Assembly (NCBI RefSeq): GCF_030540775.2
Contig: NZ_CP141266.1
Location: 709,501-773,500, forward strand
DNA from: Flavivirga abyssicola
GTDB lineage: Bacteria > Bacteroidota > Bacteroidia > Flavobacteriales > Flavobacteriaceae
Reading direction: 5' to 3'
DNA: 64,000 nt
The notes under the pieces were generated by a model. It searched no databases. It was not told the origin of the DNA and saw nothing but the letters and a program-made list of their open reading frames with translations. This document shows, piece after piece, positions 1-64,000 of this stretch (its first letter is position 1; each line of letters starts with the position of its first letter). A program made the translations under genes and the position numbers.

Positions 1-41
1 GCAAACGTCTTAAGTATATAAATATTAAAAATATTATAATT

Positions 42-389
42 ATGAAAGAATTTATGATGATTTTCATTGGTGCAGATTACACCGATCTTGGTTTATCTCC
101 AGAAGAACTTCAAAACAGAATGGGCAAATGGTTTTCATGGAATGACAAAATGGAAAAAGCGGGTATTCTTCGAGGCGGGAATGCTTTAACTCCAGCGATC
201 CGCCGTGTTGTTGGAGCAAACAGAACGGTAACTGATCTTACTTCGGCAGAAGTTAAAGAAATTGTTGGGGGCTATTATATCGTTGAAACTACCGATTTTG
301 ATGCCGTTCAAAAAATCGCTGAAGATTATCCTGATTATGATCTTGGAGGTACTGTTGAAATTCGTGAAATCATGGTATTTGATCGCTAA
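42..389 (+). CDS. YCII-related (DGPF-type) domain protein
   Basis: A 115-residue protein resembling the YCII/DGPF family: a small ferredoxin-like alpha/beta fold beginning KEFMMIFIG, with GGYYIVETTDFDAVQKIAEDYP in the middle and a VEIREIM strand at the end. Family members are small dimeric proteins whose biochemical role is mostly unknown; many are encoded beside ECF sigma factors. Here the stop codon overlaps the start of the downstream ECF sigma gene by one base (TAATG), so the two are translationally coupled. The inference is that it is a sensor or cofactor of that sigma factor, or its target. The family call is by sequence resemblance and the function is open. Confidence 0.85.
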   Translation: MKEFMMIFIGADYTDLGLSPEELQNRMGKWFSWNDKMEKAGILRGGNALTPAIRRVVGANRTVTDLTSAEVKEIVGGYYIVETTDFDAVQKIAEDYPDYDLGGTVEIREIMVFDR

Positions 390-1636
390 TGGAAAAAAAA
401 CTTATAGACCATTTATTCCGCTACCATAGCGGGAAAATGGTCTCTGTTTTAACTCGGATTTTTGGACTTTCAAATCTTGAAATCATTGAAGATGCGGTTC
501 AGGACACGTTTATTAAAGCAAGTATATCTTGGCGTACAAAACAACCTGACAACCCCGAAGCATGGCTAACCCAAGCCGCTAAAAATAGAATTTTAGATAT
601 TTTCAGAAAATTAAATACTGAAAAAAAACACCTTCCAAACATTATTCATGGCACCAATGCCATAGCTATAAACGAGCTTTTCTTAGACACTGAAATTGAA
701 GACTCACAGCTTCGTATGATTTTTACGGCTTGTCATCCCAAATTAGACCCCAGAGACCGTATTTCTTTTGCTTTAAAAACGGTTTCCGGATTCAGTATTA
801 AAGAAATAGCTTCTGCTTTACTAACTAAAGAAGATAGTATAAAAAAAAGGCTTACTCGTGCTCGTAAATCTATACAACAATCCCAATTAAAATTCCAAAT
901 CCCACAAGGCCCCTCATTACCTCAACGATTGGAAAGTGTTATGGAAGTGTTATACCTTATTTTTAATGAGGGATTTCATTCTAATAGAAAAGATACACTT
1001 ATTAGAAAAGAATTGTGCGGAGAAGCCATGCGCTTGTGTAAAATGCTTCTTAAAAATAAACACACACGCACTCCTGAGGTTTATGCCTTGTTTGCTTTAA
1101 TGTGTTTTCATTCGGCTCGTATTGAAACCAAAACCAATGCTGATGATGAACTTCTAGATTTAAAAACCCAAGATAGAAGTCAGTGGCATTTTCCTTTAAT
1201 AAACTTAGGTAATAAAATGATGAATAAAGCTGTTGACACATCAACATTCTCTTGTTATCACTACGAAGCTGCTATTGCTGTCGAACATTTACGTGCACGC
1301 CGTTTTGAAGATACTAATTGGGGCAAAATACTTCATTGGTACGAATGTCTTCATGCTATTCAACCCATGCCTATTCATCTGCTAACAATGGCTGTTGTTT
1401 GCCTACAAAATAAAGACTACGAAACTTCTAAAAAATATCTTGATCAAATTAAACCTGAAGATTTTGTTCAAAGGGCTTACTTATATCATGGTACTTTATC
1501 GGATTACTATTATGCCACAAATAATCTCGAAAAAGCCATTAAACATATTGATTATGCTATAAATATGGTCACTAATAAATTTGAAAAAAGTTATTTACAG
1601 AAAAAGAAATCGGATTTATTATTTTCTAAAAACTAA
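389..1636 (+). CDS. ECF RNA polymerase sigma factor with long C-terminal TPR-like extension (ECF42-like)
   Basis: A 415-residue sigma-70 family protein, about twice the length of a plain ECF sigma factor. Region 2 lies at roughly residues 8-75 (IEDAVQDTFIKA, WLTQAAKNRILDIFRK) and region 4 at about 105-165 (DPRDRISFALKTVSGFSIKEIA followed by KKRLTRARKSI). The remaining ~240 residues are helical repeats of the kind seen in the DUF6596/TPR extension of ECF42-type factors. Those factors are known to be encoded with YCII/DGPF proteins and to need the extension for activity, with no anti-sigma factor. The immediate upstream YCII gene fits that pattern. Convergent with the T9SS gene, 29 bp away. Confidence 0.9.
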   Translation: MEKKLIDHLFRYHSGKMVSVLTRIFGLSNLEIIEDAVQDTFIKASISWRTKQPDNPEAWLTQAAKNRILDIFRKLNTEKKHLPNIIHGTNAIAINELFLDTEIEDSQLRMIFTACHPKLDPRDRISFALKTVSGFSIKEIASALLTKEDSIKKRLTRARKSIQQSQLKFQIPQGPSLPQRLESVMEVLYLIFNEGFHSNRKDTLIRKELCGEAMRLCKMLLKNKHTRTPEVYALFALMCFHSARIETKTNADDELLDLKTQDRSQWHFPLINLGNKMMNKAVDTSTFSCYHYEAAIAVEHLRARRFEDTNWGKILHWYECLHAIQPMPIHLLTMAVVCLQNKDYETSKKYLDQIKPEDFVQRAYLYHGTLSDYYYATNNLEKAIKHIDYAINMVTNKFEKSYLQKKKSDLLFSKN

Positions 1637-1665
1637 CCCATTATACTTGATAAATTAACGCATTA

Positions 1666-4600
1666 CTATTCCAGCACAACCTTTTTGTTGGTAGTACCTT
1701 TTTCCGTATGCAACCTAATAATATATGTTCCGTGATTTCCAATCACTGGCATGGATAGGTATTCTTTATTTGTTTTCAGGTTTAAAGTTTTTATGTTCTG
1801 ACCAAGCATATTATATAATGATATACTTGAGACATATACGTTATCTTTATTAACTATTTTTATTTCAGAAGTTTTCGAATCATGGTAAACAATCAGTCCA
1901 TAAGCATTCTCTTGAATATCATCTGTAGATAATAACTGATTTGAATCGTTTTCTTGAAAAACCAATTGGAACCTATCTTTATACTCACCAGCATCTAAAT
2001 AAATTTCAAATGGAGAATTATTAATTTTATAAATCTCACCTGTTAGCTTATCATTAATATAAAGAGAAACATCTGAATCTAAATTTTCAATAGCATCCAC
2101 CTTAATATTTGCCAACCCTGATTCTTTAACAATTAAACCCAATGAAAATTCTTTTGTTATATCAAAATTATTAACCCCCTGTATTACAAACTTATTGCCA
2201 TTGAAATCCCAATACATATCCTCTTCATTGACATCAACCATAAAGGCATCGTATCCCAAATCAAATTCATCAGAGGCATTAACATTGAAACCCAAAACAA
2301 TTTGCCTGTGATAGCCTAAGGGGGAATCATACATTAATCGGATAGTTGGAGCGGCATCTTCATTATTTTTGTTTACAGTACTATCTCCCTTAGTTCTTGA
2401 AGGCTTTAAAAATACCGAGGTGCTACTCGATGCTTCCGTAACAAACGCTCGTTGACTATTCTTAAATACAATATCCCCTCCATCTACGGTCGCTATTGGT
2501 GTAGCAGGATCATTATCATTGTTAAACCCATCAATTTTTGTTGACACAAAGAAGCCTTGATTTACTGGAATGTATTGTCCCGGAACTTTAGTTCCTGTAG
2601 ATAAATTGTTATTGATTCGGGCATCGTTAGAGATAGCTGCTGCACCTCCTGTTAAATTTCGTGTAGCATAACCTCCGACATAATCTCGTAAATTATGCGA
2701 GTTTTCTTCTCCAAAATGATCCCAAAAATACAATGCGCCATTAATAACAGTTCCCGTATTATTATTACCGCCATCTGCGACACCTAAATTATCTAAAATA
2801 AATTCGGTAGCATCTATAGCAGATGGGTACGGGTTTCCTATTAAACGTTCTACATCATCTGTTCCTGATATTTTATTCAATTCTAAAGTAATGTCACCAT
2901 TATTAGGCAAGCCTTCAAATACATAATTTTGTTGTAGTGAAAGTGAAACTGCTCCCGAGGTTCCTTTCATTGTAAATCCTTCCCCTGGAAGCAAGGATGA
3001 TGTCTCATCTATCTTTTCCCAAGCACCATAATCGTCCTCTGGACCATAGAATTTATACAACCAATAATTACTGATCGTTCTTGGAGAGCCCGGTGGTGGT
3101 ATGGTACCACTTCCATTAGGTGACGAAGTATATAAAAGGTCTTGATAAATTCCGGAATTCGTTCCATCATTCAAAACACCTGAGATGGTATGATTACTAT
3201 TGGTGCTAGACACACCTGTTCCTCTTGTTACCGTATTACCTGCAATAGGACCTACCGAAGATGACCAATAATTATAATTAAACCCATTGGCCGTTCCTTG
3301 TTGATCTCGTTCTATGTAGCCACCACTGTCTGCATCAATAATACTGCCTTCCGTTTGTACTAATTGGGACTCTCCTACTAAATCTATAACGCCATCTAAT
3401 TCCAAATAGTGAGAAATGGTTAACCCTTGTCCTGAATTTGTTTCATTTTGAGCCTCACCAGGGTCTGCAATAGTTATAGTTCCTGCGGTTTGTATCAACC
3501 CTAAAAGAGAAATATCCCTATCTCCCGAAGTAATATTATGAGATGTTTCAACAATGTTCCAGTCTATCACTGTTGAACCATCCAGACTTAAAGAGTTTGG
3601 CAGGACTTGATCTACATTATTGCTCCAAGTTCCTGGTGTATCCCATGCGCCATCTGCAGCAGAAATATAAGGCAATGGCGTACTTTGTGTGCCTACTATA
3701 GATTTATTTTTGTTTAAATATTTTAAGCGTAAAAAGAAACGATCATCTGTTAATCCTTCAACAGTCGATCCATAAAAGGAGTTAAAATCATAATAGACCC
3801 TTAAATGACTCCATGATATGGATACAACCTCATTACTTGCTGCTGCATGAGGCACTATTTTACCGCTAGTATAATCCGTACCACTAATATCAAATCGTTC
3901 TAACTCCTGATTCATCAAATAACGTACTTGATCCTGAGAAAGTGCCAAATCCCACACATATACCTCATCAATATCCCCTAAAAGCGGATTAATCACATTA
4001 TTTTTATCAATATAAACGGCTCCAATAGAGTAATTATTAAAGTTTGGAGACGGGTGTACTACATCTTGTACAGACTTATCCAAAACACCATCTACATACA
4101 TCAAAACAGTTCCACTATCATATATAAAAGCCGTATGGTGCCATTTCCCATCATCAACATCCATATTAGAAGTAAATTTTGGGGTGACTGCATCATCTAT
4201 ATAAACTTCTATATTTCCAGAAGTATTAAGTCGTATTTGCAATTTTTCTCCTTTTGCCATAACTGTTCTGTTACTGGCATTTGCAGCACATTTTATCCAG
4301 GCAGAAATTGAAAAAGAATCCACACTTAAGTTAAGGCTAAATTCGCCTACTAAATAATCACCAGAGGCAATACTCACCGAATGATTTTCTGTCAAATTAG
4401 GCACCTTTCCAAAGGTAAAATACTTGGTTCCATCAAAATCGTACCAAGTTTCAAGATTAGAACCTCCGTCCGACCTCAAAGGAATCACATCAATAATATC
4501 TGCATTTGCAAAATTCGGATCATCGGCAACTATTAAAGCATATTCCTCAGTTGCCGTTTTAGAAAAACCACTAAACGCCGCAGTTGGAATAGAAACATAT

Positions 4601-6576
4601 ACGATTTCTACATCTCCGTTAACATCTTCATTCGATTCTATAATTTTCCATTTTCTGTCTATTCGTGTTAGAGATGTTGTAATTCCAGAAGCAATAGTAA
4701 CGGTATTTGTATCAGTACCAGTAAATGGCCCATTATTATTTCCCCATACCAAAAAATCGCCATCTTCTTTAAATTCATTAGCATTTGCACTATTAGTAGA
4801 AAAAAGCCCCCCTAAACCTATACATACATCATTTAATATATTTAATGTTTTTGATTGTTTTTGATTCAAATCGGATATAGAATCTCGACCAATACCTGCT
4901 ACATCATAATTATAACCAGCATTCGCTACGATATCCCATACCTTGGTATCAAATGAATTGATATAATCTTTCTGAGCTTCTGTTGATCCTCCTAGAGTAA
5001 TACCATATTTTATTGCTAAATACGACTCTATTTTTTGTCTATCTGCATCTGTTACACGTTCTGCAAACGTAAAAATTTCTGCAATCCTACCATTTAAACT
5101 TCCTTGTACATCAAAATTTCTACCAATCCAATACTCTGTACCTAATATTGGAGGTCCTGGTGCTCCTACATTTGCAAAAGCAATATCGTTTACAGAAGAT
5201 GTTGTTAGTAAATTAGAATTATATAAAATATCCTGTCCTGTTGGAGAAGAAGCTGCATTATTTCTTACGTTTATAATCCCTGCGTTAGAATACGAAGCAC
5301 TTATTTCTGCCTCTCCATTATAACTTAATCCTCCTGGAATGTCTTGATTATATGATAAGGTTTCGTTGGTAAATTCGGTTGAATAATCACCAAATCCAAC
5401 ACCGGTCATATCCCCTGCACTTCCTGATGATATACCTGCAAAAATAGTGTTCCTGGTTGATGCACTTGTCATTGTCGCATCTGGAATCATAACAATAAAA
5501 ATATCCTGACTATAAAAACCATTCGTAGTATTGTACAAATATTGTTCAATAGTGGTTCCGTTATTTTCAAACTCAATAACTGGATTGAAATTTATATTGT
5601 CTGCTTCTGTATCTAAATAAGTGGGTTGATTTACTGCAACTGGTTGAATAGCATCTTTACCATTGGTTCCTAAATCATGCCATTCTGAAACTTTGGAGCT
5701 TGATTCAACAATTCCTCTTGTTGACTTTAACCATAATCTGAAATCGGCTGTAATCCCACCCGGGCCAGGAATATTCTCATTAAACATTTCCGAATCAACC
5801 ACAAAAGTAAATGTTGTATTATCGCTATTAGCTATGCTAATCGTTGCACTTTGCACGCCAGTCCCTCCAACAGGAGCTGTAAAGGTGACATCAAAAACAA
5901 TGCCTCCGTAAGGGGCTATATCATAGGGTATTGGAAACGGTGAAGACGTCACAAAATCGACATTAGAACTAGTTAGTGAACTTATATTTAAATCACAACT
6001 ACCAATATTAGAAATAGCATACCTTCTGGTAATAGCTGATCCTTCATCTACAATACCAAAATAAGTGCCATTAGTGTCTGAGGTTGTTGTATCTCCATGA
6101 TAAATATCGGCATAAGGAGTCCCACCCAAAACAAATATTTCTGGAGCGGAGTTTACCTGTAATGTAAATGTAAAATCAGATTGGTCTTTAATTTCAATGG
6201 TAATCAATGTACTTGTTGTAGTACAATTAGGGCTTATGTTTTCAATTTCGAAGTCCAACTCCTTTTTCCCACCTGGACAACCTGAAGGTTTAATGTTTTT
6301 TTTAGGGTCTCCAGGATCTATGTTAAAATCTGTGGTATTTGCTATATCTACACCCTTGATTTTTAAATTATCACAATTCCCACCTTCTATGTTTGTAATT
6401 CTAAAATCAAGGCTATTCCCCGCATTGATGGTAACCGTAGAGCCATCTGTCACTGTGGAGCCACCAATAATTTCAACTTGTATAACCTGAGCATTACTAA
6501 AAATACTTAGCAAGCAAAATAACATAACAAGTTTAAGCTTTATAATAGCCAAGTTACAAGTTTGGATATTTTTCAT
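1666..6576 (-). CDS. Very large secreted LamG-containing protein with T9SS type A sorting domain
   Basis: A 1636-residue protein with a signal peptide ending near FSNAQ. From the N-terminus I see Ig-like/choice-of-anchor D-like strands (about 130-265), a first concanavalin-type region (about 275-540, with LWLKSTRG and EYWIGRNFDVQGSLNGRIAEIFTF) and a clear LamG/pentraxin-like domain (about 725-890, with DSFSISAWIKC and DGKWHHTAFIYD). Long beta-rich linkers follow, and the end (about 1555-1636) is a T9SS type A sorting domain with SSISLYNMLGQNI and NHGTYIIRL, finishing in TNKKVVLE. The family is exported across the outer membrane by T9SS and anchored or released. No catalytic domain is evident, so adhesion or matrix binding is an inference. 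Two palindromes lie just upstream of the start. Confidence 0.85.
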   Translation of the reverse strand: MKNIQTCNLAIIKLKLVMLFCLLSIFSNAQVIQVEIIGGSTVTDGSTVTINAGNSLDFRITNIEGGNCDNLKIKGVDIANTTDFNIDPGDPKKNIKPSGCPGGKKELDFEIENISPNCTTTSTLITIEIKDQSDFTFTLQVNSAPEIFVLGGTPYADIYHGDTTTSDTNGTYFGIVDEGSAITRRYAISNIGSCDLNISSLTSSNVDFVTSSPFPIPYDIAPYGGIVFDVTFTAPVGGTGVQSATISIANSDNTTFTFVVDSEMFNENIPGPGGITADFRLWLKSTRGIVESSSKVSEWHDLGTNGKDAIQPVAVNQPTYLDTEADNINFNPVIEFENNGTTIEQYLYNTTNGFYSQDIFIVMIPDATMTSASTRNTIFAGISSGSAGDMTGVGFGDYSTEFTNETLSYNQDIPGGLSYNGEAEISASYSNAGIINVRNNAASSPTGQDILYNSNLLTTSSVNDIAFANVGAPGPPILGTEYWIGRNFDVQGSLNGRIAEIFTFAERVTDADRQKIESYLAIKYGITLGGSTEAQKDYINSFDTKVWDIVANAGYNYDVAGIGRDSISDLNQKQSKTLNILNDVCIGLGGLFSTNSANANEFKEDGDFLVWGNNNGPFTGTDTNTVTIASGITTSLTRIDRKWKIIESNEDVNGDVEIVYVSIPTAAFSGFSKTATEEYALIVADDPNFANADIIDVIPLRSDGGSNLETWYDFDGTKYFTFGKVPNLTENHSVSIASGDYLVGEFSLNLSVDSFSISAWIKCAANASNRTVMAKGEKLQIRLNTSGNIEVYIDDAVTPKFTSNMDVDDGKWHHTAFIYDSGTVLMYVDGVLDKSVQDVVHPSPNFNNYSIGAVYIDKNNVINPLLGDIDEVYVWDLALSQDQVRYLMNQELERFDISGTDYTSGKIVPHAAASNEVVSISWSHLRVYYDFNSFYGSTVEGLTDDRFFLRLKYLNKNKSIVGTQSTPLPYISAADGAWDTPGTWSNNVDQVLPNSLSLDGSTVIDWNIVETSHNITSGDRDISLLGLIQTAGTITIADPGEAQNETNSGQGLTISHYLELDGVIDLVGESQLVQTEGSIIDADSGGYIERDQQGTANGFNYNYWSSSVGPIAGNTVTRGTGVSSTNSNHTISGVLNDGTNSGIYQDLLYTSSPNGSGTIPPPGSPRTISNYWLYKFYGPEDDYGAWEKIDETSSLLPGEGFTMKGTSGAVSLSLQQNYVFEGLPNNGDITLELNKISGTDDVERLIGNPYPSAIDATEFILDNLGVADGGNNNTGTVINGALYFWDHFGEENSHNLRDYVGGYATRNLTGGAAAISNDARINNNLSTGTKVPGQYIPVNQGFFVSTKIDGFNNDNDPATPIATVDGGDIVFKNSQRAFVTEASSSTSVFLKPSRTKGDSTVNKNNEDAAPTIRLMYDSPLGYHRQIVLGFNVNASDEFDLGYDAFMVDVNEEDMYWDFNGNKFVIQGVNNFDITKEFSLGLIVKESGLANIKVDAIENLDSDVSLYINDKLTGEIYKINNSPFEIYLDAGEYKDRFQLVFQENDSNQLLSTDDIQENAYGLIVYHDSKTSEIKIVNKDNVYVSSISLYNMLGQNIKTLNLKTNKEYLSMPVIGNHGTYIIRLHTEKGTTNKKVVLE

Positions 6577-6598
6577 TTCTTAAAATTTAAGTCCGATA

Positions 6599-6632
6599 TT
6601 TCATCGATGAAATGACATATTTATCCGATAAA
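6599..6632. promoter_or_regulatory. Two adjacent palindromes upstream of the large T9SS gene
   Basis: The perfect 14-bp palindrome TTTCATCGATGAAA (6599-6612) is followed 7 bp later by TTTATCCGATAAA (6620-6632), a 6-bp inverted repeat around one base. Both lie 23-56 bp upstream of the minus-strand start codon, in the 226-bp divergent intergenic region shared with the TPR gene. They look like paired operator half-sites. No factor can be assigned from sequence alone. Confidence 0.4.
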
Positions 6633-6802
6633 TGTAGTATTTTATTATTTAAAAACAAATAAAATCTTACATAAAATGATTTTTGTCATTTTTTTTTGCA
6701 GTGAAAAATTGCAATCATTTACAAAAAAATTCTCTTTTCTTTTAAAATTATATTACATTTATTATTAAAAAAGCGGCATATTATTTGTTGACTAAATTGA
6801 AT

Positions 6803-7759
6803 ATGAAAAAATATATTATTTTAATATTAAGTCTAATTCCGTTACTCACATATTCTCAAGCCAATAAGTTCTATAGAAAAGCTATAAGAGAAACCGATTT
6901 AAATGAAAAAATAAACCTCTTTACCAAAGCTTTAGAATTAGATTCCAAAAACTTAGATGCTTATTTCTATCGTGGTATTGCAAAAAATGATTTAGGAGAT
7001 TATCATGGTGCCATTGTTGATTATTCTAAGATTATTGTACTAAAACCTGATGCTGATACTTATTATAATAGAGGAAATTCCAGATACAGTTTAAAAGATT
7101 TTGTTGGTGCCAAAAATGATTATAGCAAATCCTTTGAATTAGATTCCACCTTCATTGATGCCTTGTATAGTCTTGGCTGTGTAAAATACGATTTAGGAGA
7201 ATATAAAGACGCTATAAAAGATTTTAGTAAGGTTATAAAAGCGGTTCCCAATCAGCCAAAAACATACACTTTAAGAGCTGCTGCACATAAAGCTTTGAAA
7301 GCATACAAAAAAGCATTAAAAGATTATTCTTTAGCTATTATAGCAGAACCAAGTGCTCATAACTTCTATAACAGAGGCGTATTTTATATGGAGATTAATT
7401 ATTACCAAAAAGCTAACACCGATCTGTCTACTGCATTAAGAATCAATAGAAATAATACATATGCATACTTTTATAGAGGGGTATCTTATTTATTATTAGG
7501 TAAATTTAATACTGCCATTTCAGATTTTTCTACAGCATTGAAATTTGATACTACAGATTTTGATGCACTCCTTGGCCTGTCATTAGCTTATTACAAAATT
7601 GGAGACATTCCTAATGCTAAATTGAATTTGCAAAAGGCAAAATCTATACTATCTCCAGAAAAAGACATAGAGTCTATAGATTTATTTGCTAATACCTATT
7701 GGTTTCAAAATCAGTATTTTTATTTTAATAATAATATGAATCCCATATTAAAATTATAG
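6803..7759 (+). CDS. Secreted/periplasmic tetratricopeptide repeat protein
   Basis: 318 residues starting at the ATG that gives MKKYIILILSLIPLLTYSQ, a typical signal peptide. A TTG 18 bp upstream is in frame but would put charged residues before the signal. The mature part is seven to eight TPR units with the recurring pattern YxxRGxxxxxLgdyxgAIxDYSkxI (for example YYNRGNSRYSLKDFVGAK and YFYRGVSYLLLGKFNTAI). TPR arrays act as protein-protein scaffolds; no enzymatic domain is present. Convergent with rsmG, 8 bp from its stop, and divergent from the large T9SS gene. The specific partner is unknown. Confidence 0.85.
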   Translation: MKKYIILILSLIPLLTYSQANKFYRKAIRETDLNEKINLFTKALELDSKNLDAYFYRGIAKNDLGDYHGAIVDYSKIIVLKPDADTYYNRGNSRYSLKDFVGAKNDYSKSFELDSTFIDALYSLGCVKYDLGEYKDAIKDFSKVIKAVPNQPKTYTLRAAAHKALKAYKKALKDYSLAIIAEPSAHNFYNRGVFYMEINYYQKANTDLSTALRINRNNTYAYFYRGVSYLLLGKFNTAISDFSTALKFDTTDFDALLGLSLAYYKIGDIPNAKLNLQKAKSILSPEKDIESIDLFANTYWFQNQYFYFNNNMNPILKL

Positions 7760-7767
7760 TTCAGGGG

Positions 7768-8397
7768 CTACCCTTTGTATTTTAATGGCAAGTGCACCAC
7801 TTTCTTGGTTTCAAAAAAAACCTCTGTATAAAAATCACTTATATTATAAATAGTTACTGTTTTATAATCCTGAAGTTCTTCGCTTAAATCACCGCCTTTT
7901 AAGTATAAAATACCGTTTTTTAGGTCGTGATTTTGTTGTTTCGTAATTTTTCCTTTAACCCAATGCACAAAAGTCGGCATAGCTGCCACTGCACGACTTA
8001 CAATAAAATCATAAGTATCTTTAATATCTTCTACACGACTATGTGTGGTTTTTATATTAGTCAACCCCAAACCTTCAACAACCTCATTAACCACTTTCAA
8101 TTTTTTAGCAATGCTATCTACCAAATGAAAAGAACATTCAGGAAACAAAATAGCCAAAGGGACACCTGGAAACCCTCCGCCAGTACCAACATCAAGGATT
8201 TTACTATCAGTTTTAAACTTCAAAACCTTTGCTATAGCCAAAGCGTGTAAAACATGGCGTAAATAAAGCTCATCAATATCTTTACGAGACACCACATTAA
8301 TCTTTAAATTCCAATCCTGATAAAGTGTTTCTAACTTTTCAAACTTTGAAATCTGATCGTCTGTAAGCTCGGGGAAATATTTTAAAATTAGCTCCAT
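7768..8397 (-). CDS. rsmG: 16S rRNA (guanine(527)-N7)-methyltransferase RsmG (GidB)
   Basis: 209 residues, the usual length for RsmG. It methylates N7 of G527 in the 530 loop of 16S rRNA using S-adenosylmethionine. The SAM-binding Rossmann motif is ILDVGTGGGFPGVPLAILFP, with family-typical LYLRHVLHALAI upstream and DFIVSRAVAAMP after it. The start MELILKYFPELT matches family N-termini. A -7-like element (TATTTTTG on the minus strand, 8415-8422) lies 18 bp upstream of the start codon. Single gene, not in the usual gidA or parAB neighbourhood. Confidence 0.95.
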   Translation of the reverse strand: MELILKYFPELTDDQISKFEKLETLYQDWNLKINVVSRKDIDELYLRHVLHALAIAKVLKFKTDSKILDVGTGGGFPGVPLAILFPECSFHLVDSIAKKLKVVNEVVEGLGLTNIKTTHSRVEDIKDTYDFIVSRAVAAMPTFVHWVKGKITKQQNHDLKNGILYLKGGDLSEELQDYKTVTIYNISDFYTEVFFETKKVVHLPLKYKG

Positions 8398-8414
8398 AGG
8401 TGTTAAATTTTCAA

Positions 8415-8422
8415 CAAAAATA
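8415..8422 (-). promoter_or_regulatory. Putative -7 element of rsmG promoter
   Basis: Read on the minus strand the sequence is TATTTTTG, matching the Bacteroidota -7 consensus TAnnTTTG, 18 bp upstream of the rsmG ATG. I could not place a convincing -33 TTG, so this is a match to one element only. Confidence 0.4.
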
Positions 8423-8479
8423 TACTTTTTCTGTGCATATTTTTACAAAAAAACGTTATTACTTAAGTTGGTTTATACT

Positions 8480-8487
8480 TATCTTTG
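8480..8487 (+). promoter_or_regulatory. Putative -7 element for a leader or small RNA upstream of the desaturase
   Basis: TATCTTTG matches TAnnTTTG. It lies 217 bp upstream of the desaturase ATG and about 95 bp before a strong terminator-like hairpin. A transcript from here would therefore be either a short stand-alone RNA or a long attenuated leader. Confidence 0.4.
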
Positions 8488-8493
8488 TACGGT

Positions 8494-8620
8494 ATATAAC
8501 AATTGGAATTTATTCCTTATACCTGTTCTGATTTAAATTTGTCCATAAGAAAAATGAAAGATTTTTGCTTTAGACGAAAAAGAAAAGTCAGGCATAGCCT
8601 TAGCTATGGCTTTCTTTTAT
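8494..8620 (+). ncRNA. Candidate small RNA or attenuator leader upstream of desaturase
   Basis: This 306-bp gene-free gap (8398-8703) holds a promoter-like element at 8480-8487. About 95 bp further on is a hairpin (8583-8618) whose arms pair at 13 of 16 positions around a CTTA loop; its 3' arm is pyrimidine-rich and runs into ATTTTG. The interval between them has no open reading frame of note and includes a smaller AAAAAT/ATTTTT stem-loop (about 8550-8567). I do not recognise a known Rfam family. It could be a small RNA, a leader controlling the desaturase, or simply an unannotated terminator. Confidence 0.3.
8583..8618 (+). terminator. Terminator-like hairpin upstream of desaturase
   Basis: Left arm 8583-8598, loop CTTA (8599-8602), right arm 8603-8618. 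The core CATAGC/GCTATG is perfectly paired and the outer AAAAG/CTTTT closes the stem. It is followed by ATTTTG rather than a long T-run, so termination strength is uncertain. Confidence 0.45.
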
Positions 8621-8703
8621 TTTGAAGTATTAAGTAAAAAGAGACTTTTTTATTGAGGAAATTTAAGTTGGAAATGGTATAATTTATATTTTAAATTAGT
8701 AGC

Positions 8704-9798
8704 ATGAGCAAACAAGCATTAACGTTCTCAAGAAATGATTCTGCTAAGTTTTTTAAAACACTTAATAAACGTGTTAACAATTACTTTAAAGAGAATAATA
8801 TAAAACGCACAGGAAACTGGAAACTATACACGAAAGCCATAGTGATGTTTTCATTACTTATAGTACCTGTGGTATTAATTTTCACAGTGGACTTACCAAG
8901 CTGGGTTCAAGTTATTTGCATGATGGTTGTAGGAGTAGGTATGGCTGGTGTTGGCATGAATGTTATGCACGATGCAAATCACGGCTCTTTTTCAAGTAAG
9001 AAATGGGTTAATAAATTAATGGGGAGTAGCATCTACATTTTAGCCGGAAATGATTATAATTGGAAAGTACAGCACAATGTTTTGCATCATACTTATACAA
9101 ACATTCAAGGTCATGATGAGGACATAGATGCTGGTCGAATTATACGCTTTTCCAAGCATACAAAATGGCTTAAAATTCATAAATACCAAAGGTATTATGC
9201 TTTCTTTTTATACGGTTTACTAACTGTAAATTGGGCCATTACTACAGATTTTAAACAGACATTTGTGTATTTAAAAAGGAAATTATCTTACGGTAAATTC
9301 CCTAATCCTGCAACGCAGTGGACCAAATTAATTGTTGGTAAAATTATATATTATGCTATTTGGGTTGTTTTACCATTAGCATTAGGCTTTACCTGGTGGC
9401 AAGTTTTAATAGGCTTCTTTATTATGCATTATACTGCTGGAATTATTTTAAGTGTTATTTTCCAATTAGCACATGTTATGCCTAATACAGACATGCCTTT
9501 ACCAGACGAAAACGGTAACATGAAAAACACCTGGGCCATTCATCAATTATTTACAACCTCAAATTTTTCTCCTAAAAGTTGGTTGGTAGAATTCTATACT
9601 GGTGGGTTAAACCGACAAGTTGAGCATCACTTATTTGCTCAAATTAGTCACATTCATTATAACAGAATAGCGAAAATAGTTAAAGAAACAGCTAAAGAGT
9701 TTAGCTTACCTTACAATGAATATGATACTATTTGGAAAGCTATTTCTGAACATTACAACCAATTAAAGGTATTAGGAAGAAAACCTAGTTTAGCCTAA
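8704..9798 (+). CDS. Membrane fatty acid (acyl-CoA) desaturase
   Basis: 364 residues, a membrane di-iron desaturase of the FADS superfamily. All three histidine boxes are intact: HDANH (H89-H93), HNVLHH (H124-H129) and QVEHH (Q305-H309). Hydrophobic segments flank the boxes (about 45-85, 155-175, 215-250). The family introduces a cis double bond into acyl chains using O2 and an electron donor, and adjusts membrane fluidity. The position of the double bond cannot be read from sequence. The ATG follows a 306-bp leader region with a terminator-like hairpin; the aminotransferase gene starts 34 bp downstream and may be co-transcribed. Confidence 0.92.
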   Translation: MSKQALTFSRNDSAKFFKTLNKRVNNYFKENNIKRTGNWKLYTKAIVMFSLLIVPVVLIFTVDLPSWVQVICMMVVGVGMAGVGMNVMHDANHGSFSSKKWVNKLMGSSIYILAGNDYNWKVQHNVLHHTYTNIQGHDEDIDAGRIIRFSKHTKWLKIHKYQRYYAFFLYGLLTVNWAITTDFKQTFVYLKRKLSYGKFPNPATQWTKLIVGKIIYYAIWVVLPLALGFTWWQVLIGFFIMHYTAGIILSVIFQLAHVMPNTDMPLPDENGNMKNTWAIHQLFTTSNFSPKSWLVEFYTGGLNRQVEHHLFAQISHIHYNRIAKIVKETAKEFSLPYNEYDTIWKAISEHYNQLKVLGRKPSLA

Positions 9799-9832
9799 AA
9801 TTCACATTTTACATACAACAACACATAAAAAA

Positions 9833-11017
9833 ATGAACTTATTATCAGATAGAATTTTAAACATGTCTACATCTGCCACTCTAGCTATGGCTGCAAAGGC
9901 AAGAGAACTTAGAGGTGAAGGAAAAGATATCATTGGCTTAAGCCTTGGAGAACCAGACTTTAATACTCCAGATTTTATTAAAGATGCTGCGATTCAAGCT
10001 ATAAACGACAATTACAATTCATACTCTCCTGTTGATGGATATGTAGAATTAAAACAAGCTATTATTACAAAATTTAAACGTGATAATAACTTAACATATA
10101 CCTTACCTCAAATAGTTGTATCTACAGGTGCTAAACAATGCTTAGCAAATATTGCTGCCGTAATGTTAAACAAAGGTGATGAAGTTCTTTTACCTTGTCC
10201 TTACTGGGTTAGCTATTCTGATATTGTAAAATTAAATGATGGGGTTCCTGTAGAGGTTAAAACATCTATTGAAACTGATTTTAAAGTAACACCTGAGCAG
10301 CTTGAAGCAGCCATAACCCCAAACACTAAAATGATGTGGTTTAGCTCGCCTTGTAATCCAAGTGGATCTGTATATAGCAAAGAAGAGTTAAGAGCATTAG
10401 CAGATGTCCTAGTTAAATATCCAAATATTTATGTTGTTTCCGATGAAATATATGAGCACATAAACTACGGAAAAGGACATGCAAGTATGGCTGAATTTGA
10501 CGACATGTACGATCGTACTATTACTGTAAATGGTGTCTCAAAAGCATTTGCTATGACGGGATGGCGTATTGGGTTTATTGGTGCTACAGAAAAAATAGCG
10601 CGTGCTTGTAATAAAATGCAAGGTCAAACTACAAGTGGTGCCAACTGTATTGCCCAACAAGCTGTAATTACTGCGCTTAATGCATCTCCAAGTAAGGTAA
10701 AGTATATGATTGATGAATTTAAAATTCGTCGTGATTTAGTACTTGGTCTTTTAGGTGACATTGAAGGGTTTAATTCAAATACTCCTGAAGGGGCCTTTTA
10801 TGTATTCCCAGATATTTCTTATTACTTTGGAAAAACATTACGAGGTAAAACAATAAATAACGCAACAGATTTTTCTCTATATTTATTAGAAGAAGCATTA
10901 GTTGCTACTGTAACTGGTGATGCTTTCGGTAATCCGAATTGTATACGGATTTCTTATGCAGCATCTCAAGAACAGATTATTGAAGCTATAAAACGTATTA
11001 AAGAAGTTGTGAGTTAA
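9833..11017 (+). CDS. Class I pyridoxal-phosphate aminotransferase (aspartate aminotransferase type)
   Basis: 394 residues, fold type I PLP enzyme of the aspartate aminotransferase (aspB-like) subgroup. The PLP-binding lysine is K237 in NGVSKAFAMTGWRIGF. Other family motifs are SLGEPDFNTP near the N-terminus, FSSPCNPSGSVYS (the NPxG motif), VSDEIYEHI (cofactor-contacting Asp and Tyr) and CIRISYAAS with the substrate-binding Arg near the C-terminus. The likely reaction is amino transfer between aspartate or another amino acid and 2-oxoglutarate; exact substrate range is not determined. A strong terminator follows. Confidence 0.93.
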   Translation: MNLLSDRILNMSTSATLAMAAKARELRGEGKDIIGLSLGEPDFNTPDFIKDAAIQAINDNYNSYSPVDGYVELKQAIITKFKRDNNLTYTLPQIVVSTGAKQCLANIAAVMLNKGDEVLLPCPYWVSYSDIVKLNDGVPVEVKTSIETDFKVTPEQLEAAITPNTKMMWFSSPCNPSGSVYSKEELRALADVLVKYPNIYVVSDEIYEHINYGKGHASMAEFDDMYDRTITVNGVSKAFAMTGWRIGFIGATEKIARACNKMQGQTTSGANCIAQQAVITALNASPSKVKYMIDEFKIRRDLVLGLLGDIEGFNSNTPEGAFYVFPDISYYFGKTLRGKTINNATDFSLYLLEEALVATVTGDAFGNPNCIRISYAASQEQIIEAIKRIKEVVS

Positions 11018-11044
11018 ATAGCTTACCATTTCAAAAATATTCTT

Positions 11045-11078
11045 AAAGCCATGAATTAAATTCATGGCTTTTTTTTTA
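11045..11078 (+). terminator. Rho-independent terminator after the aminotransferase
   Basis: Perfect 12-bp stem AAAGCCATGAAT / ATTCATGGCTTT around a TAA loop, followed by an uninterrupted T-run. It closes the desaturase-aminotransferase unit. Confidence 0.9.
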
Positions 11079-11182
11079 TGCTAAAAATCGAGCATATTAT
11101 GCCATTTCTTACTTATAATTTAATCCTATAGTCATATTAAGTTAAAACAAGAATGATACTATTGTAGGTTAAAATAGTCTAG

Positions 11183-14100
11183 ATGCTAAAAAACCTCATT
11201 TCATTTATTATATCCATTTCATGTGTATTCGGGTGGTCGCAACATATTAAGTTTGAAAGTTTTGAAACGAGTTCTGGGCTGTCCAACAATTCGGTGATAG
11301 ATATTGAAAATGACCCGGATGGGGGACTTTGGATTGCCACTTGGGATGGTTTAAACTATTATGATGGCTACGAATTTACAATTTATAAACATGACGTTAA
11401 CGATAACACCTCAATCCCCGGCAACTATATCGTTAAATTAAAAAGGGACAACGCAGGTTTTATATGGATTTTCACTCGTGGGGGTCATGTAAGCAAATAC
11501 ATTGGAAATAATAAATTTCAAAACTTCAAATTTGATGAAGCTGTAAAAAGAATGGAGGTTTCCAAAAAAGGAAATATTAGTATTCAAACAGCAAGTAAAA
11601 ATTATGAGTTTATCGATAAGACCTTTAAAGAAGCAACAGCTTTAGATATTAAGCGGTCAGATCAAAAAACACTTAAGGACATTCTTTTAAACAAATATCC
11701 AAATGTAATTATAAACGATATTCTTAAAGATAAATCTGGAAATATTTGGTACGCCACACGCACAAATGGTCTGTACATCATTCCTAATAATTCAGAAAAC
11801 ATTAACAATGAACAAATAGACCATTATACATATGATCAATATTCAAACTATAGCTTTAAAAGTAATGAAATAGAAAAATTACACGAAGATCTTTTTGGAA
11901 ATATTTGGCTGGGACACAAAGATGGCGGGATTAGTATGGCTTATACTAATTCAGAACAAATAACATCAGTGACTCCCCACCCAAAAAAATTTCCTCATTT
12001 ACCAAACGAAACGTTACGCGCCATTACGAAAGATTTAAAAGGAAATTTATGGTTAGGCTACTACACATCAGGGCTTTTCACATATAGTACAAAAACAAAA
12101 TGTTTTATTAAATTCCATATAAATGAAGCCAAAACACAACCCGATTGGAATCGTATTAGAACACTTTTTACAGCATCAGATGGCACTATATGGGCAGGAA
12201 GTTATGCTGGACTTATTCACATAAAACAGGGGAGCTATTCATTATACAGTTCGAAAAACATCCCGGAATTGCCCAACAATAGAAACTATTCAATATATGA
12301 AGATACAAATAAGCAATTATGGATTGCTTGCTGGGGTGGTTTGGCTAAATTTAATATCAAAAAAAACCGTTTCGAAGTATTTAAAGGGCAGGAATCTTTA
12401 GTATCATTTAATATAAGAGATGTCAAAATAATAGATAATGAAGCGCTTATTGCAACAGAAAATAATGGGCTTATTATATTAAATCTATCTACAGGAAAAC
12501 GAACAGCTATTACTACAAATCATGGGCTATTAGGCAACAGTATCTATTCTATTTATAAAGATCAGGAATCTGGGTTTTACTGGATTGCTTCTTTAGGAGG
12601 TGTGAGTATTTATGATAAAAACCGAGGTATTATTAAAAACATAACCGAGAAAGAAGGTTTACCAAGCCACTTGGTGTTTGGGATAATTGATAATAACGAT
12701 AAAATTTGGATAAGTACCTCTAAGGGCATTGGCACGATAGATAAAAAAGATTTCTCTGTGTTTTCTATTAATCCAAAAGCAGGTTGGCAAGCTACAGAAT
12801 TTTCAGAAGGTGCATATTATCAAGATTCTAAAGGAATGCTCTTCTTTGGAGGCATCAATGGCTTAAACTACTTTAAACCCAGTAGTATTAATTTTAAGAA
12901 AAATAATCCATTCTTAAAATTAATAATAGATGGCAATGAAAAATATTCAGACTTTATAGAAAAACGATATTCCAATAACAAACTAGAAGTAAAAATTAAG
13001 CCTATCATTTTTCCTAATCCAAAACATGCAAAAGTATTTTATAAACTTAATGATATTGATAAAGCATGGAAACTTTTAGATCCTTCACAACATATAACAT
13101 ATGAAAACTTACCTTCTGGCCATTATGAGTTTTGGGTAAAAAATGGCGTAGACGACTTAGAACCTTCAATGGTTTTATCATTAAAAATACTGAAGCCTTT
13201 TTATAAGATGGTATGGTTCTACATCTTGCTAATCGTTACCATTCTTTTAGCGTCCAGCTATATTGTATATGTACGAAATAAAGCTATTAGGGTTCAAAAT
13301 AAAAAATTAGAAGAACTTATTGCCAAGCGCACATTAAAAATAGAACACCAAAAAGAAATTTTATTAACTAAAAACAACCTGTTGGATGAAAAAAATAAAG
13401 AAATCGTATTACAAAAAGAAAAGCTTTTAAAGCTTCATAACGATTTAAAGGATGAAGCTTTTGAAATTGAAAAGTTTAAAACCTTTGTTTTAAATGAGTT
13501 TAGAACGCCTATAACAGAAATTATTAAAACAGCTTACGATATTCAAAATACTCCCGAAATTAAGGATACATTACTTCATCAATCTGGAAAACTAATTAAT
13601 TTGATTTCTGAATGGCACCATTTAGATCGCATTAAGGATATTGGTGACTACAAAGTAACATCCATAAATTTATTACCTATCGTTAAATACTTTATCGAAA
13701 AGATAAAAATGGTACTTCAGGCTTCTAAAATTAATTTTAACTGCGAAATTAGTTCAAAAATATCATGGGTAGAAATTGATATTTTAAGGTTTAAGCTACT
13801 CATGCAATATTTCTTTCATGATATTATAAAATATTCCGATTCAGAAAGTTCATTACAAATTATCATTAATTATGAAAATGATACATTAGATATTAAAATA
13901 ACATCTAACAGCAGTACTTTAAAAAACAATTGGTACAATATTCAACACTATAGTCCCTATTTTAAAACTGTAAAAGTGCTGCTTAATGATTTGGATGCGA
14001 ATATATCCAACCATATTCAAGAGTTTTTTAACACATCATTTTCAATTCCTGCAATTAAAGTGGATACGGATGTTGAAATTATACAAGCTGTTTCCTGGAA

Positions 14101-14911
14101 GCATCTCAATATTGATGATAAATCTTCTCTTGAAAAGGATAACACCATACTTGTCTACGGAAATGTAAACGATTTTGAAATCGTTAATCAATTATTGAAT
14201 CATAATCAATATAATATCTTTTTTGAAAGTAATATCAATGATTTTCTATCGGCTATTAAAAATATCGACATTGATATTGTAGTTCTATATCAGACTGTTT
14301 TCTCTAACAAGCTCATTTCATTATTAAACAGCTTTAAAACACAAGCTAATCAACGAAAAACACCTATAGTTTACATTTCTGAAGATATTAATTATGAGTT
14401 ACAAGAACAATCTGTAGAATTAGGGATAGATAGTGTTATACAATTACCCGCAAGTAAGACATATATTAACAAAAAGATAAAAACTCTTATAAAACAGAAA
14501 GATACTAAAAGTGATAATACATTACAGCAAGAAGTTTTTCAGATTCTAACAGACAAGAAAGAAGTATTAACCCCTAATGACAAGCTAATTAAAAAAAGTC
14601 TAAACATTGTAAAAGAACATTTGCATGATGCTTCGTTTAACGTAGAAAAATTAATAACACTACTGGAAATATCCAATATTAAATGTTATCGTTTATTTAA
14701 AGAAACTCTAAACCAATCCCCATCAGATGTTATCACTAAATTAAGACTGGAAAAGGCCTGCTATCTTTTAAAGACCAAAAATCTAAACATTTCTGAGGTT
14801 AGCTTTGAATGTGGTTATAACAATCCCAAATATTTCGGACGTCTATTTAAAAAACACTTCAACATAAGTCCAAAAGCTTTTAAAGAGCAACAAACAGAAA
14901 AAAATTATTAA
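11183..14911 (+). CDS. Hybrid two-component-like regulator (two-component propeller, degenerate kinase and receiver, AraC HTH)
   Basis: 1242 residues in the architecture of Bacteroidota hybrid two-component systems. Signal peptide (1-20, ending FGWSQ), beta-propeller Reg_prop repeats (about 20-590, LWIATWDGLNYYDG and similar), Y_Y_Y domain (about 600-670), one membrane span (about 677-698), a coiled coil, a kinase-like region, a receiver-like region (about 985-1100) and a C-terminal AraC-type HTH (about 1140-1240, with ISEVSFECGYNNPKYFGRLF). The expected phosphoacceptor His is Asn771 (LNEFRTP), no DxGxG ATP-lid motif is visible, the receiver Asp position holds Tyr1036, and the conserved Lys is Leu1088. 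The periplasmic sensor and DNA-binding ends look intact. It lies directly upstream of susC/susD, its presumed targets. Confidence 0.9.
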   Translation: MLKNLISFIISISCVFGWSQHIKFESFETSSGLSNNSVIDIENDPDGGLWIATWDGLNYYDGYEFTIYKHDVNDNTSIPGNYIVKLKRDNAGFIWIFTRGGHVSKYIGNNKFQNFKFDEAVKRMEVSKKGNISIQTASKNYEFIDKTFKEATALDIKRSDQKTLKDILLNKYPNVIINDILKDKSGNIWYATRTNGLYIIPNNSENINNEQIDHYTYDQYSNYSFKSNEIEKLHEDLFGNIWLGHKDGGISMAYTNSEQITSVTPHPKKFPHLPNETLRAITKDLKGNLWLGYYTSGLFTYSTKTKCFIKFHINEAKTQPDWNRIRTLFTASDGTIWAGSYAGLIHIKQGSYSLYSSKNIPELPNNRNYSIYEDTNKQLWIACWGGLAKFNIKKNRFEVFKGQESLVSFNIRDVKIIDNEALIATENNGLIILNLSTGKRTAITTNHGLLGNSIYSIYKDQESGFYWIASLGGVSIYDKNRGIIKNITEKEGLPSHLVFGIIDNNDKIWISTSKGIGTIDKKDFSVFSINPKAGWQATEFSEGAYYQDSKGMLFFGGINGLNYFKPSSINFKKNNPFLKLIIDGNEKYSDFIEKRYSNNKLEVKIKPIIFPNPKHAKVFYKLNDIDKAWKLLDPSQHITYENLPSGHYEFWVKNGVDDLEPSMVLSLKILKPFYKMVWFYILLIVTILLASSYIVYVRNKAIRVQNKKLEELIAKRTLKIEHQKEILLTKNNLLDEKNKEIVLQKEKLLKLHNDLKDEAFEIEKFKTFVLNEFRTPITEIIKTAYDIQNTPEIKDTLLHQSGKLINLISEWHHLDRIKDIGDYKVTSINLLPIVKYFIEKIKMVLQASKINFNCEISSKISWVEIDILRFKLLMQYFFHDIIKYSDSESSLQIIINYENDTLDIKITSNSSTLKNNWYNIQHYSPYFKTVKVLLNDLDANISNHIQEFFNTSFSIPAIKVDTDVEIIQAVSWKHLNIDDKSSLEKDNTILVYGNVNDFEIVNQLLNHNQYNIFFESNINDFLSAIKNIDIDIVVLYQTVFSNKLISLLNSFKTQANQRKTPIVYISEDINYELQEQSVELGIDSVIQLPASKTYINKKIKTLIKQKDTKSDNTLQQEVFQILTDKKEVLTPNDKLIKKSLNIVKEHLHDASFNVEKLITLLEISNIKCYRLFKETLNQSPSDVITKLRLEKACYLLKTKNLNISEVSFECGYNNPKYFGRLFKKHFNISPKAFKEQQTEKNY

Positions 14912-15013
14912 GACCAGATTACTCTAATGTTATGATAATGTTACTGTAATAAAAGTGCTGTTTTTTTAAATATTCTATCACATAATTTGAAAGATTTGTG
15001 CCTCCTCTTGAAA

Positions 15014-15021
15014 TAATTTTG
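15014..15021 (+). promoter_or_regulatory. Putative -7 element of the susC/susD operon
   Basis: TAATTTTG matches TAnnTTTG, 57 bp upstream of the susC ATG, with a TTG 24 bp further upstream (14987-14989) as a possible -33. It lies within the 167-bp gap after the regulator gene. Confidence 0.45.
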
Positions 15022-15078
15022 CCCCCTAATCGGCACCCTATCAAATACATTTGAACAAACCAAAAAAAACAATTTAAC

Positions 15079-18000
15079 ATGATAAAAAAAATGTACTTTT
15101 TGCTTCTATTAAGTTTAGGGTTTGTGTCCTATACTTATGCGCAAACAACAATTAAGGGAACGGTAACATCTATTGATGGAATGCCTATCCCTGGAGTAAC
15201 CATAATTCCTAACAACCAAACTAGTTTAGGAGTATCAACAGATTTTGATGGTGGCTTTAATTTACAAATTAGTGAAGCTAGTGGTGTTGTATCTTTTTCG
15301 GCTATAGGCTATGCTTCCAAAGCATTAAACTACAGTGGCAATGCAACGATTAATGTACAATTAGATGAATTGGTAAGTGCTTTAGATGAAGTGCTTCTTA
15401 TTGGTTATGGATCTGCAAAAAAAGGAGATATTACCTCTGCCATTTCTAAAGTTGAAGATATTGAAACGATATCTAGCAGACCAGTATCTAATCTATCCGA
15501 TTTTTTACAAGGGAATATACCAGGTGTTACTGTATTACAAAACGGTGGGGACCCAACTTCTGCTGGAAAAGTATCCATTAGAGGACTAGGCTCTATAAAT
15601 CCTGGTTCTGAAAGTGTCTTAACAGTTGTTGATGGAGTGCCTTATTACGGCCCTGCTATAAACCCAAATGACATCGCTTCCGTTTCTGTTTTAAAAGATG
15701 CAGCAGCAGCTTCTATTTACGGTGCATTAGCCAGTTCTGGTGTTATCGTTATTGAAACAAAAAAAGGAAAAATAGGAAAGCCCAGAATTGCTATTGACAC
15801 CTACACTGGATTTAAAAAAGCGACCAATTTACCTACTGCTTTGAATGCAGAGCAACAAGCTGATGTTTACAATATAGCGACTGACAATGCTGGAGCTCCA
15901 AGAATGTCTGCTCATGATGCTGCGCAAAACCCATGGGGACAAGTAACAAGAACCAATTGGGTAGATGAAATTTTTAGATCTGCAGTAACAACAAATGTAA
16001 ATGCAAATGTTAGTGGTGCCGGAGATGGATATAACTATCTAACATCTTTTAGTTATAACACAACAGAAGGTGTGCTACAAGGAACAGATTTTGAACGTTA
16101 CTCATTTAGAGTAAAGTCAGATTTTGACCTTTCAAAAAGATTAACCATTGGGGAAAATGTTTACTTTTCACAAAGCAATGCTATTGGTACCAATACTATA
16201 AATGGCTATTCAGGAACTATTATCAATGCTATTTATATGCCATCTGCTGCTCCTGTTTATGACGAAGAAGGGTTATTTCATGGTGTAGCACCTTTTGAGC
16301 TTATTAACTTTGCAGGTGCATATGGTGATGTTTACAATCCTATGGCTTTATTATTGGCTCCCACAAATAAAAGACCTTCTACCTATATAAATGCCAATGT
16401 CTATTTAGATTATGAAATCATTAATGGGTTAAACTTTAAAACAAACTTTACATATTCTATTTCGCATGATAAAAGTAAAAGATTTGTACCTATAAGACCA
16501 GAATTAGGTAGAACAAACCTTACCAATTCATTAACACAAAGTAATGCGACTACAAACAGATGGATTTGGGAGAACCAATTAATATACAAAAAGGCTTTCG
16601 GAAAACACAACTTAGATCTTACAGCGGTGTATTCTTCTCAATTTAAAGATTTTGAGTTTTTAAGTCAACGAGGAGAAGGGTTTAGTTCGGAAGACAGTTT
16701 CAATCAATATTTAGGAAATGCAAATGTTTTAAGAAACCCTCAATCGGCTGCACATGAAGATGCCCTAACATCAGTTATAGGTCGATTAATGTATAACTAT
16801 AATAATAAATATTTTGCCAGCGGTAGTATTAGACGTGATGAAACATCAAGGCTATTTTTAGATAATCAATCGGATGTATTCTATTCAGCAACCCTAGGGT
16901 GGAAGATTTCTAATGAGTCATTCTTTAAAAGCGAACTTATAAATGATTTAAAATTCAGAGCTTCCTGGGGTCAAATAGGAAACATCAATTCAGTAAACTG
17001 GTATTCATTTAACGTACCATTAAGATCGGGAGATGAAATTATAGGAGAAGATGGCGCCCGAAATGACAAGTCTCTTTTTCAAGAATTACAATCAAATAAA
17101 AACTTAACATGGGAAACATCAGAGTCTATTAATTTTGGTCTGGATGCATCATTATTAAATAACGCTTTATCTTTTGTAGTTGACTATTTTGAAAAAAGAA
17201 CCAAGGATATGCTTTTACCAGGAGCAAGAGACCCACACATCGGTCTAAACCCAGCACAGGTAAATGGTGGCGAAGTTTTAAATCAAGGGTTAGAATTTGC
17301 GATTAATTATAAAAATAACATTGGTGATCTTAATTATGGTATTCGTGCCAATGCTTTTGCTTTATTAAACAATGAAGTTGTTAATTTAGATGGTTATAGT
17401 GAGAGTGGATCCAATTTTGTATTACCTGGAAACAGTGATGACCATTGGGTCAGAGGTGGTGTCTTAAGACCCTTCAGATCTGAAATTGGAGAAGAATTAT
17501 TTTCAAATTACTTAATCCCTTATTTGGGAATCTTCCAAAATCAAGCAGAAATTGATGCTTATGTTAAAGATGGTAATTTAATTCAACCTAATGCTGTACC
17601 TGGGGATTTTAAATTTCAGGATACGGATAATGACGGAGATATTGATGATGATGATAGAGTACACATGGGAAGTTATCAACCAAATTTGACATATAATTTT
17701 GCTTTTAATTTAGATTATAAAGGCTTTGATATGAATATGATTTTTCAAGGCGTTAGCGGATCCAAAGCGTTTAATGGCTATAAGTACACCACTTATAATG
17801 CAGCTTTACAAGGCTATAACCTAGACAGCAGAGTATTGAACGCATGGACACCTAGTAACACCAATACGGATATCCCTAGAATTTCAAGAAGTGATAACAA
17901 CAACAACTTTGGTAGAAACTCCAGCTGGTACTTAGAAAATGCATCCTACCTAAGGTTAAAAAATGTAACTATAGGCTATAATCTCCCAGTAAAAATAATG

Positions 18001-18168
18001 AACCGATTTATAGAAGGGTCTTCTTTGCGTATATATTTATCTGCAGAAAACCTATTTACTATTACTGATTATTCTGGAATGGATCCTGAAGTTGGCGGAA
18101 AAGGACTTGATGTCGCTAAATACCCATTATCAAAAACATTTACAACAGGTTTATCTTTAAAATTATAG
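15079..18168 (+). CDS. SusC/RagA-family TonB-dependent outer-membrane transporter
   Basis: 1029 residues. Signal peptide ending near YTYAQ, then a carboxypeptidase-regulatory-like domain (about 22-105, TTIKGTVTSIDGMPIPGVTI), a TonB-box-like segment (DEVLLIGYGSAKKGD), the plug domain (about 120-235, with GKVSIRGLGSINPGSE and SVLTVVDGVPYYG) and a 22-stranded barrel to the C-terminus. The family imports large nutrients through the outer membrane together with a SusD lipoprotein. The susD gene follows after 29 bp. The substrate cannot be read from the transporter, but the linked phosphatase suggests a phosphorylated compound. Confidence 0.95.
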   Translation: MIKKMYFLLLLSLGFVSYTYAQTTIKGTVTSIDGMPIPGVTIIPNNQTSLGVSTDFDGGFNLQISEASGVVSFSAIGYASKALNYSGNATINVQLDELVSALDEVLLIGYGSAKKGDITSAISKVEDIETISSRPVSNLSDFLQGNIPGVTVLQNGGDPTSAGKVSIRGLGSINPGSESVLTVVDGVPYYGPAINPNDIASVSVLKDAAAASIYGALASSGVIVIETKKGKIGKPRIAIDTYTGFKKATNLPTALNAEQQADVYNIATDNAGAPRMSAHDAAQNPWGQVTRTNWVDEIFRSAVTTNVNANVSGAGDGYNYLTSFSYNTTEGVLQGTDFERYSFRVKSDFDLSKRLTIGENVYFSQSNAIGTNTINGYSGTIINAIYMPSAAPVYDEEGLFHGVAPFELINFAGAYGDVYNPMALLLAPTNKRPSTYINANVYLDYEIINGLNFKTNFTYSISHDKSKRFVPIRPELGRTNLTNSLTQSNATTNRWIWENQLIYKKAFGKHNLDLTAVYSSQFKDFEFLSQRGEGFSSEDSFNQYLGNANVLRNPQSAAHEDALTSVIGRLMYNYNNKYFASGSIRRDETSRLFLDNQSDVFYSATLGWKISNESFFKSELINDLKFRASWGQIGNINSVNWYSFNVPLRSGDEIIGEDGARNDKSLFQELQSNKNLTWETSESINFGLDASLLNNALSFVVDYFEKRTKDMLLPGARDPHIGLNPAQVNGGEVLNQGLEFAINYKNNIGDLNYGIRANAFALLNNEVVNLDGYSESGSNFVLPGNSDDHWVRGGVLRPFRSEIGEELFSNYLIPYLGIFQNQAEIDAYVKDGNLIQPNAVPGDFKFQDTDNDGDIDDDDRVHMGSYQPNLTYNFAFNLDYKGFDMNMIFQGVSGSKAFNGYKYTTYNAALQGYNLDSRVLNAWTPSNTNTDIPRISRSDNNNNFGRNSSWYLENASYLRLKNVTIGYNLPVKIMNRFIEGSSLRIYLSAENLFTITDYSGMDPEVGGKGLDVAKYPLSKTFTTGLSLKL

Positions 18169-18197
18169 AATAAAGACCATTTAAATAGATCATAAAA

Positions 18198-19790
18198 ATG
18201 AAAAAAACAATTATAAAATTTGCAATGGTTACATTATTTGTTACTGTGACCACACTAGGAATAGTTTCATGTTCCGATGACTTTACAAACCTAGAACCCA
18301 TAGGTAGTGTCTCTTCAGGAAATTTTTGGAGAACAGAACAAGACGCCGTACAAGCATCAAATAGTTTGTATTCTGAAATGAAATCTCAAGATGTATTTGG
18401 TAGAGGGTTTTTCTGGTACATGAATGCTTCTGATGATATGATAACTGGGCGAATAAAATCGTATGCAGATAATGCTAAGAATTTCAATTTAACTGGAGGC
18501 GAAGGTGCTTTTAATAGTATATACATAAATACTTATAAAGTTATTCGCAGAGCAAATGATGTATTGGCTAATGTGCCAGATATGAACATTGATGAGCCTT
18601 TAAAAAACAGAATCTTAGGAGAAGCTTATTTTATGCGTGGGTTTAGTCATTTTTGGGTAGCTCATACTTATGGAGATCATGGGACAAATGGAGGGGTTCC
18701 AATTATAACTGTTGAGAATATGGACGATCCAGCAAGTAGTTTTTCACGCCCAGCAAGTGTTGTTGATAATTATGCTCAAATTGCTGAAGATTTAAAACAA
18801 GCAGCAGATCTATTACCATTATTTACCGGTTATAGTTCTGATGATTACGGAAGAGCACACAAAGATGCTGCACTGGCATATTTGGCAAAAACATATTTAT
18901 ATTGGGCACAATACGATAGCTCTAAATACGCAGATGCCGTAACCTATAGTGATGCCGTTACCAACTCTGGTTCTGGAAGAGCTCTGGTAAACACCAACAA
19001 CCCTGCTTTAGATTATAGAATGTTACACAGTTCTTTAAGCAATTGGGGTAGTGAATACATCTGGTCTGCAAACTCTAGTGAAGAAGGAGGCAGTATTTTA
19101 ACTGGCGTTATGTTAGAAAATAAAGGATGGGGTAAATATAACGGATGGGGCTACTTCCAGCCAACAGCTGAATTATACGATGCGTTTGAAGCTACAGATG
19201 TTAGAAGAAGCGTTACTATTTTAAAGTTTGGTGATGAGTTCCAATATTTTGGAGAAACCAGAAGATACCAATCTGAAAATTCACTATCAGGGTTTCAATT
19301 CAACAAGTACATGTACGAATTCCAATTTGCAGATGCCATTGGAAATACCGTAAACCCGAATGGAGACCATCCATCAACAGATTACAATGTTCCACTTCTA
19401 CGTTATGCCGAAATTTTATTGATAAAAGCTGAAGCATTAATCATGCAAGGTCAAAATGGTGATATTCCTTTAAATATGGTAAGAGAAAGAGCTGGTTTAG
19501 CACCTATAACTAGTGCTACTATGGACGATTTAAAACAAGAGAGACGTGTAGAATTAGCTGGAGAATTTGCCAACAGACATTTCGATTTAATTCGCTGGGG
19601 AGATGCCGAAAGCGCCTATGCACAACCACTTCATGGAAGAATACATACAGACAGAGCAGATCCAGATTCCCCCTATACCATTCAGGAAGTTTGGCCAGCT
19701 AGAAATTTTAATCCAGATGTTATGCATATTTGGCCAATACCAAATACAGTAATAGAATCTTCTGGCATCCCACAAAATAAAGGATGGTAA
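18198..19790 (+). CDS. SusD/RagB-family nutrient-binding surface lipoprotein
   Basis: 530 residues. Lipoprotein signal peptide with the lipobox ending at GIVSC, followed by SDDF, which resembles the acidic surface-export signal of Bacteroidota lipoproteins. The SusD/RagB helical TPR-like body follows, including ANDVLANVP, LGEAYFMRGFSHFW and, near the C-terminus, LLRYAEILLIKAEALI, KQERRVELAGEFANRHFDLIRW and WPIPN. It sits as the lid of the SusC barrel and captures ligand at the cell surface. Co-transcribed with susC; a terminator follows 39 bp after the stop. Confidence 0.95.
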   Translation: MKKTIIKFAMVTLFVTVTTLGIVSCSDDFTNLEPIGSVSSGNFWRTEQDAVQASNSLYSEMKSQDVFGRGFFWYMNASDDMITGRIKSYADNAKNFNLTGGEGAFNSIYINTYKVIRRANDVLANVPDMNIDEPLKNRILGEAYFMRGFSHFWVAHTYGDHGTNGGVPIITVENMDDPASSFSRPASVVDNYAQIAEDLKQAADLLPLFTGYSSDDYGRAHKDAALAYLAKTYLYWAQYDSSKYADAVTYSDAVTNSGSGRALVNTNNPALDYRMLHSSLSNWGSEYIWSANSSEEGGSILTGVMLENKGWGKYNGWGYFQPTAELYDAFEATDVRRSVTILKFGDEFQYFGETRRYQSENSLSGFQFNKYMYEFQFADAIGNTVNPNGDHPSTDYNVPLLRYAEILLIKAEALIMQGQNGDIPLNMVRERAGLAPITSATMDDLKQERRVELAGEFANRHFDLIRWGDAESAYAQPLHGRIHTDRADPDSPYTIQEVWPARNFNPDVMHIWPIPNTVIESSGIPQNKGW

Positions 19791-19829
19791 AAAAATTGAG
19801 TTAGTTTAGTTTTTTTGTAATTAGTTTGT

Positions 19830-19866
19830 AAAGGGGTTATAACTTTTTAATAGCCCCTTTATTTTT
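19830..19866 (+). terminator. Terminator after susD
   Basis: Stem AAAGGGGTTAT / ATAGCCCCTTT (one G-U pair) around a 9-nt loop, followed by ATTTTTATT. It partly separates susCD from the phosphatase gene, whose ATG is 48 bp beyond. Confidence 0.75.
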
Positions 19867-19914
19867 ATTATTTTATTCAAAAATAGTTACACAACGATCG
19901 TTTAATCAAAACCT

Positions 19915-21708
19915 ATGTTATCAAATTTCAAAATATCTTTAAGTCTATTATTTTTAATAGTATCCAATGTATCAGTTTCACAAAACACCTATATACATTC
20001 CCATAATGATTATAAGCAAGACATCCCTTTTTGGCGGGCTTTAACCAGTGGGGCGAATTCAATAGAAATTGATGTTTTTTTGCAACAACAAAACTTATAC
20101 GTTGCTCATAGTAAACAGGAAATAGCACCTAAAAGGACTATTGAATCTTTATACTTAAAACCTTTAAAGGTAGCATTGGAAATGAAACATCGAGAACATC
20201 AATCATTATATCTACTGATTGATATTAAATCGGAAGCAACCACAACATTAAACAAACTTATTACAGTACTAAAACGCTATCCTTCAATAATTAATAATAA
20301 AAACATTAAAATAATTATATCCGGAAATAGGCCCTTAGCTAAAGATTATAGTAAATATCCTGATTTTATTTTCTTCGATTGGCAAAAAGCAGAAAAACCC
20401 GAATCGTTTATTAACTGGGAAAAGGTTGCTATGATTAGTTTAGATTTTAAAGCATACTCCGGTTGGAATGGAAAAGGCAGGTTAACCCATAAAGATTATA
20501 ATCAAGTGACAACTATCATCTCTAAAGCAAAGGCGACTAAAAAACCATTACGTTTTTGGGGAACACCAGATTCTAAATCTGCCTGGAAAGTTTTCTTAGA
20601 ATTAGGTGTAGATATTATAAATACAGATAAACCATACGAATGTGTTAATTATATTGAATCTTTTCCAAATAGATTAATAACATCAACGACATCTTCTGAA
20701 GTATATATGCCCAGTTTTAAATCAGATCAAAAACAACTGCCTGTAAAAAACATCATCTTCTTAATTGGAGACGGTAATGGCTTAGCTCAAATATCTTCTG
20801 CTGTTTTAGCTAATAATGGGAAATTATCTTTAACTCAATTGAAAAGTATTGGGTTAATAAAAACACAATCCGCGGACGATTTTATTACAGATTCAGCCGC
20901 TGGCGGAACCGCTTTTGCTACAGGTGTAAAAACAAACAACAGGGCTATTGGCACGAATATTAATGGAGAATCAATAAAAAACATCACAGAAATATTGCAT
21001 CATCGAGGCTTTTCTACTGGATGTATCACAACAGATGAAATTACTGGTGCTACGCCAGCATCATTTTATGCCCATCAAGCAGATCGATCTGACGTTAAAA
21101 ACATATCCAACGACCTTATACATAGCAAATTGAACTTGTTTGTAGGCGGTGGCGGTTTTCATTTTAAAAACACAGCTTTAAATCAAAAATTCAAACTGTT
21201 ATCATCTATTGAAAACATAAATACAAATCGGGAAGATAAAATTGGAGTTTTAGTTTCTAACGAAGGGATTCCTTCTGTAATAGGCGGCAGAGGAAACATG
21301 CTTGCTAATGCAACTAAATATGGGCTTCAATTTTTAAAGCAAAAGAAGAAACCTTTCTTTTTAATGGTAGAAGCTGCTCAAATTGATAGTTTTGGACACA
21401 GTAATAATACTGCCGGAATAATCTCTGAGACTATCGATTTTGATAAAGCCATAACAGAAGCACTGAAGTTTGCCGACAAAAACCCTGATACATTAGTAAT
21501 CATTACGGCAGATCATGAAACGTCAGGTTTTAGTATTCCGCAAGGAAACCTTGAAAATCATGTTATAGAAGGCGATTTTACAACACATGATCATACAGGG
21601 ACTATGGTACCTGTTTTTGCTTATGGCCCACAATCGCATTTGTTTTCAGGTGTATACGAGAATACAGAAATATTTCATAAAATACAGGAATGCTTGTTGA
21701 AAGAGTAA
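19915..21708 (+). CDS. Fusion of GDPD/PI-PLC-like phosphodiesterase and alkaline phosphatase
   Basis: 597 residues with a signal peptide (to about VSVSQ). Residues about 22-250 resemble the uncharacterised PI-PLC/GDPD TIM-barrel branch (HSHNDYKQDIPFWRALTSG, then SIEIDVFL). Residues about 275-597 are an alkaline phosphatase domain: metal-binding Asp286 in LIGDGNG, nucleophile Ser327 in DSAAGGTA, TTDEITGATP, EAAQIDSFGH, ITADHETSGF and HTGTMVPVFAYGP. The known chemistry of the halves is cleavage of phosphodiesters, then removal of phosphate from the resulting monoester. The gene is last in the SusC/SusD locus, so a periplasmic two-step phosphoester degradation is inferred. Whether the N-terminal domain is active is uncertain. 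Confidence 0.88.
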   Translation: MLSNFKISLSLLFLIVSNVSVSQNTYIHSHNDYKQDIPFWRALTSGANSIEIDVFLQQQNLYVAHSKQEIAPKRTIESLYLKPLKVALEMKHREHQSLYLLIDIKSEATTTLNKLITVLKRYPSIINNKNIKIIISGNRPLAKDYSKYPDFIFFDWQKAEKPESFINWEKVAMISLDFKAYSGWNGKGRLTHKDYNQVTTIISKAKATKKPLRFWGTPDSKSAWKVFLELGVDIINTDKPYECVNYIESFPNRLITSTTSSEVYMPSFKSDQKQLPVKNIIFLIGDGNGLAQISSAVLANNGKLSLTQLKSIGLIKTQSADDFITDSAAGGTAFATGVKTNNRAIGTNINGESIKNITEILHHRGFSTGCITTDEITGATPASFYAHQADRSDVKNISNDLIHSKLNLFVGGGGFHFKNTALNQKFKLLSSIENINTNREDKIGVLVSNEGIPSVIGGRGNMLANATKYGLQFLKQKKKPFFLMVEAAQIDSFGHSNNTAGIISETIDFDKAITEALKFADKNPDTLVIITADHETSGFSIPQGNLENHVIEGDFTTHDHTGTMVPVFAYGPQSHLFSGVYENTEIFHKIQECLLKE

Positions 21709-21754
21709 CTAGAATCAAAAACCTAGGTTATAACAACCAATCTTATACAGGTAA

Positions 21755-21785
21755 TAAAAAAGCAGCTTATAAGCTGCTTTTTTGC
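21755..21785. terminator. Bidirectional terminator between phosphatase and 86-residue protein genes
   Basis: The 18-bp perfect palindrome AGCAGCTTATAAGCTGCT (21761-21778) is flanked by an A-run on the left and a T-run on the right, so it can terminate transcription on both strands. It lies between two convergent genes. Confidence 0.9.
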
Positions 21786-22045
21786 TATATCAAGTATAGA
21801 AAAGTTGATATTAGAATTAGAAATAATATAAAGCATAACATAGTTTTAATTCTAGTTTTTCTGTTCTCTTTTATGGTTCTATTTCTAATTTCTTTTAATT
21901 GTTCTGCGGTTGCTTTTGGAAACTTTGCTAATTTAACATTGCTGTAACTACCTCCTAAAGCACTTTTTTCTTTTCTTTTTGATAAAAGGCTTCTATTATT
22001 TTTTAAAGAATTAATAGCTGCCAGCATTGACCCTTCTCCTCCCAT
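21785..22045 (-). CDS. Conserved small protein with C-terminal membrane anchor, function unknown
   Basis: 86 residues beginning MGGEGSMLAAINSLKNNR and ending in one hydrophobic helix (about 69-86, TMLCFILFLILISTFLYLI). The middle is basic with a KFPKATAEQLKEIRNR helix. Small proteins of this shape occur widely in Flavobacteriaceae and have at times been mislabelled as riboflavin synthase; I see no enzyme motif. A tail-anchored membrane protein is the most that can be said. Its stop coincides with the bidirectional terminator shared with the phosphatase gene. Confidence 0.75.
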   Translation of the reverse strand: MGGEGSMLAAINSLKNNRSLLSKRKEKSALGGSYSNVKLAKFPKATAEQLKEIRNRTIKENRKTRIKTMLCFILFLILISTFLYLI

Positions 22046-22304
22046 GGTTTCTAGTATTTATAATGACATTGTATTGAAATACATTCAACACATTTTAAAG
22101 TTTTTGCAATAAATTGACTGTTCAATAAAACAAGTCTATCGAAATTCAATTCAAAAAAATATAAAAGATTATTTTGAGGTTAGCTCAAAAGATCATCAGT
22201 TAACAATCGTAAAAAAGCTGCTTTAATATATGTAGTATTTCTTGTAAAAATGTTACAACTTTTATAAAAAATATCAAGAACTTATCTTGACTTTTTCTAT
22301 TTAC

Positions 22305-22562
22305 CTAGGCAAAGATTGCAATAATAATAGTCGTATAAGCAGATACTTTCAAAATAGTTTCTGCACCCGAAGTAAATCTACATCGACTACTTTTTAAACG
22401 TTGTTTAATCCCAAAAAGAGATTGTGAAGTTATATTACTCAAATTCTTTGTTACTAATTTCTTATAGTTAGAATTTAATATGCCTTCTGGCTCAGCATGT
22501 TGTACATAACCTTTGGGTTCAGGTAATGGCTCTAAATCTTGTTCTGTTAATAATAATTCCAT
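22305..22562 (-). CDS. Small hypothetical protein with C-terminal hydrophobic segment
   Basis: 85 residues counting from the ATG that gives MELLLTEQDLEPLPEP. An upstream in-frame ATG would add 30 residues of unlikely composition. The protein has a proline/glutamate-rich start, a basic middle (SLFGIKQRLKSSRCRF) and a weakly hydrophobic end (ETILKVSAYTTIIIAIFA). I do not recognise a family. It is near the similar-sized 86-residue gene on the same strand (259 bp apart), but I see no shared sequence. Reality of the gene is moderately supported by length and composition only. Confidence 0.5.
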   Translation of the reverse strand: MELLLTEQDLEPLPEPKGYVQHAEPEGILNSNYKKLVTKNLSNITSQSLFGIKQRLKSSRCRFTSGAETILKVSAYTTIIIAIFA

Positions 22563-22931
22563 AATACTTTTATTTAATTGGTTATACAAATACGACGTCT
22601 GAAACTTAAGATTGTTACATAGTATTACCTTACACCTCTCAATTACAAGCATTTAAAAAACACTTAAATACAATATGACGAAGTTTTTTAGCACGAAAAG
22701 TACTACATGAAAAGCCACTAATTTACATTAGTGGCTTACATAACAAACTTTTGCTTAAATTATGGAAATCAATATAATAGCCCTTATTGCCATGTAATAA
22801 GCAAACTACAAATGAATGTTTTTTATTTATAAATCCATTGTGGTTTTTCCACAAATTTTTATTACATTAATAATACTAGTGAAAACAATCTATATTTTTG
22901 AATATTGAATTAAAAAGAAATACCCTCTAAC
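22563..22931. other. Gene-free stretch between small minus-strand gene and response regulator
   Basis: 369 bp. It holds a perfect 11-bp stem-loop (22712-22737, AAGCCACTAAT / ATTAGTGGCTT, loop TTAC) and a second small one, TTGTGG/CCACAA (22838-22854), followed by ATTTTT. The response-regulator promoter element is at 22893-22900. The first hairpin lacks a T-run on either strand, so it is not an obvious terminator. Confidence 0.6.
22893..22900 (+). promoter_or_regulatory. Putative -7 element of response regulator
   Basis: TATTTTTG, a match to TAnnTTTG, 31 bp upstream of the response regulator ATG. No clear -33 TTG at normal spacing. Confidence 0.4.
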
Positions 22932-23588
22932 ATGAATACGATAAGCATTAACCTACTTATTATAGAAGATTCTGCTATCATAGCAAATGCTTATAAAAAC
23001 ATACTCAATGAAATTGAAAACGTGACCTTTAATGTTACTTTTGCTAAGAATTGCGATGAGGCTATACATAAAATTCAACGAACAAAAACACAAATAGTAC
23101 TTCTAGATCTCCAACTTCCTATTTCAAAAAACGAACGTTTTATTTGCGGGGAAGACTTAGGTCTTTTAATAAGAAAAGAATCTCCTGACACTAAGATATT
23201 AGTTTTAACATCGATTACAGATCAGACTAGAATTCAAAACGTTATCAATGAAATTCATCCGGAAGGTTTTATGATTAAATCTGACATTGATGGTATTGAT
23301 TTAAAAAATGCGATTATATATACTTTAAAAGGTAGAATATATTATAGTAAAACCATTGAAGGTTATACTCGAAAAACATATGCAAACAGAATAACGATTG
23401 ATGATTTTGACAGACAAATATTGTATCATTTATCTATGGGAGAAAAAACTAAAGATTTGTCAAATTTTATTCCGTTATCAACTCGAGCTATTGAGGTAAG
23501 AAAAACGAAATTAAAAACCTTATTAGATACTAAAAATAAAGAAAACTTCAATTTAGTAAAAGAAGCTAAAAAATTAGGTTTTATATAA
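22932..23588 (+). CDS. Response regulator with LuxR-type HTH
   Basis: 218 residues. The N-terminal receiver (about 1-130) has the acidic pocket IIEDS, phosphoacceptor Asp59 in VLLDLQLP, a switch Thr in VLTSIT and the conserved Lys in FMIKSD. The C-terminal part (about 155-218) is a short LuxR/NarL-like helix-turn-helix (FDRQILYHLSMGEKTKDLS then STRAIEVRKTKLKTLL). The family activates or represses genes on phosphorylation by a histidine kinase. No kinase gene is adjacent, so it is an orphan regulator here. Convergent with trkH, only 6 bp from its stop. Confidence 0.9.
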   Translation: MNTISINLLIIEDSAIIANAYKNILNEIENVTFNVTFAKNCDEAIHKIQRTKTQIVLLDLQLPISKNERFICGEDLGLLIRKESPDTKILVLTSITDQTRIQNVINEIHPEGFMIKSDIDGIDLKNAIIYTLKGRIYYSKTIEGYTRKTYANRITIDDFDRQILYHLSMGEKTKDLSNFIPLSTRAIEVRKTKLKTLLDTKNKENFNLVKEAKKLGFI

Positions 23589-23594
23589 ACTCTC

Positions 23595-25088
23595 CTATCT
23601 GTTACGCCAAAAGAAAGGCGTAAGCAAAATAAGTACTGTAAAAAGTTCTAAACGACCGATAAGCATTAAAAAAGAAGCCCACCATTTTGCTAAAGAAGGT
23701 AATGCAGAATAGTTATTTACTGGTCCAAATTCTCCAAGTGCAGGCCCCACGTTTCCTAAACTGGAAGCCGCTAAACCTATTGCAGATTTAAAATCTATTT
23801 CAAACATGGAAAACCCTAAGGATCCAATAATAAACGATAACATATAAAGAATAAAAAATCCTAAAATATTAAATACAATATCCCCAGAAATGGCTCTTTT
23901 ATTATAACGTACCGGCAAAATAGCATTTGGGTGTAGTGTCCGTTTAAATTCTAAAAAACCATTCTTTATCAATATTAAATGGCGCACGACCTTTACCCCT
24001 CCCGAAGTACTTCCTGCCGACCCTCCTAAAAACATAAGACCGAAAAAGAAAACCATTAAGAATGGTGTCCACATGGTATAATCTGCAGTTACAAAACCTG
24101 TAGTAGTAACAATAGCCAATACTTGAAACAAAGAGTGTCTAAATGCGCTTTCAGCTTCGCCCCAAACCATAGGGTGTGCAATAGAAGATGCAGATATATC
24201 TGCTCTAAAATATATAATTATAGCTGCTATTATTGTAAAAACCCCTACGAATTTGAAGTACAATTTAAACTCTTCATCTTTAATTATTTTCTGAACTTTT
24301 CCCTTAAAAGCGAAGTAACTCAAAACAAAATTGGTACCAGCCAAAAACATAAATAATATAATAATATATTGAATTACTGGCTCTCCATTCCAATAAGCTA
24401 CACTAGCATTTTTAGTTGAAAAACCACCTGTAGACAAAGTACATAGCGAATGATTTATAGCATCAAAAAAAGACATGCCCGCTACACTTAACAGCAATGT
24501 TTCTGCGGCTGTATATCCAAAATAAATAAGCCATAAACGCTTGGCAGTATCTGTAATTCTAGGGTGTAATTTATCGGCACTAGGGCCTGGTGCTTCTGCT
24601 GCGAATAGCTGCATCCCACCAATTCCCAATAAAGGCAGTATGGCAATCGCTAAAACAATAATTCCCATACCTCCTATCCAATGCGTTAAACTACGCCAAA
24701 ATAAAACACCTTTAGGTACGGCTTCAATATCGTTTAAAATAGAAGCTCCTGTAGTAGTAAAACCAGACATGGTTTCAAAAAAAGCGTTTGTAAAGCTTGG
24801 AATACTTTGTGTTAACACGTAAGGTAGAGTACCTGAAAGCGCCATAATGATCCAACCAAAAGAAACCACAATGTAGCCTTCCCGCTTATTCATTTCTTTT
24901 TTATGACGTCTTGTAAACACCATAGCTAAAAGACCCGCTATTAGTGTAAATATACCCGATAAAGATAATTGAAATGTAACCCCATCTTTGTAAAGAAAAC
25001 TAACAAGAGCAGATACCAGCATAAAACCACCATTAAATAGCAGTAGTAATCCTAAGAAATGAAAAATTATTTTATAATTTAACTTCAT
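23595..25088 (-). CDS. trkH: TrkH-family potassium uptake protein (membrane subunit)
   Basis: 497 residues, a polytopic membrane protein of the Trk/Ktr superfamily with four M1-P-M2 repeats. Selectivity-filter segments are visible: TTTGASI, LSTGGFST, VTTTGFVTA and SSLGNVGPALG. It forms the K+-translocating pore in the inner membrane and works with the cytosolic TrkA gate, encoded 15 bp upstream in the same operon. It starts MKLNYKIIFHFLGLL and ends in WRNR with no unusual features. Confidence 0.95.
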   Translation of the reverse strand: MKLNYKIIFHFLGLLLLFNGGFMLVSALVSFLYKDGVTFQLSLSGIFTLIAGLLAMVFTRRHKKEMNKREGYIVVSFGWIIMALSGTLPYVLTQSIPSFTNAFFETMSGFTTTGASILNDIEAVPKGVLFWRSLTHWIGGMGIIVLAIAILPLLGIGGMQLFAAEAPGPSADKLHPRITDTAKRLWLIYFGYTAAETLLLSVAGMSFFDAINHSLCTLSTGGFSTKNASVAYWNGEPVIQYIIILFMFLAGTNFVLSYFAFKGKVQKIIKDEEFKLYFKFVGVFTIIAAIIIYFRADISASSIAHPMVWGEAESAFRHSLFQVLAIVTTTGFVTADYTMWTPFLMVFFFGLMFLGGSAGSTSGGVKVVRHLILIKNGFLEFKRTLHPNAILPVRYNKRAISGDIVFNILGFFILYMLSFIIGSLGFSMFEIDFKSAIGLAASSLGNVGPALGEFGPVNNYSALPSLAKWWASFLMLIGRLELFTVLILLTPFFWRNR

Positions 25089-25103
25089 CTTATTAAGCGC
25101 ATC

Positions 25104-26453
25104 TTAACGAAATAATTTTTCGACACCTTTTATCGATTTAAGGAGACTACAAACCACAACTCTATCTCCTTCTCGAATTTTAAAATCTCCAAGAGCTATA
25201 ACACCTAAACCGTTTCTAATAACCCCTCCAATAATGGCTGACCTTGGAAAATCGACATCCTTAATATACTTATTACAAATAGCTGAAGTAGGCTTTACTT
25301 CAAACTCTAGTAATTCAGCATTCATATTGTTAAGTTTTGTCATAGCAACAACCTCTCCTTTTCTTATATATCTAAATATATTGTTTGCAGCTAATAACTT
25401 TTTATTTATTAGTGTTTCAATACCAACAGAATGCGATAATTCAAAATAATCCATGTTTTCAACCAAAGCAACCGTTTTTTTAACACCCTTGGATTTCGCT
25501 ACCAAACAAGACATGATGTTCGTTTCAGAGTTCCCTGCCACCGCTATAAAAGCATCCATTTCACTAATATTCTCTTCATCGAGCAAATCAACATTACGAC
25601 CATCACTATGAATCACTAAAACATTTGGTAAATCATCAGCAATTTCAAAGGCACGCTCTTTATCTTCTTCAAATAATTTTACTTTAAGTCCTTTGTCGCT
25701 TAAATCTCTTGCCGATTTATAACCAATTTGACTACCCCCCAAAATCATCACATTCTTTATCTCTCTGTTTGATTTTCCTGTTAGTCTACAAAGTTCTTCA
25801 CCACCTCCTTCTGATGTTACAAATACAACATTATCACCTCTTTTAAACTCTGTGCTTCCTCTTGGTATGATTGTATATTGGGTTCCGAATCGTTGAATTG
25901 CAATAGGAACAAAATGGATTTCCGGGAAAATTTTCGCAGCTTCTTTAACAGTCTTGCCAACAAATGAAGCCGATCTGGACAATGTTAAACCAACCATAGT
26001 AAGTGCACCTCCTTCAAACTCGTAAGTATCATTAAAAGACGATTGTTTTAAAGACACTTCTATTTCTGCTGCAGCTAAAGCTTCGGGAGAAATTAACTCA
26101 TCAATACCAAACTTAGTAAAACCTACTTCGTCTTTGTAAGTTATAAATTCAGTATTAGAGATTCTAGCAATGGTTCGTTTAGCTCCTAATTGTTTGGCTA
26201 ATACACATACAGTGATATTAGTTGTCTCAATTGCCGTAACAGCAATAAACAGGTCACAGTTATTTATGCGAGCTTCTTTTAAAATAGAGATTGAAGTAGT
26301 ATCGCCTCTAATAACTTTGATATCCAAATGGGTATCAGCATAAGCTAAACTCTCTTTGTCTATATCTATTAATGTTATTTCTTGAGACTCGTAAGACAAC
26401 AATTTTGCCAAATGAAATCCAACTTCACCAGCACCAGCTATGATTATTTTCAT
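25104..26453 (-). CDS. trkA: Trk system potassium transporter TrkA (NAD-binding regulatory subunit)
   Basis: 449 residues with two tandem RCK modules. The first Rossmann fold is MKIIIAGAGEVGFHLAKLL and the second IKNVMILGGSQIGYKSARDL, each followed by a TrkA-C domain (about 140-220 and 365-449). It binds NAD(H) and/or ATP and gates TrkH at the membrane. It is the first gene of the trkA-trkH operon, which has a -7-like element 26 bp upstream of the start. Confidence 0.96.
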   Translation of the reverse strand: MKIIIAGAGEVGFHLAKLLSYESQEITLIDIDKESLAYADTHLDIKVIRGDTTSISILKEARINNCDLFIAVTAIETTNITVCVLAKQLGAKRTIARISNTEFITYKDEVGFTKFGIDELISPEALAAAEIEVSLKQSSFNDTYEFEGGALTMVGLTLSRSASFVGKTVKEAAKIFPEIHFVPIAIQRFGTQYTIIPRGSTEFKRGDNVVFVTSEGGGEELCRLTGKSNREIKNVMILGGSQIGYKSARDLSDKGLKVKLFEEDKERAFEIADDLPNVLVIHSDGRNVDLLDEENISEMDAFIAVAGNSETNIMSCLVAKSKGVKKTVALVENMDYFELSHSVGIETLINKKLLAANNIFRYIRKGEVVAMTKLNNMNAELLEFEVKPTSAICNKYIKDVDFPRSAIIGGVIRNGLGVIALGDFKIREGDRVVVCSLLKSIKGVEKLFR

Positions 26454-26478
26454 TATTCAATTATCACATAAAGTAGAG

Positions 26479-26486
26479 CAAATATA
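26479..26486 (-). promoter_or_regulatory. Putative -7 element of trkA-trkH operon
   Basis: Read on the minus strand it is TATATTTG, matching TAnnTTTG, 26 bp upstream of the trkA ATG in the divergent region shared with ubiE. No clear -33 element at standard distance. Confidence 0.45.
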
Positions 26487-26691
26487 CTATAAAATACATA
26501 TTGCCACATGAGATATTATAAATATTAATATTTGTTATCTCTTTGATTATTGCTTTTCTAAAAGCTTATATTCTTCCAAACAATATTTGTCTCAATAATT
26601 TTGGCTGGGATGACCTTCATAATCTATTTTGCCTTAAATTATTATATTAAAGTAAAAATAAATTATGTAGGTTTGCCAAAAAATAATAGCA

Positions 26692-27417
26692 TTGTCAAAA
26701 ATTAAACCCTACAAAAACAGTGATTTAGGCAAAAAAGAACAAGTCACTAAAATGTTTGATACTATTTCTAAAGATTACGACGGCTTAAATCGTGTTATTT
26801 CTTTTGGAATAGATATTAAATGGCGAAAAAAAGTAGTAAAAATTGTTAAAGAAAATACCCCAGAAACTATTTTAGATATTGCTACAGGTACTGGAGATTT
26901 AGCCATTAATCTAGCTGAAACTAATGCCTCAAAAATTGTTGGCTTAGATATTAGCAGTGGTATGCTGGAAATAGGTAAAGAAAAAATAAAGAAAAAATCT
27001 TTAGAGTCTAAAATAGACATGGTTTTAGGTGATAGTGAAAATATGCCTTTTGAAGATAATTCTTTTGATGCGATTACAGTTGCCTTTGGTGTAAGGAATT
27101 TTGAAACCTTGGAAAATGGTTTAAAAGAAATCTTTAGAGTATTGAAACCAAATGGTACATTCGTAATATTAGAAACATCTATTCCTTCTAAAACGCCTTA
27201 CAAACAAGGTTATAAATTTTACACAAAATATATTTTACCCCTTATTGGAAAGCTATTTTCAAAAGATAGAAGTGCTTATAAATATTTATGTGAATCTGCT
27301 TCTGTTTTTCCTTACGGAGAAGCTTTAAACAATATTTTACGTAAAATTGGGTTTATTAATGTTGAGGATTTTCCACAAACGTTTGGTGTGGCAACAATTT
27401 ATAAATCATCTAAGTAA
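26692..27417 (+). CDS. ubiE: Demethylmenaquinone methyltransferase (UbiE/MenG)
   Basis: 241 residues. A SAM-dependent class I methyltransferase carrying out the last step of menaquinone synthesis. Motif I is [13 protein letters not shown], and the UbiE signatures are [21 protein letters not shown] and [11 protein letters not shown]. The start is TTG (giving [17 protein letters not shown]); the first in-frame ATG is inside the conserved MFDTIS block and would remove family-typical residues. porT starts 5 bp after the stop and is likely co-transcribed. Confidence 0.94.
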
Positions 27418-27422
27418 TAAGT

Positions 27423-28151
27423 ATGAAGCGGTTTTTTGTATTAATATCATTTTTATTCATCATACAAGCGTCTAATGCACAACTTTTTAGCAAAGAAAAA
27501 GTAACATATGATGCAAACCAAGGAAGAGGCTCTACAGATAATCGATTATTACGCTGGGGCTACTTTTTAGGAATCAATAGCTATGATTTTAATTTTGATT
27601 ATAAAGAAGATTTACGTGATATTTATGTAAAAAAGAGCCCAGGTTTTAGTGTTGGTTTAATCGGAAATTTGCGTATTAATAGTTTTATTGATTTACGTTT
27701 TGAGCCTGGTTTATTAATTACAACCAGAGAGTTATATTATAGTCAAACACATTTTACCGGTACAAGCTTTAAAAGTTCAGATTTAATTAGAGAGGTTAAA
27801 TCTACCTATGTGCATTTACCGCTTTTAGTAAAAATATCTACCAAACGCGTCAATAATTTCAAACCTTTTATTGTAGGCGGATTTTCAACGGCTTTAAACC
27901 TATCTAGTAATGAGGATAACCCTGAAGACAATAGCAATGGACAATTTAGAACCAAAAAAAGCTCCTTGTTTTATGAACTTGGGTTTGGTATAGATTTATA
28001 CCTATACAACTTCAAGTTTACACCTTCTATTCGTGGACTTTTTGGTATAGGAGACGAACTTGTTAGAGATAAAGACCCTAATAGCCCTTGGACTAGCAAT
28101 GTTGCCAGTATGAAAACCAGAGGTCTATTTATTAATTTCACGTTTCAGTAA
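27423..28151 (+). CDS. porT: Type IX secretion system outer-membrane protein PorT/SprT
   Basis: 242 residues, signal peptide ending near QASNAQ, then an eight-stranded-type beta-barrel with GYFLGINSYDF, FSVGLIGNLRINSFIDLRFEPGL and GFGIDLYLYNFKFTPSIRG. PorT (SprT in gliding Flavobacterium) is required for T9SS-dependent secretion and gliding motility. Position directly behind ubiE is the known flavobacterial arrangement. It links functionally with the two T9SS-sorted proteins in this window, although the other Por/Gld genes are not here. Confidence 0.9.
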   Translation: MKRFFVLISFLFIIQASNAQLFSKEKVTYDANQGRGSTDNRLLRWGYFLGINSYDFNFDYKEDLRDIYVKKSPGFSVGLIGNLRINSFIDLRFEPGLLITTRELYYSQTHFTGTSFKSSDLIREVKSTYVHLPLLVKISTKRVNNFKPFIVGGFSTALNLSSNEDNPEDNSNGQFRTKKSSLFYELGFGIDLYLYNFKFTPSIRGLFGIGDELVRDKDPNSPWTSNVASMKTRGLFINFTFQ

Positions 28152-28155
28152 TTTA

Positions 28156-28167
28156 GTATTCAGTCTC
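28156..28167. repeat. Left arm of inverted repeat flanking an unknown gene
   Basis: GTATTCAGTCTC is the exact reverse complement of 28937-28948. It lies 5 bp after the porT stop and is followed by a related CAGTTTTCAG segment. Confidence 0.55.
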
Positions 28168-28299
28168 GGTTAACAGTTTTCAGCTAGCAAACTTACTTAC
28201 AACTTTACATCTTTAAAATAACAGTGAGTTTTCTAAAATACAGCACAACTACGTTTTTTAATAGTCTAATCCAAACTTCAACTAACCATAGATATTTAA

Positions 28300-28866
28300 A
28301 TGAATATTCCTAAATTTTTGTATCACTACTATGAAGCTGAACTAGGTCCATTTTTAAATATTACTCAAAATAAATTTGAAGAAGCTAAAAAAATCCAAAA
28401 CAATATATCTGTTGGTTTTAATAGCAAAAGACCGCCAAACTATATCGAATTAAGGTTTGCTTTAGAGAAAAGGTTAAAAGAAAACTTTATAGCCAAAGGG
28501 GGCAAACCAAAAAGAAATGACCCTTTTTATTTTACTTTAGGCAAATGTGAATGGATGAAATCTTGTTATGAAAACCCTGGTGTTGTAAAAATCCCTTTAG
28601 CAGATTTAAAGCCTGAACAAATAAGTTTTACATACCCAGATAGCATGGTATCATTCCAATTTTATGACGAACCCAAACTTGTAAAATATAGAAAAGCATG
28701 TAACGGACAGGTATACTTACTAAATGAAATACAAGAACTATTGAATGAATATGGTATTCCTTCAGAAGAAAAATGCCTTTCTCAAGAAAGCTTGAAATAT
28801 GACAAATATATAGAAGTACAGGTATGGGACGATTTTATAATCAAAAAATACCTAGTCAAATCCTAA
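28300..28866 (+). CDS. Uncharacterised 188-residue protein
   Basis: A soluble-looking protein with no signal peptide or membrane span. Recognisable patches are KFLYHYYEAELGPFLNIT, a conserved-looking LRFALEKRLKENFIAKGGKP, DPFYFTLGKCEW, and a terminal YIEVQVWDDFIIKKYLV. It resembles a widespread unnamed family, found also in Firmicutes, with the order HYYE, LE..L...F..KGGKP, PxYxxLG. I know no function. The layout is reminiscent of ADP-ribosyltransferase-like folds, but that is speculation. It interrupts the porT/rRNA methyltransferase region and is flanked by 12-bp inverted repeats. Confidence 0.75.
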   Translation: MNIPKFLYHYYEAELGPFLNITQNKFEEAKKIQNNISVGFNSKRPPNYIELRFALEKRLKENFIAKGGKPKRNDPFYFTLGKCEWMKSCYENPGVVKIPLADLKPEQISFTYPDSMVSFQFYDEPKLVKYRKACNGQVYLLNEIQELLNEYGIPSEEKCLSQESLKYDKYIEVQVWDDFIIKKYLVKS

Positions 28867-28879
28867 ATACACTTATATA

Positions 28880-28948
28880 AACTGCCAACTACAAACTGAA
28901 ACCGAACACTGAAACTGAATACTGAGACTGAACACTGAGACTGAATAC
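28880..28948. repeat. Degenerate CTGA tandem repeat with right arm of inverted repeat
   Basis: Alternating 6- and 7-bp units (CTGAAA, CTGAATA, CTGAGA, CTGAACA) run from about 28880 and end in GAGACTGAATAC (28937-28948), the inverted copy of 28156-28167. A related stretch occurs at 53132-53158. It is probably a dispersed low-complexity intergenic repeat. Confidence 0.65.
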
Positions 28949-28953
28949 CCCCA

Positions 28954-29673
28954 CTACCCTCTCCTAAACTCACTCAACAAAATAGCGGTTGCTGTAGCCA
29001 CATTTAAACTTTCTGTAGCTTGCAAATCACCAAACCTAGGAATAGAGACCTTTTTCTTTATAAGCGCTTCAATTTCTTTTGAAACACCATTAGCTTCATT
29101 ACCCATTACTAAGATACCTTCATCTGGCAAATCCATGTTATAAACTGTTTCTCCATCCATAAAAGCACCATAAACCGGCACCTTTGTTTCTTTTAAAAAA
29201 AGTTCTAAATCTATATAGCTAATATTCACTCTAGTAATAGACCCCATTGTCGCTTGTATTACTTTAGGATTAAAACAATCTACCGTTTCTTTACTGCAAA
29301 CCAAATCTTTAATCCCAAACCAATCGCAAAGCCTAATAATGGTTCCTAAGTTTCCAGGATCTCTAACAGCATCTAATGCTAAAACAAGTGCGTTTTGTTC
29401 AATTGGTTTTACTTCTGGAATTTTAAAAATTGCAAGTGCTTTATTCGGAGTGGTTAAAAAGCTTATTCGTTTTAATTCTGCCTCAGTAATTAAAATTTCA
29501 TCTTTGGCATCAATATTGAAAGACTCAGTCGTATATAGGGCATGTAGTATTAATTTAGATTGTAATAGTTCTTTTATTGTTTTAACACCTTCAACAACAA
29601 AAAACCCATGTTGTAGTCTATATTTTTTTTGCTTTAAACTCGTTATTAATTTTATATGGCTTTTAGAGAGCAT
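28954..29673 (-). CDS. SpoU/TrmH-family rRNA or tRNA 2'-O-methyltransferase
   Basis: 239 residues. An N-terminal substrate-binding domain (about 1-85, KSHIKLITSLKQKKYR) is followed by a SPOUT trefoil-knot methyltransferase domain (about 90-239). Family motifs are DAVRDPGNLGTIIRLCDWFG, MGNEANGVSKE and IPRFGDLQATESLNVA, including the catalytic Arg and Asn. It transfers a methyl group from SAM to a ribose 2'-OH in rRNA or tRNA; the exact nucleotide is not predictable. Divergent from tamL. Confidence 0.93.
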   Translation of the reverse strand: MLSKSHIKLITSLKQKKYRLQHGFFVVEGVKTIKELLQSKLILHALYTTESFNIDAKDEILITEAELKRISFLTTPNKALAIFKIPEVKPIEQNALVLALDAVRDPGNLGTIIRLCDWFGIKDLVCSKETVDCFNPKVIQATMGSITRVNISYIDLELFLKETKVPVYGAFMDGETVYNMDLPDEGILVMGNEANGVSKEIEALIKKKVSIPRFGDLQATESLNVATATAILLSEFRRG

Positions 29674-29921
29674 GTAATCTAAATTAACGTGATATTTTAT
29701 TTTATAAAGAAATGAAAAATACCGTTGTTCAAGACCAAAAATGTCGAAATATTTTTTTTAAGTAAACACTAAAGACCAAAATTTTAGGATGTTGTATTTG
29801 TACTTTGAAAAAAAATACAAATAAACACTTGAAAAAATGTACTTTTGAGTCCGTAATAAACAGTATTATATTTCTTTAATTAAATTCTATTAGTCAAAAT
29901 TATAATTTGAATTAATTTCAT

Positions 29922-32450
29922 TTGAAAAAACAGCTTTCAAAAATATTAATCTTCGTTGTATTAACAGGATACGTTTTGTCTTGCGACAGTGTAAAAAGAG
30001 TTGCCGAAAATGAATACCTACTAACCAACACGACTGTATATGTAAATGAAAGAAAAGATAATACAGAAACTATAAATAGTTTATTATACCAAAAGCCAAA
30101 TAGAAAAATTGCTGGTATCCCTTTACGCTTACATATTTACAATTTAGCACGTAATAACAGAGATTCTTTATTTGAAGTGTGGTTAGATAAAAATCCCAAA
30201 CGCAGAGCTCGACTAACCAAAACACTATCAAAAAAACAGTTAGACCGATTAAAAAACTCCTCTGTAGGGTTTAATAATTGGTTACGTAAAACTGGTGAAA
30301 TTCCTGTTGTTATCGATAAAAAAAAGACTGAGAAATCTGTAAAACGTCTTCAAGATTATCATATAAATAATGGTTGGTTTAATGTTAAAACAACTTATGA
30401 TATAAAAAAGAATGAAGACAAACGTGCCAGCATTAAATATCACGTAAAAACTGGAGACCCTTTTATCCTTGATTCTATTTCAGAAAAAATAAAATCTCCA
30501 GTGGTAGATTCTTTATATCAAAAAATTAAAAGAAGTGCATTAATTAGACCAAAGGAACAATACAAAACCACCAATTTTGAACAAGAGCGTGATAGAATTT
30601 CTAATGAATTACGTAATTCTGGTGTATTTCATTTTGATCAGGATTATATCACTTTTGAAATAGACACCGTAGGCACTAATAAAAAAGTGAATGTCGGAAT
30701 TCAAATTCAAGATAGAGCCATTAGAGATCAAGACTCTATAAGACGCGAACCCTTTAAAATTTTCAAAATTAGAGATGTTAATATTATTACAGATTATACA
30801 TTTGAAAATAGAGGAAAACCATTCCAGGATTCAATAACCTATAATGGTTATAAACTTTATAGTTATAACAAAATGCGTTATAGACCGGAAGCACTCACGG
30901 ATGCTGTATTTATAAACCCAGGTTCTGTTTTTAAAGATCTAGATAGAACAAGAACCTACAGACATTTAAATGAATTACGTTCCTTTAAGTATCCAAATAT
31001 CGAATACATAGAAAACCCTGACAATACACTTACAGATACTATTAGATTAACACCTTTAAAAAAGTTTAGTTTAGGATTTAATGGCGATGTGTCCCAGAGT
31101 AATATTCAAACATTCGGGTTTTCATTAAACCCTAGCCTTTTAATCAGAAATATTTTTAGAGGTGCAGAAACACTTGAAATTTCAGCAATTGGATCTATTG
31201 GTGCTTCAAAAGACAAAAATAATTTAGACGATCCGTTTTTCGACATCAATGAAATTGGTATTGATTTTAAACTCACTATTCCCAGATTATTTTCACCATT
31301 TAATACAGAGAAAATAATTCCTAAATATATGTCTCCATCTACACGTATGAGTTTGTCTGCAACTAGCCAGACTAATATTGGATTAGACAAACAGACCTTT
31401 AGCGGGATATTTAATTATAATTGGTATCCAAACAAAAAGGTAAGTAACAGGTTAGATTTATTTAATGCACAATACGTTAAAAACCTTAATGTTAACAACT
31501 ATTTTGGAATCTATCAAAACTCTTATAACTCTTTGAATCAAATTGCAAAAGATGTTAATTATATAGATTCAAATAGTGATTTAAGTATTCCCGATAATCA
31601 AACAGATGAGTTTTTAGCTTACGCATTAAATCCAGTAACTCCTAACGAAATTTCTAATAGCCAATTAGCAATAATAAATAGCATTGACGAGCGTAAAAAC
31701 AGATTAACTGAAGACAACTTAATTCTTTCTTCCAGTTTTAGTTTTATTAATGATGAGCGCACCAATCTATTTGATGATGACTTTTCAATTTTTCGTTTCA
31801 AGCTAGAGTCTGCAGGTAATATATTAGCAAATGTGTCAAGATTATTGAATTTAAAGAGAAATAGTGATGATCGTTATGAAATTTTTAATGTTGCATATTC
31901 TCAATACATAAAAACTGAATTCGACTATACTAAGCATTGGGACTTAGGAAAAAAGAATGTATTGGCAATGAGAAGCTTTTTAGGCATAGCCATCCCTTAC
32001 GGAAATTCTACCAGTATACCATTTTTAAAAAGTTTCTTTGCAGGTGGTCCCAACGATAATCGTGCTTGGACAGCTTATAGTTTAGGCCCTGGTAGCTCTG
32101 AAACTATTAATGAGTTTAATGAAGCCAATTTAAAAATAGCCCTAAATGTAGAACAACGCTTCAATATTTTTGAAGATTTAAATGGAGCCATCTTTATTGA
32201 TACGGGAAATATCTGGAATGTATTAGATAATGTAGAAGACGATAGTGCTACATTTACGGACTTTGATTCGCTGAAAGACATTGCTATTGGTTCTGGTTTT
32301 GGTCTACGCTATGATTTTAGCTTTTTTGTATTTCGTTTCGATATAGGCTTTAAAACCTACGACCCCTTTTACAGAGAGAAAAACAGGTGGTTTAATGATT
32401 ACAACTTCTCAAATGCTGTTTACAATATAGGTATTAACTATCCTTTTTAG
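29922..32450 (+). CDS. tamL: TamL, BamA-like outer-membrane assembly lipoprotein
   Basis: 842 residues. The start is TTG, giving MKKQLSKILIFVVLTGYVLSC, a lipoprotein signal with Cys as the lipidation site; no ATG precedes the signal sequence. POTRA-like repeats occupy about residues 30-370 (VKRLQDYHINNGWFNVKTTY, ALTDAVFINPGSVFKDLDRT), and an Omp85 barrel the rest, with FFAGGPNDNRAWTAYSLGPG matching the family's conserved L6 region and a C-terminal aromatic residue. The family acts with TamB in outer-membrane protein biogenesis; TamB is not in this window. Divergent from the methyltransferase gene. Confidence 0.88.
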   Translation: MKKQLSKILIFVVLTGYVLSCDSVKRVAENEYLLTNTTVYVNERKDNTETINSLLYQKPNRKIAGIPLRLHIYNLARNNRDSLFEVWLDKNPKRRARLTKTLSKKQLDRLKNSSVGFNNWLRKTGEIPVVIDKKKTEKSVKRLQDYHINNGWFNVKTTYDIKKNEDKRASIKYHVKTGDPFILDSISEKIKSPVVDSLYQKIKRSALIRPKEQYKTTNFEQERDRISNELRNSGVFHFDQDYITFEIDTVGTNKKVNVGIQIQDRAIRDQDSIRREPFKIFKIRDVNIITDYTFENRGKPFQDSITYNGYKLYSYNKMRYRPEALTDAVFINPGSVFKDLDRTRTYRHLNELRSFKYPNIEYIENPDNTLTDTIRLTPLKKFSLGFNGDVSQSNIQTFGFSLNPSLLIRNIFRGAETLEISAIGSIGASKDKNNLDDPFFDINEIGIDFKLTIPRLFSPFNTEKIIPKYMSPSTRMSLSATSQTNIGLDKQTFSGIFNYNWYPNKKVSNRLDLFNAQYVKNLNVNNYFGIYQNSYNSLNQIAKDVNYIDSNSDLSIPDNQTDEFLAYALNPVTPNEISNSQLAIINSIDERKNRLTEDNLILSSSFSFINDERTNLFDDDFSIFRFKLESAGNILANVSRLLNLKRNSDDRYEIFNVAYSQYIKTEFDYTKHWDLGKKNVLAMRSFLGIAIPYGNSTSIPFLKSFFAGGPNDNRAWTAYSLGPGSSETINEFNEANLKIALNVEQRFNIFEDLNGAIFIDTGNIWNVLDNVEDDSATFTDFDSLKDIAIGSGFGLRYDFSFFVFRFDIGFKTYDPFYREKNRWFNDYNFSNAVYNIGINYPF

Positions 32451-32540
32451 TCCTAATTTTTATTATACATACTATAACGTTTTAGTCATTTTTTAGTGTT
32501 TTCGCTCTACTAAATCATGTCTATTTATTCAAAAAATGAT

Positions 32541-32548
32541 TACTTTTG
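32541..32548 (+). promoter_or_regulatory. Putative -7 element of fbaA
   Basis: TACTTTTG matches TAnnTTTG, 32 bp upstream of the fbaA ATG. Confidence 0.45.
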
Positions 32549-32580
32549 GCATCTATTAATAACTAATCAAATTATTTAAA

Positions 32581-33648
32581 ATGGGACACAATATTAAACC
32601 AGGAGTTGCTACAGGTCATGAAGTACAAGCAATTTTTAAACTTGCAAAAGAAAAAGGGTTTGCTTTACCAGCTGTTAATGTAATAGGTTCAGACACAATT
32701 AACGGTGTATTAGAAACTGCTGCAGCTTTAAATGCTCCCGTAATTATACAATTTTCTAACGGCGGTGCTCAATTTAACGCAGGTAAAGGCTTAAGCAACG
32801 ACGGTCAAAAATCTGCTATTGCCGGTGCCATTGCTGGTGCAAAACATGTACACACTATGGCTGAAGCTTATGGTGTTCCTGTAATCTTACATACAGATCA
32901 CTGTGCTAAAAAACTATTGCCTTGGATTGATGGTTTATTAGATGCTAGTGAAAAACATTACGCAGAAACTGGAAAATCACTTTTTAGTTCTCATATGATT
33001 GATCTTTCTGAAGAACCAATCGAAGAAAATATTGAAATATGTAAAACCTATTTAGAGCGCATGAGCAAAATGGGAATGACATTAGAAATAGAGCTTGGAA
33101 TTACAGGTGGTGAAGAAGATGGTGTAGATAACACCGATGTAGATGATTCTAAATTATACACACAACCAGAAGAAGTAGCTTATGCTTACGAAGAATTAAG
33201 TAAAGTTAGTGATCAATTCACTATTGCAGCTGCCTTTGGTAATGTTCATGGTGTTTACAAACCAGGAAATGTAAAATTAACTCCAAAAATCTTAAAAAAT
33301 TCTCAAGAGTATATCAGTGAAAAATATGGTGTTGGAGAAAATCACATCGATTTTGTTTTCCATGGTGGTTCTGGTTCTACAGTTGAAGAAATTCGCGAAG
33401 GTATTAGCTACGGTGTTATAAAAATGAATATCGATACCGATTTACAGTATGCTTTTATGAGTGGTATTCGTGATTATATGGGTGATAAAGCAGCATACTT
33501 AAAAGCCCAAATAGGAAATCCTGATGGAGATGATGTTCCAAATAAAAAGTACTACGACCCACGTGTATGGTTACGTGCAGGAGAAGTTACTTTTGTTGAA
33601 CGTCTGAAAAAGGCTTTCGAAGATTTAAACAATGTAAACACCTTATAA
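32581..33648 (+). CDS. fbaA: Class II fructose-bisphosphate aldolase
   Basis: 355 residues, the length of the long (class IIA, E. coli FbaA-like) form. It cleaves fructose 1,6-bisphosphate to DHAP and glyceraldehyde 3-phosphate using Zn2+. Zn-binding and catalytic residues lie in VILHTDHCAKK, LEIELGITGGEEDG, AAFGNVHGVYKPGN and FVFHGGSGSTVEEI, and the phosphate-binding stretch is GVIKMNIDTDLQYAF. A single gene with its own promoter element and terminator. Confidence 0.97.
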   Translation: MGHNIKPGVATGHEVQAIFKLAKEKGFALPAVNVIGSDTINGVLETAAALNAPVIIQFSNGGAQFNAGKGLSNDGQKSAIAGAIAGAKHVHTMAEAYGVPVILHTDHCAKKLLPWIDGLLDASEKHYAETGKSLFSSHMIDLSEEPIEENIEICKTYLERMSKMGMTLEIELGITGGEEDGVDNTDVDDSKLYTQPEEVAYAYEELSKVSDQFTIAAAFGNVHGVYKPGNVKLTPKILKNSQEYISEKYGVGENHIDFVFHGGSGSTVEEIREGISYGVIKMNIDTDLQYAFMSGIRDYMGDKAAYLKAQIGNPDGDDVPNKKYYDPRVWLRAGEVTFVERLKKAFEDLNNVNTL

Positions 33649-33680
33649 CTATAGGTAAATTTACTACAATAATATGTATT

Positions 33681-33710
33681 AAAGACTCTGTATAAAACAG
33701 GGTCTTTTTT
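33681..33710 (+). terminator. Terminator after fbaA
   Basis: Stem AAAGACTCTGT / ACAGGGTCTTT (one G-U pair), 5-nt loop, T-run to 33710. Confidence 0.85.
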
Positions 33711-33965
33711 ATTTACATAGCTATTAAACAATGCATTACAAGCATTAAATTAAAAAAACATTGGGGTATTACCTCAAAATTAAAAAAAGGCTTAATTTTG
33801 TAGCCTAGCTTTTGGTAGTCGCTTCTTAATAAAATTAGAAAGACTTTAATAAACGCTTCAAATATGAAATATTAATGATTTCATATTTAATAAAATTAAA
33901 AGGATGAATAATCCTTAACACGAATAACGTTTACTAAGATTAAAAATCTAAAATCGTAAATCACT
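33711..33965 (+). promoter_or_regulatory. accD leader region with promoter element and stem-loop
   Basis: The fbaA-accD gap is 317 bp. After the fbaA terminator there is a -7-like TAATTTTG at 33793-33800, about 165 bp before the accD ATG. In the leader, a perfect 11-bp stem-loop (33860-33888, AAATATGAAAT / ATTTCATATTT, 7-nt loop) is visible. Its AT-only composition makes it weak. It may be a regulatory leader or chance in AT-rich DNA. Confidence 0.4.
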
Positions 33966-34823
33966 ATGTCTTGGTTTAAAAGAAAAACAAAAGGAATCAC
34001 AACAACAACAGAGGAGAAAAAAGATACTCCTAAAGGACTTTGGTATAAATCTCCTACCGGTAAAGTTGTTGATGCAGAAGAATTAGAAAAAAACTTCTAT
34101 GTAAGCCCAGAAGATGGCTACCATGTACGCATAGGGAGTAAAGAATATTTCGAAATATTATTTGACGATAATAAATTTAAAGAGTTAGATGCTAATTTAG
34201 AATCTAAAGACCCCCTTAAATTCATTGATACAAAAAAATATCCTGAACGTTTAAAAGCTGCCCAAGATAAAACCAATTTAAAAGATGCTGTTCGTACGGC
34301 TGTTGGAAAATCTAAAGGAAAAGATTTAGTTGTTGCCTGTATGGATTTTGCTTTTATTGGTGGTTCTATGGGAAGTGTTGTGGGTGAAAAAATTGCACGT
34401 GCCGCAGATTATGCACTAAAGAAAAAAATCCCTTTAATGGTGATCTCTAAATCTGGAGGAGCAAGAATGATGGAAGCTGCATTATCCTTAATGCAATTAG
34501 CTAAAACGTCTGTAAAACTAGCGCAATTAGCCGATGCACAAATTCCATATATTTCTTTATGTACAGACCCAACTACAGGAGGTACTACAGCGTCGTTTGC
34601 TATGCTAGGCGATATTAACATTAGTGAGCCCGGTGCTTTAATTGGGTTTGCAGGACCTCGGATTGTAAGAGATACTACAGGAAAAGAATTACCGGAAGGT
34701 TTTCAAACAGCTGAATTTTTATTAGAACACGGTTTCTTGGATTTTATCACAGTAAGAAAAGAGTTGAAAAACCAGGTTAATAAATATCTCGATTTAATAA
34801 CAAATCAGCCTTTAAGAGCATAA
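33966..34823 (+). CDS. accD: Acetyl-CoA carboxylase carboxyltransferase subunit beta (AccD), zinc-finger cysteines absent
   Basis: 285 residues. With AccA it transfers carboxyl from biotin carrier protein to acetyl-CoA, giving malonyl-CoA, the first committed step of fatty acid synthesis. The crotonase-fold catalytic part is normal ([58 protein letters not shown]). In bacterial AccD the N-terminus normally carries a Cys4 zinc ribbon; here the equivalent segment reads [16 protein letters not shown] then [13 protein letters not shown] with no cysteine. The start [10 protein letters not shown] is family-typical. accA is not in the window. Confidence 0.95.
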
Positions 34824-34871
34824 AAAGAAAAGAAGGGAGAAAAATAATACCTTTCTATTCTGTTATAATAC

Positions 34872-34911
34872 AAAAAAGCCTTACCAGAATTATTTGATAA
34901 GGCTTTTTTAA
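34872..34911 (+). terminator. Terminator after accD
   Basis: 12-bp stem AAAAAAGCCTTA / TAAGGCTTTTTT with a 14-nt loop and a T-rich tail; also symmetrical enough to work on the minus strand. Confidence 0.85.
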
Positions 34912-34951
34912 TTTTGTGAGTCTTGTATAACATCCCATGTTGACTTTAAAC

Positions 34952-35200
34952 TAAAGGTGAGTTCAATGCAATATTTTTTATAACATTTTGATTTTTAGTT
35001 GTTTAACATGTTGTCAGGTCGAGTACTTCGGCTACAGTTTATACTGAGCGCAGTCGAAGTACTCAGTATAAACTGAAGTCGAGACCTATTGAAATTTGAA
35101 GTCATTTAAGAACCTCTCGACTACGCTCGAGGGGACATTTTCCTGAATATTAGTCGGTTGTAAGTAATAATTGTGATTACTTATGTCGAACTCACCTTTA
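34952..35200. mobile_element. MITE-like palindromic element with 13-bp terminal inverted repeats
   Basis: A 249-bp block bounded by perfect inverted repeats TAAAGGTGAGTTC (34952-34964) and GAACTCACCTTTA (35188-35200). Inside is a perfect 14-bp stem CAGTTTATACTGAG / CTCAGTATAAACTG (35035-35048, 35062-35075) within a larger imperfect stem. A second hairpin, CCTCTCGA/TCGAGGGG, lies around 35111-35132. The loop motif GAGCGCAGTCGA recurs as GAGCGAAGTCGA at 50849. No coding capacity and no clear target-site duplication. It occupies most of the 406-bp gap between accD and the LysR gene. Confidence 0.5.
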
Positions 35201-35229
35201 AATAACATTAGTTTCTATGTAAAAGACGA

Positions 35230-36159
35230 TTAATACTTTTCTAACCATCCAAAGTGCTTGTCGATTAGTGTTTGTTTATTTTCGTTAATATGCTCTATCA
35301 GTTTTTTGGCGATGTTAGACATGTTTTTTGAGCTCAACCAAACCAAATTCCAATTAGTAACAATGGGAAGCCCTTTTACTGGAATAATCTGCAACTCCCC
35401 CATACTAATAGCATTCTTTATACCAATTAAGGGCATAATGGAGTATCCCAAACCAGAAATAACCGCTTGTTTCAATGCCTCATTCGAGGTTAATTCCATT
35501 TTCTTATACGTGGATATTTTTCTGGAATCTATAAAGTTTTCCATGGCCAATCGAGTAGCAGAACCTTGTTCTCTATATATAAGTGGTAGTTTCTGAAACT
35601 CGGTTTTAGATAAATATTTACCCTTATGCTTATAATCCTTTCCGCCTACCATAAACAATTCATTTTTCATAAGCTCAATTCTATCTATTTTAAGCTTTTT
35701 AGGAATCGTTGAAATCATAGCAAAATCAACTTCATTATTCTCCAAAGCCCTAACAACATTAGCTTTATTAGTAACATCCATGATTAAATCCACACCCCTA
35801 TTTTCATTAATAAAATCTGATATAAAATAAGGCATCACATATTTGGCAGTAGACACAATAGCTATTTTTAATTTGCCCGCTAACTCCCCTTGAAATGATA
35901 ATGCCTTGTAATCTATAGCCTTTACCTCTTCCATTATTTTTTTTGCAGCTTGTGCAACTTCTACTCCAAACTCAGTGATATATATTTTTCTTCCAACAAC
36001 CTCAAAAAGAGGGATTTTAAACTGTTCTTGAAACTTTTTTAACTGAATTGAAACAGCTGGCTGGGTAAGATAAAGTGCTTCAGAAGCCTTTGTAACACTC
36101 TGTAATTCATATGTTTTAAGAAAAACCTCTAATTGATGTAATGTATAATTCATAAACAA
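35230..36159 (-). CDS. LysR-family transcriptional regulator (CbbR/CmpR-like context)
   Basis: 309 residues. N-terminal winged HTH (about 1-62: LHQLEVFLKTYELQSVTKAS, LYLTQPAVSIQLKKFQ) and a periplasmic-binding-type effector domain (about 90-300). A second in-frame ATG two codons in (36153) is an equally good start. LysR regulators bind between divergent promoters and respond to a small metabolite. The divergent neighbour 77 bp away is the SbtA-type bicarbonate transporter cassette, so this is the presumed regulator, as CbbR/CmpR relatives regulate carbon-concentrating genes elsewhere. Confidence 0.92.
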   Translation of the reverse strand: MFMNYTLHQLEVFLKTYELQSVTKASEALYLTQPAVSIQLKKFQEQFKIPLFEVVGRKIYITEFGVEVAQAAKKIMEEVKAIDYKALSFQGELAGKLKIAIVSTAKYVMPYFISDFINENRGVDLIMDVTNKANVVRALENNEVDFAMISTIPKKLKIDRIELMKNELFMVGGKDYKHKGKYLSKTEFQKLPLIYREQGSATRLAMENFIDSRKISTYKKMELTSNEALKQAVISGLGYSIMPLIGIKNAISMGELQIIPVKGLPIVTNWNLVWLSSKNMSNIAKKLIEHINENKQTLIDKHFGWLEKY

Positions 36160-36236
36160 ATCTTATATATTTTATAATAAATATAAATAAAAATATATGA
36201 ATAAAATAATTAAACTTTGCACTAAATATAAAAACC

Positions 36237-36440
36237 ATGAAAGAAAAACTATTGAACAGCTTTAAAAGATTACATCAAAAATCAGCAACTATTAATGACA
36301 TCGTCATTGCATTAATTTATGCAACCGTCGTTTCACTATCCATAATAAATAACAATTTATTTCTAGAAGAGATATTGTTATGCGGTTTGATTATTGGAAT
36401 GACACTACTAAGTGCAAAAAACAAAAATAGTAATAAATAA
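36237..36440 (+). CDS. Small two-helix membrane protein, function unknown
   Basis: 67 residues. A basic start (MKEKLLNSFKRLHQKS) is followed by two hydrophobic stretches (about 22-39 and 42-60, DIVIALIYATVVSLSII and FLEEILLCGLIIGMTLL) and a charged tail KNKNSNK. No family recognised. It is the first gene of the SbtA cassette, with the transporter starting 20 bp after its stop, so a small accessory subunit of the transporter is plausible. Confidence 0.7.
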   Translation: MKEKLLNSFKRLHQKSATINDIVIALIYATVVSLSIINNNLFLEEILLCGLIIGMTLLSAKNKNSNK

Positions 36441-36460
36441 TAATTGCAATAAAATCTTTT

Positions 36461-37429
36461 ATGGATTTACATTTACTCATAGACAACCTTACTAATCCCG
36501 CGTTACTTTTCTTTTTTCTAGGCATTATTGCGGTCCAATTAAAGAGCGATCTCAAAATACCGGAAAATTCGTCAAAGTTTATATCGCTCTATTTATTATT
36601 GGCGATAGGTTTTAAAGGAGGACAAGAATTATCTCATAGCGATTTTAGTATGGAAATTATTTGGTCTTTATTATTTGGCATTTTTTTGGCAGTCGCCGTT
36701 CCGGTTTACACATATTTCATCCTTAGAAAAAAATTTAGCATTGAAAATGCTGGTGCGATAGCGGCGTCATACGGATCGGTTAGCGCAGTAACTTTCGTGA
36801 CCGCTATATCTTTCTTAGAAATAGAGCACATCCCCTTCAGCGGTCACATGGTTGCTGTCATGGCCCTAATGGAAGCCCCTTCTATTATGGTAGGCCTTTT
36901 TTTAATTATGATTTTTAAAGGTAATAAAAGAAAGTCCGAGATCCCTTTAAAAACAACGCTACGCCATGCCTTATTTAATGGTAGTGTCTTACTCATAGTT
37001 GGAAGTTTAATGGTTGGTTTTTTAGCCAGTGATGCTCAGGCACAAGGCATCAAACCATTTACCACAGATATCTTCAAAGGATTTCTGGCTGTTTTTTTAC
37101 TTGATATGGGAATAACTAGCGGAAAAAAACTTTCAGAATTTATAAAAAAAGGAAAGTTTGCCTTACTATTCGCCATTGTTATACCAATCATAAACGGCTT
37201 ACTAGTTGCTATTATAAGTGGCGCATTTATTTCTGATATCGGTAACAGATTATTATTTGCAATCCTCGCGGCTAGTGCCTCATATATTGCGGTACCTGCA
37301 GCGATGAAAATAGCAGCACCTAAAGCAAGCCCCAGCCTGTATATCCCCATGGCATTGGCGATTACATTCCCTTTCAACATAACCTTGGGAATGCCATTAT
37401 ACTTATATATAATTCAAAATTTTAATTAG
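36461..37429 (+). CDS. sbtA: SbtA-type sodium-dependent bicarbonate transporter (DUF897 family)
   Basis: 322 residues, polytopic, with about ten membrane spans in two inverted halves. Family features seen are LTNPALLFFFLGIIAVQLKSDL at the start, LLLAIGFKGGQEL, SYGSVSAVTFVTA (the central crossover), MEAPSIMVGLFL and, in the second half, DMGITSGKKL and SASYIAVPAAMKI. Characterised cyanobacterial SbtA imports HCO3- with Na+. The gene is in a cassette with a LysR regulator and two small unknown proteins. I see no PII-like SbtB partner. In a heterotroph the likely role is supplying bicarbonate for carboxylases; that is inference. Confidence 0.88.
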   Translation: MDLHLLIDNLTNPALLFFFLGIIAVQLKSDLKIPENSSKFISLYLLLAIGFKGGQELSHSDFSMEIIWSLLFGIFLAVAVPVYTYFILRKKFSIENAGAIAASYGSVSAVTFVTAISFLEIEHIPFSGHMVAVMALMEAPSIMVGLFLIMIFKGNKRKSEIPLKTTLRHALFNGSVLLIVGSLMVGFLASDAQAQGIKPFTTDIFKGFLAVFLLDMGITSGKKLSEFIKKGKFALLFAIVIPIINGLLVAIISGAFISDIGNRLLFAILAASASYIAVPAAMKIAAPKASPSLYIPMALAITFPFNITLGMPLYLYIIQNFN

Positions 37430-37450
37430 AAATAAATTTAAAACTACATT

Positions 37451-37762
37451 ATGGAAACAACATTAAAAACATCAATCGATTCAAAATTAGAACAGAAAAT
37501 TAAGCTTATTGATGGCAACTTTACACCATCAGAAGCAGCAGATATAATAAATAACATTCTAGACGTGAAAATTAACTTTCACAAAATACAAAGGTTATCC
37601 CGAACTGAAGGAGATGTAAATGATGCGTGCGAATATGATAGCAGTAGAATAGTTGAACTTATTGATTCAAAACATGATGCAAAATCATTTTTAACCGATG
37701 CTAGATTAAATGGTAAAAAGTTAAAAATAGAAAGCACCGTAACAATAAAAGTAAAAGAATGA
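37451..37762 (+). CDS. Conserved small soluble protein of the SbtA cassette, function unknown
   Basis: 103 residues, no signal or membrane segment. It starts METTLKTSIDSKLEQKIKLIDGNFTPSEA, with predicted helices in the middle and a beta-like KLKIESTVTIKVKE end. It does not look like the PII-type SbtB (no ferredoxin-fold T-loop pattern that I can see). It resembles small uncharacterised Bacteroidota proteins. Position 21 bp behind sbtA and before a terminator makes it the last gene of the unit. Confidence 0.75.
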   Translation: METTLKTSIDSKLEQKIKLIDGNFTPSEAADIINNILDVKINFHKIQRLSRTEGDVNDACEYDSSRIVELIDSKHDAKSFLTDARLNGKKLKIESTVTIKVKE

Positions 37763-37803
37763 GTTAGTTAGTAGTTAGTTTTTTTGAGTTAGTTAGTCTG
37801 AAA

Positions 37804-37836
37804 GCCCATCAACCTGCTATTTGATGGGTTTTTTAG
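37804..37836 (+). terminator. Terminator after the SbtA cassette
   Basis: Stem GCCCATCAA / TTGATGGGT with an 8-nt loop and a T-run of 6. Confidence 0.85.
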
Positions 37837-37931
37837 TTTTATTTTTCTTGTCTTCATTGTAGAAAATCAAATAGTATAAACCAGTTAAAAATATATTTAT
37901 TATTTAATCTTTTTCTTTACAACAGAAAATC

Positions 37932-37960
37932 TTGTAAATCATTAAAAATTACTATATTTG
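37932..37960 (+). promoter_or_regulatory. rpsO promoter
   Basis: A good Bacteroidota promoter: TTG (37932-37934), 18-bp spacer, TATATTTG (37953-37960, consensus TAnnTTTG). A start about 7 bp downstream would give a leader of roughly 48 nt before the rpsO ATG. Confidence 0.75.
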
Positions 37961-38014
37961 CCGCTCGAAAGAGACACTTTCGTTTACATAACAATTATTT
38001 ACAATAATATTAGC

Positions 38015-38284
38015 ATGTACTTAGATCAAAAAGAAAAAGAAGCCATCTTTAAAAAACACGGTAAAGATGCAAAAAACACAGGTTCTGCAGAAGGACAAAT
38101 TGCTTTGTTTACTTACAGAATTAATCACTTAACAGAACACTTAAAAAATAATCGTAAAGATTTTAACACCGAGCGTTCATTAGTAAAACTAGTAGGAAAG
38201 CGTCGTGCTTTACTAGATTACTTAACTAAGAAGGATATCTTAAGATATCGTGCGATAGTAAAAGAATTAGGATTAAGAAAATAA
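38015..38284 (+). CDS. rpsO: 30S ribosomal protein S15
   Basis: 89 residues, the exact usual length for S15, starting at the ATG giving MYLDQKEKEAIFKKHGKD. An upstream in-frame TTG falls inside the promoter -7 element and is excluded. Conserved S15 features are TGSAEGQIALFTYRINHLTEHLK, NTERSLVKLVGKRRALLDYL and the KKDILRYRAIVKELGLRK end. It binds 16S rRNA h22 early in 30S assembly. pnp follows after a terminator, the classical rpsO-pnp order. Confidence 0.97.
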   Translation: MYLDQKEKEAIFKKHGKDAKNTGSAEGQIALFTYRINHLTEHLKNNRKDFNTERSLVKLVGKRRALLDYLTKKDILRYRAIVKELGLRK

Positions 38285-38286
38285 TT

Positions 38287-38312
38287 AAAAGAGGCTATCA
38301 GCCTCTTTTTTG
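38287..38312 (+). terminator. Terminator between rpsO and pnp
   Basis: Stem AAAAGAGGCT / AGCCTCTTTT, 3-nt loop ATC, T-run. It starts 3 bp after the rpsO stop, so pnp needs its own promoter or read-through. Confidence 0.9.
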
Positions 38313-38489
38313 TTTTTATGCCACTTTTAAGATTAAATTGGCAAAATAATATAACTCGAGCGTAAGAGTATAAATTACGTGTTTTATGATTAAGCAGATC
38401 CTGAAAGAATTCAGGATATATAGTTTTTCATTGGTCCACAACACTACAACAACACAACGACCATTGTTTAATTAGAATTAAAAAAATTT

Positions 38490-40745
38490 ATGATTCCAAA
38501 AGTTTTTAGAGAGGTCATAGACCTAGGTGACGGTAGAGAAATTTCTATCGAAACTGGAAAATTAGCAAAACAAGCGCATGGTAGCGTTGTGGTGCAATCT
38601 GGAAAATGTATGCTTTTGTGTACAGTTGTTTCCAACTACAAACAAGCAGATGTAGATTTCTTACCGCTAACAGTTGATTATAGAGAAAAATTTGCTGCAG
38701 CTGGACGTTATCCAGGAGGTTTCTTTAAAAGAGAAGCAAGACCAAGTGATGGAGAAGTATTAACAATGCGTCTAGTAGACCGTGTTTTACGTCCATTATT
38801 CCCTAAAGATTATCACAGTGAAACACAAGTGATGATCCAGTTGATGTCTCATGACGATGAAGTTATGCCAGATGCTATGGCAGGATTAGCTGCTTCGGCT
38901 GCAATCATGTTATCTGATTTTCCTTTTGAATGTGCTATTTCTGAGGCCAGAGTTGGTCGCGTAAATGGTGAATTCGTCATCAACCCAACTAGAGCTCAAT
39001 TAGAAGAATCTGACATCGATATGATGATTGGTGCTTCTGCAGACTCAGTAATGATGGTTGAAGGTGAAATGGATGAGATTTCTGAAGAAGAAATGACTGA
39101 AGCTATCAAGTTTGCACACGAAGCTATTAAAGTACAGTGTGCTGCCCAATTAAAATTAGCTGAAGCATTTGGGAAAAAAGAAACTCGCGAGTACGAGCCA
39201 GAACGTGAAGATGCAGAGTTAGCTCAAAAAATTCACGAAATGGCATACGATAAAGTATATGCCGTAGCAAAAGCAGGATCTTCTAAACATGAAAGAGGTG
39301 CTGCATTTGCAGAAATTAAAGAAGAAATAAAAGCTACTTTTTCTGAAGAAGAATTAGAAGATATTGGAGGTTTAGTCTCTAAATATTATAGTAAAGCAGA
39401 AAAAGCAGCTGTTCGTGATTTAACACTTAACGAAGGGTTGCGTTTAGATGGTCGTAAAACAACAGATATCAGACCTATTTGGTGTGAGGTAGATTATTTA
39501 CCATCGACGCATGGTTCAGCCATCTTCACACGTGGGGAAACTCAAGCATTAGCAACAGTTACTTTAGGAACGTCTAGAGAAGCTAACCAAATAGATATGC
39601 CATCTTTTGAAGGTGAAGAGCGTTTCTATTTGCATTATAACTTCCCGCCTTTCTCAACAGGAGAAGCAAGACCTATTCGCGGAACATCTCGTCGTGAAGT
39701 TGGACATGGTAATTTAGCACAACGTGCTTTAAAAGGTATGGTCCCTGAAGATTGTCCTTATACAGTTCGTGTTGTAAGTGAAGTATTAGAATCTAACGGA
39801 TCATCTTCTATGGCAACCGTTTGTTCTGGTACTATGGCTATGATGGATGCCGGTGTACAACTTAAGAAACCTGTTTCTGGTATCGCTATGGGATTAATTT
39901 CTGATGCCGATTCTGGAAAGTATGCTGTTTTATCTGATATTTTAGGTGATGAAGATCACTTAGGAGACATGGACTTTAAAGTTACAGGTACTGCAGATGG
40001 TATAACAGCTTGCCAAATGGATATTAAAGTAAAAGGATTATCTTATGAGATTCTTGTAAACGCACTAAAACAAGCACGTGATGGACGTTTGCATATCCTA
40101 GAAAAGTTAACAGATACTATTTCGGCACCTAATGATGATGTGAAATCTCATGCACCTAAAATGGTGACTCGTACGATTCCGAACGAATTTATCGGTGCTT
40201 TAATTGGCCCTGGTGGAAAAGTCATTCAAGAATTACAAAAAGAAACCAATACAACTATCGTTATAAACGAAGATCCTGTAACAGAAGAAGGTATTGTTGA
40301 AATCCTTGGAACTGGGCAAGAAGGTATTGATGCTGTATTAGCAAAAATAGATGCTTTAATGTTTAAACCGGAAGTTGGTAGTGTTTACGAAGTAAAAGTT
40401 ATAAAAATGCTTGATTTTGGAGCTGTTGTAGAATATATGGATGCACCAGGAAATGAAGTATTATTACACGTAAGCGAATTAGCTTGGGAACGTACAGAAA
40501 ATGTATCTGATGTTGTAAACATGGGAGATGTTTTTGATGTGAAGTATTTTGGAATTGATTCCAGAACACGTAAAGAAAAAGTATCTCGTAAAGCTATTTT
40601 ACCAAAACCAGAAGGTTATGTAGCAAGACCACCAAGAGAAAATAACGGTCGAGATAACAGACGTGATAATAGAGGTAGAGATAATCGCGGACGTGATAAC
40701 CGTCGTGATGACAGAAAACCTAGAGAAGACAAGAAAGAGGATTAA
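38490..40745 (+). CDS. pnp: Polyribonucleotide nucleotidyltransferase (PNPase)
   Basis: 751 residues. A 3'-to-5' phosphorolytic exoribonuclease and polymerase. Two RNase PH domains (about 10-140 and 310-545) flank a helical linker. The active-site region includes [17 protein letters not shown] and [23 protein letters not shown] domain (about 555-615, [20 protein letters not shown]) and an S1 domain (about 625-695, [20 protein letters not shown]) follow. The last ~35 residues are an Arg/Asp/Asn-rich low-complexity tail of GRDNRRDNR-type repeats, probably disordered and RNA-binding. Confidence 0.97.
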
Positions 40746-40767
40746 TCTCTTTTAAATCTATAAATCC

Positions 40768-40802
40768 AAACCCTCTCAATGTAAATTTGAGAGGGTTTTT
40801 TA
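40768..40802 (+). terminator. Terminator after pnp
   Basis: 12-bp stem AAACCCTCTCAA / TTGAGAGGGTTT, 7-nt loop, T-run. Confidence 0.9.
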
Positions 40803-41166
40803 TTATTGATACACTTTCTTTTTGTGCGATCTCAAAATACTAACAGTCCTGCCCCTGCCCCCCAAACAACACAACCAATTTAGGCGAAACACCTTGGAAA
40901 TACCATAGAGTTGATAGCTTAAATATCAGAAACTTCACATCGGACCTCAACATTGACCTAAAAAAGAAGATGAGGGGACTACTACCTCCAATCGCTAGAG
41001 GATTTATTTTAGAGGCATCTGAAGGCTTTTTCCATTAACAAGATTTTAAGATTTCAACCTAAATCAAATAATAATTCCACTCTATTTATTAAATAAATAT
41101 TAAAAAGAATCTGAAATCATTTTTACTACGTAAAAAGAGTAATATCATAGTCAAAAATAAAAATTT
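40803..41166. other. Gene-free stretch between pnp terminator and glycosyltransferase
   Basis: 364 bp. One frame (40844-41038, plus strand) stays open for 64 codons to a TAA and its translation has protein-like composition (NLGETPWKYHRVDSLNIRN and GLLPPIARGFILEASEGFFH). It lacks an upstream start codon and begins right after a stop. It may be a decayed gene fragment. The rest, to 41166, is AT-rich with no clear -7 element. Confidence 0.4.
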
Positions 41167-42564
41167 ATGAAAACCAAAAAGACAGCTTCTGAACTATTAA
41201 GAACATTGAAAAATTATATTTTATCTCTTAAAAAATCAGACATTTGGGGTATTTTGGTTTTAACATGTACTTTTTTACTTATGATTGATGCCGTATATTT
41301 AGGCTTTGTCTTAAAGGAAGATTACATACAGTTCAATGTAGAGCGTATGCGTTCTACGCTAGGGTTTTTATTTATGATAGTCTCAGCTTTACTGTTTTTA
41401 TTTAAAGGCAGTTTTTTCTTCTATAGCTTATATCGGTATTTTAAATATAAACACATCACATCCGTATCCAACGACGAATTACCAACATGTACTGTAATTG
41501 TACCAGCCTATAATGAGGGTAAACAAGTTTGGGATACCTTAATGAGTTTAACAGAGAGTGATTACCCTAAAGAAAAACTGCAATTACTGGCAATTGATGA
41601 TGGGAGTTTAGATGATACCTGGGAATGGATGTTAGATGCCAAAAAGCAGTTGGGTGACCGATTGGAAATTTATCAACAACCAAAAAACAAGGGAAAACGC
41701 CATGCTCTTTACAGAGGCTTCAATCAAGGAACAGGAGACATTTTTATAACCGTAGATAGCGATTCTATTGTAAAACCAGATACACTAAGGAATTTAGTTA
41801 GCCCGTTTATTACCAATAAAAAATGTGGAGCAGTCGCAGGTAACATTCGTGTATTGAATAAAGAAACATCTCTATTACCTAAAATGTTAGATGTAAGTTT
41901 TGTTTTGAGTTTTGAATTTGTACGCTCAGCAGAAAGTAGTTTAAACTCTGTATTATGCACTCCTGGAGCTTTAGCTGCTTATAGAAGCGAAGCTGTTTTT
42001 GCCTGCCTTCCTGAATGGATTAATCAAACTTTTATGGGACAACCTTCAGATATTGGTGAGGATAGAGCCATGACAAACATGATCTTGAAACAAGGCTACA
42101 GCGTACTATTCCAAAGAAATGCTTATGCTTATACGAATGTCCCAGAAAAATATCGTGGCCTTTACAAAATGTTTATTAGATGGGGAAGAAGTAATGTTCG
42201 TGAGAATATAGAAATGTCTAAATATGTGTTTAAAAATTTTAGAGAAGGCTCTAAAATTGGTACACGCTTTCTATTTTTAAGCCAATCATTAAAAATAATA
42301 ATGGCTTATCCTTTCTTAATATTCATGTTATTTTTCGTGATTACGCACCCCTTATTATTTTTGAGTTCAACATTTCTAAGCATATTGGTATTATCTACAT
42401 TTCCAGTAATATTTTATGCGAATAGATATGAAACTAAAGAGTCTTTTTGGGCATATACATACAGTATTTTATACACATTTGGTTTATTTTGGATTACACC
42501 TTATGCCATTGCAACTGCCAACAAAAGAGGTTGGTTAACACGTGGCTTGCCAGAAAAAAAATAA
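41167..42564 (+). CDS. Processive family 2 glycosyltransferase (hyaluronan/cellulose synthase-like)
   Basis: 465 residues. Two N-terminal membrane spans (about 28-50 and 62-90), a GT-A catalytic domain (about 105-345) and two to three C-terminal spans (about 375-450). Motifs: VIVPAYNEGKQVWDTL, DDGS (nucleotide binding), VDSDS (DxD-type metal binding), GEDRAMTN (catalytic base) and FIRWGRS (the processive Q/RxxRW-type site). These proteins polymerise a sugar and extrude the chain through the membrane; the sugar is not identifiable. A single gene without other polysaccharide genes nearby. Confidence 0.88.
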   Translation: MKTKKTASELLRTLKNYILSLKKSDIWGILVLTCTFLLMIDAVYLGFVLKEDYIQFNVERMRSTLGFLFMIVSALLFLFKGSFFFYSLYRYFKYKHITSVSNDELPTCTVIVPAYNEGKQVWDTLMSLTESDYPKEKLQLLAIDDGSLDDTWEWMLDAKKQLGDRLEIYQQPKNKGKRHALYRGFNQGTGDIFITVDSDSIVKPDTLRNLVSPFITNKKCGAVAGNIRVLNKETSLLPKMLDVSFVLSFEFVRSAESSLNSVLCTPGALAAYRSEAVFACLPEWINQTFMGQPSDIGEDRAMTNMILKQGYSVLFQRNAYAYTNVPEKYRGLYKMFIRWGRSNVRENIEMSKYVFKNFREGSKIGTRFLFLSQSLKIIMAYPFLIFMLFFVITHPLLFLSSTFLSILVLSTFPVIFYANRYETKESFWAYTYSILYTFGLFWITPYAIATANKRGWLTRGLPEKK

Positions 42565-42811
42565 TCTTAATGTTGTTATACGGTAATTTCTAGATAATCA
42601 AGATCTGTTGTTTCAACAAAATAATTGCTAAAATTGATGCGCTTTATCAAGTTATTAAAGCTACAGACCTTTTAGACTTTGAATACATGTGACTTCCTAA
42701 AGAATATATTATTACAAAATATATTAACATAAAAAAAGGAAGTAATTTAAAATCACTCCCTTTTAATAAGATTTAGTTAAGTACAAGTAGTTAATTCATA
42801 TTTTCAAAAAA

Positions 42812-43603
42812 TTATTTCTTTACAAATTTAGCAATACCAGAATCGGTCACTAAGAAATAAACACCTCCAGACAAGTCTGATACATCCATACTTCCACTTG
42901 CTTCTACTTCTTTTACTGTAGAGCCAACAATATTAACCACCTTGTATGTTTTAGTCTTTACATTTTTACTTATTGTCATTACTGTAGAAACTGGGTTAGG
43001 GTATATTTTATCAGAAATATTGTCAGCTACATCGCTAGTACTTAAAGTTATTTGAGAAACAACCTCAACATCTTGAGAAATTCTGAGGATAGCACGATTT
43101 GCTTGTCCCCCTGTTTCTTGAGCGGGGTCAAAGGCCAATTCTGGAGTCGGAGAGTCATGGTTAATAACCCTTAAGCTAAAATCAAGTATATCTCCCACAG
43201 TGGCTGTAATAGCCGAATATTGCTTTATTGTATAAACTCTAGTAAAAAAACCTGTATTAGGACTGTTTAAAGTTGTCTCAGTTTTAAGGGTTGCTGTATC
43301 AACATCGGCTGTAGTATCAAAGAATGTAAAATCAGCTCCAGCAAAATGAGCCAAATGGTTTCCTGCAAGAAGATCATTCCCATCTATATATACTCTTGAG
43401 TTAATTGCTACATTACCATTACCATCGAGTCCCATAGGGATATTACTTACAGTAATAACCATTGGTGCGTTCATAATTCCATCAGTTTGTATTTCAGTAG
43501 GCCCACTTGTAACAGCAACATTAATTTTTTGTGCATTTGAAAAAGTGTAAGCTCCAAAAATAGCAACCAGAATAAAAATGTTTTTAAGTAATTTTTTCAT
43601 CAT
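42812..43603 (-). CDS. Small secreted protein with T9SS type A sorting domain
   Basis: 263 residues; a second Met immediately follows the first. Signal peptide ending near YTFSNAQ. The middle (about 25-190) is beta-rich with no family recognised. The C-terminus (about 195-263) is a T9SS type A sorting domain: KIYPNPVSTVMTISKN, TYKVVNIVGSTVKEVEA, SDLSGGVYFLVTDS and final FVKK. It is therefore exported by the type IX system whose PorT component is encoded in this window. An unusual pair of tandem operator-like repeats lies 15 bp upstream of the start, so it is likely tightly regulated. Confidence 0.85.
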   Translation of the reverse strand: MMKKLLKNIFILVAIFGAYTFSNAQKINVAVTSGPTEIQTDGIMNAPMVITVSNIPMGLDGNGNVAINSRVYIDGNDLLAGNHLAHFAGADFTFFDTTADVDTATLKTETTLNSPNTGFFTRVYTIKQYSAITATVGDILDFSLRVINHDSPTPELAFDPAQETGGQANRAILRISQDVEVVSQITLSTSDVADNISDKIYPNPVSTVMTISKNVKTKTYKVVNIVGSTVKEVEASGSMDVSDLSGGVYFLVTDSGIAKFVKK

Positions 43604-43617
43604 GTTTAATAATTTTT

Positions 43618-43653
43618 TTAGTTCGTAATGACTAATTAGTTCGTAATGACTAA
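43618..43653. promoter_or_regulatory. Tandem 18-bp direct repeat, each unit a dyad (operator-like)
   Basis: TTAGTTCGTAATGACTAA occurs twice, back to back (43618-43635 and 43636-43653), with no mismatch. Each unit has inverted ends TTAGT/ACTAA. The array starts 15 bp upstream of the minus-strand start codon. Two protein-binding sites phased by 18 bp would suit a repressor or activator dimer of dimers. Confidence 0.6.
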
Positions 43654-44131
43654 ATGTATTTTATATTTATTAAACTTAAAAACCACAAAACCATAACTTA
43701 TATAAAAAAAACAATTTGTTCTACTAATATAAAATTTGCACCAAAATATCTACTAAATAGCTCGTTTTAAAACAAAATACAATGAAAGAAAAAACTTATA
43801 TATCTGATTTTTTAAAATATTAAAAACTAATAATTATTAATGAATTAAATTAAAACGTTAGCAAATCTCTAAATAGATTAAAAAGTATTCTTAAATAAAA
43901 TTTGGTTTAAAACTAATACTCTTGATTAAGTATTTAAAATCTCAAAAAAATTATTAAATAACTAATAATGATGTGATTTTCAAATAACGCATTGTGACTT
44001 TATAAAAATTAATGTGTCTAAAAAGAGAATCCCAAAAATATATTTGAAACTTTTTGTAACATTATTCGACATATATACGTATAACTACTGAATGCCCAAA
44101 TATTCAATTAAAAATCACAGGAGAATTTTAG
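43654..44131. other. Gene-free AT-rich region upstream of rpoD with strong Shine-Dalgarno
   Basis: The full gap is 528 bp. Apart from the tandem repeat it is very AT-rich, with no open frame and no clean TAnnTTTG element that I can pair with a -33. Near its right end AGGAG (44119-44123) stands 8 nt before the rpoD ATG, an unusually strong ribosome binding site for this phylum. Confidence 0.55.
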
Positions 44132-44995
44132 ATGAGACAACTTAAAATTACGAAGCAGGTTACTAATAGAGAAACCGCTTCGTTAGATAAATATCTACAG
44201 GAAATAGGAAAGGTTGACTTAATTACTGCTGACGAAGAAGTAGAATTAGCTCAACGTATAAAAGCTGGTGATCAAATCGCTTTAGAGAAGTTAACAAAAG
44301 CTAACTTGCGTTTTGTCGTATCGGTAGCTAAGCAATATCAAAACCAAGGTTTAACATTACCTGATTTAATTAATGAAGGTAATTTAGGTTTAATTAAAGC
44401 GGCACAACGTTTTGATGAAACACGTGGGTTTAAATTTATATCGTATGCTGTTTGGTGGATTCGTCAATCGATCTTACAAGCTTTGGCTGAACAATCTCGT
44501 ATTGTACGTTTACCATTAAACAAAATTGGTTCTATTAATAAAATTAATAAAACATTTGCTTTTCTTGAGCAAAGTCATGAACGTCCACCTAGTGCAGAAG
44601 AAATTGCAAAGGAATTGGACATGACTATTAATGATGTTAAAGAGTCTATGAAAAACTCTGGTCGCCACGTAAGTATGGATGCTCCTTTAGTTGAAGGGGA
44701 AGATTCAAATCTATACGATGTACTTAATAGTGGTGAGTCTCCAAATCCAGATAGAGAACTATTACATGAGTCTTTACGTACTGAAATTGAACGTGCTTTA
44801 GAAACGCTTACACCTCGTGAAGCAGACGTTATTCGCTTATACTTTGGTTTAGGAAACCAACACCCAATGACTTTAGAAGAAATTGGTGAAACATTCGATT
44901 TAACACGTGAGCGTGTAAGACAAATAAAAGAAAAAGCGATTAGAAGACTTAAACACACTTCTAGAAGTAAAATATTAAAAACATATTTAGGTTAG
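44132..44995 (+). CDS. rpoD: RNA polymerase primary sigma factor (RpoD/SigA)
   Basis: 287 residues, the short Bacteroidota form lacking region 1.1. Region 1.2 includes [20 protein letters not shown], region 2 includes [20 protein letters not shown] and [20 protein letters not shown], region 3 follows, and region 4 has [14 protein letters not shown] and the [23 protein letters not shown]. It directs core polymerase to housekeeping promoters of the TTG/TAnnTTTG type seen throughout this window. It has a strong Shine-Dalgarno and two tandem terminators. Confidence 0.97.
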
Positions 44996-45025
44996 TAATT
45001 TTTTTACGACTAAATTACAACAACA

Positions 45026-45098
45026 AACAGTTACACATAACTGTTCGTTTTTTGATTGATGAAAGAACCCTCGGCTGATTACCGGGGGTTCGTTTTTA
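45026..45098 (+). terminator. Two tandem terminators after rpoD
   Basis: First: AACAGTTA / TAACTGTT (45026-45045) followed by CGTTTTTTG. Second: GAACCCTCGG / CCGGGGGTTC (45065-45091, one mismatch) followed by GTTTTTATTTT. Confidence 0.85.
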
Positions 45099-45189
45099 TT
45101 TTAAGGATTTTATATTTGATGTAAATATTAATCCTCAATCAGTCCATTATTTTATTTTTCGTATTTTAGATTGAACCAACCTTTTTTAA

Positions 45190-45609
45190 ATGCTAAAAAC
45201 AATATGTTATATAAGTGATTCTTGTCAAGAAGAGTCATTAAATACTCTCAAAACTTTATTTTCAAAAGCAAAAAAAAATAATTTAAAGTTTAACATAACG
45301 GGTATATTGATATATTCTAATGCTAACTTCTTACAAGTTCTTGAAGGTGATGAAATCAGCGTAAATGATACTTTTAAAAGAATAAGTTTGGATACAAGGC
45401 ATAGGAATCTTTTTAAAGTTATCGACATTCATACACAACAACGCATTTTCGAAGACTATAATTTTGGATTTACTATAGTTGATAGTAGTAAAGAATTAAG
45501 TGAACTTAACGAATATCTCGAATGGCTAAGAAAAGCAGATAATAAGTTAGCCAACAAAGTTGTTAACATGGTTGAAAATTTTATTACGCAAAAAATAGCT
45601 AAACAATAA
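45190..45609 (+). CDS. BLUF-domain blue-light photoreceptor protein
   Basis: 139 residues, consisting of a BLUF domain (about 1-95) and a short helical cap. The FAD-binding photocycle residues are present: Tyr7 (KTICYIS), Asn35 (FNITGILIY) and Gln49 (FLQVLEG). BLUF proteins bind FAD and switch a hydrogen-bond network in blue light. No output domain is fused, so signalling must go through a partner protein. It is encoded between rpoD (terminated) and rpe. A light response coupled to transcription is possible but not shown. Confidence 0.9.
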   Translation: MLKTICYISDSCQEESLNTLKTLFSKAKKNNLKFNITGILIYSNANFLQVLEGDEISVNDTFKRISLDTRHRNLFKVIDIHTQQRIFEDYNFGFTIVDSSKELSELNEYLEWLRKADNKLANKVVNMVENFITQKIAKQ

Positions 45610-45619
45610 GTAAAACAGT

Positions 45620-45627
45620 TATTTTTG
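45620..45627 (+). promoter_or_regulatory. Putative -7 element of rpe
   Basis: TATTTTTG matches TAnnTTTG, 18 bp upstream of the rpe ATG and just after the BLUF gene stop; it also argues against an in-frame TTG start at 45625. Confidence 0.45.
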
Positions 45628-45645
45628 CCGAATAAACTAAATTCA

Positions 45646-46308
45646 ATGAGTACTAAACTAATTGCACCATCAATTCTGGCTGCGGATTTCGCAAACCTTC
45701 AACGCGATATAGAAATGGTTAATACAAGCGATGCCGATTGGTTTCATATTGATATTATGGATGGCGTATTTGTGCCAAACATTTCTTTTGGAATGCCTGT
45801 TTTACAAGCGATTGCTAAACATGCTAAAAAAACGATTGATGTACATTTAATGATCATTGATCCAGATAGATACATTAAAACTTTTGCTGAATTAGGTAGT
45901 GATGTACTTACTGTACACTATGAAGCTTGTACCCATTTGCACAGAACATTACAAGCTATAAAAGCCGAAGGCATGAAAGCTGGTGTTGCACTAAACCCAC
46001 ATACTAATATTCATGTTTTAGAAGACATTATAAATGATATTGATTTGGTTTGCATTATGAGTGTAAATCCAGGTTTTGGAGGGCAGAGTTTTATTGAAAA
46101 TACTTATAATAAAGTATCTCAATTAAAAGAATTAATTAAACGCAAAGGCGCTTCAACAATTATAGAAATTGATGGAGGTGTCACTAATAAAAATGCTAAA
46201 GCACTCGTGGATGCTGGCGCAGATGTGCTCGTCGCAGGAAGCTATGTTTTTAAAAGTAATGATCAAATTAATACTATTAAAGACTTAAAATCACTAGCTA
46301 ATTCTTAA
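45646..46308 (+). CDS. rpe: Ribulose-phosphate 3-epimerase
   Basis: 220 residues from the ATG giving MSTKLIAPSILAAD. A TIM-barrel enzyme interconverting ribulose 5-phosphate and xylulose 5-phosphate in the pentose phosphate pathway. Family motifs: LIAPSILAADFANL, WFHIDIMDGVFVPNISFG (metal-binding His and catalytic Asp), VHLMI, SVNPGFGGQSFI and EIDGGVTNKNAK. The last 4 bp overlap the end of the convergent CBS gene. Confidence 0.96.
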   Translation: MSTKLIAPSILAADFANLQRDIEMVNTSDADWFHIDIMDGVFVPNISFGMPVLQAIAKHAKKTIDVHLMIIDPDRYIKTFAELGSDVLTVHYEACTHLHRTLQAIKAEGMKAGVALNPHTNIHVLEDIINDIDLVCIMSVNPGFGGQSFIENTYNKVSQLKELIKRKGASTIIEIDGGVTNKNAKALVDAGADVLVAGSYVFKSNDQINTIKDLKSLANS

Positions 46309-46721
46309 TACTGCTTTAGCAAATAGTTTATTAAATCTGTAGTCGTTACAATACCTACCAAAATAGAGTCGTCTACAACTGGCAAGGCATGAAATTCATT
46401 CTTAGCTAAGATTTCTGCCACTTCTTTAATAGTCGTGTTGCTTGAAACACTAACCAGGTTTTTTGTCATAACCTGCTCAATGGTAAACATATTATAAACT
46501 ATAGTGTCAATAGTATTTTCATCATCTGTAGCATCAGCAAAACTAATTCTAAGTAAATCCGTATAGCTCAACATACCTATTATTGATTCTTCACAGACTA
46601 CAGGAATATGTCTAATATTATGCCTTTTAAAAAGCATTTCAGCTCTTTCTAAAGTATCAGATCTTCTCAAAGCTATAATATCCTTACTCATTATTTCAGA
46701 AACGGGAGTCCTTCTTTTCAT
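46305..46721 (-). CDS. CBS-domain pair protein
   Basis: 138 residues forming a tandem CBS (Bateman) module: first CBS about 8-60 (PVSEIMSKDIIALRRSDTLE, HNIRHIPVV), second about 80-138 (IEQVMTKNLVSVSSNTTIKE, EFHALPVVDDSILVGIVTTT). Such modules bind adenosine nucleotides and act as energy-state sensors. No fused effector domain, so the partner is unknown. Its 3' end overlaps rpe on the other strand by 4 bp. Confidence 0.92.
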   Translation of the reverse strand: MKRRTPVSEIMSKDIIALRRSDTLERAEMLFKRHNIRHIPVVCEESIIGMLSYTDLLRISFADATDDENTIDTIVYNMFTIEQVMTKNLVSVSSNTTIKEVAEILAKNEFHALPVVDDSILVGIVTTTDLINYLLKQY

Positions 46722-46842
46722 CTCTCTAGGTTTTAAATTCTATACTAAATTTAAGCATGAAAAGGAGAAAAAAGTATGACAAAAATCATATCGCCTTTAT
46801 AAAAAACATATACACTAAAACGTTAAAGTTATGTTAATTAAG

Positions 46843-46858
46843 AACAGACTTGTCTGTT
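46843..46858. promoter_or_regulatory. Predicted TetR operator 1 (upstream of the TetR gene)
   Basis: AACAGACTTGTCTGTT: perfect inverted arms ACAGAC/GTCTGT around TT, overlapping the presumed -33 TTG (46850-46852) of the TetR promoter. The same ACAGAC-N2-GTCTGT site occurs at 47480-47493 and 48191-48204. Confidence 0.75.
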
Positions 46859-46875
46859 TTAGTATTTTTAGTATA

Positions 46876-46883
46876 TATATTTG
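46876..46883 (+). promoter_or_regulatory. Putative -7 element of the TetR gene
   Basis: TATATTTG, a perfect TAnnTTTG match, with a TTG 23 bp upstream inside operator 1. The ATG is only 4 bp after the element, implying a very short or leaderless transcript. Confidence 0.5.
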
Positions 46884-46887
46884 CCCC

Positions 46888-47442
46888 ATGAAAAGATTAG
46901 GTGTAAAAGAGCGTATTATTGAAACAGCCTCAGATTTATTTTATCATAATGGATATAATCAAACCGGTATCAATCAAATAATTGCTGAAGCTGGTGTTGC
47001 TAAAGCGAGCATGTATCAGCATTTTAGGTCTAAAGAAGATATTGCAGTAGCATATTTGGTAGGAAGGCATGCGCTTTGGATGGAAAAACTATTTCATTTT
47101 GTTTCTACCGAGCATACTTCAAAAGGGAAAATAATTAGCTGTTTTGACTATTTAGTAAATTGGTTATGCGAAGTAGATTTTAGAGGTTGTGGTTGGCAAA
47201 ATATTATAACTGATTTACCTGATGACCATGATAAAATTAGAAATCAAGCTGTAAATCATAAAAACGAAATAAGAAACTATATTCATACTTTATTAAAAAG
47301 TGATGAAACAGTAGAACAAGCAGATCAATTAGGAGATCAAATATTAATACTCCTTGAAGGTGCCATTATATTATCTCAAATTCAAAAAAACAAATGGCCT
47401 ATTCTAGCCGCAAAAGAAGCAGCTATAAGTTTATTAAAATAA
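46888..47442 (+). CDS. TetR/AcrR-family transcriptional repressor
   Basis: 184 residues from the ATG giving MKRLGVKERIIETASDLFY; an upstream in-frame ATG lies before the promoter and is rejected. N-terminal HTH (about 5-50): ERIIETASDLFYHNGYNQTG, INQIIAEAGVAKASMYQHF. The C-terminal ligand domain has the family pattern with GCGWQNIITDLPDDH. It is the likely local repressor: a palindrome overlaps its own promoter, a second precedes the next gene and a third lies inside the hydrolase gene. The inducer is probably a small lipophilic molecule. Confidence 0.93.
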   Translation: MKRLGVKERIIETASDLFYHNGYNQTGINQIIAEAGVAKASMYQHFRSKEDIAVAYLVGRHALWMEKLFHFVSTEHTSKGKIISCFDYLVNWLCEVDFRGCGWQNIITDLPDDHDKIRNQAVNHKNEIRNYIHTLLKSDETVEQADQLGDQILILLEGAIILSQIQKNKWPILAAKEAAISLLK

Positions 47443-47479
47443 AAGAAGGTTCAATAAATATTTATCAGCAACAAAATAA

Positions 47480-47493
47480 ACAGACCTGTCTGT
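47480..47493. promoter_or_regulatory. Predicted TetR operator 2 (upstream of the NTF2-like gene)
   Basis: ACAGAC-CT-GTCTGT, the same palindrome as operator 1, 13 bp upstream of the ATG of the NTF2-like gene. Confidence 0.75.
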
Positions 47494-47506
47494 ACAAAAT
47501 AAAATT

Positions 47507-47914
47507 ATGAAAAAACTAATACCACCCTTTAATAGGGAAACAGCAAAAGCAAAAGTACAAGCAGCAGAAGATGCCTGGAATAGCAAAGATCCATACAGAG
47601 TATCGTTAGCCTACTCTAAAAATTCTAAATGGCGTAATAGAAACTTATTTTTCCAAGGCAGGGATGCCATTCAACAGTTTTTAAGCAGAAAATGGGAAAA
47701 AGAATCTCATTACAAATTGAAAAAACATTTATGGTGTTTTTCTGAAAACAGAATTTCTGTTCGTTTTGAATATGAATGGTTAAACGAAAAAACGCATCAA
47801 TGGTATAGAACACATGGAAACGAACATTGGGAATTTGATGATGACGGATTAATGCGAATAAGAGATATGAGTGCCAATGATATAGAAATACAGGAAACCG
47901 AACGCAAATTATAA
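47507..47914 (+). CDS. NTF2-like (DUF1348) protein
   Basis: 135 residues, a cystatin-like NTF2 fold of the DUF1348 type: [78 protein letters not shown]. Proteins of this family usually occur next to oxidoreductases or hydrolases; no catalytic residues can be assigned with confidence. First gene of the TetR-controlled unit, with the operator just before it and the hydrolase 18 bp after. Confidence 0.9.
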
Positions 47915-47932
47915 ACTATTAAAACTAAAATT

Positions 47933-48919
47933 ATGAGAACAAAAATTTTAAAATCAGTATTGGGTTCTGCCCTATTAGCAATAGTATCCTTTGGTGTACT
48001 ATCCTTTAATAACCATAAGGAAACCGAGATTAGTAAAACAACTAAAGAGATAACACATCCAACATTACACAAAAATGTGACTATTAATGGACTAAACATT
48101 TTTTATCGTGAAGCAGGAACTGTCAATAAGCCAACCATTATATTACTACATGGTTATCCAACATCTTCTCATATGTTTCGTAATTTAATAACAGACTTGT
48201 CTGTACAGTACCATGTATTAGCACCCGATTATCCAGGATTTGGAAGAAGTGATCAACCCTTAATAAAAGATTTCGATTATACTTTTGATAACATGTCTAA
48301 AATTATATCAGCTTTTATTAATGAACTTAATGTAGAGAAATATAGTCTATATTTAATGGATTATGGCGCTCCAGTTGGTTTTAGAATTGCGACAAAATAT
48401 CCAAACCGTATAGAATCATTAATCATTCAAAATGGAAATGCTTACGAGGAAGGTTTACTAGATTTCTGGAAACCTATTAAAAAATATTGGAATGATTATA
48501 CTATTGAAAATGGCAAACCTCTAGAAAACTTCCATTCTATTGATGGGTTAAAATGGCAATATACACATGGTGTGCAAGATATATCTAAAATTAGTCCAGA
48601 CAACTGGAATATAGATCTACAACACCTAAAGAGACCGGAAAATAATGACATTCAATTAGCCATGTTTTATGATTATAGAACCAACGTACCATTATATCCA
48701 GAGTGGCAACAATACTTTAGGGACTACCAACCACCAACATTAATTGTTTGGGGAAAAAATGATTATATATTTCCCTCAGAAGGAGCATCCCCATACAAAA
48801 GAGATTTGAAAAATTTAGAAACTCACTTATTAGATACCGGTCATTTTGCGCTTGAAGAAAAAGGTAAAGAAATAGCAAATTACATATTGAATTTCCTAAA
48901 TAAAAATAACATTAAATAA
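47933..48919 (+). CDS. Exported alpha/beta hydrolase with Asp nucleophile (haloalkane dehalogenase/epoxide hydrolase-like)
   Basis: 328 residues. A hydrophobic N-terminal segment (about 7-28, SVLGSALLAIVSFGVLSF) acts as a signal or anchor. The fold begins around residue 45; the oxyanion region is LLHGYPTSSHMF, then APDYPGFGRSDQP. The nucleophile elbow LMDYGAP has Asp143 rather than Ser, as in haloalkane dehalogenases and epoxide hydrolases, with His304 in DTGHFALEEKG as the base. The likely role is hydrolysis of a reactive xenobiotic or lipid-derived compound; substrate unknown. An exact copy of the TetR operator palindrome lies inside the gene. Confidence 0.88.
   Translation: MRTKILKSVLGSALLAIVSFGVLSFNNHKETEISKTTKEITHPTLHKNVTINGLNIFYREAGTVNKPTIILLHGYPTSSHMFRNLITDLSVQYHVLAPDYPGFGRSDQPLIKDFDYTFDNMSKIISAFINELNVEKYSLYLMDYGAPVGFRIATKYPNRIESLIIQNGNAYEEGLLDFWKPIKKYWNDYTIENGKPLENFHSIDGLKWQYTHGVQDISKISPDNWNIDLQHLKRPENNDIQLAMFYDYRTNVPLYPEWQQYFRDYQPPTLIVWGKNDYIFPSEGASPYKRDLKNLETHLLDTGHFALEEKGKEIANYILNFLNKNNIK
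48191..48204. promoter_or_regulatory. Third copy of the TetR palindrome, inside the hydrolase gene
   Basis: ACAGAC-TT-GTCTGT at codons 87-91 of the hydrolase, identical to operator 1 in its core. It is intragenic, so it may be a roadblock or looping site or a coincidence of the coding sequence. Confidence 0.5.
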
Positions 48920-49003
48920 TTACTATAGCCGTCAGTTCGAGTTTTAACATTAAAAAGTCATTAGCTTCTCGAATTGTCTAGCTATATTCAACAACAAATC
49001 ATT

Positions 49004-49612
49004 ATGAAGTATACAAGCGACATAGCATTTACACCAGCAGTAAAAAAGCTTCAAGAAAAGTTTGGCTCACGAAAAGGTTATGAACGTATGGAAATATCTG
49101 GGGGATGGCAACAGGAAATCAATGCCAATCTAGCACAGATACTACAAAACATGGATTCTTTTTATTTCGCGACCTCTAATAATAACAACCAACCCTATAT
49201 ACAACATAGAGGTGGACCTAAAGGATTTTTAAAAGTAATAGATAACAAATGTTTAGCCTTCGCTGATTTCTCGGGAAACAAACAATACATTTCTATAGGA
49301 AACCTCAGCGAAAATAATAAAGCTTATATTTTTCTGATGGATTACGCTAACCAAACCAGAATAAAAATTTGGGGGACAGCAAAAATTGTTGAAAATGATA
49401 CCAAGTTAATAAACTTTTTATCCGATGAACATTATAATGCTAAATCCGAAAGAGCAATCATTTTTACAGTCGAAGCTTGGGACGTTAATTGCAGACAACA
49501 CATTCAACGTCGTTTTACAATAGACCAAATTGAAGAAGTAACAAAACCTTTATATGATAAAATTAAAGCATTAAAAGAGGACATAGATAAGTTGAAAAAT
49601 ACTGAACTTTGA
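49004..49612 (+). CDS. Pyridoxamine 5'-phosphate oxidase-family (FMN-binding split barrel) protein
   Basis: 202 residues from the ATG giving MKYTSDIAFTPAVKKLQEKF; an in-frame TTG 30 bp upstream is less likely. Split-barrel features are SFYFATSNNNNQPYIQHRGG, GFLKVIDNKCLAFADFSGN and RIKIWGTAKIV. Family members bind FMN or F420 and reduce or oxidise small molecules; the specific substrate is unknown. It is 84 bp downstream of the hydrolase and has no ACAGAC palindrome of its own. It likely extends the TetR-controlled group. Confidence 0.85.
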   Translation: MKYTSDIAFTPAVKKLQEKFGSRKGYERMEISGGWQQEINANLAQILQNMDSFYFATSNNNNQPYIQHRGGPKGFLKVIDNKCLAFADFSGNKQYISIGNLSENNKAYIFLMDYANQTRIKIWGTAKIVENDTKLINFLSDEHYNAKSERAIIFTVEAWDVNCRQHIQRRFTIDQIEEVTKPLYDKIKALKEDIDKLKNTEL

Positions 49613-49671
49613 AGTTGAGCGACGAAAGTAAACCGTTTTAGGAATGCCTTAGAGTATTTAATAACAGACAA

Positions 49672-50523
49672 TTAGTATCCTAATACATTAAAGTTTAGCA
49701 TTTGCCTTATTTTATTATAAATTTCGGGGAACTGGGATTTGAATTCTTGTGGCGTTTCTATAAAGTTCTCAATGGTAACTGCTAAAAATTCAAATTGGTT
49801 CGTGAAAGCATATTTTCTAAAGTAATCTGATGCTTTTAATTCATCACGCAATGATTCATTTTCAGTAAATAGAGCAGATAACTCTTTAAATGAATCGCTA
49901 AAAATAATTGAACTTACATCTCGTTCTTTCATACTATTAATATGAATGGCATGAGTAAGTTCATGTATCCCTAAATTTAAATTATCACTTTCATTATCAA
50001 AGCCTTTTACAAAGGCTTCCCAAGATAATACCAAGGCTTTTAACCTGGGGTTAAATTCTCCTTTATGATAAGCTTTATTTATGTTAGAATAATAATTACT
50101 CGGATATATTACAATTTTTGAAATAATCCCAATATAAAAATCACGAAAACCAAAAGTTAGCATAACAGCAGTAGAAGCTATAAGAACTTTCATTTCATCA
50201 TTAATAATAATACCATCTCTTCCAATAAAATCTTTATCTATTATAAAAGATGCTACCCGATGTTCAAAATATTTTTTTTCTTTATCCGTAAGCTTTTTAT
50301 AAAAGGAAAATTGATTGCTTAAAATAGATTTTTGATTTTTATTTAAGCGTCTTAAACGAAGATAAAAATGATTATACAATGGTCTTTTGTATTTAAGTAC
50401 ATAACCCATTTCTATCATTCTCATGCCATAATTTAAGAGTATACCTGTCATGGCAACAAAGAAAACACCTAGAATAATTTTACTACCTAAAGTGTATTGT
50501 TGTATAACTAAAATTTGAAACAT
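49672..50523 (-). CDS. MtfA-like zinc-dependent peptidase (M90-type)
   Basis: 283 residues. An N-terminal membrane segment (about 13-35, GSKIILGVFFVAMTGILLNY) precedes a soluble domain with the MtfA pattern IGRDGIIINDEMKVLIA and a zinc-binding HELTH (about residue 185) in NLGIHELTHAIHIN. A downstream Glu in FEFLAVTIENFIE is the likely third ligand. E. coli MtfA is an aminopeptidase that also titrates the glucose repressor Mlc; the flavobacterial role is not known. The membrane anchor is an addition to the E. coli form. Confidence 0.85.
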   Translation of the reverse strand: MFQILVIQQYTLGSKIILGVFFVAMTGILLNYGMRMIEMGYVLKYKRPLYNHFYLRLRRLNKNQKSILSNQFSFYKKLTDKEKKYFEHRVASFIIDKDFIGRDGIIINDEMKVLIASTAVMLTFGFRDFYIGIISKIVIYPSNYYSNINKAYHKGEFNPRLKALVLSWEAFVKGFDNESDNLNLGIHELTHAIHINSMKERDVSSIIFSDSFKELSALFTENESLRDELKASDYFRKYAFTNQFEFLAVTIENFIETPQEFKSQFPEIYNKIRQMLNFNVLGY

Positions 50524-50957
50524 ATGTTGCTTAACTCCTTTAATTAAAATATAATATATCCTTAATGTTAATTATTCGCTTAAAATAACTAATTAAAACA
50601 CATACTAAGCAACAAAATACATTTATTATAACTTAAAAAATGACTTTAAATTAAGTTAGGTGCAGTCATAAATAAGTTCTTTTCATCTTTGCCTAAAGCA
50701 CAATTGGCAGCGAATCGTCTTGTATAAATTCTAGTTAATAGTTTTTCTTTTAAAATAAAGAATCTCTTGAAATGAACTATCCTCGTTTGAGCCACGGAAA
50801 TTTTTTGTTTGAATCCTATCCTTATGAGATTTCTCGAAAGTTTATCTTGAGCGAAGTCGAAAGGCTAATACTTCGCTCTGCCTAAATGACAAATACCTAA
50901 AAATCAAATATTTAATTATCGTTTTTATAAAAAAATTAAATCGAAACTGACGTTATT
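50524..50957. other. Gene-free stretch with palindromic repeat
   Basis: 434 bp. It contains a perfect 9-bp stem GAGCGAAGT / ACTTCGCTC (50849-50857, 50870-50878) whose arm repeats the GAGCGcAGTCGA motif of the MITE-like element at 35046. No open frame of note. The remainder is AT-rich. Confidence 0.55.
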
Positions 50958-51179
50958 TTAAATAGCAGAAAAGCCTTTTAATCGCTTATCTATCTTACGT
51001 TTTTTATTAGTTACCAGCTTCATAATATCCATCAAGTATTGATCTTTAGTTTTTTTATAAATTTCGTTAATACTCAATACTAGTGATTTTGCTTCTCTTG
51101 AAGCTGCAACTCGATCGCTAGTACTCATATTACCCATCTTTCTTTTTTCAAATTCCAATGCTTTATTTATTAATTCCAT
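50958..51179 (-). CDS. Small helical protein downstream of the prohibitin-like gene
   Basis: 73 residues, strongly charged and predicted helical throughout: MELINKALEFEKRKMGNMST, then REAKSLVLSINEIYKKTKDQ and a basic end KKRKIDKRLKGFSAI. No signal peptide or membrane span. I do not recognise a family. The start is 40 bp after the stop of the prohibitin-like lipoprotein, so it is probably the second gene of that unit and a candidate cytoplasmic partner. Confidence 0.65.
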   Translation of the reverse strand: MELINKALEFEKRKMGNMSTSDRVAASREAKSLVLSINEIYKKTKDQYLMDIMKLVTNKKRKIDKRLKGFSAI

Positions 51180-51219
51180 AGTCTGTATATTTTAAAATAA
51201 TTTTATAAACGCTCCAAGT

Positions 51220-51999
51220 CTAATCATCTGAATTAATTAACAGAGGTGTTTTTCCATCCGTAATAATAATTTTACTATTCGTAGATTCAGATAGTTTATT
51301 AAACGCCTCTATGCTTCTAATTTTAATGATTTCCTGTGTTAACCCTTCTGAAAGTATTTTTTGAGCATCTCGCTCTCCTTTTGCATTAATTACTTTTCTT
51401 TCTGCTTCTAATTTAGCTTGTTGTAGCACAAACTCCATTCTCATAGCATCTTGTTCTGCCTGTAATTTTCGTTCTATAGAATTGGCAAGCCCCATTGGTA
51501 ATTGTATACGTTTCATCAAAACGGCAATTAGTTCAATACCATCTGCCTGTTTTTTAAGATTTACTTCCATTTTATTTTTGATTTCTTCTTCAATTTTTGC
51601 TCGCATTCCGGAATGCATGTCTTTAGCATAAAATTGAGCACATACATCTGAAGAAGCCGATCTAAATACACTAGTGATTATAGACTCATACCCTTGTCCT
51701 AAATTCTCTAATACTGAAGGAATCTTGTTTTGTTCTAAACGGTATAAAATAGAAATTTCAGAATTTACGCTAAGCCCTTCTTTACTAGGTAAAGTCAGAA
51801 TAAGCTTTATATTTTTGGTTTGCGTTGATTCTTTTATCACTTTGCTTACTAAGGGATTATAGAGCACAGTCCCTTGAGTTGATACTTCATTTGAAAATTT
51901 ACCTAATGTTTGCTTAACCCCAGCTTCACCTGGTTTTATTACTGCACAACTGGAGCATAATCCTAACGCACCAATTAAAAGAAAGATTTTTATTTTCAT
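51220..51999 (-). CDS. Prohibitin/SPFH-family lipoprotein
   Basis: 259 residues. A lipoprotein signal (MKIKIFLLIGALGLCSSC, Cys18 as lipidation site) replaces the usual SPFH transmembrane helix. The SPFH domain (about 20-190) has IKPGEAGVKQTLGKF and VNSEISILYRLEQNKIPSVL; the coiled tail follows with QAEQDAMRMEFVLQQAKLEAERKVINAKGERDAQ, in which the AEAER-type flotillin/prohibitin pattern is clear. The family forms ring-like membrane scaffolds affecting proteases and lipid domains. The lipobox places it in the periplasm or outer membrane, unlike HflK/C. Confidence 0.88.
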   Translation of the reverse strand: MKIKIFLLIGALGLCSSCAVIKPGEAGVKQTLGKFSNEVSTQGTVLYNPLVSKVIKESTQTKNIKLILTLPSKEGLSVNSEISILYRLEQNKIPSVLENLGQGYESIITSVFRSASSDVCAQFYAKDMHSGMRAKIEEEIKNKMEVNLKKQADGIELIAVLMKRIQLPMGLANSIERKLQAEQDAMRMEFVLQQAKLEAERKVINAKGERDAQKILSEGLTQEIIKIRSIEAFNKLSESTNSKIIITDGKTPLLINSDD

Positions 52000-52533
52000 A
52001 ATTTATATTTTTTATTTCACATTACTTATTCTTAATCTATGTTGATGTTTTTCGAACTTAATTCTTATAGTAATACATCATTTTCCATGTTCGTGTTATT
52101 TATATCTAACACAAATATCTAAAAAAGTTATCATAAATTTTTATTTATATAATTTATGAAAAACATAAACATAAATTATGAAAAAGAATGACTTTAAAAA
52201 CAAAAAGCACGTTGCAAATTCAAACGGGCTTGATTTATTATTTAAATGTTTACTTATAATACCAATTCTCATTTAAAATAACCGTAATAAAACACCCTTT
52301 TTCGCCTTCTACTTCAATAGAAAAAGAAACCGTAACTTAGGCTATACTTTATTTTTATATTTTGTATAAAGCAAAAAATCATTATTTTATTTTACAGTAA
52401 TTCCAAACAAGACATGGTATAAATATGAAGAAGTTACTCGAGGTGGTGAATCAAAGCTCTGCTTTGAAAACAAAAAATGCATACTACAAATTCAAGCAAT
52501 CTTGATTTGACGTATGCATTTTTTGTTTATTTG
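52000..52533. other. Gene-free stretch with two related hairpin sequences
   Basis: 534 bp between the prohibitin-like gene and tRNA-Arg. It holds the tRNA terminator (52471-52525) and a partial copy at 52199-52240. Both carry CAAATTCAA followed after 6-7 nt by TTGATTT. Short open frames here (for example 32 codons at 52178-52276) have no support. Confidence 0.5.
52471..52525 (-). terminator. Terminator of tRNA-Arg
   Basis: On the minus strand a 14-bp outer stem (52471-52484 with 52512-52525, CAAAAAATGCATAC and its complement) encloses a second CAAAT(T)CAAG stem and ends in a T-run. It begins about 9 nt after the tRNA 3' end. Confidence 0.8.
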
Positions 52534-52607
52534 TGACCGCGAAGGGATTCGAACCCCCAACCCTCAGAGCCGAAATCTGATATTCTATCCAGTTGAACTA
52601 CGCAGCC
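52534..52607 (-). tRNA. tRNA-Arg (anticodon UCG)
   Basis: 74 nt. The acceptor stem GGCTGCG pairs with CGCGGTC (two G-U pairs), discriminator A. Anticodon stem TCAGA/TCTGA encloses the 7-nt loop TTTCGGC, giving anticodon UCG (complement of 52571-52573), which reads CGA. The T arm has GGTTCGAATCC. The CCA end is not encoded. Confidence 0.95.
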
Positions 52608-52611
52608 ATTA

Positions 52612-52632
52612 ATTCCTGCGTTAGGCAGGAAT
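52612..52632. repeat. ATTCCTGC/GCAGGAAT hairpin (copy A)
   Basis: Arms ATTCCTGC (52612-52619) and GCAGGAAT (52625-52632) around a 5-nt loop. It lies 11 bp downstream of the yqeY-family gene stop, between it and the tRNA. Related copies are at 61269-61288 and 62743-62762. Confidence 0.7.
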
Positions 52633-52643
52633 CTTATTATTTT

Positions 52644-53093
52644 TTAAGACAATTTAGATTTTACAATATTTGAAATCGTTTTACCATCAGCTTGTCCTGC
52701 TAACTCTTTACTAACAATCCCCATAACTTTTCCCATATCTTTCATACCCTCTGCACCTATTTCATCGATAGTTGTAACAACTACTTTCTCAATTTCCTCA
52801 TCAGTTAAGGCTTCAGGTAAAAATTGTGCAATAACATCTGCCTCTGCTAATTCCGGAGCTGCTAGGTCTTCTCTTCCTTGCTCTATGTATATAGCAGCAC
52901 TATCTCTTCGTTGTTTTACTTGTTTTTGAAGTATTTTAAGTTCTTGCTCCTCTGTTAAATCTTCCTTTGCACCACTTTCAGTTTGTGCCAATAAAATAGC
53001 AGATTTCACAGCACGTAAAGCTGTTAAAGCTGTTTGATCTTTAGCTTTCATTGCTTCTTTTAAAGCCGACATGACATCTTGTTGTAAACCCAT
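52644..53093 (-). CDS. GatB/YqeY domain-containing protein
   Basis: 149 residues: MGLQQDVMSALKEAMKAKDQ, LTALRAVKSAIL, ELKILQKQVKQRRDSAAIY and QADGKTISNIVKSKLS are YqeY-family features. The domain is the helical tail of the amidotransferase GatB and likely contacts tRNA; the free-standing form has no established function. It lies between ftsZ and tRNA-Arg, as in many Flavobacteriaceae. The preceding region holds a CAGT-type repeat (53132-53158) similar to 28880-28948. Confidence 0.92.
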   Translation of the reverse strand: MGLQQDVMSALKEAMKAKDQTALTALRAVKSAILLAQTESGAKEDLTEEQELKILQKQVKQRRDSAAIYIEQGREDLAAPELAEADVIAQFLPEALTDEEIEKVVVTTIDEIGAEGMKDMGKVMGIVSKELAGQADGKTISNIVKSKLS

Positions 53094-53131
53094 GGTTATA
53101 TTTATTTGACTGCGAAGATATAAAAAAGTAT

Positions 53132-53201
53132 GCAGTCTTCAGTCTACAGTTTTCAGTTAAAAAGATTTATAAAACGAAAAAAGTTTCTTCCCTTTGGGAA
53201 G
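53132..53201. repeat. CAGT-type repeat and CTTCCC palindrome upstream of yqeY
   Basis: 53132-53158 carries GCAGTCTTCAGTCTACAG and relatives, similar to the repeat at 28880. 53187-53201 is CTTCCCTTTGGGAAG, the same palindrome type as 61219-61233 upstream of ftsW. Confidence 0.55.
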
Positions 53202-53215
53202 ACGGAAGATGGGCT

Positions 53216-53254
53216 AATAAAAAACCCGAAAAGCTGAGGGGTGCTTTTCGGGTT
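53216..53254 (-). terminator. Terminator of the dcw operon after ftsZ
   Basis: On the minus strand AACCCGAAAAGC / GCTTTTCGGGTT (arms 53223-53234 and 53243-53254, 8-nt loop) is followed by TTTTTTATT. It begins 27 bp after the ftsZ stop. Confidence 0.9.
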
Positions 53255-53281
53255 CATAACAAAATTAGGCCAGTGTTCTGT

Positions 53282-55285
53282 TTAATCCACGTTATCGTGT
53301 AAAAACGAATTATTGCTTCTTAATTGTATATCATCATTATCGTCCAATCCTATACTCGTCCTAGACATATCTGTTTCTGAAGAATGTTTAGCTTCATTTA
53401 AATCAACTCCTTGACGTTTATAAGCAGGTTCTTTTTCTATATCATCAATCTTTGCGTTGTTGAATTTATAATTAAAGTCCTTCATTTTACGTCTACGTTC
53501 TTCAGCCCGCTCTTTAAGTAACTCAGAAATTGGTGTATTTATTGGATCAATTTCTTCTGTTGTTTCTTCTTTTAAAGCAGGTTCATCTTTCGTAACCTTT
53601 TTTTCAAAAACAACATCACTATCTACTTCTTCCAAAACTTCATTAGATGCCGTTTTCTTTTTGTTAATTGAAGATTCTACCTCAACATAATCATCCAGCG
53701 CATAACGGATATCTCCATTTTCACTAGTTTCTGTAACAGGAACAACCTCTACGTAGTCATTCACTGGTATTTTTTTGATATCATCATCGGCTAATTGATG
53801 AGAAATAATATCTTCTTCTTTTGTCTCTTGATTATCATCTTCTGATGACAACGGTAAGTCAAAAGTTAAAGTAATTTGTTGCTCTTCTTCAATATAATCT
53901 GAAATAATTTCAACATCGGTAATATCTTCAACATCATCAGACATTCTTGTAACTGGTTTAATGATAAAATCTTCATCATCATCTTCCAAATTAGCAGTCA
54001 CTTCCTCATAGACTACATCAATATTTTTAATAATTTCTGATGTTGGTATGAGGTCTATATTTTTAGTAGAGTCAACTGATTTTTGTTTGTCTATTGGACG
54101 TTTTTTTAAACTGTCGTTCTCTTCTTCATCTTCAGTGTTTAAATCTAAAGTATGACGAACTATTGGTGGTTCCTTCTTCTTTTCCAACTCAATGACCGGT
54201 GCAATAATTGCTGGTTCTTTTTCTTTAGGGTTCAAATCCTGATCTTCACTAAGCGAGTGTACTACCTTTTTAGTTTCTGTATTGGAAATTTCATCTTGTT
54301 GTTCAATATTAAATCCGGTTGCAATAATAGTTACAGCAATAGATTCTTCTAGAGACTCATCTTCACCAACACCCATAATAATATTGGCGCCATGTCCTGC
54401 TTCATTTTGAATGTGATCGTTGATCTCTCCTATTTCGTCAATAGTAATTTCCTGAGAACCAGAAACAATTAACAACAATACATTCTTAGCTCCTGTAATT
54501 TTATTATCGTTTAATAATGGTGAATCTAATGCTTTGCGAATGGCATCTTGAGCGCGATTTTGGCCTGAAGCCAAAGAAGACCCCATAATAGCTGTTCCAC
54601 TATTACTCAATACTGTTTTGGCATCACGTAAATCAATATTTTGTGTGTAGTGATGTGTAATAACTTCAGCTATACCACGAGCAGCCGTAGATAGCACTTC
54701 ATCAGCTTTAGAGAACCCTGCTTTAAAACCAAGATTACCATAAACCTCACGAAGTTTATTATTATTTATTACTATTAAAGAATCTACAACATCTCTTAAC
54801 TTTTCAATCCCTTTTTGAGATTGCTCAATACGCATTCTGCCTTCAAACTGAAATGGCATGGTTACAATACCAACTGTTAAAATGTCTAATTCTCTAGCCA
54901 TTTTAGCAATTATAGGAGCAGCTCCTGTACCTGTACCACCACCCATTCCAGCGGTTATAAATACCATTTTTGTATTAGAATCCAACATTTGAGAGATATC
55001 ATCGAAACTCTCAACGGCCGATTGTTCTCCTATATCTGGATTTGCACCTGCTCCTAACCCCTCGGTTAGGTTTACACCTAATTGGATTTTGTTAGGAACA
55101 CCGCTATTCTGAAGTGCTTGCGCATCGGTATTACATATGTAAAAATCAACACCCTTAATACCTTGCTGGAACATGTGATTAATAGCATTACTGCCTCCTC
55201 CTCCAACACCAATAACTTTAATAACATTTGATTGATTTTTAGGCAAATCAAATGCAATGCTTTCGAATTCTTCTTTGCTGCTCAT
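53282..55285 (-). CDS. ftsZ: Cell division protein FtsZ, with long acidic C-terminal linker
   Basis: 667 residues, far longer than the ~380 of E. coli FtsZ. The tubulin-like GTPase (about 14-330) is normal: GVGGGGSNAINHM, signature GGGTGTGAAPIIA, and NNKLREVYGNLGF. The next ~250 residues are a low-complexity acidic linker with repeated DDYVEV motifs. Near the end is EPAYKRQGVDL, the probable C-terminal interaction peptide of this group. FtsZ polymerises into the Z ring that organises septation. Last gene of the dcw unit, 104 bp behind ftsA, with a terminator after it. Confidence 0.97.
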   Translation of the reverse strand: MSSKEEFESIAFDLPKNQSNVIKVIGVGGGGSNAINHMFQQGIKGVDFYICNTDAQALQNSGVPNKIQLGVNLTEGLGAGANPDIGEQSAVESFDDISQMLDSNTKMVFITAGMGGGTGTGAAPIIAKMARELDILTVGIVTMPFQFEGRMRIEQSQKGIEKLRDVVDSLIVINNNKLREVYGNLGFKAGFSKADEVLSTAARGIAEVITHHYTQNIDLRDAKTVLSNSGTAIMGSSLASGQNRAQDAIRKALDSPLLNDNKITGAKNVLLLIVSGSQEITIDEIGEINDHIQNEAGHGANIIMGVGEDESLEESIAVTIIATGFNIEQQDEISNTETKKVVHSLSEDQDLNPKEKEPAIIAPVIELEKKKEPPIVRHTLDLNTEDEEENDSLKKRPIDKQKSVDSTKNIDLIPTSEIIKNIDVVYEEVTANLEDDDEDFIIKPVTRMSDDVEDITDVEIISDYIEEEQQITLTFDLPLSSEDDNQETKEEDIISHQLADDDIKKIPVNDYVEVVPVTETSENGDIRYALDDYVEVESSINKKKTASNEVLEEVDSDVVFEKKVTKDEPALKEETTEEIDPINTPISELLKERAEERRRKMKDFNYKFNNAKIDDIEKEPAYKRQGVDLNEAKHSSETDMSRTSIGLDDNDDIQLRSNNSFLHDNVD

Positions 55286-55389
55286 AAATTCTATTTTACT
55301 GAGGTTTTATACTTTATTTTTTAATTCAATGGATTATCTCTATATGCTTTTATTAAAATGATCTGTTAAACCATTTTAATACACTCATT

Positions 55390-56703
55390 CTACTCTGCGT
55401 TATCTAAAAAATCTTTAACGCGCTCGGTTAACTTATCTAAAAAAGAACGGCGCTCTTTCACTGGTTGTTCTTTAATGTCTTCAATTGGTTTTTCTTCTTC
55501 GGTTTCTTCAACAGCATGCTCATCTTGCTCTAGCTTTTTTCTTTCCTGACGTTTTAAACCATCTAAAACCAGCCCTACGGCTGTTGCGTATAATGGACTT
55601 GTAATATCGTCATCGCTATCTCCTGCTAAATGCTCATTTGGATATCCTATTCTGGTATCCATTCCTGTTATGTACTCTACCAATTGCTTTAAATGTTTTA
55701 ACTGGCTACCACCACCTGTTAATACAATACCTGCTATTAATTTTTTCTTTTGCTCTTCGTGTCCATAATTTTTAATTTCAACATATACTTGTTCAACAAT
55801 TTCAACTACACGAGCATGTATTATTTTTGAAAGGTTCTTTAACGTAATTTCTTTTGGTTCTCTGCCTCGTAACCCTGGTATAGATACTATTTCGTTATCT
55901 TTATTTTCTCCTGGCCATGCAGAACCGAATTTTATCTTTAATAATTCTGCTTGTTTTTCAATGATGGAGCACCCTTCTTTTATATCTTCAGTAATCACAT
56001 TACCTCCAAAAGGAATCACAGCGGTATGACGAATAATACCATCTCTAAAAATGGCTAAATCTGTTGTTCCCCCACCTATATCTATAAGCGCTACACCTGC
56101 TTCTTTTTCTTCTTGACTCAAAACTGCATTTGCAGAAGCTAATGGCTCTAATGTGATACCTTCTAAATTCAAACCTGCACTCTGTACACAGCGTCCAATA
56201 TTTCTAATTGAAGACACTTGCCCCACAACCACATGGAAATTAGCCTCTAATCGGCCTCCGTACATTCCTATTGGCTCCTTAATTTCTGCTTGACCGTCTA
56301 CTTTATATTCTTGTGGTAATACATGAATAATTTCTTCCCCAGGAAGCATAACCAATTTATGCACTTGATTTATTAATCTATCAATATCTTCATCATCTAT
56401 AACATGCTCTGAATTTGGTCTTGTTATATAGTCACTGTGTTGTAAGCTTCTAATATGCTGTCCAGCAATACCAACAGTAACGCCCTCTATTTTCATTTCA
56501 GCAGAAACTTCTGCTTCTTGAACAGCTTGTTGTATAGATTGAATGGTTTGCGTAATATTATTTACAACACCACGGTGCACTCCTAGACTTTTAGATTTAC
56601 CTATTCCTAAAATTTCAACTTTACCGTATTCATTTTTACGTCCAATCATGGCCACAATCTTTGTGGTTCCTATGTCTAATCCTACTGCTAAATTATGCTC
56701 CAT
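55390..56703 (-). CDS. ftsA: Cell division protein FtsA
   Basis: 437 residues, actin-like ATPase that tethers FtsZ to the membrane. Phosphate-1 motif GLDIGTTKIVAMIG, phosphate-2 GVALIDIGGGTTDLAIF, adenosine motif GIVLTGGGSQLKHL. The C-terminal amphipathic helix (SFLDKLTERVKDFLDNAE) is the membrane anchor, preceded by a charged linker of ~40 residues. Position 3 bp after ftsQ on the same strand indicates co-transcription. Confidence 0.97.
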   Translation of the reverse strand: MEHNLAVGLDIGTTKIVAMIGRKNEYGKVEILGIGKSKSLGVHRGVVNNITQTIQSIQQAVQEAEVSAEMKIEGVTVGIAGQHIRSLQHSDYITRPNSEHVIDDEDIDRLINQVHKLVMLPGEEIIHVLPQEYKVDGQAEIKEPIGMYGGRLEANFHVVVGQVSSIRNIGRCVQSAGLNLEGITLEPLASANAVLSQEEKEAGVALIDIGGGTTDLAIFRDGIIRHTAVIPFGGNVITEDIKEGCSIIEKQAELLKIKFGSAWPGENKDNEIVSIPGLRGREPKEITLKNLSKIIHARVVEIVEQVYVEIKNYGHEEQKKKLIAGIVLTGGGSQLKHLKQLVEYITGMDTRIGYPNEHLAGDSDDDITSPLYATAVGLVLDGLKRQERKKLEQDEHAVEETEEEKPIEDIKEQPVKERRSFLDKLTERVKDFLDNAE

Positions 56704-56706
56704 GGC

Positions 56707-57426
56707 TTATATTTTGGTACATACTACTTGGTTGTCAAACTGCAAATTGACTTTACTATAATTATTTAGTGTTTTCTCTTTCAGATTTTTTTGATAAAAC
56801 GCCTTTAAATTATTAATCTTTTTATCTAAAAAACTTACATCCCCTAATTGTACTATAAAATTGCAGTGTCTTAATTTTAAAGACACAACTTTATTTATAC
56901 TTTGATGAATTTCTATCACATTTTTTTTCAAGAATTCATCCTTCATAATTTTAATAGCAATCTTATGAATCCTATTTAAATTATTCTTTTCAACATAACC
57001 CGTGACTAATGGTACTCTTGCTGAATAATTATTAGACAATGGCATGTAAGAACCTTCGTCATCAACATAATAAGACGCATTTGTACTTACTCGTGCTATT
57101 GGTGTTTTTTGTTCTATTTCAGCATTAAGTGTGCCATTTACAGCAACATACACTTCTGCTGTTTTAATCATTGGATTAGATTTCAGGGTGTTTTCTAGCT
57201 CATTCAAATCTAAAGTTTCTTTGGGTACATTTTTAACACCACCATATTTTTGTATTAACAATTTACTAACAGTTTCATTTGTAACGAATAAGTTATTTTC
57301 TCCGATAAACGTCACGTTTGGACCTGACACTTTTCTTACAGCATTTCTTTGTGATGCAAAAGCGAACAAAAGGCTTACTAGCACCAATAAAACAAACATC
57401 TTTATGTAACCCCAATTAACCCGCAA
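56707..57426 (-). CDS. ftsQ: Cell division protein FtsQ
   Basis: 239 residues. A short cytoplasmic start, one membrane span (about 9-27, IKMFVLLVLVSLLFAFAS), then a divergent POTRA-like region and FtsQ domain (about 37-239), as expected for the periplasmic scaffold linking early and late divisome proteins. Sequence identity to the family is low, so the call leans on size, topology and location. Its start overlaps the end of murC by 11 bp. Confidence 0.9.
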   Translation of the reverse strand: MRVNWGYIKMFVLLVLVSLLFAFASQRNAVRKVSGPNVTFIGENNLFVTNETVSKLLIQKYGGVKNVPKETLDLNELENTLKSNPMIKTAEVYVAVNGTLNAEIEQKTPIARVSTNASYYVDDEGSYMPLSNNYSARVPLVTGYVEKNNLNRIHKIAIKIMKDEFLKKNVIEIHQSINKVVSLKLRHCNFIVQLGDVSFLDKKINNLKAFYQKNLKEKTLNNYSKVNLQFDNQVVCTKI

Positions 57427-58768
57427 TACTAAATTCTTTTTTAATACGTTTCACTTGTTCTCCAATATCTCCAGCTCCTATTGTTAGTATAATTTGCGCA
57501 TCACTATCGTGAATAGCAGACAACAATTCTTGTTTACTTACCAACTGCTTATTTTTATTATTTATTTTATTTAATAACCATGTTGATGTTACGCCTTCAA
57601 TTGGCAACTCTCTAGCTGGATAAATATCTAGTAATATCAATTCGTCAAACTGTGATAAGCTTACAGCAAAATCATCTATAAAATCACGTGTTCTGCTATA
57701 CAAATGTGGCTGAAAAACAGCCAATACCTTTTTGTTAGGATACATTTCTCTAACAGCTTGATGTACGGCATTAATTTCCTTTGGATGATGTGCATAATCA
57801 TCTATAAAAACCAAATCATCGGTTTTTATATGATAGGTAAACCTGCGTTTTACACCTTTATAAGAGGCCAAAGCTTTAACAAGCAGAACAGCAGAACAAC
57901 CGTATTCTAAAGCCATTGCCAAAGCTATTAATGCATTCAACAGGTTATGTCTGCCAGGCAAGCCAAATTGCACATTTTTGAGGATTGTTTTTGGTGTTTT
58001 TACTTCAAAAACATAGCGCCCGTTTTCAATTTTTATATTCTGAATTGAGTAATCTGAATGATCCTCTATACCATAAGTAATACCTTGTAACGGCAAACCA
58101 TTTATAACAAATAATTTCCCATTAGATTTTAATCTTTTTGAGAAATCTTCAAATGATTTTTTTAATTCTGAAGGGTCTCCATAAATATCTAAATGGTCTG
58201 CATCCATAGATGTAATACAAGCAAAATCTGGAGATAAGGTCAAGAAAGATCGATCGAACTCATCTGCCTCGACTACAGAAACCTCTGTGCCATTTAATAT
58301 TAAATTAGAATTGTAATTTTCACTTATTCCTCCTAAAAAAGCAGTTAAAGGCACATCACACTCGTTCATTAAATGCCCCAAAATACTTGTTGTAGTTGTT
58401 TTTCCATGAGTACCTGCAACAGCTAAACAAAATGTATTTTCTGTTATTAATCCCAAAATTTGTGAACGCTTTAATACTCGGTATTCATGGGTATTAAAAT
58501 AGCTTAATTCCAAATGATTCTCAGGAATTGCCGGCGTGTAAACTACCAGTGTTTTTTCAACATCTAAAAAGGAAACAGGAATATTATCTATTGCATCCTC
58601 AAAATGAACCTCAATACCCAAAGCGACTAAACTATCTGTTATCTCAGTTTGGGTTTTATCATAGCCCACAACACGTTTATTGTTAGCATGAAAATAACGA
58701 GCCAAAGCACTCATCCCGATACCTCCGATACCTATAAAATAAATATTATGTATGTTCCTCAAATTCAT
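57416..58768 (-). CDS. murC: UDP-N-acetylmuramate--L-alanine ligase (MurC)
   Basis: 450 residues, Mur ligase. The Rossmann start YFIGIGGIGMSALARYF, the P-loop AVAGTHGKTTTTSILGHLM and the ligase domain motif VFIDDYAHHPKEINAVHQA mark the three Mur domains. It adds L-Ala to UDP-MurNAc, the first amino acid of the peptidoglycan stem peptide. Its end overlaps ftsQ by 11 bp and the start abuts murG, so the genes are tightly coupled. Confidence 0.97.
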   Translation of the reverse strand: MNLRNIHNIYFIGIGGIGMSALARYFHANNKRVVGYDKTQTEITDSLVALGIEVHFEDAIDNIPVSFLDVEKTLVVYTPAIPENHLELSYFNTHEYRVLKRSQILGLITENTFCLAVAGTHGKTTTTSILGHLMNECDVPLTAFLGGISENYNSNLILNGTEVSVVEADEFDRSFLTLSPDFACITSMDADHLDIYGDPSELKKSFEDFSKRLKSNGKLFVINGLPLQGITYGIEDHSDYSIQNIKIENGRYVFEVKTPKTILKNVQFGLPGRHNLLNALIALAMALEYGCSAVLLVKALASYKGVKRRFTYHIKTDDLVFIDDYAHHPKEINAVHQAVREMYPNKKVLAVFQPHLYSRTRDFIDDFAVSLSQFDELILLDIYPARELPIEGVTSTWLLNKINNKNKQLVSKQELLSAIHDSDAQIILTIGAGDIGEQVKRIKKEFSIAG

Positions 58769-59875
58769 TTATTCTTTGTTCAAAAGCTTTACTACTTCGT
58801 CCACTATTTGATTTGTGGCATTCACCAATGCCAATTTTTTTATGTTGTCTCCTAATTCTTTTTGCTTTTCAGGAGATGCTACAAGTTGCGAGAACTTGTT
58901 TTCAAAATCCACATCCAAATCCGATTCTTTAATTAACATCGCCGCATCATTATCTACAATCGCCATCGCATTTTTTGTTTGATGGTCTTCTGCTACATTT
59001 GGAGATGGAATAAAAATAACTGGTTTACCTACTATACACAATTCTGAAACCGAACTTGCTCCCGCTCTAGATATGACAATATCTGCTGCGGCATAAGCAA
59101 AATCCATATTATTTAAAAATTCATAAACCTGTACATGCTTTGTATTATTATAAATTTTATACTGCTGATAATACAACTTACCACACTGCCATATTATTTG
59201 AATATTTTGCGTATCTAAAAAATCTAGTTTATTCTCGATCAACTCATTCACCCTTCTTGCCCCCAAGCTTCCTCCTAAGACCAATAGTGTATATTTTCCA
59301 TGCTTTAGATTAAAAAACTCTTTAGCTTCAACTGTTTTACTATCTACATCTAATAAGTCCTGACGTACTGGATTCCCTGTTTTTATAATTTTTTCACTAG
59401 GAAAGAAACGTTCCAGACCATCATAGGCCACACATATTTTTTGTGTTTTTTTAGACAATAACTTATTGGTAATCCCAGGATACGAATTTTGCTCTTGTAT
59501 TAAACTTGGTATTTTATTTGATGCCGCTACATACAACAGTGGTCCACTAGCAAAGCCCCCCGTCCCTATCGCTACATCTGGCTTAAACGATTTTATTATT
59601 CTTCTCGCATTCCAAAGACTACTCATTAATTTAAAAGGAAACACCAGATTTTTTAAACTTAGCTTACGCTGAATTCCAGAAATCCAGAGTCCTTTAATAT
59701 CATATCCAGCTTGTGGCACTTTTTCCATCTCCATTCTATCTTTTGCCCCCACAAATAGAAACTCTGCATCCGGAAAACGAGACTTTAACTCATTAGCAAT
59801 AGCAATGGCAGGGTAAATATGCCCTCCTGTTCCTCCTCCAGATAATATGATTTTATATGTTTCTTTTTTCGCCAC
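58769..59875 (-). CDS. murG: UDP-N-acetylglucosamine--undecaprenyl-pyrophosphoryl-MurNAc-pentapeptide transferase (MurG)
   Basis: 368 residues, GT28 family. Makes lipid II from lipid I on the inner face of the cytoplasmic membrane. G-loops [20 protein letters not shown] and [14 protein letters not shown], and the UDP-GlcNAc-binding [20 protein letters not shown] are seen. The stop is immediately followed by the murC start. A 128-bp gap separates it from ftsW. Confidence 0.97.
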
Positions 59876-60003
59876 TAATTCACAAATGTTTATTTGAAAA
59901 ACTCTAAATTCAATCTTAAAACAGTTTTATCTTTTTTTATTTGTTCTATTTTTAGTATTTGTTTCATCTCACAAATCGTAATTCAAAAATCGTAAATCCA
60001 AAA

Positions 60004-61197
60004 TCAGATAGTTTCCGATAAAATTTCTAATGGATTATCTTCTTTTAATTCTTGTTCTTTAATTTCTTCTCGTTTAGCACTCACACTTAGAATAATTCCA
60101 ATAGCCAAACAGGTCATCCAAATTGATGTCCCCCCACTACTTACCAATGGCAATGTTTGCCCTGTTACTGGAAACAACTCTACAGCTACGGCCATATTAA
60201 TTAATGCTTGAAATACTATTGGCAACCCAACACCTAACACTAAAAGCTTACCAAATATGGTATCCGATTTTTGAGATACAATAACAATTCTAAACAACAA
60301 CCACATATAAAGAATCATAATTGTTAACCCTCCTATTAAGCCATATTCTTCAATAATAATTGCAAAAATGAAATCTGATGATGATTGTGGCAAGGCATGT
60401 TTTTGGATACTTTTACCTGGCCCTACACCAAAAACCCTACCTGATGCTATAGCTACTTTTGCTTTTTCTATTTGATAATCAGCTTCAGTATCTTCGCTAT
60501 TCGAGTAGTTTTTTATTCTATTTTCCCATGTTGTTACTTTAACATGTAATGGTCCTGTTGTTAATTTGGCAAACATCACAAAGAAGACTAGTGCCAACAA
60601 GCCTGAACCTAATATAACGCCTAAATAACGTATGGGATACCCGCCTAAAAAAACCAAGAATATGACCATTAAAAATATAATAGCCGCTGTTGAAAAGTTA
60701 GATGGCAAGATCAACGCTAAAACTAAGAATACGGGTATCCAAAGCGGTAAAATGGACTTCTTTAATGTGATATCGATATCTTTAATTTTAGACATGTATC
60801 GCGCTACATACACCATAAGTACAACTGATGCAAAAGTTGATGTTTGAAAGGACATACCAACAATAGGTATTTTAATCCACCTGCTAGCGCTAGCACCTCC
60901 CATTACCGTACCTTGCAACATCGTAATAATCAACAACACCAAAACTATTGGAATCATAACTAAAGACAAGCCTTTAAAATATCGATATGGTATTTTATGA
61001 ACGCCATACATAATAGCAAACCCTAAAAACAAATGCATAAAATGCTTTACGAATGCAATAAACGTATTGCCGTTATACTTGACATATGCCAAATCACTTG
61101 CAGCACTATAAACAGGTAAAAACGACGCTATAGCCAACAACGTTACTATGGCCCAAATCAATCGATCTCCTTTTATGTTTTTAAATACTGTTTGCAT
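60004..61197 (-). CDS. ftsW: FtsW/RodA/SpoVE-family septal peptidoglycan polymerase (FtsW)
   Basis: A SEDS-family membrane protein of 397 residues from the ATG giving MQTVFKNIKGDRLIW. An ATG 21 bp upstream is possible, but its codons lie in a palindromic repeat (CTTCCC... at 61219-61233), so I prefer the inner start. About nine to ten membrane spans, with the family motifs FQTSTFASVVLMVYVA, VFGVGPGKSIQKHALPQSSS and ELFPVTGQTLPLVSSGGTSI. It polymerises lipid II at the septum with its cognate PBP, which lies outside the window. Confidence 0.93.
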   Translation of the reverse strand: MQTVFKNIKGDRLIWAIVTLLAIASFLPVYSAASDLAYVKYNGNTFIAFVKHFMHLFLGFAIMYGVHKIPYRYFKGLSLVMIPIVLVLLIITMLQGTVMGGASASRWIKIPIVGMSFQTSTFASVVLMVYVARYMSKIKDIDITLKKSILPLWIPVFLVLALILPSNFSTAAIIFLMVIFLVFLGGYPIRYLGVILGSGLLALVFFVMFAKLTTGPLHVKVTTWENRIKNYSNSEDTEADYQIEKAKVAIASGRVFGVGPGKSIQKHALPQSSSDFIFAIIIEEYGLIGGLTIMILYMWLLFRIVIVSQKSDTIFGKLLVLGVGLPIVFQALINMAVAVELFPVTGQTLPLVSSGGTSIWMTCLAIGIILSVSAKREEIKEQELKEDNPLEILSETI

Positions 61198-61218
61198 CCC
61201 ATCTGTCCTATTGGACAT

Positions 61219-61233
61219 CTTCCCTAAGGGAAG
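61219..61233. repeat. CTTCCC palindrome (copy upstream of ftsW)
   Basis: CTTCCCTAAGGGAAG, just upstream of ftsW and of the same kind as 53187-53201. On the minus strand both continue into an AGATGGG-like segment. Confidence 0.6.
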
Positions 61234-61260
61234 AATATTGTTATTTAATTATACTTTATT

Positions 61261-61295
61261 ACTTGTAGATTCCTGCCTTCTCAGGAATGACAAGT
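61261..61295. repeat. ATTCCTG/CAGGAAT hairpin (copy B)
   Basis: Arms ATTCCTG (61269-61275) and CAGGAAT (61282-61288), extended outward by ACTTGT/ACAAGT. It lies 3-37 bp downstream of the murD stop on the minus strand. Confidence 0.7.
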
Positions 61296-61297
61296 GA

Positions 61298-62629
61298 TTA
61301 TAAATTTCTTACGGCATTTTTAAATTGACGTCCTCGATCTTCATAGTTTTGAAATAAATCAAAACTTGCGCATGCTGGCGATAATAAAACACTGTCTCCT
61401 GCTTCTGTAATTTTATAAGCAATTTTCACAGCCTCACTCATAAATTGTGTTTCAACAATAATATCTACCATACCTTCAAAAGTTCTCATTAGCTTTTCAT
61501 TATCAACTCCTAAACAGATAATGGCCTTCACTTTTTCATTTACAAAAGGAAATAATTCTTCATAATTGTTTCCCTTATCTTCTCCTCCTACAATCCAAAC
61601 AGTAGGCGAATCCATACTCTCCAACGCATAATATGTAGCATTAACATTAGTTGCCTTAGAGTCGTTTATGTATTGAACTTTATTAATTTTTAAAACCTGT
61701 TCTAAACGATGCTCAACGCCCTGAAAATTCTCTAAGCTTTCTCTTATGGTTTGCTTTCTAATTTTAAGTAAATGCGAAACCGTCGAAGCAGCCATAGCAT
61801 TTTTTATATTGTGTTTTCCCTCTAATGTTAAATTTGTTGTTGGCATAATTATTTGGTTGTTATTTATTGTTATTTTGATCTTATTATCTTCTAAACAAGC
61901 ACCATTCTCGATGTTTTTTGTTAATGAAAATGGTAATAATGTTGATTGAACTGGGTTATTTTTTAGATGATTTTCTATGACTTTATCGTCTGCATCATAA
62001 ATCAAATAATCATCTTTAGTTTGATTCATTGCTATTCGGAATTTTGATACGATATATTTCTCAAATTGATAGTCATATCTATCTAAATGATCGGGTGTTA
62101 TATTAGTGATGACAGCTATATGTGGTTTAAAATTGACGATATCATCTAATTGAAAACTACTAATCTCTAACACATAATTTTCAAAGTCCTCTTCTAAAAC
62201 TTGTTTAGCAAAACTATCTCCTATATTGCCCGCTAACCCCACATTTAATTCTTGCTTTAAAATATGATGTGCCAAGGATGACGTTGTTGTTTTTCCGTTA
62301 CTTCCTGTAACCCCAACTATAATAGCGTCAGTGAAATTTGATGCAAATTCAATTTCAGATACCACTAACATTCCTTTATCATGAATTTGTTTTACTAGAG
62401 GCGCTTTATCTGGTATGCCCGGGCTTTTCATAACGATATCTGCATTCAGAATTTTATCTTCAGAATGTTTTCCGTCTTCCCATTCAATCTCATTATGTAT
62501 AAGAACTTGTTTATATGTTTCTTTAATTATTCCTCTATCTGAAACAAAAACATCATAGCCTTTTTCTTTCCCAAGAAGCGCCGTACCAACACCGCTTTCT
62601 CCTCCTCCTAATATGACTAAACGCCCCAT
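61298..62629 (-). CDS. murD: UDP-N-acetylmuramoylalanine--D-glutamate ligase (MurD)
   Basis: 443 residues, Mur ligase adding D-Glu to UDP-MurNAc-L-Ala. Seen: N-terminal Rossmann VILGGGESGVGTALLG, P-loop VGVTGSNGKTTTSSLAHHIL, DHLDRYDYQFEKYIVSKFRI with the carbamylated-Lys region, and INDSKATNVNATYYAL and VLLSPACASFDLFQNYEDRG at the end. Within the dcw order it follows mraY, separated by a 134-bp gap containing repeats. Confidence 0.97.
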   Translation of the reverse strand: MGRLVILGGGESGVGTALLGKEKGYDVFVSDRGIIKETYKQVLIHNEIEWEDGKHSEDKILNADIVMKSPGIPDKAPLVKQIHDKGMLVVSEIEFASNFTDAIIVGVTGSNGKTTTSSLAHHILKQELNVGLAGNIGDSFAKQVLEEDFENYVLEISSFQLDDIVNFKPHIAVITNITPDHLDRYDYQFEKYIVSKFRIAMNQTKDDYLIYDADDKVIENHLKNNPVQSTLLPFSLTKNIENGACLEDNKIKITINNNQIIMPTTNLTLEGKHNIKNAMAASTVSHLLKIRKQTIRESLENFQGVEHRLEQVLKINKVQYINDSKATNVNATYYALESMDSPTVWIVGGEDKGNNYEELFPFVNEKVKAIICLGVDNEKLMRTFEGMVDIIVETQFMSEAVKIAYKITEAGDSVLLSPACASFDLFQNYEDRGRQFKNAVRNL

Positions 62630-62742
62630 CCTAAACCCTTCCCCAGAGGGTAATGACTTACCACTCTGTTTTTATCAATTGTTTTTATATAAATTTCTTT
62701 TATCACTTTTTTAACTCTATTTCTCTTTTTCACGATTGTGAG

Positions 62743-62762
62743 ATTCCTGCAAAGGCAGGAAT
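62743..62762. repeat. ATTCCTGC/GCAGGAAT hairpin (copy C)
   Basis: Perfect arms ATTCCTGC (62743-62750) and GCAGGAAT (62755-62762) with an AAAG loop, ending one base before the mraY stop codon block on the minus strand. Confidence 0.75.
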
Positions 62763-62763
62763 T

Positions 62764-64000
62764 TTATCGTATTTTCAATGTTACAATTGAAAGAATCGCT
62801 AACAGAATACCTATAATCCAAAATCGGGTTACAATCTTACTTTCATGGTATCCTGATTTTTGATAGTGATGGTGAAGTGGTGACATTTTGAAAATGCGAC
62901 GTCCTTCTCCATATTTTTTCTTAGTATATTTAAACCAGCTCACCTGCATGATTACTGATAGGTTTTCAGCTAAAAAGATACCGCACAGCACTGGAATTAG
63001 CCATTCTTTACGAACTGCAATAGCTATCACTGCGATTATACCACCAATAGTTAAACTTCCTGTGTCTCCCATAAAAACTTGAGCCGGGAATGTATTATAC
63101 CATAAGAAGCCTATTAATGCCCCTACAAAAGCAGCGATATAAATCGTAATTTCTTCTACTCGTGGGATATACATGATATTGAGATAATCTGAGAAGATGA
63201 TATTACCTGAAACCCATGCAAAAATCCCCAAAGTAAGGACTATTATTGCCGAGGTTCCTGCTGCTAAACCATCAATACCATCTGTTAAATTCGCACCGTT
63301 TGAAACAGCCGTAATTATAAGAATGGCTATCACAATAAAAATAATCCATGCATACTTTCCTAAACTCGGACTTATCCATGTTACTAAATCTGCGTAATCA
63401 AATTCATTTCCTTTTACAAAAGGGATTGTAGTCTTTGTTGATTTTATTTCGTCCTTAAATAATTTTGAAGCTTCCACTTTTGGATTTTCGGCTAAAAGAA
63501 TTTGTTGCTCAGCCACCGGAAGCTTTTCTTTCATGGTAACATCAGAATGAAAAAACAAAGTTGCCCCAACTATAATACCAAGCCCCACTTGCCCAAGAAT
63601 CTTAAATCGTCCTTTTAAACCTTCTTTGTCATTTTTGAATTTTTTAATGTAATCATCAATAAAACCAATAACACCCATCCAAAGTGTTGTCACTATCAAT
63701 AGAATGATGTAAATATTTTCCAGTTTCGCCAATAATAACACAGGAATTAAAGTCGCCAGAATTATAATAACACCTCCCATAGTAGGTGTTCCTGCCTTTT
63801 CTTGCTGTCCAGCTAACCCCAGATCTCTAATGGTTTCACCTACTTGCTGTCTTTGCAAAAAACGAATAATCCGTTTTCCATATATTGTTGAAATAAGCAG
63901 CGACAAAATCATTGCTAAAGCAGCTCTAAAAGTTAAAAAACCAAAAAGAGTTGCTCCAGGAAATTGAAACTGTTTTTCTAAATAATCGAATAGATAATAC
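62764..64000 (-). CDS. mraY: Phospho-N-acetylmuramoyl-pentapeptide-transferase (MraY), 5' end beyond window
   Basis: The reading frame stays open to the window edge ([20 protein letters not shown] at the left of the protein), so an internal ATG at 63912 is not the start; only one or two N-terminal residues appear to be missing. At least 411 residues, about ten membrane spans. Motifs: [21 protein letters not shown] (catalytic Asp pair), [37 protein letters not shown] and SPLHHHYQ. It forms lipid I from UDP-MurNAc-pentapeptide and undecaprenyl phosphate. First gene of the dcw run visible here. Confidence 0.97.

Follow-up and report, generated by a model that had tools for sequence, protein, structure and literature searches.

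A catalytically degenerate hybrid two-component regulator of Flavivirga abyssicola as a probable one-component regulator of a predicted organophosphate operon

The window analyzed here, a stretch of 64,000 nucleotides of the Flavivirga abyssicola genome (contig NZ_CP141266.1, positions 709,501 to 773,500), contains a gene with the layout of a hybrid two-component system (HTCS) regulator. An earlier sequence-only reading had proposed that every phosphorelay residue of its product is replaced. The locus therefore raises the question of whether such a protein can still serve as a regulator, signalling by conformation, or whether the gene is in decay.

Domain layout and the phosphorelay relics

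The gene is located at 11183..14911 on the + strand (as are all features described below), with an ATG start and an open frame for a protein of 1242 aa. Matches to Reg_prop (E 2.6e-25), Y_Y_Y and AraC-type HTH domains (HTH_18 and HTH_AraC) were detected with Pfam, and the HTCS architecture with AraC output claimed from the sequence was confirmed in one chain: a Reg_prop/Y_Y_Y periplasmic sensor, a transmembrane (TM) helix, a cytoplasmic core and an AraC-type DNA-binding domain (DBD). The N-terminus and propeller sensor comprise residues 1–585 (11183..12937; six Reg_prop stretches), the end at residue 585 being set by eye and a signal peptide being presumed. The propeller is similar to the solved HTCS sensors 4a2l, 3v9f and 3ott. 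It is followed by the Y_Y_Y domain (residues 612–653, 13016..13141; PF07495, E 1.8e-07), a TM helix identified by hydropathy (677–697) with an extended cytoplasmic stalk (698–764; together 13211..13474), a pseudo-DHp (765–830, 13475..13672), a pseudo-CA (831–985, 13673..14137), a pseudo-receiver (986–1105, 14138..14497) and the AraC-type DBD (1131–1242, 14573..14908; HTH_18 E 2.2e-18), the reading frame and HTH being intact as had been stated. The propeller had also been called intact, which holds for the presence of Reg_prop but not for length. Hydropathy placed the start of the membrane helix at about residue 677 against 780–830 in eight canonical HTCS paralogues of the same genome, so that the periplasmic part is about 100–150 residues shorter. 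The stalk, in contrast, is about twice the usual length, with 74 aa between the TM helix and the H-box (72–78 in the 19 members of the family described below) against 33–41 in the same eight paralogues, and 13 of its columns are invariant in the 19 members.

Neither HisKA nor HATPase was listed for the ORF by Pfam at E values up to 10, and Response_reg (PF00072) remained under its curated cut-off (15.9 bits against 30.2, E 0.015). Alignment to the canonical HTCS core with hhalign gave a probability of 96.8 for the whole core, 84 for the CA part alone and 64 for the DHp part alone. Residues were assigned by aligning the protein to 15 orthologues and the eight paralogues in MAFFT, and this alignment confirmed that neither the His nor the Asp position had been misplaced. 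The phosphoacceptor His, present in all eight paralogues, is Asn771 (13493-13495), as had been read; across the 19 members this position is Ser in 13, Ala in five, Asn in one and His in none. The DxGxG motif is indeed missing, with SNSST (908–912) at G1, and the losses extend to the N-box, where the Asn residues are replaced by Tyr876 and Asp880, and to the G2/ATP-lid segment, which is deleted. The N-box Asn pair and the G1 Asp and Gly are absent from 19/19 members, in all of which the G2 columns are gaps. By comparison, His, N-box, G2, Asp and Lys are all retained in 8/8 canonical paralogues. The protein has therefore none of the kinase motifs of a functional HisKA/HATPase (His, N, G1 and G2), and its DHp-CA part fits the description of a pseudo-histidine kinase, with homology kept and kinase functions apparently lost.

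In the receiver part, the phosphoacceptor Asp is Tyr1036 and the switch Lys is Leu1088, both as had been proposed and both residues being present in all eight paralogues. The acidic pair had been read as Tyr992-Gly993, which was off by one, as it aligns with Gly993-Asn994. The claim that every phosphorelay residue is replaced holds for the His, Asp, Lys, acidic pair and ATP motifs but not for the switch Thr, which is Ser1066, a conservative change also found in one of the eight paralogues, with Glu1067 at T+1. Of the set needed for a receiver (DD, Asp, Thr/Ser and Lys) this Ser alone is kept. The Asp column is Tyr and the Lys column Leu in 19/19 members, making these two of the noted Asn/Tyr/Leu replacements family-wide, with Asn being confined to one. 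The receiver part thus fits a pseudo-receiver (PsR/ALR), as it lacks further residues of the active site besides the phosphoacceptor Asp. One low-depth hhalign of the receiver alone placed the Asp two residues later by means of two compensating gaps; this was rejected because MAFFT and a phmmer alignment to 12aw disagree with it, and no Asp or Glu occupies the site under either the MAFFT or the hhalign placement.

Across the 19 members, five of 120 pseudo-receiver columns are invariant (E1015, Y1036, E1067, L1088 and P1089). Four of these coincide with the old D, T+1, K and K+1 sites, and at three the residue is new (Tyr1036, Glu1067 and Leu1088); on this pattern the receiver pocket is re-specified rather than eroded. 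It was considered whether such pockets carry a new chemical input, with the pocket of Tyr1036, Ser1066, Glu1067 and Leu1088 modified by a separate enzyme (e.g. at Tyr1036 by a bacterial tyrosine kinase) or occupied by a small cytoplasmic molecule, the protein then combining the propeller signal with one from inside the cell, e.g. phosphate status. The new residues are invariant in 19/19 while the domain itself diverges (mean pairwise identity of 39.8% over 16 orthologues), and it has been noted that the 12% of ALRs with Ser, Thr or Tyr in place of the Asp could be phospho-regulated (PMC4395418). Tyr1036 itself could be phosphorylated. Against signalling by conformation alone it also counts that 10/19 members, this protein not among them, retain Asp or Glu at the second acidic position (DD2) and that Ser occupies the switch site in 18/19, which may allow residual or non-canonical modification. 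However, a packed, inert core would likewise be expected to bury an aromatic and an aliphatic residue where Asp and Lys once stood, none of the genes conserved at the locus (susC, susD and GDPD/phosphatase) encodes a kinase, and the sequence support for ligand binding comes down to conservation. A new chemical input is therefore regarded as unlikely.

Family, distribution and selection

The 19 members all belong to one taxonomic family, 16 coming from the 397 genomes sampled there and three being additional, and their spread is patchy (2/12 genomes of the genus, 16/397 of the family sample). His, Asp, Lys and the ATP motifs are missing from 19/19 members, of which 18 are full length, and a loss common to all is not expected by chance. 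Seventeen copies are ATG-initiated ORFs of 1220–1246 aa; the L040 copy has a full-length open frame (1243 aa) with a later first ATG. In one copy (L110, G620) the propeller has been lost in frame while TM helix, stalk, core and DBD are retained, which would mean that one lineage either does not need sensing or is losing the gene. In a tree of 18 members, from which this sensor-less copy was excluded, the members formed one clade (100/100) against the eight paralogues. Three g146 members were added to the alignment using MAFFT with --keeplength, and a 305-aa AraC-like ORF (L111), caught in one alignment, was excluded from the TM comparison, the tree and the column counts. A wider search at E ≤ 1e-60, covering 296 genomes from the order and 395 from the phylum, yielded the known members and three new ones of the same family, with no intermediates retaining some of the catalytic residues.

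For the closest pair, the protein and an 88%-identical orthologue, dN/dS was 0.124 over the whole gene, with 0.13 for DHp, 0.22 for CA, 0.12 for REC, 0.083 for TM helix and coil, and 0.048 for the DBD, the most constrained domain. These values indicate purifying selection over the catalytically dead domains. The gene could be pictured as a degenerate HTCS on its way to a pseudogene, given its lost catalytic residues, its patchy distribution and the one sensor-less copy. However, dN/dS is well below 1 in every domain, full-length frames are open in 18/19 members, and operon linkage (19/19) and operator are retained (see below); the pseudogene was rejected on these grounds, with decay being considered extremely improbable. 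The proposal of a functional regulator made in the sequence-only reading is thereby supported, and further so by the re-specified invariant pocket residues and by an operator-like element whose occurrence tracks that of the regulator.

Conservation also bears on whether the protein still senses. The S/CHIP-DK motif of HTCS has been tied to phosphorylation-relieved autoinhibition at the REC-DBD interface (PMC11253607). Here it reads RKTP, with D replaced by Asn1132 and K by Leu1171, so that the HTCS interface motif is lost; it is complete in 0/19 members, the His of SHIP being kept in two and its Pro in most. With this autoinhibition lost, the protein might be a constitutive or expression-controlled activator, always bound to its operator and controlled only by its level or by another input (e.g. 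PhoB). Substitutions in S/CHIP-DK of BT4124 led to phosphorylation-independent DNA binding (PMC11253607), and the member without a propeller keeps TM helix, stalk, core and DBD. However, the propeller is present in 18/19 members, 119 of the sensor's 585 columns show no variation across 16 orthologues (the N-terminally shorter L040 row being ignored before residue 181), and TM helix and stalk are constrained as given above. Such conservation would be unneeded if sensing had no part, and constitutive action appears quite improbable.

The downstream operon and its predicted operator

Downstream of the regulator gene lie three predicted targets: a susC-like gene for a TonB-linked outer membrane transporter (15079..18168; TIGR04056, E 9e-242), a susD-like lipoprotein gene (18198..19790; SusD_RagB, E 2.1e-30) and a gene for a GDPD-type/alkaline phosphatase fusion enzyme (19915..21708; Alk_phosphatase, E 8.1e-62; GDPD_2, PF13653, E 4.1e-10). 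Genes of these three kinds are found downstream on the same strand in 19/19 regulator loci, and the operon looks built for scavenging organic phosphate. It is PUSII-like in that its SusCD-like pair is accompanied by an alkaline phosphatase bearing PF13653, as in PUSII of Flavobacterium johnsoniae with its PhoA carrying an extra PF13653 (Fjoh_3249-3252; PMC8115612). For PUSII, however, a FecR-like regulator is listed (PMC8115612), and here the pseudo-HTCS stands in its place. FecR-type regulators were also found in 7/7 related SusCD loci without a pseudo-HTCS, which suggests that FecR-type regulators and pseudo-HTCS replace one another on the organophosphate SusCD operons of Bacteroidota.

A predicted operator of four RTTA boxes with an 11-bp period (ATTAAGACCAG ATTACTCTAAT GTTATGATAAT GTTACTGTAAT; 14907..14950) overlaps the stop codon of the regulator gene. 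An alignment of 16 intergenic regions and its position point to TACATTTG (15046..15053) as a putative promoter element, resembling the Bacteroidota −7 element TAnnTTTG. The four-box element precedes susC in 19/19 loci, including those where SusCD differs. Over 16 loci it scored 249/256; by comparison, 100 shuffles gave a mean of 176 and reached 184 at most, and seven other periods gave 168–188. The three-box pattern has a single exact match in the 4.68-Mb genome, with four other places showing one mismatch. In 15 other genomes, 16 exact matches were found, 12 of them at the regulator-susC junction, one in front of a second susC at such a locus and one elsewhere in G420; three of the 15 genomes lack an exact match, their elements scoring 14–15 of 16. 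At L059 the second susC is preceded by a further copy of the element. Three loci whose SusC is just 31–32% identical retain it at a score of 15 of 16, and in 7/7 related SusCD loci without the regulator it is at background (10–12). The operator-like element thus follows the regulator, and the AraC domain would be the binder of the RTTA boxes. A four-box element was not found 5′ of the regulator gene, where the best scores on the two strands (12 and 13 of 16) were at background, and autoregulation was rejected for this reason.

It should also be noted that PhoB binds 11-bp direct repeats as well, and the repeat seen here would also suit a PhoB-type site. The RTTA element could then be a Pho box, with the regulator acting elsewhere, a reading in keeping with the resemblance of the operon to the Pi-depletion-induced PUSII of F. 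johnsoniae (PMC8115612). However, the single exact site in the genome, the concentration of exact matches elsewhere at the regulator-susC junction (12/16), the background scores where the regulator is missing and the persistence of the element where SusCD differs all count against a Pho box, which is considered a rather remote alternative. When a Pst-linked Pho box was sought for comparison, the PstS model TIGR02136 gave no match in the genome (it matched in 13/14 control genomes).

Proposed mode of signalling and comparison with known systems

The explanation we favour with some confidence is that this catalytically dead HTCS is a membrane-anchored one-component regulator of the organophosphate operon, probably signalling by shape change alone and without phosphorylation. 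An organophosphate, or a ligand from its breakdown, would bind the periplasmic propeller/Y_Y_Y dimer, and the movement would be transmitted via the membrane helix and the unusually long stalk to the pseudo-DHp/pseudo-CA/pseudo-receiver scaffold. Without any transfer of phosphate from His to Asp, this scaffold would move the two AraC domains into a new arrangement, and the AraC dimer would bind the four RTTA boxes just 5′ of susC and switch on the PUSII-like susC-susD-GDPD/alkaline phosphatase operon for phosphate utilisation. We infer that the protein forms a dimer, goes unphosphorylated in vivo, acts as an activator and contacts the boxes through its AraC domain, and likewise infer the class of its ligand. 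A further suggestion, made tentatively and held at somewhat less than an even chance, is that the dead phosphorelay has been rebuilt. Its ATP and phosphoryl pockets would have been re-specified into new invariant clusters (Tyr876/Ser910 in the kinase part and Tyr1036/Glu1067/Leu1088 in the receiver part) serving as a purely mechanical relay or as a new binding or modification site, turning an HTCS chain into a one-component transmembrane allosteric switch.

With the Bacteroides HTCS BT4124, BT4663 and BT1754 the protein shares the propeller/Y_Y_Y sensor, the TM helix, a DHp-CA-REC-like core, the AraC DBD, a gene beside susCD and a direct-repeat operator, here predicted; three HTCS operators have been described as direct repeats with a 20–21 bp step (PMC3878776). 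Unlike in these systems, the phosphotransfer residues and S/CHIP-DK are lost, the ATP lid is deleted and the operon is of a phosphorus type instead of a glycan type. Another likeness is to the HTCS BT4236, in which Gln848 replaces the kinase His and the REC-DBD motif is CSIP-EK, and for which a phosphorylation-independent mechanism has been suggested (PMC11253607), as both lack the phosphoacceptor His and deviate in that motif. The changes named for BT4236 concern the His and the motif of a single B. theta protein, whereas the losses described here take in kinase, ATP site and receiver at once, across a 19-member family. No description of this family was met in the accessible parts of the open-access literature on degenerate HTCS, BT4236 being the only lost-His HTCS encountered there.

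The receiver relic resembles PsR/ALR proteins in lacking Asp, Lys and acidic pair and in adjoining a DNA-binding domain (PMC12632262; PMC4395418), but differs in sharing its chain with a dead kinase and a periplasmic sensor of its own and in having old active-site columns among its few invariant ones. A 2025 review states that the mechanisms activating or inactivating bacterial pseudo-receivers remain a mystery (PMC12632262). Here sensor, pseudo-kinase, pseudo-receiver and DBD lie in one polypeptide, for which an operator and a target operon are predicted and 18 homologues exist in nature. This brings signalling without phosphorylation in a two-component scaffold within reach of direct tests. 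Retention of a kinase relic for signalling is also known from DivL (PMC4211667) and the ChrS pseudokinase (PMC9491836); DivL acts in a network of separate phosphorelay proteins (PMC4211667), whereas the output here lies in cis, in the AraC domain.

The degenerate core of the pseudo-HTCS

The ORF at 11183–14911 on the + strand encodes a hybrid two-component-like regulator of 1242 aa, here called pseudo-HTCS, in which a Reg_prop propeller, a Y_Y_Y domain and an AraC HTH were recognised by Pfam, with Response_reg giving a match under the cut-off (E 0.015). HisKA and HATPase were both missing from the results of this search. Residue columns were read from an alignment of this protein with 15 orthologues and eight canonical HTCS paralogues of the same genome. 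The alignment bore out the replacements proposed in the sequence-only reading for the H-box His (Asn771), the receiver Asp (Tyr1036) and the Lys (Leu1088), with His, Asp and Lys occupying these columns in 8/8 canonical paralogues, and it moved the acidic pair (DD), which had been read one residue off as Tyr-Gly, to Gly993-Asn994. The N-box Asn residues correspond to Tyr876 and Asp880, and the Thr position to Ser1066, a conservative change. Compared with the HTCS core using hhalign, the pseudo-HTCS core gave a probability of 96.8 and E 3e-10 in this single comparison, with the CA, REC and DHp parts alone giving 84, 91 and 64, respectively; the two cores are still recognisably homologous.

Within the family of 19 members (pseudo-HTCS and 18 homologues from other genomes), the H-box His is replaced in every protein (Ser in 13, Ala in five and Asn in one), as are the receiver Asp (always Tyr), the Lys (Leu), the first N-box Asn (Tyr) and the G1 Gly (Ser); the residue following the switch position is Glu in 19/19 and the G2/ATP-lid stretch is deleted throughout. 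Only five of 120 pseudo-receiver columns are invariant among the 19 members (E1015, Y1036, E1067, L1088 and P1089). Four of the five correspond to sites that used to be D, T+1, K and K+1, with new residues at three of them; this pattern was spotted post hoc and has no P value attached. Position DD2 of the acidic pair is acidic in 10/19 members, and 18 members have Ser at the switch position, with Ala in the other; this residual acid and Ser speak against a total loss of the receiver residues. The S/CHIP-DK motif, described as a REC-DBD autoinhibition motif of HTCS (PMC11253607), has RKTP, Asn1132 and Leu1171 as its counterpart in pseudo-HTCS; its S/C, D and K are absent in 19/19 members, with the motif's His kept in two.

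HTCS and pseudo-receivers with lost phosphorelay residues are already known as a kind, since one estimate puts pseudo-receivers at ~6% of bacterial receivers, His is missing from 0.9% of HisKA domains (PMC12632262), and in BT4236, a stated HTCS, Gln occupies the position of the His (PMC11253607). A conserved HTCS family that has its own predicted operator and has lost the kinase, the ATP site, the receiver and the autoinhibition motif together was not described in the open-access texts that the searches returned.

Putative mechanism, selection and family extent

Membrane helix and H-box are separated by a stalk of 72–78 residues in the 19 members versus 33–41 in the eight canonical paralogues. 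In the mechanism best supported by these sequences, a ligand would bind the propeller, the movement would be transmitted along the extended stalk and through the catalytically inactive core, and the AraC dimer would be repositioned so as to activate the operon. Rival explanations are that the re-specified pocket receives a new chemical input, or that pseudo-HTCS is a constitutive activator.

A Nei-Gojobori script comparing pseudo-HTCS with its 88%-identical orthologue L056 (apparently the same gene as L034) gave an overall dN/dS of 0.124, with 0.115 for the propeller and 0.083 for the TM and coil on the sensor side, 0.133, 0.216 and 0.119 for the pseudo-DHp, pseudo-CA and pseudo-REC of the dead core, and 0.048 for the DBD. 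Decay of the gene is contradicted by these low values in all domains and by the full length of 18 of the 19 copies. The exception, in genome G620 (L110 9563–11410, − strand), is 615 aa long, with most of the propeller and Y_Y_Y missing in frame. This protein retains the N-terminus, TM, stalk, dead core and AraC domain and is a natural sensor-less variant.

Of the 397 genomes sampled from this taxonomic family, 16, the window's genome counted, contained an orthologue (E <= 1e-150); they belong to 13 of 237 genera. Identities in these 16 genomes were 43–88%, the weakest orthologue scored 1108 bits and the gap between it and the threshold was empty. Order and phylum samples, with matches in 6/296 (E <= 1e-60) and 5/395 genomes, yielded three further members, all of genus g146 of the same family, to give the total of 19. 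Within the window's genus, pseudo-HTCS was present in two of 12 genomes (E <= 1e-200). A maximum-likelihood tree of sensor and DBD, with the degenerate core excluded and the sensor-less copy omitted, separated 18 members, with 100/100 branch support, from the eight canonical paralogues, which were taken from the own genome only and among which the tree program warned of long branches.

The predicted operator

The region before susC contains a predicted operator of four RTTA boxes with an 11-bp period (14907–14950). Over 16 loci, the four-box score was 249/256, compared to 100 dinucleotide shuffles that averaged 176 and reached at most 184, and seven other periods scored 168–188. When the window was divided into 230-bp tiles (n=278), 276 had scores of at most 13; the other two scored 14 and 16, the latter being the operator's own tile as judged by position. 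The exact three-box pattern RTTA-N7-RTTA-N7-RTTANYGNAAY has a single match in the genome and, with one mismatch, four other places, while a reversed control pattern had one match. The exact pattern was found in 12 of 15 other regulator-carrying genomes, the remaining three scoring 14–15/16 at the locus. These 15 genomes hold 16 exact matches: 12 at the regulator-susC junction, one before a second susC of locus L059, two (G402 and G083) with nearly identical letters, which may represent one coding sequence, and one in G420. The G420 match (L106 ~7041–7073) is not at the pseudo-HTCS locus; it is flanked by two ORFs of divergent orientation, which on visual inspection resemble a LacI-type regulator and an oxidoreductase.

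A rival explanation is that the RTTA element is a Pho box. As judged from sequence, the predicted element tracks the regulator and not the transporter, because it precedes susC in 3/3 g146 loci (15/16 each), where the downstream SusC is only 31–32% identical to the window's, and gives only background scores (10–12) in 7/7 related loci with a FecR-type regulator. Three HTCS operators are described as direct repeats with a 20–21 bp step (PMC3878776), a spacing that would suit an arrangement in which each AraC monomer takes two boxes and the dimer four. Many of the 16 loci also share a second conserved block (14984–15021; around TTTTGAAAC ... TTTnTGAAAC), which follows the boxes and precedes the −7-like element.

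The downstream operon and its relation to PUSII

In the window and in 15/15 fetched orthologue loci, the regulator is followed on the same strand by susC (15079–18168 in the window), susD and an alkaline phosphatase and GDPD-type enzyme. The wider neighbourhood is common only to the two nearest loci, L056 and L057. In L059 (13013–19803), a second susC-susD pair with its own four-box operator lies inside the operon, whose GDPD/phosphatase is in two parts; this pair is similar in size to that of the g146 loci. A SusD-family protein was identified by Pfam in 3/3 g146 loci, and their alkaline phosphatase/GDPD-type enzymes are 38.7–65.5% identical to the window's; one additional ORF intervenes in the L110 locus of this group.

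With the window's SusD as query, related loci were found in 23 of 397 genomes, 16 with the regulator and seven without. None of these seven (L094–L100) has an HTCS immediately upstream; all have a Pfam-confirmed FecR protein there, a sigma-70-type factor was present in 2/2 tested, and their SusC is longer (1110–1151 aa). One transporter family therefore appears under two unrelated regulator types, FecR-type and pseudo-HTCS. Among the seven, a GDPD/phosphatase-type enzyme directly follows susD only in L100, an alkaline phosphatase lies close by in L094 and L096, and none was found within the ~20 kb fetched for the other four. The phosphate-utilisation locus PUSII of F. johnsoniae is described as comprising PusCD2, a FecR-like regulator and PhoA1 with an extra PF13653, and as being induced by Pi depletion (PMC8115612). 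The window operon is best read as a putative PUSII-like organophosphate operon under a different regulator, since the gene arrangement of L100 is that of PUSII and the window's enzyme, like PhoA1, carries PF13653; however, the regulator is pseudo-HTCS instead of FecR-like.

It should also be noted that five of nine scanned flanking genes in other genomes, each beside an orthologous operon, are metallophosphoesterase, purple acid phosphatase-like or PI-PLC-X genes (L058 3933–5423, L061 3920–5023, L063 14515–16083, L067 4155–5138 and L069 14530–16038), which fits a phosphodiester-scavenging role.
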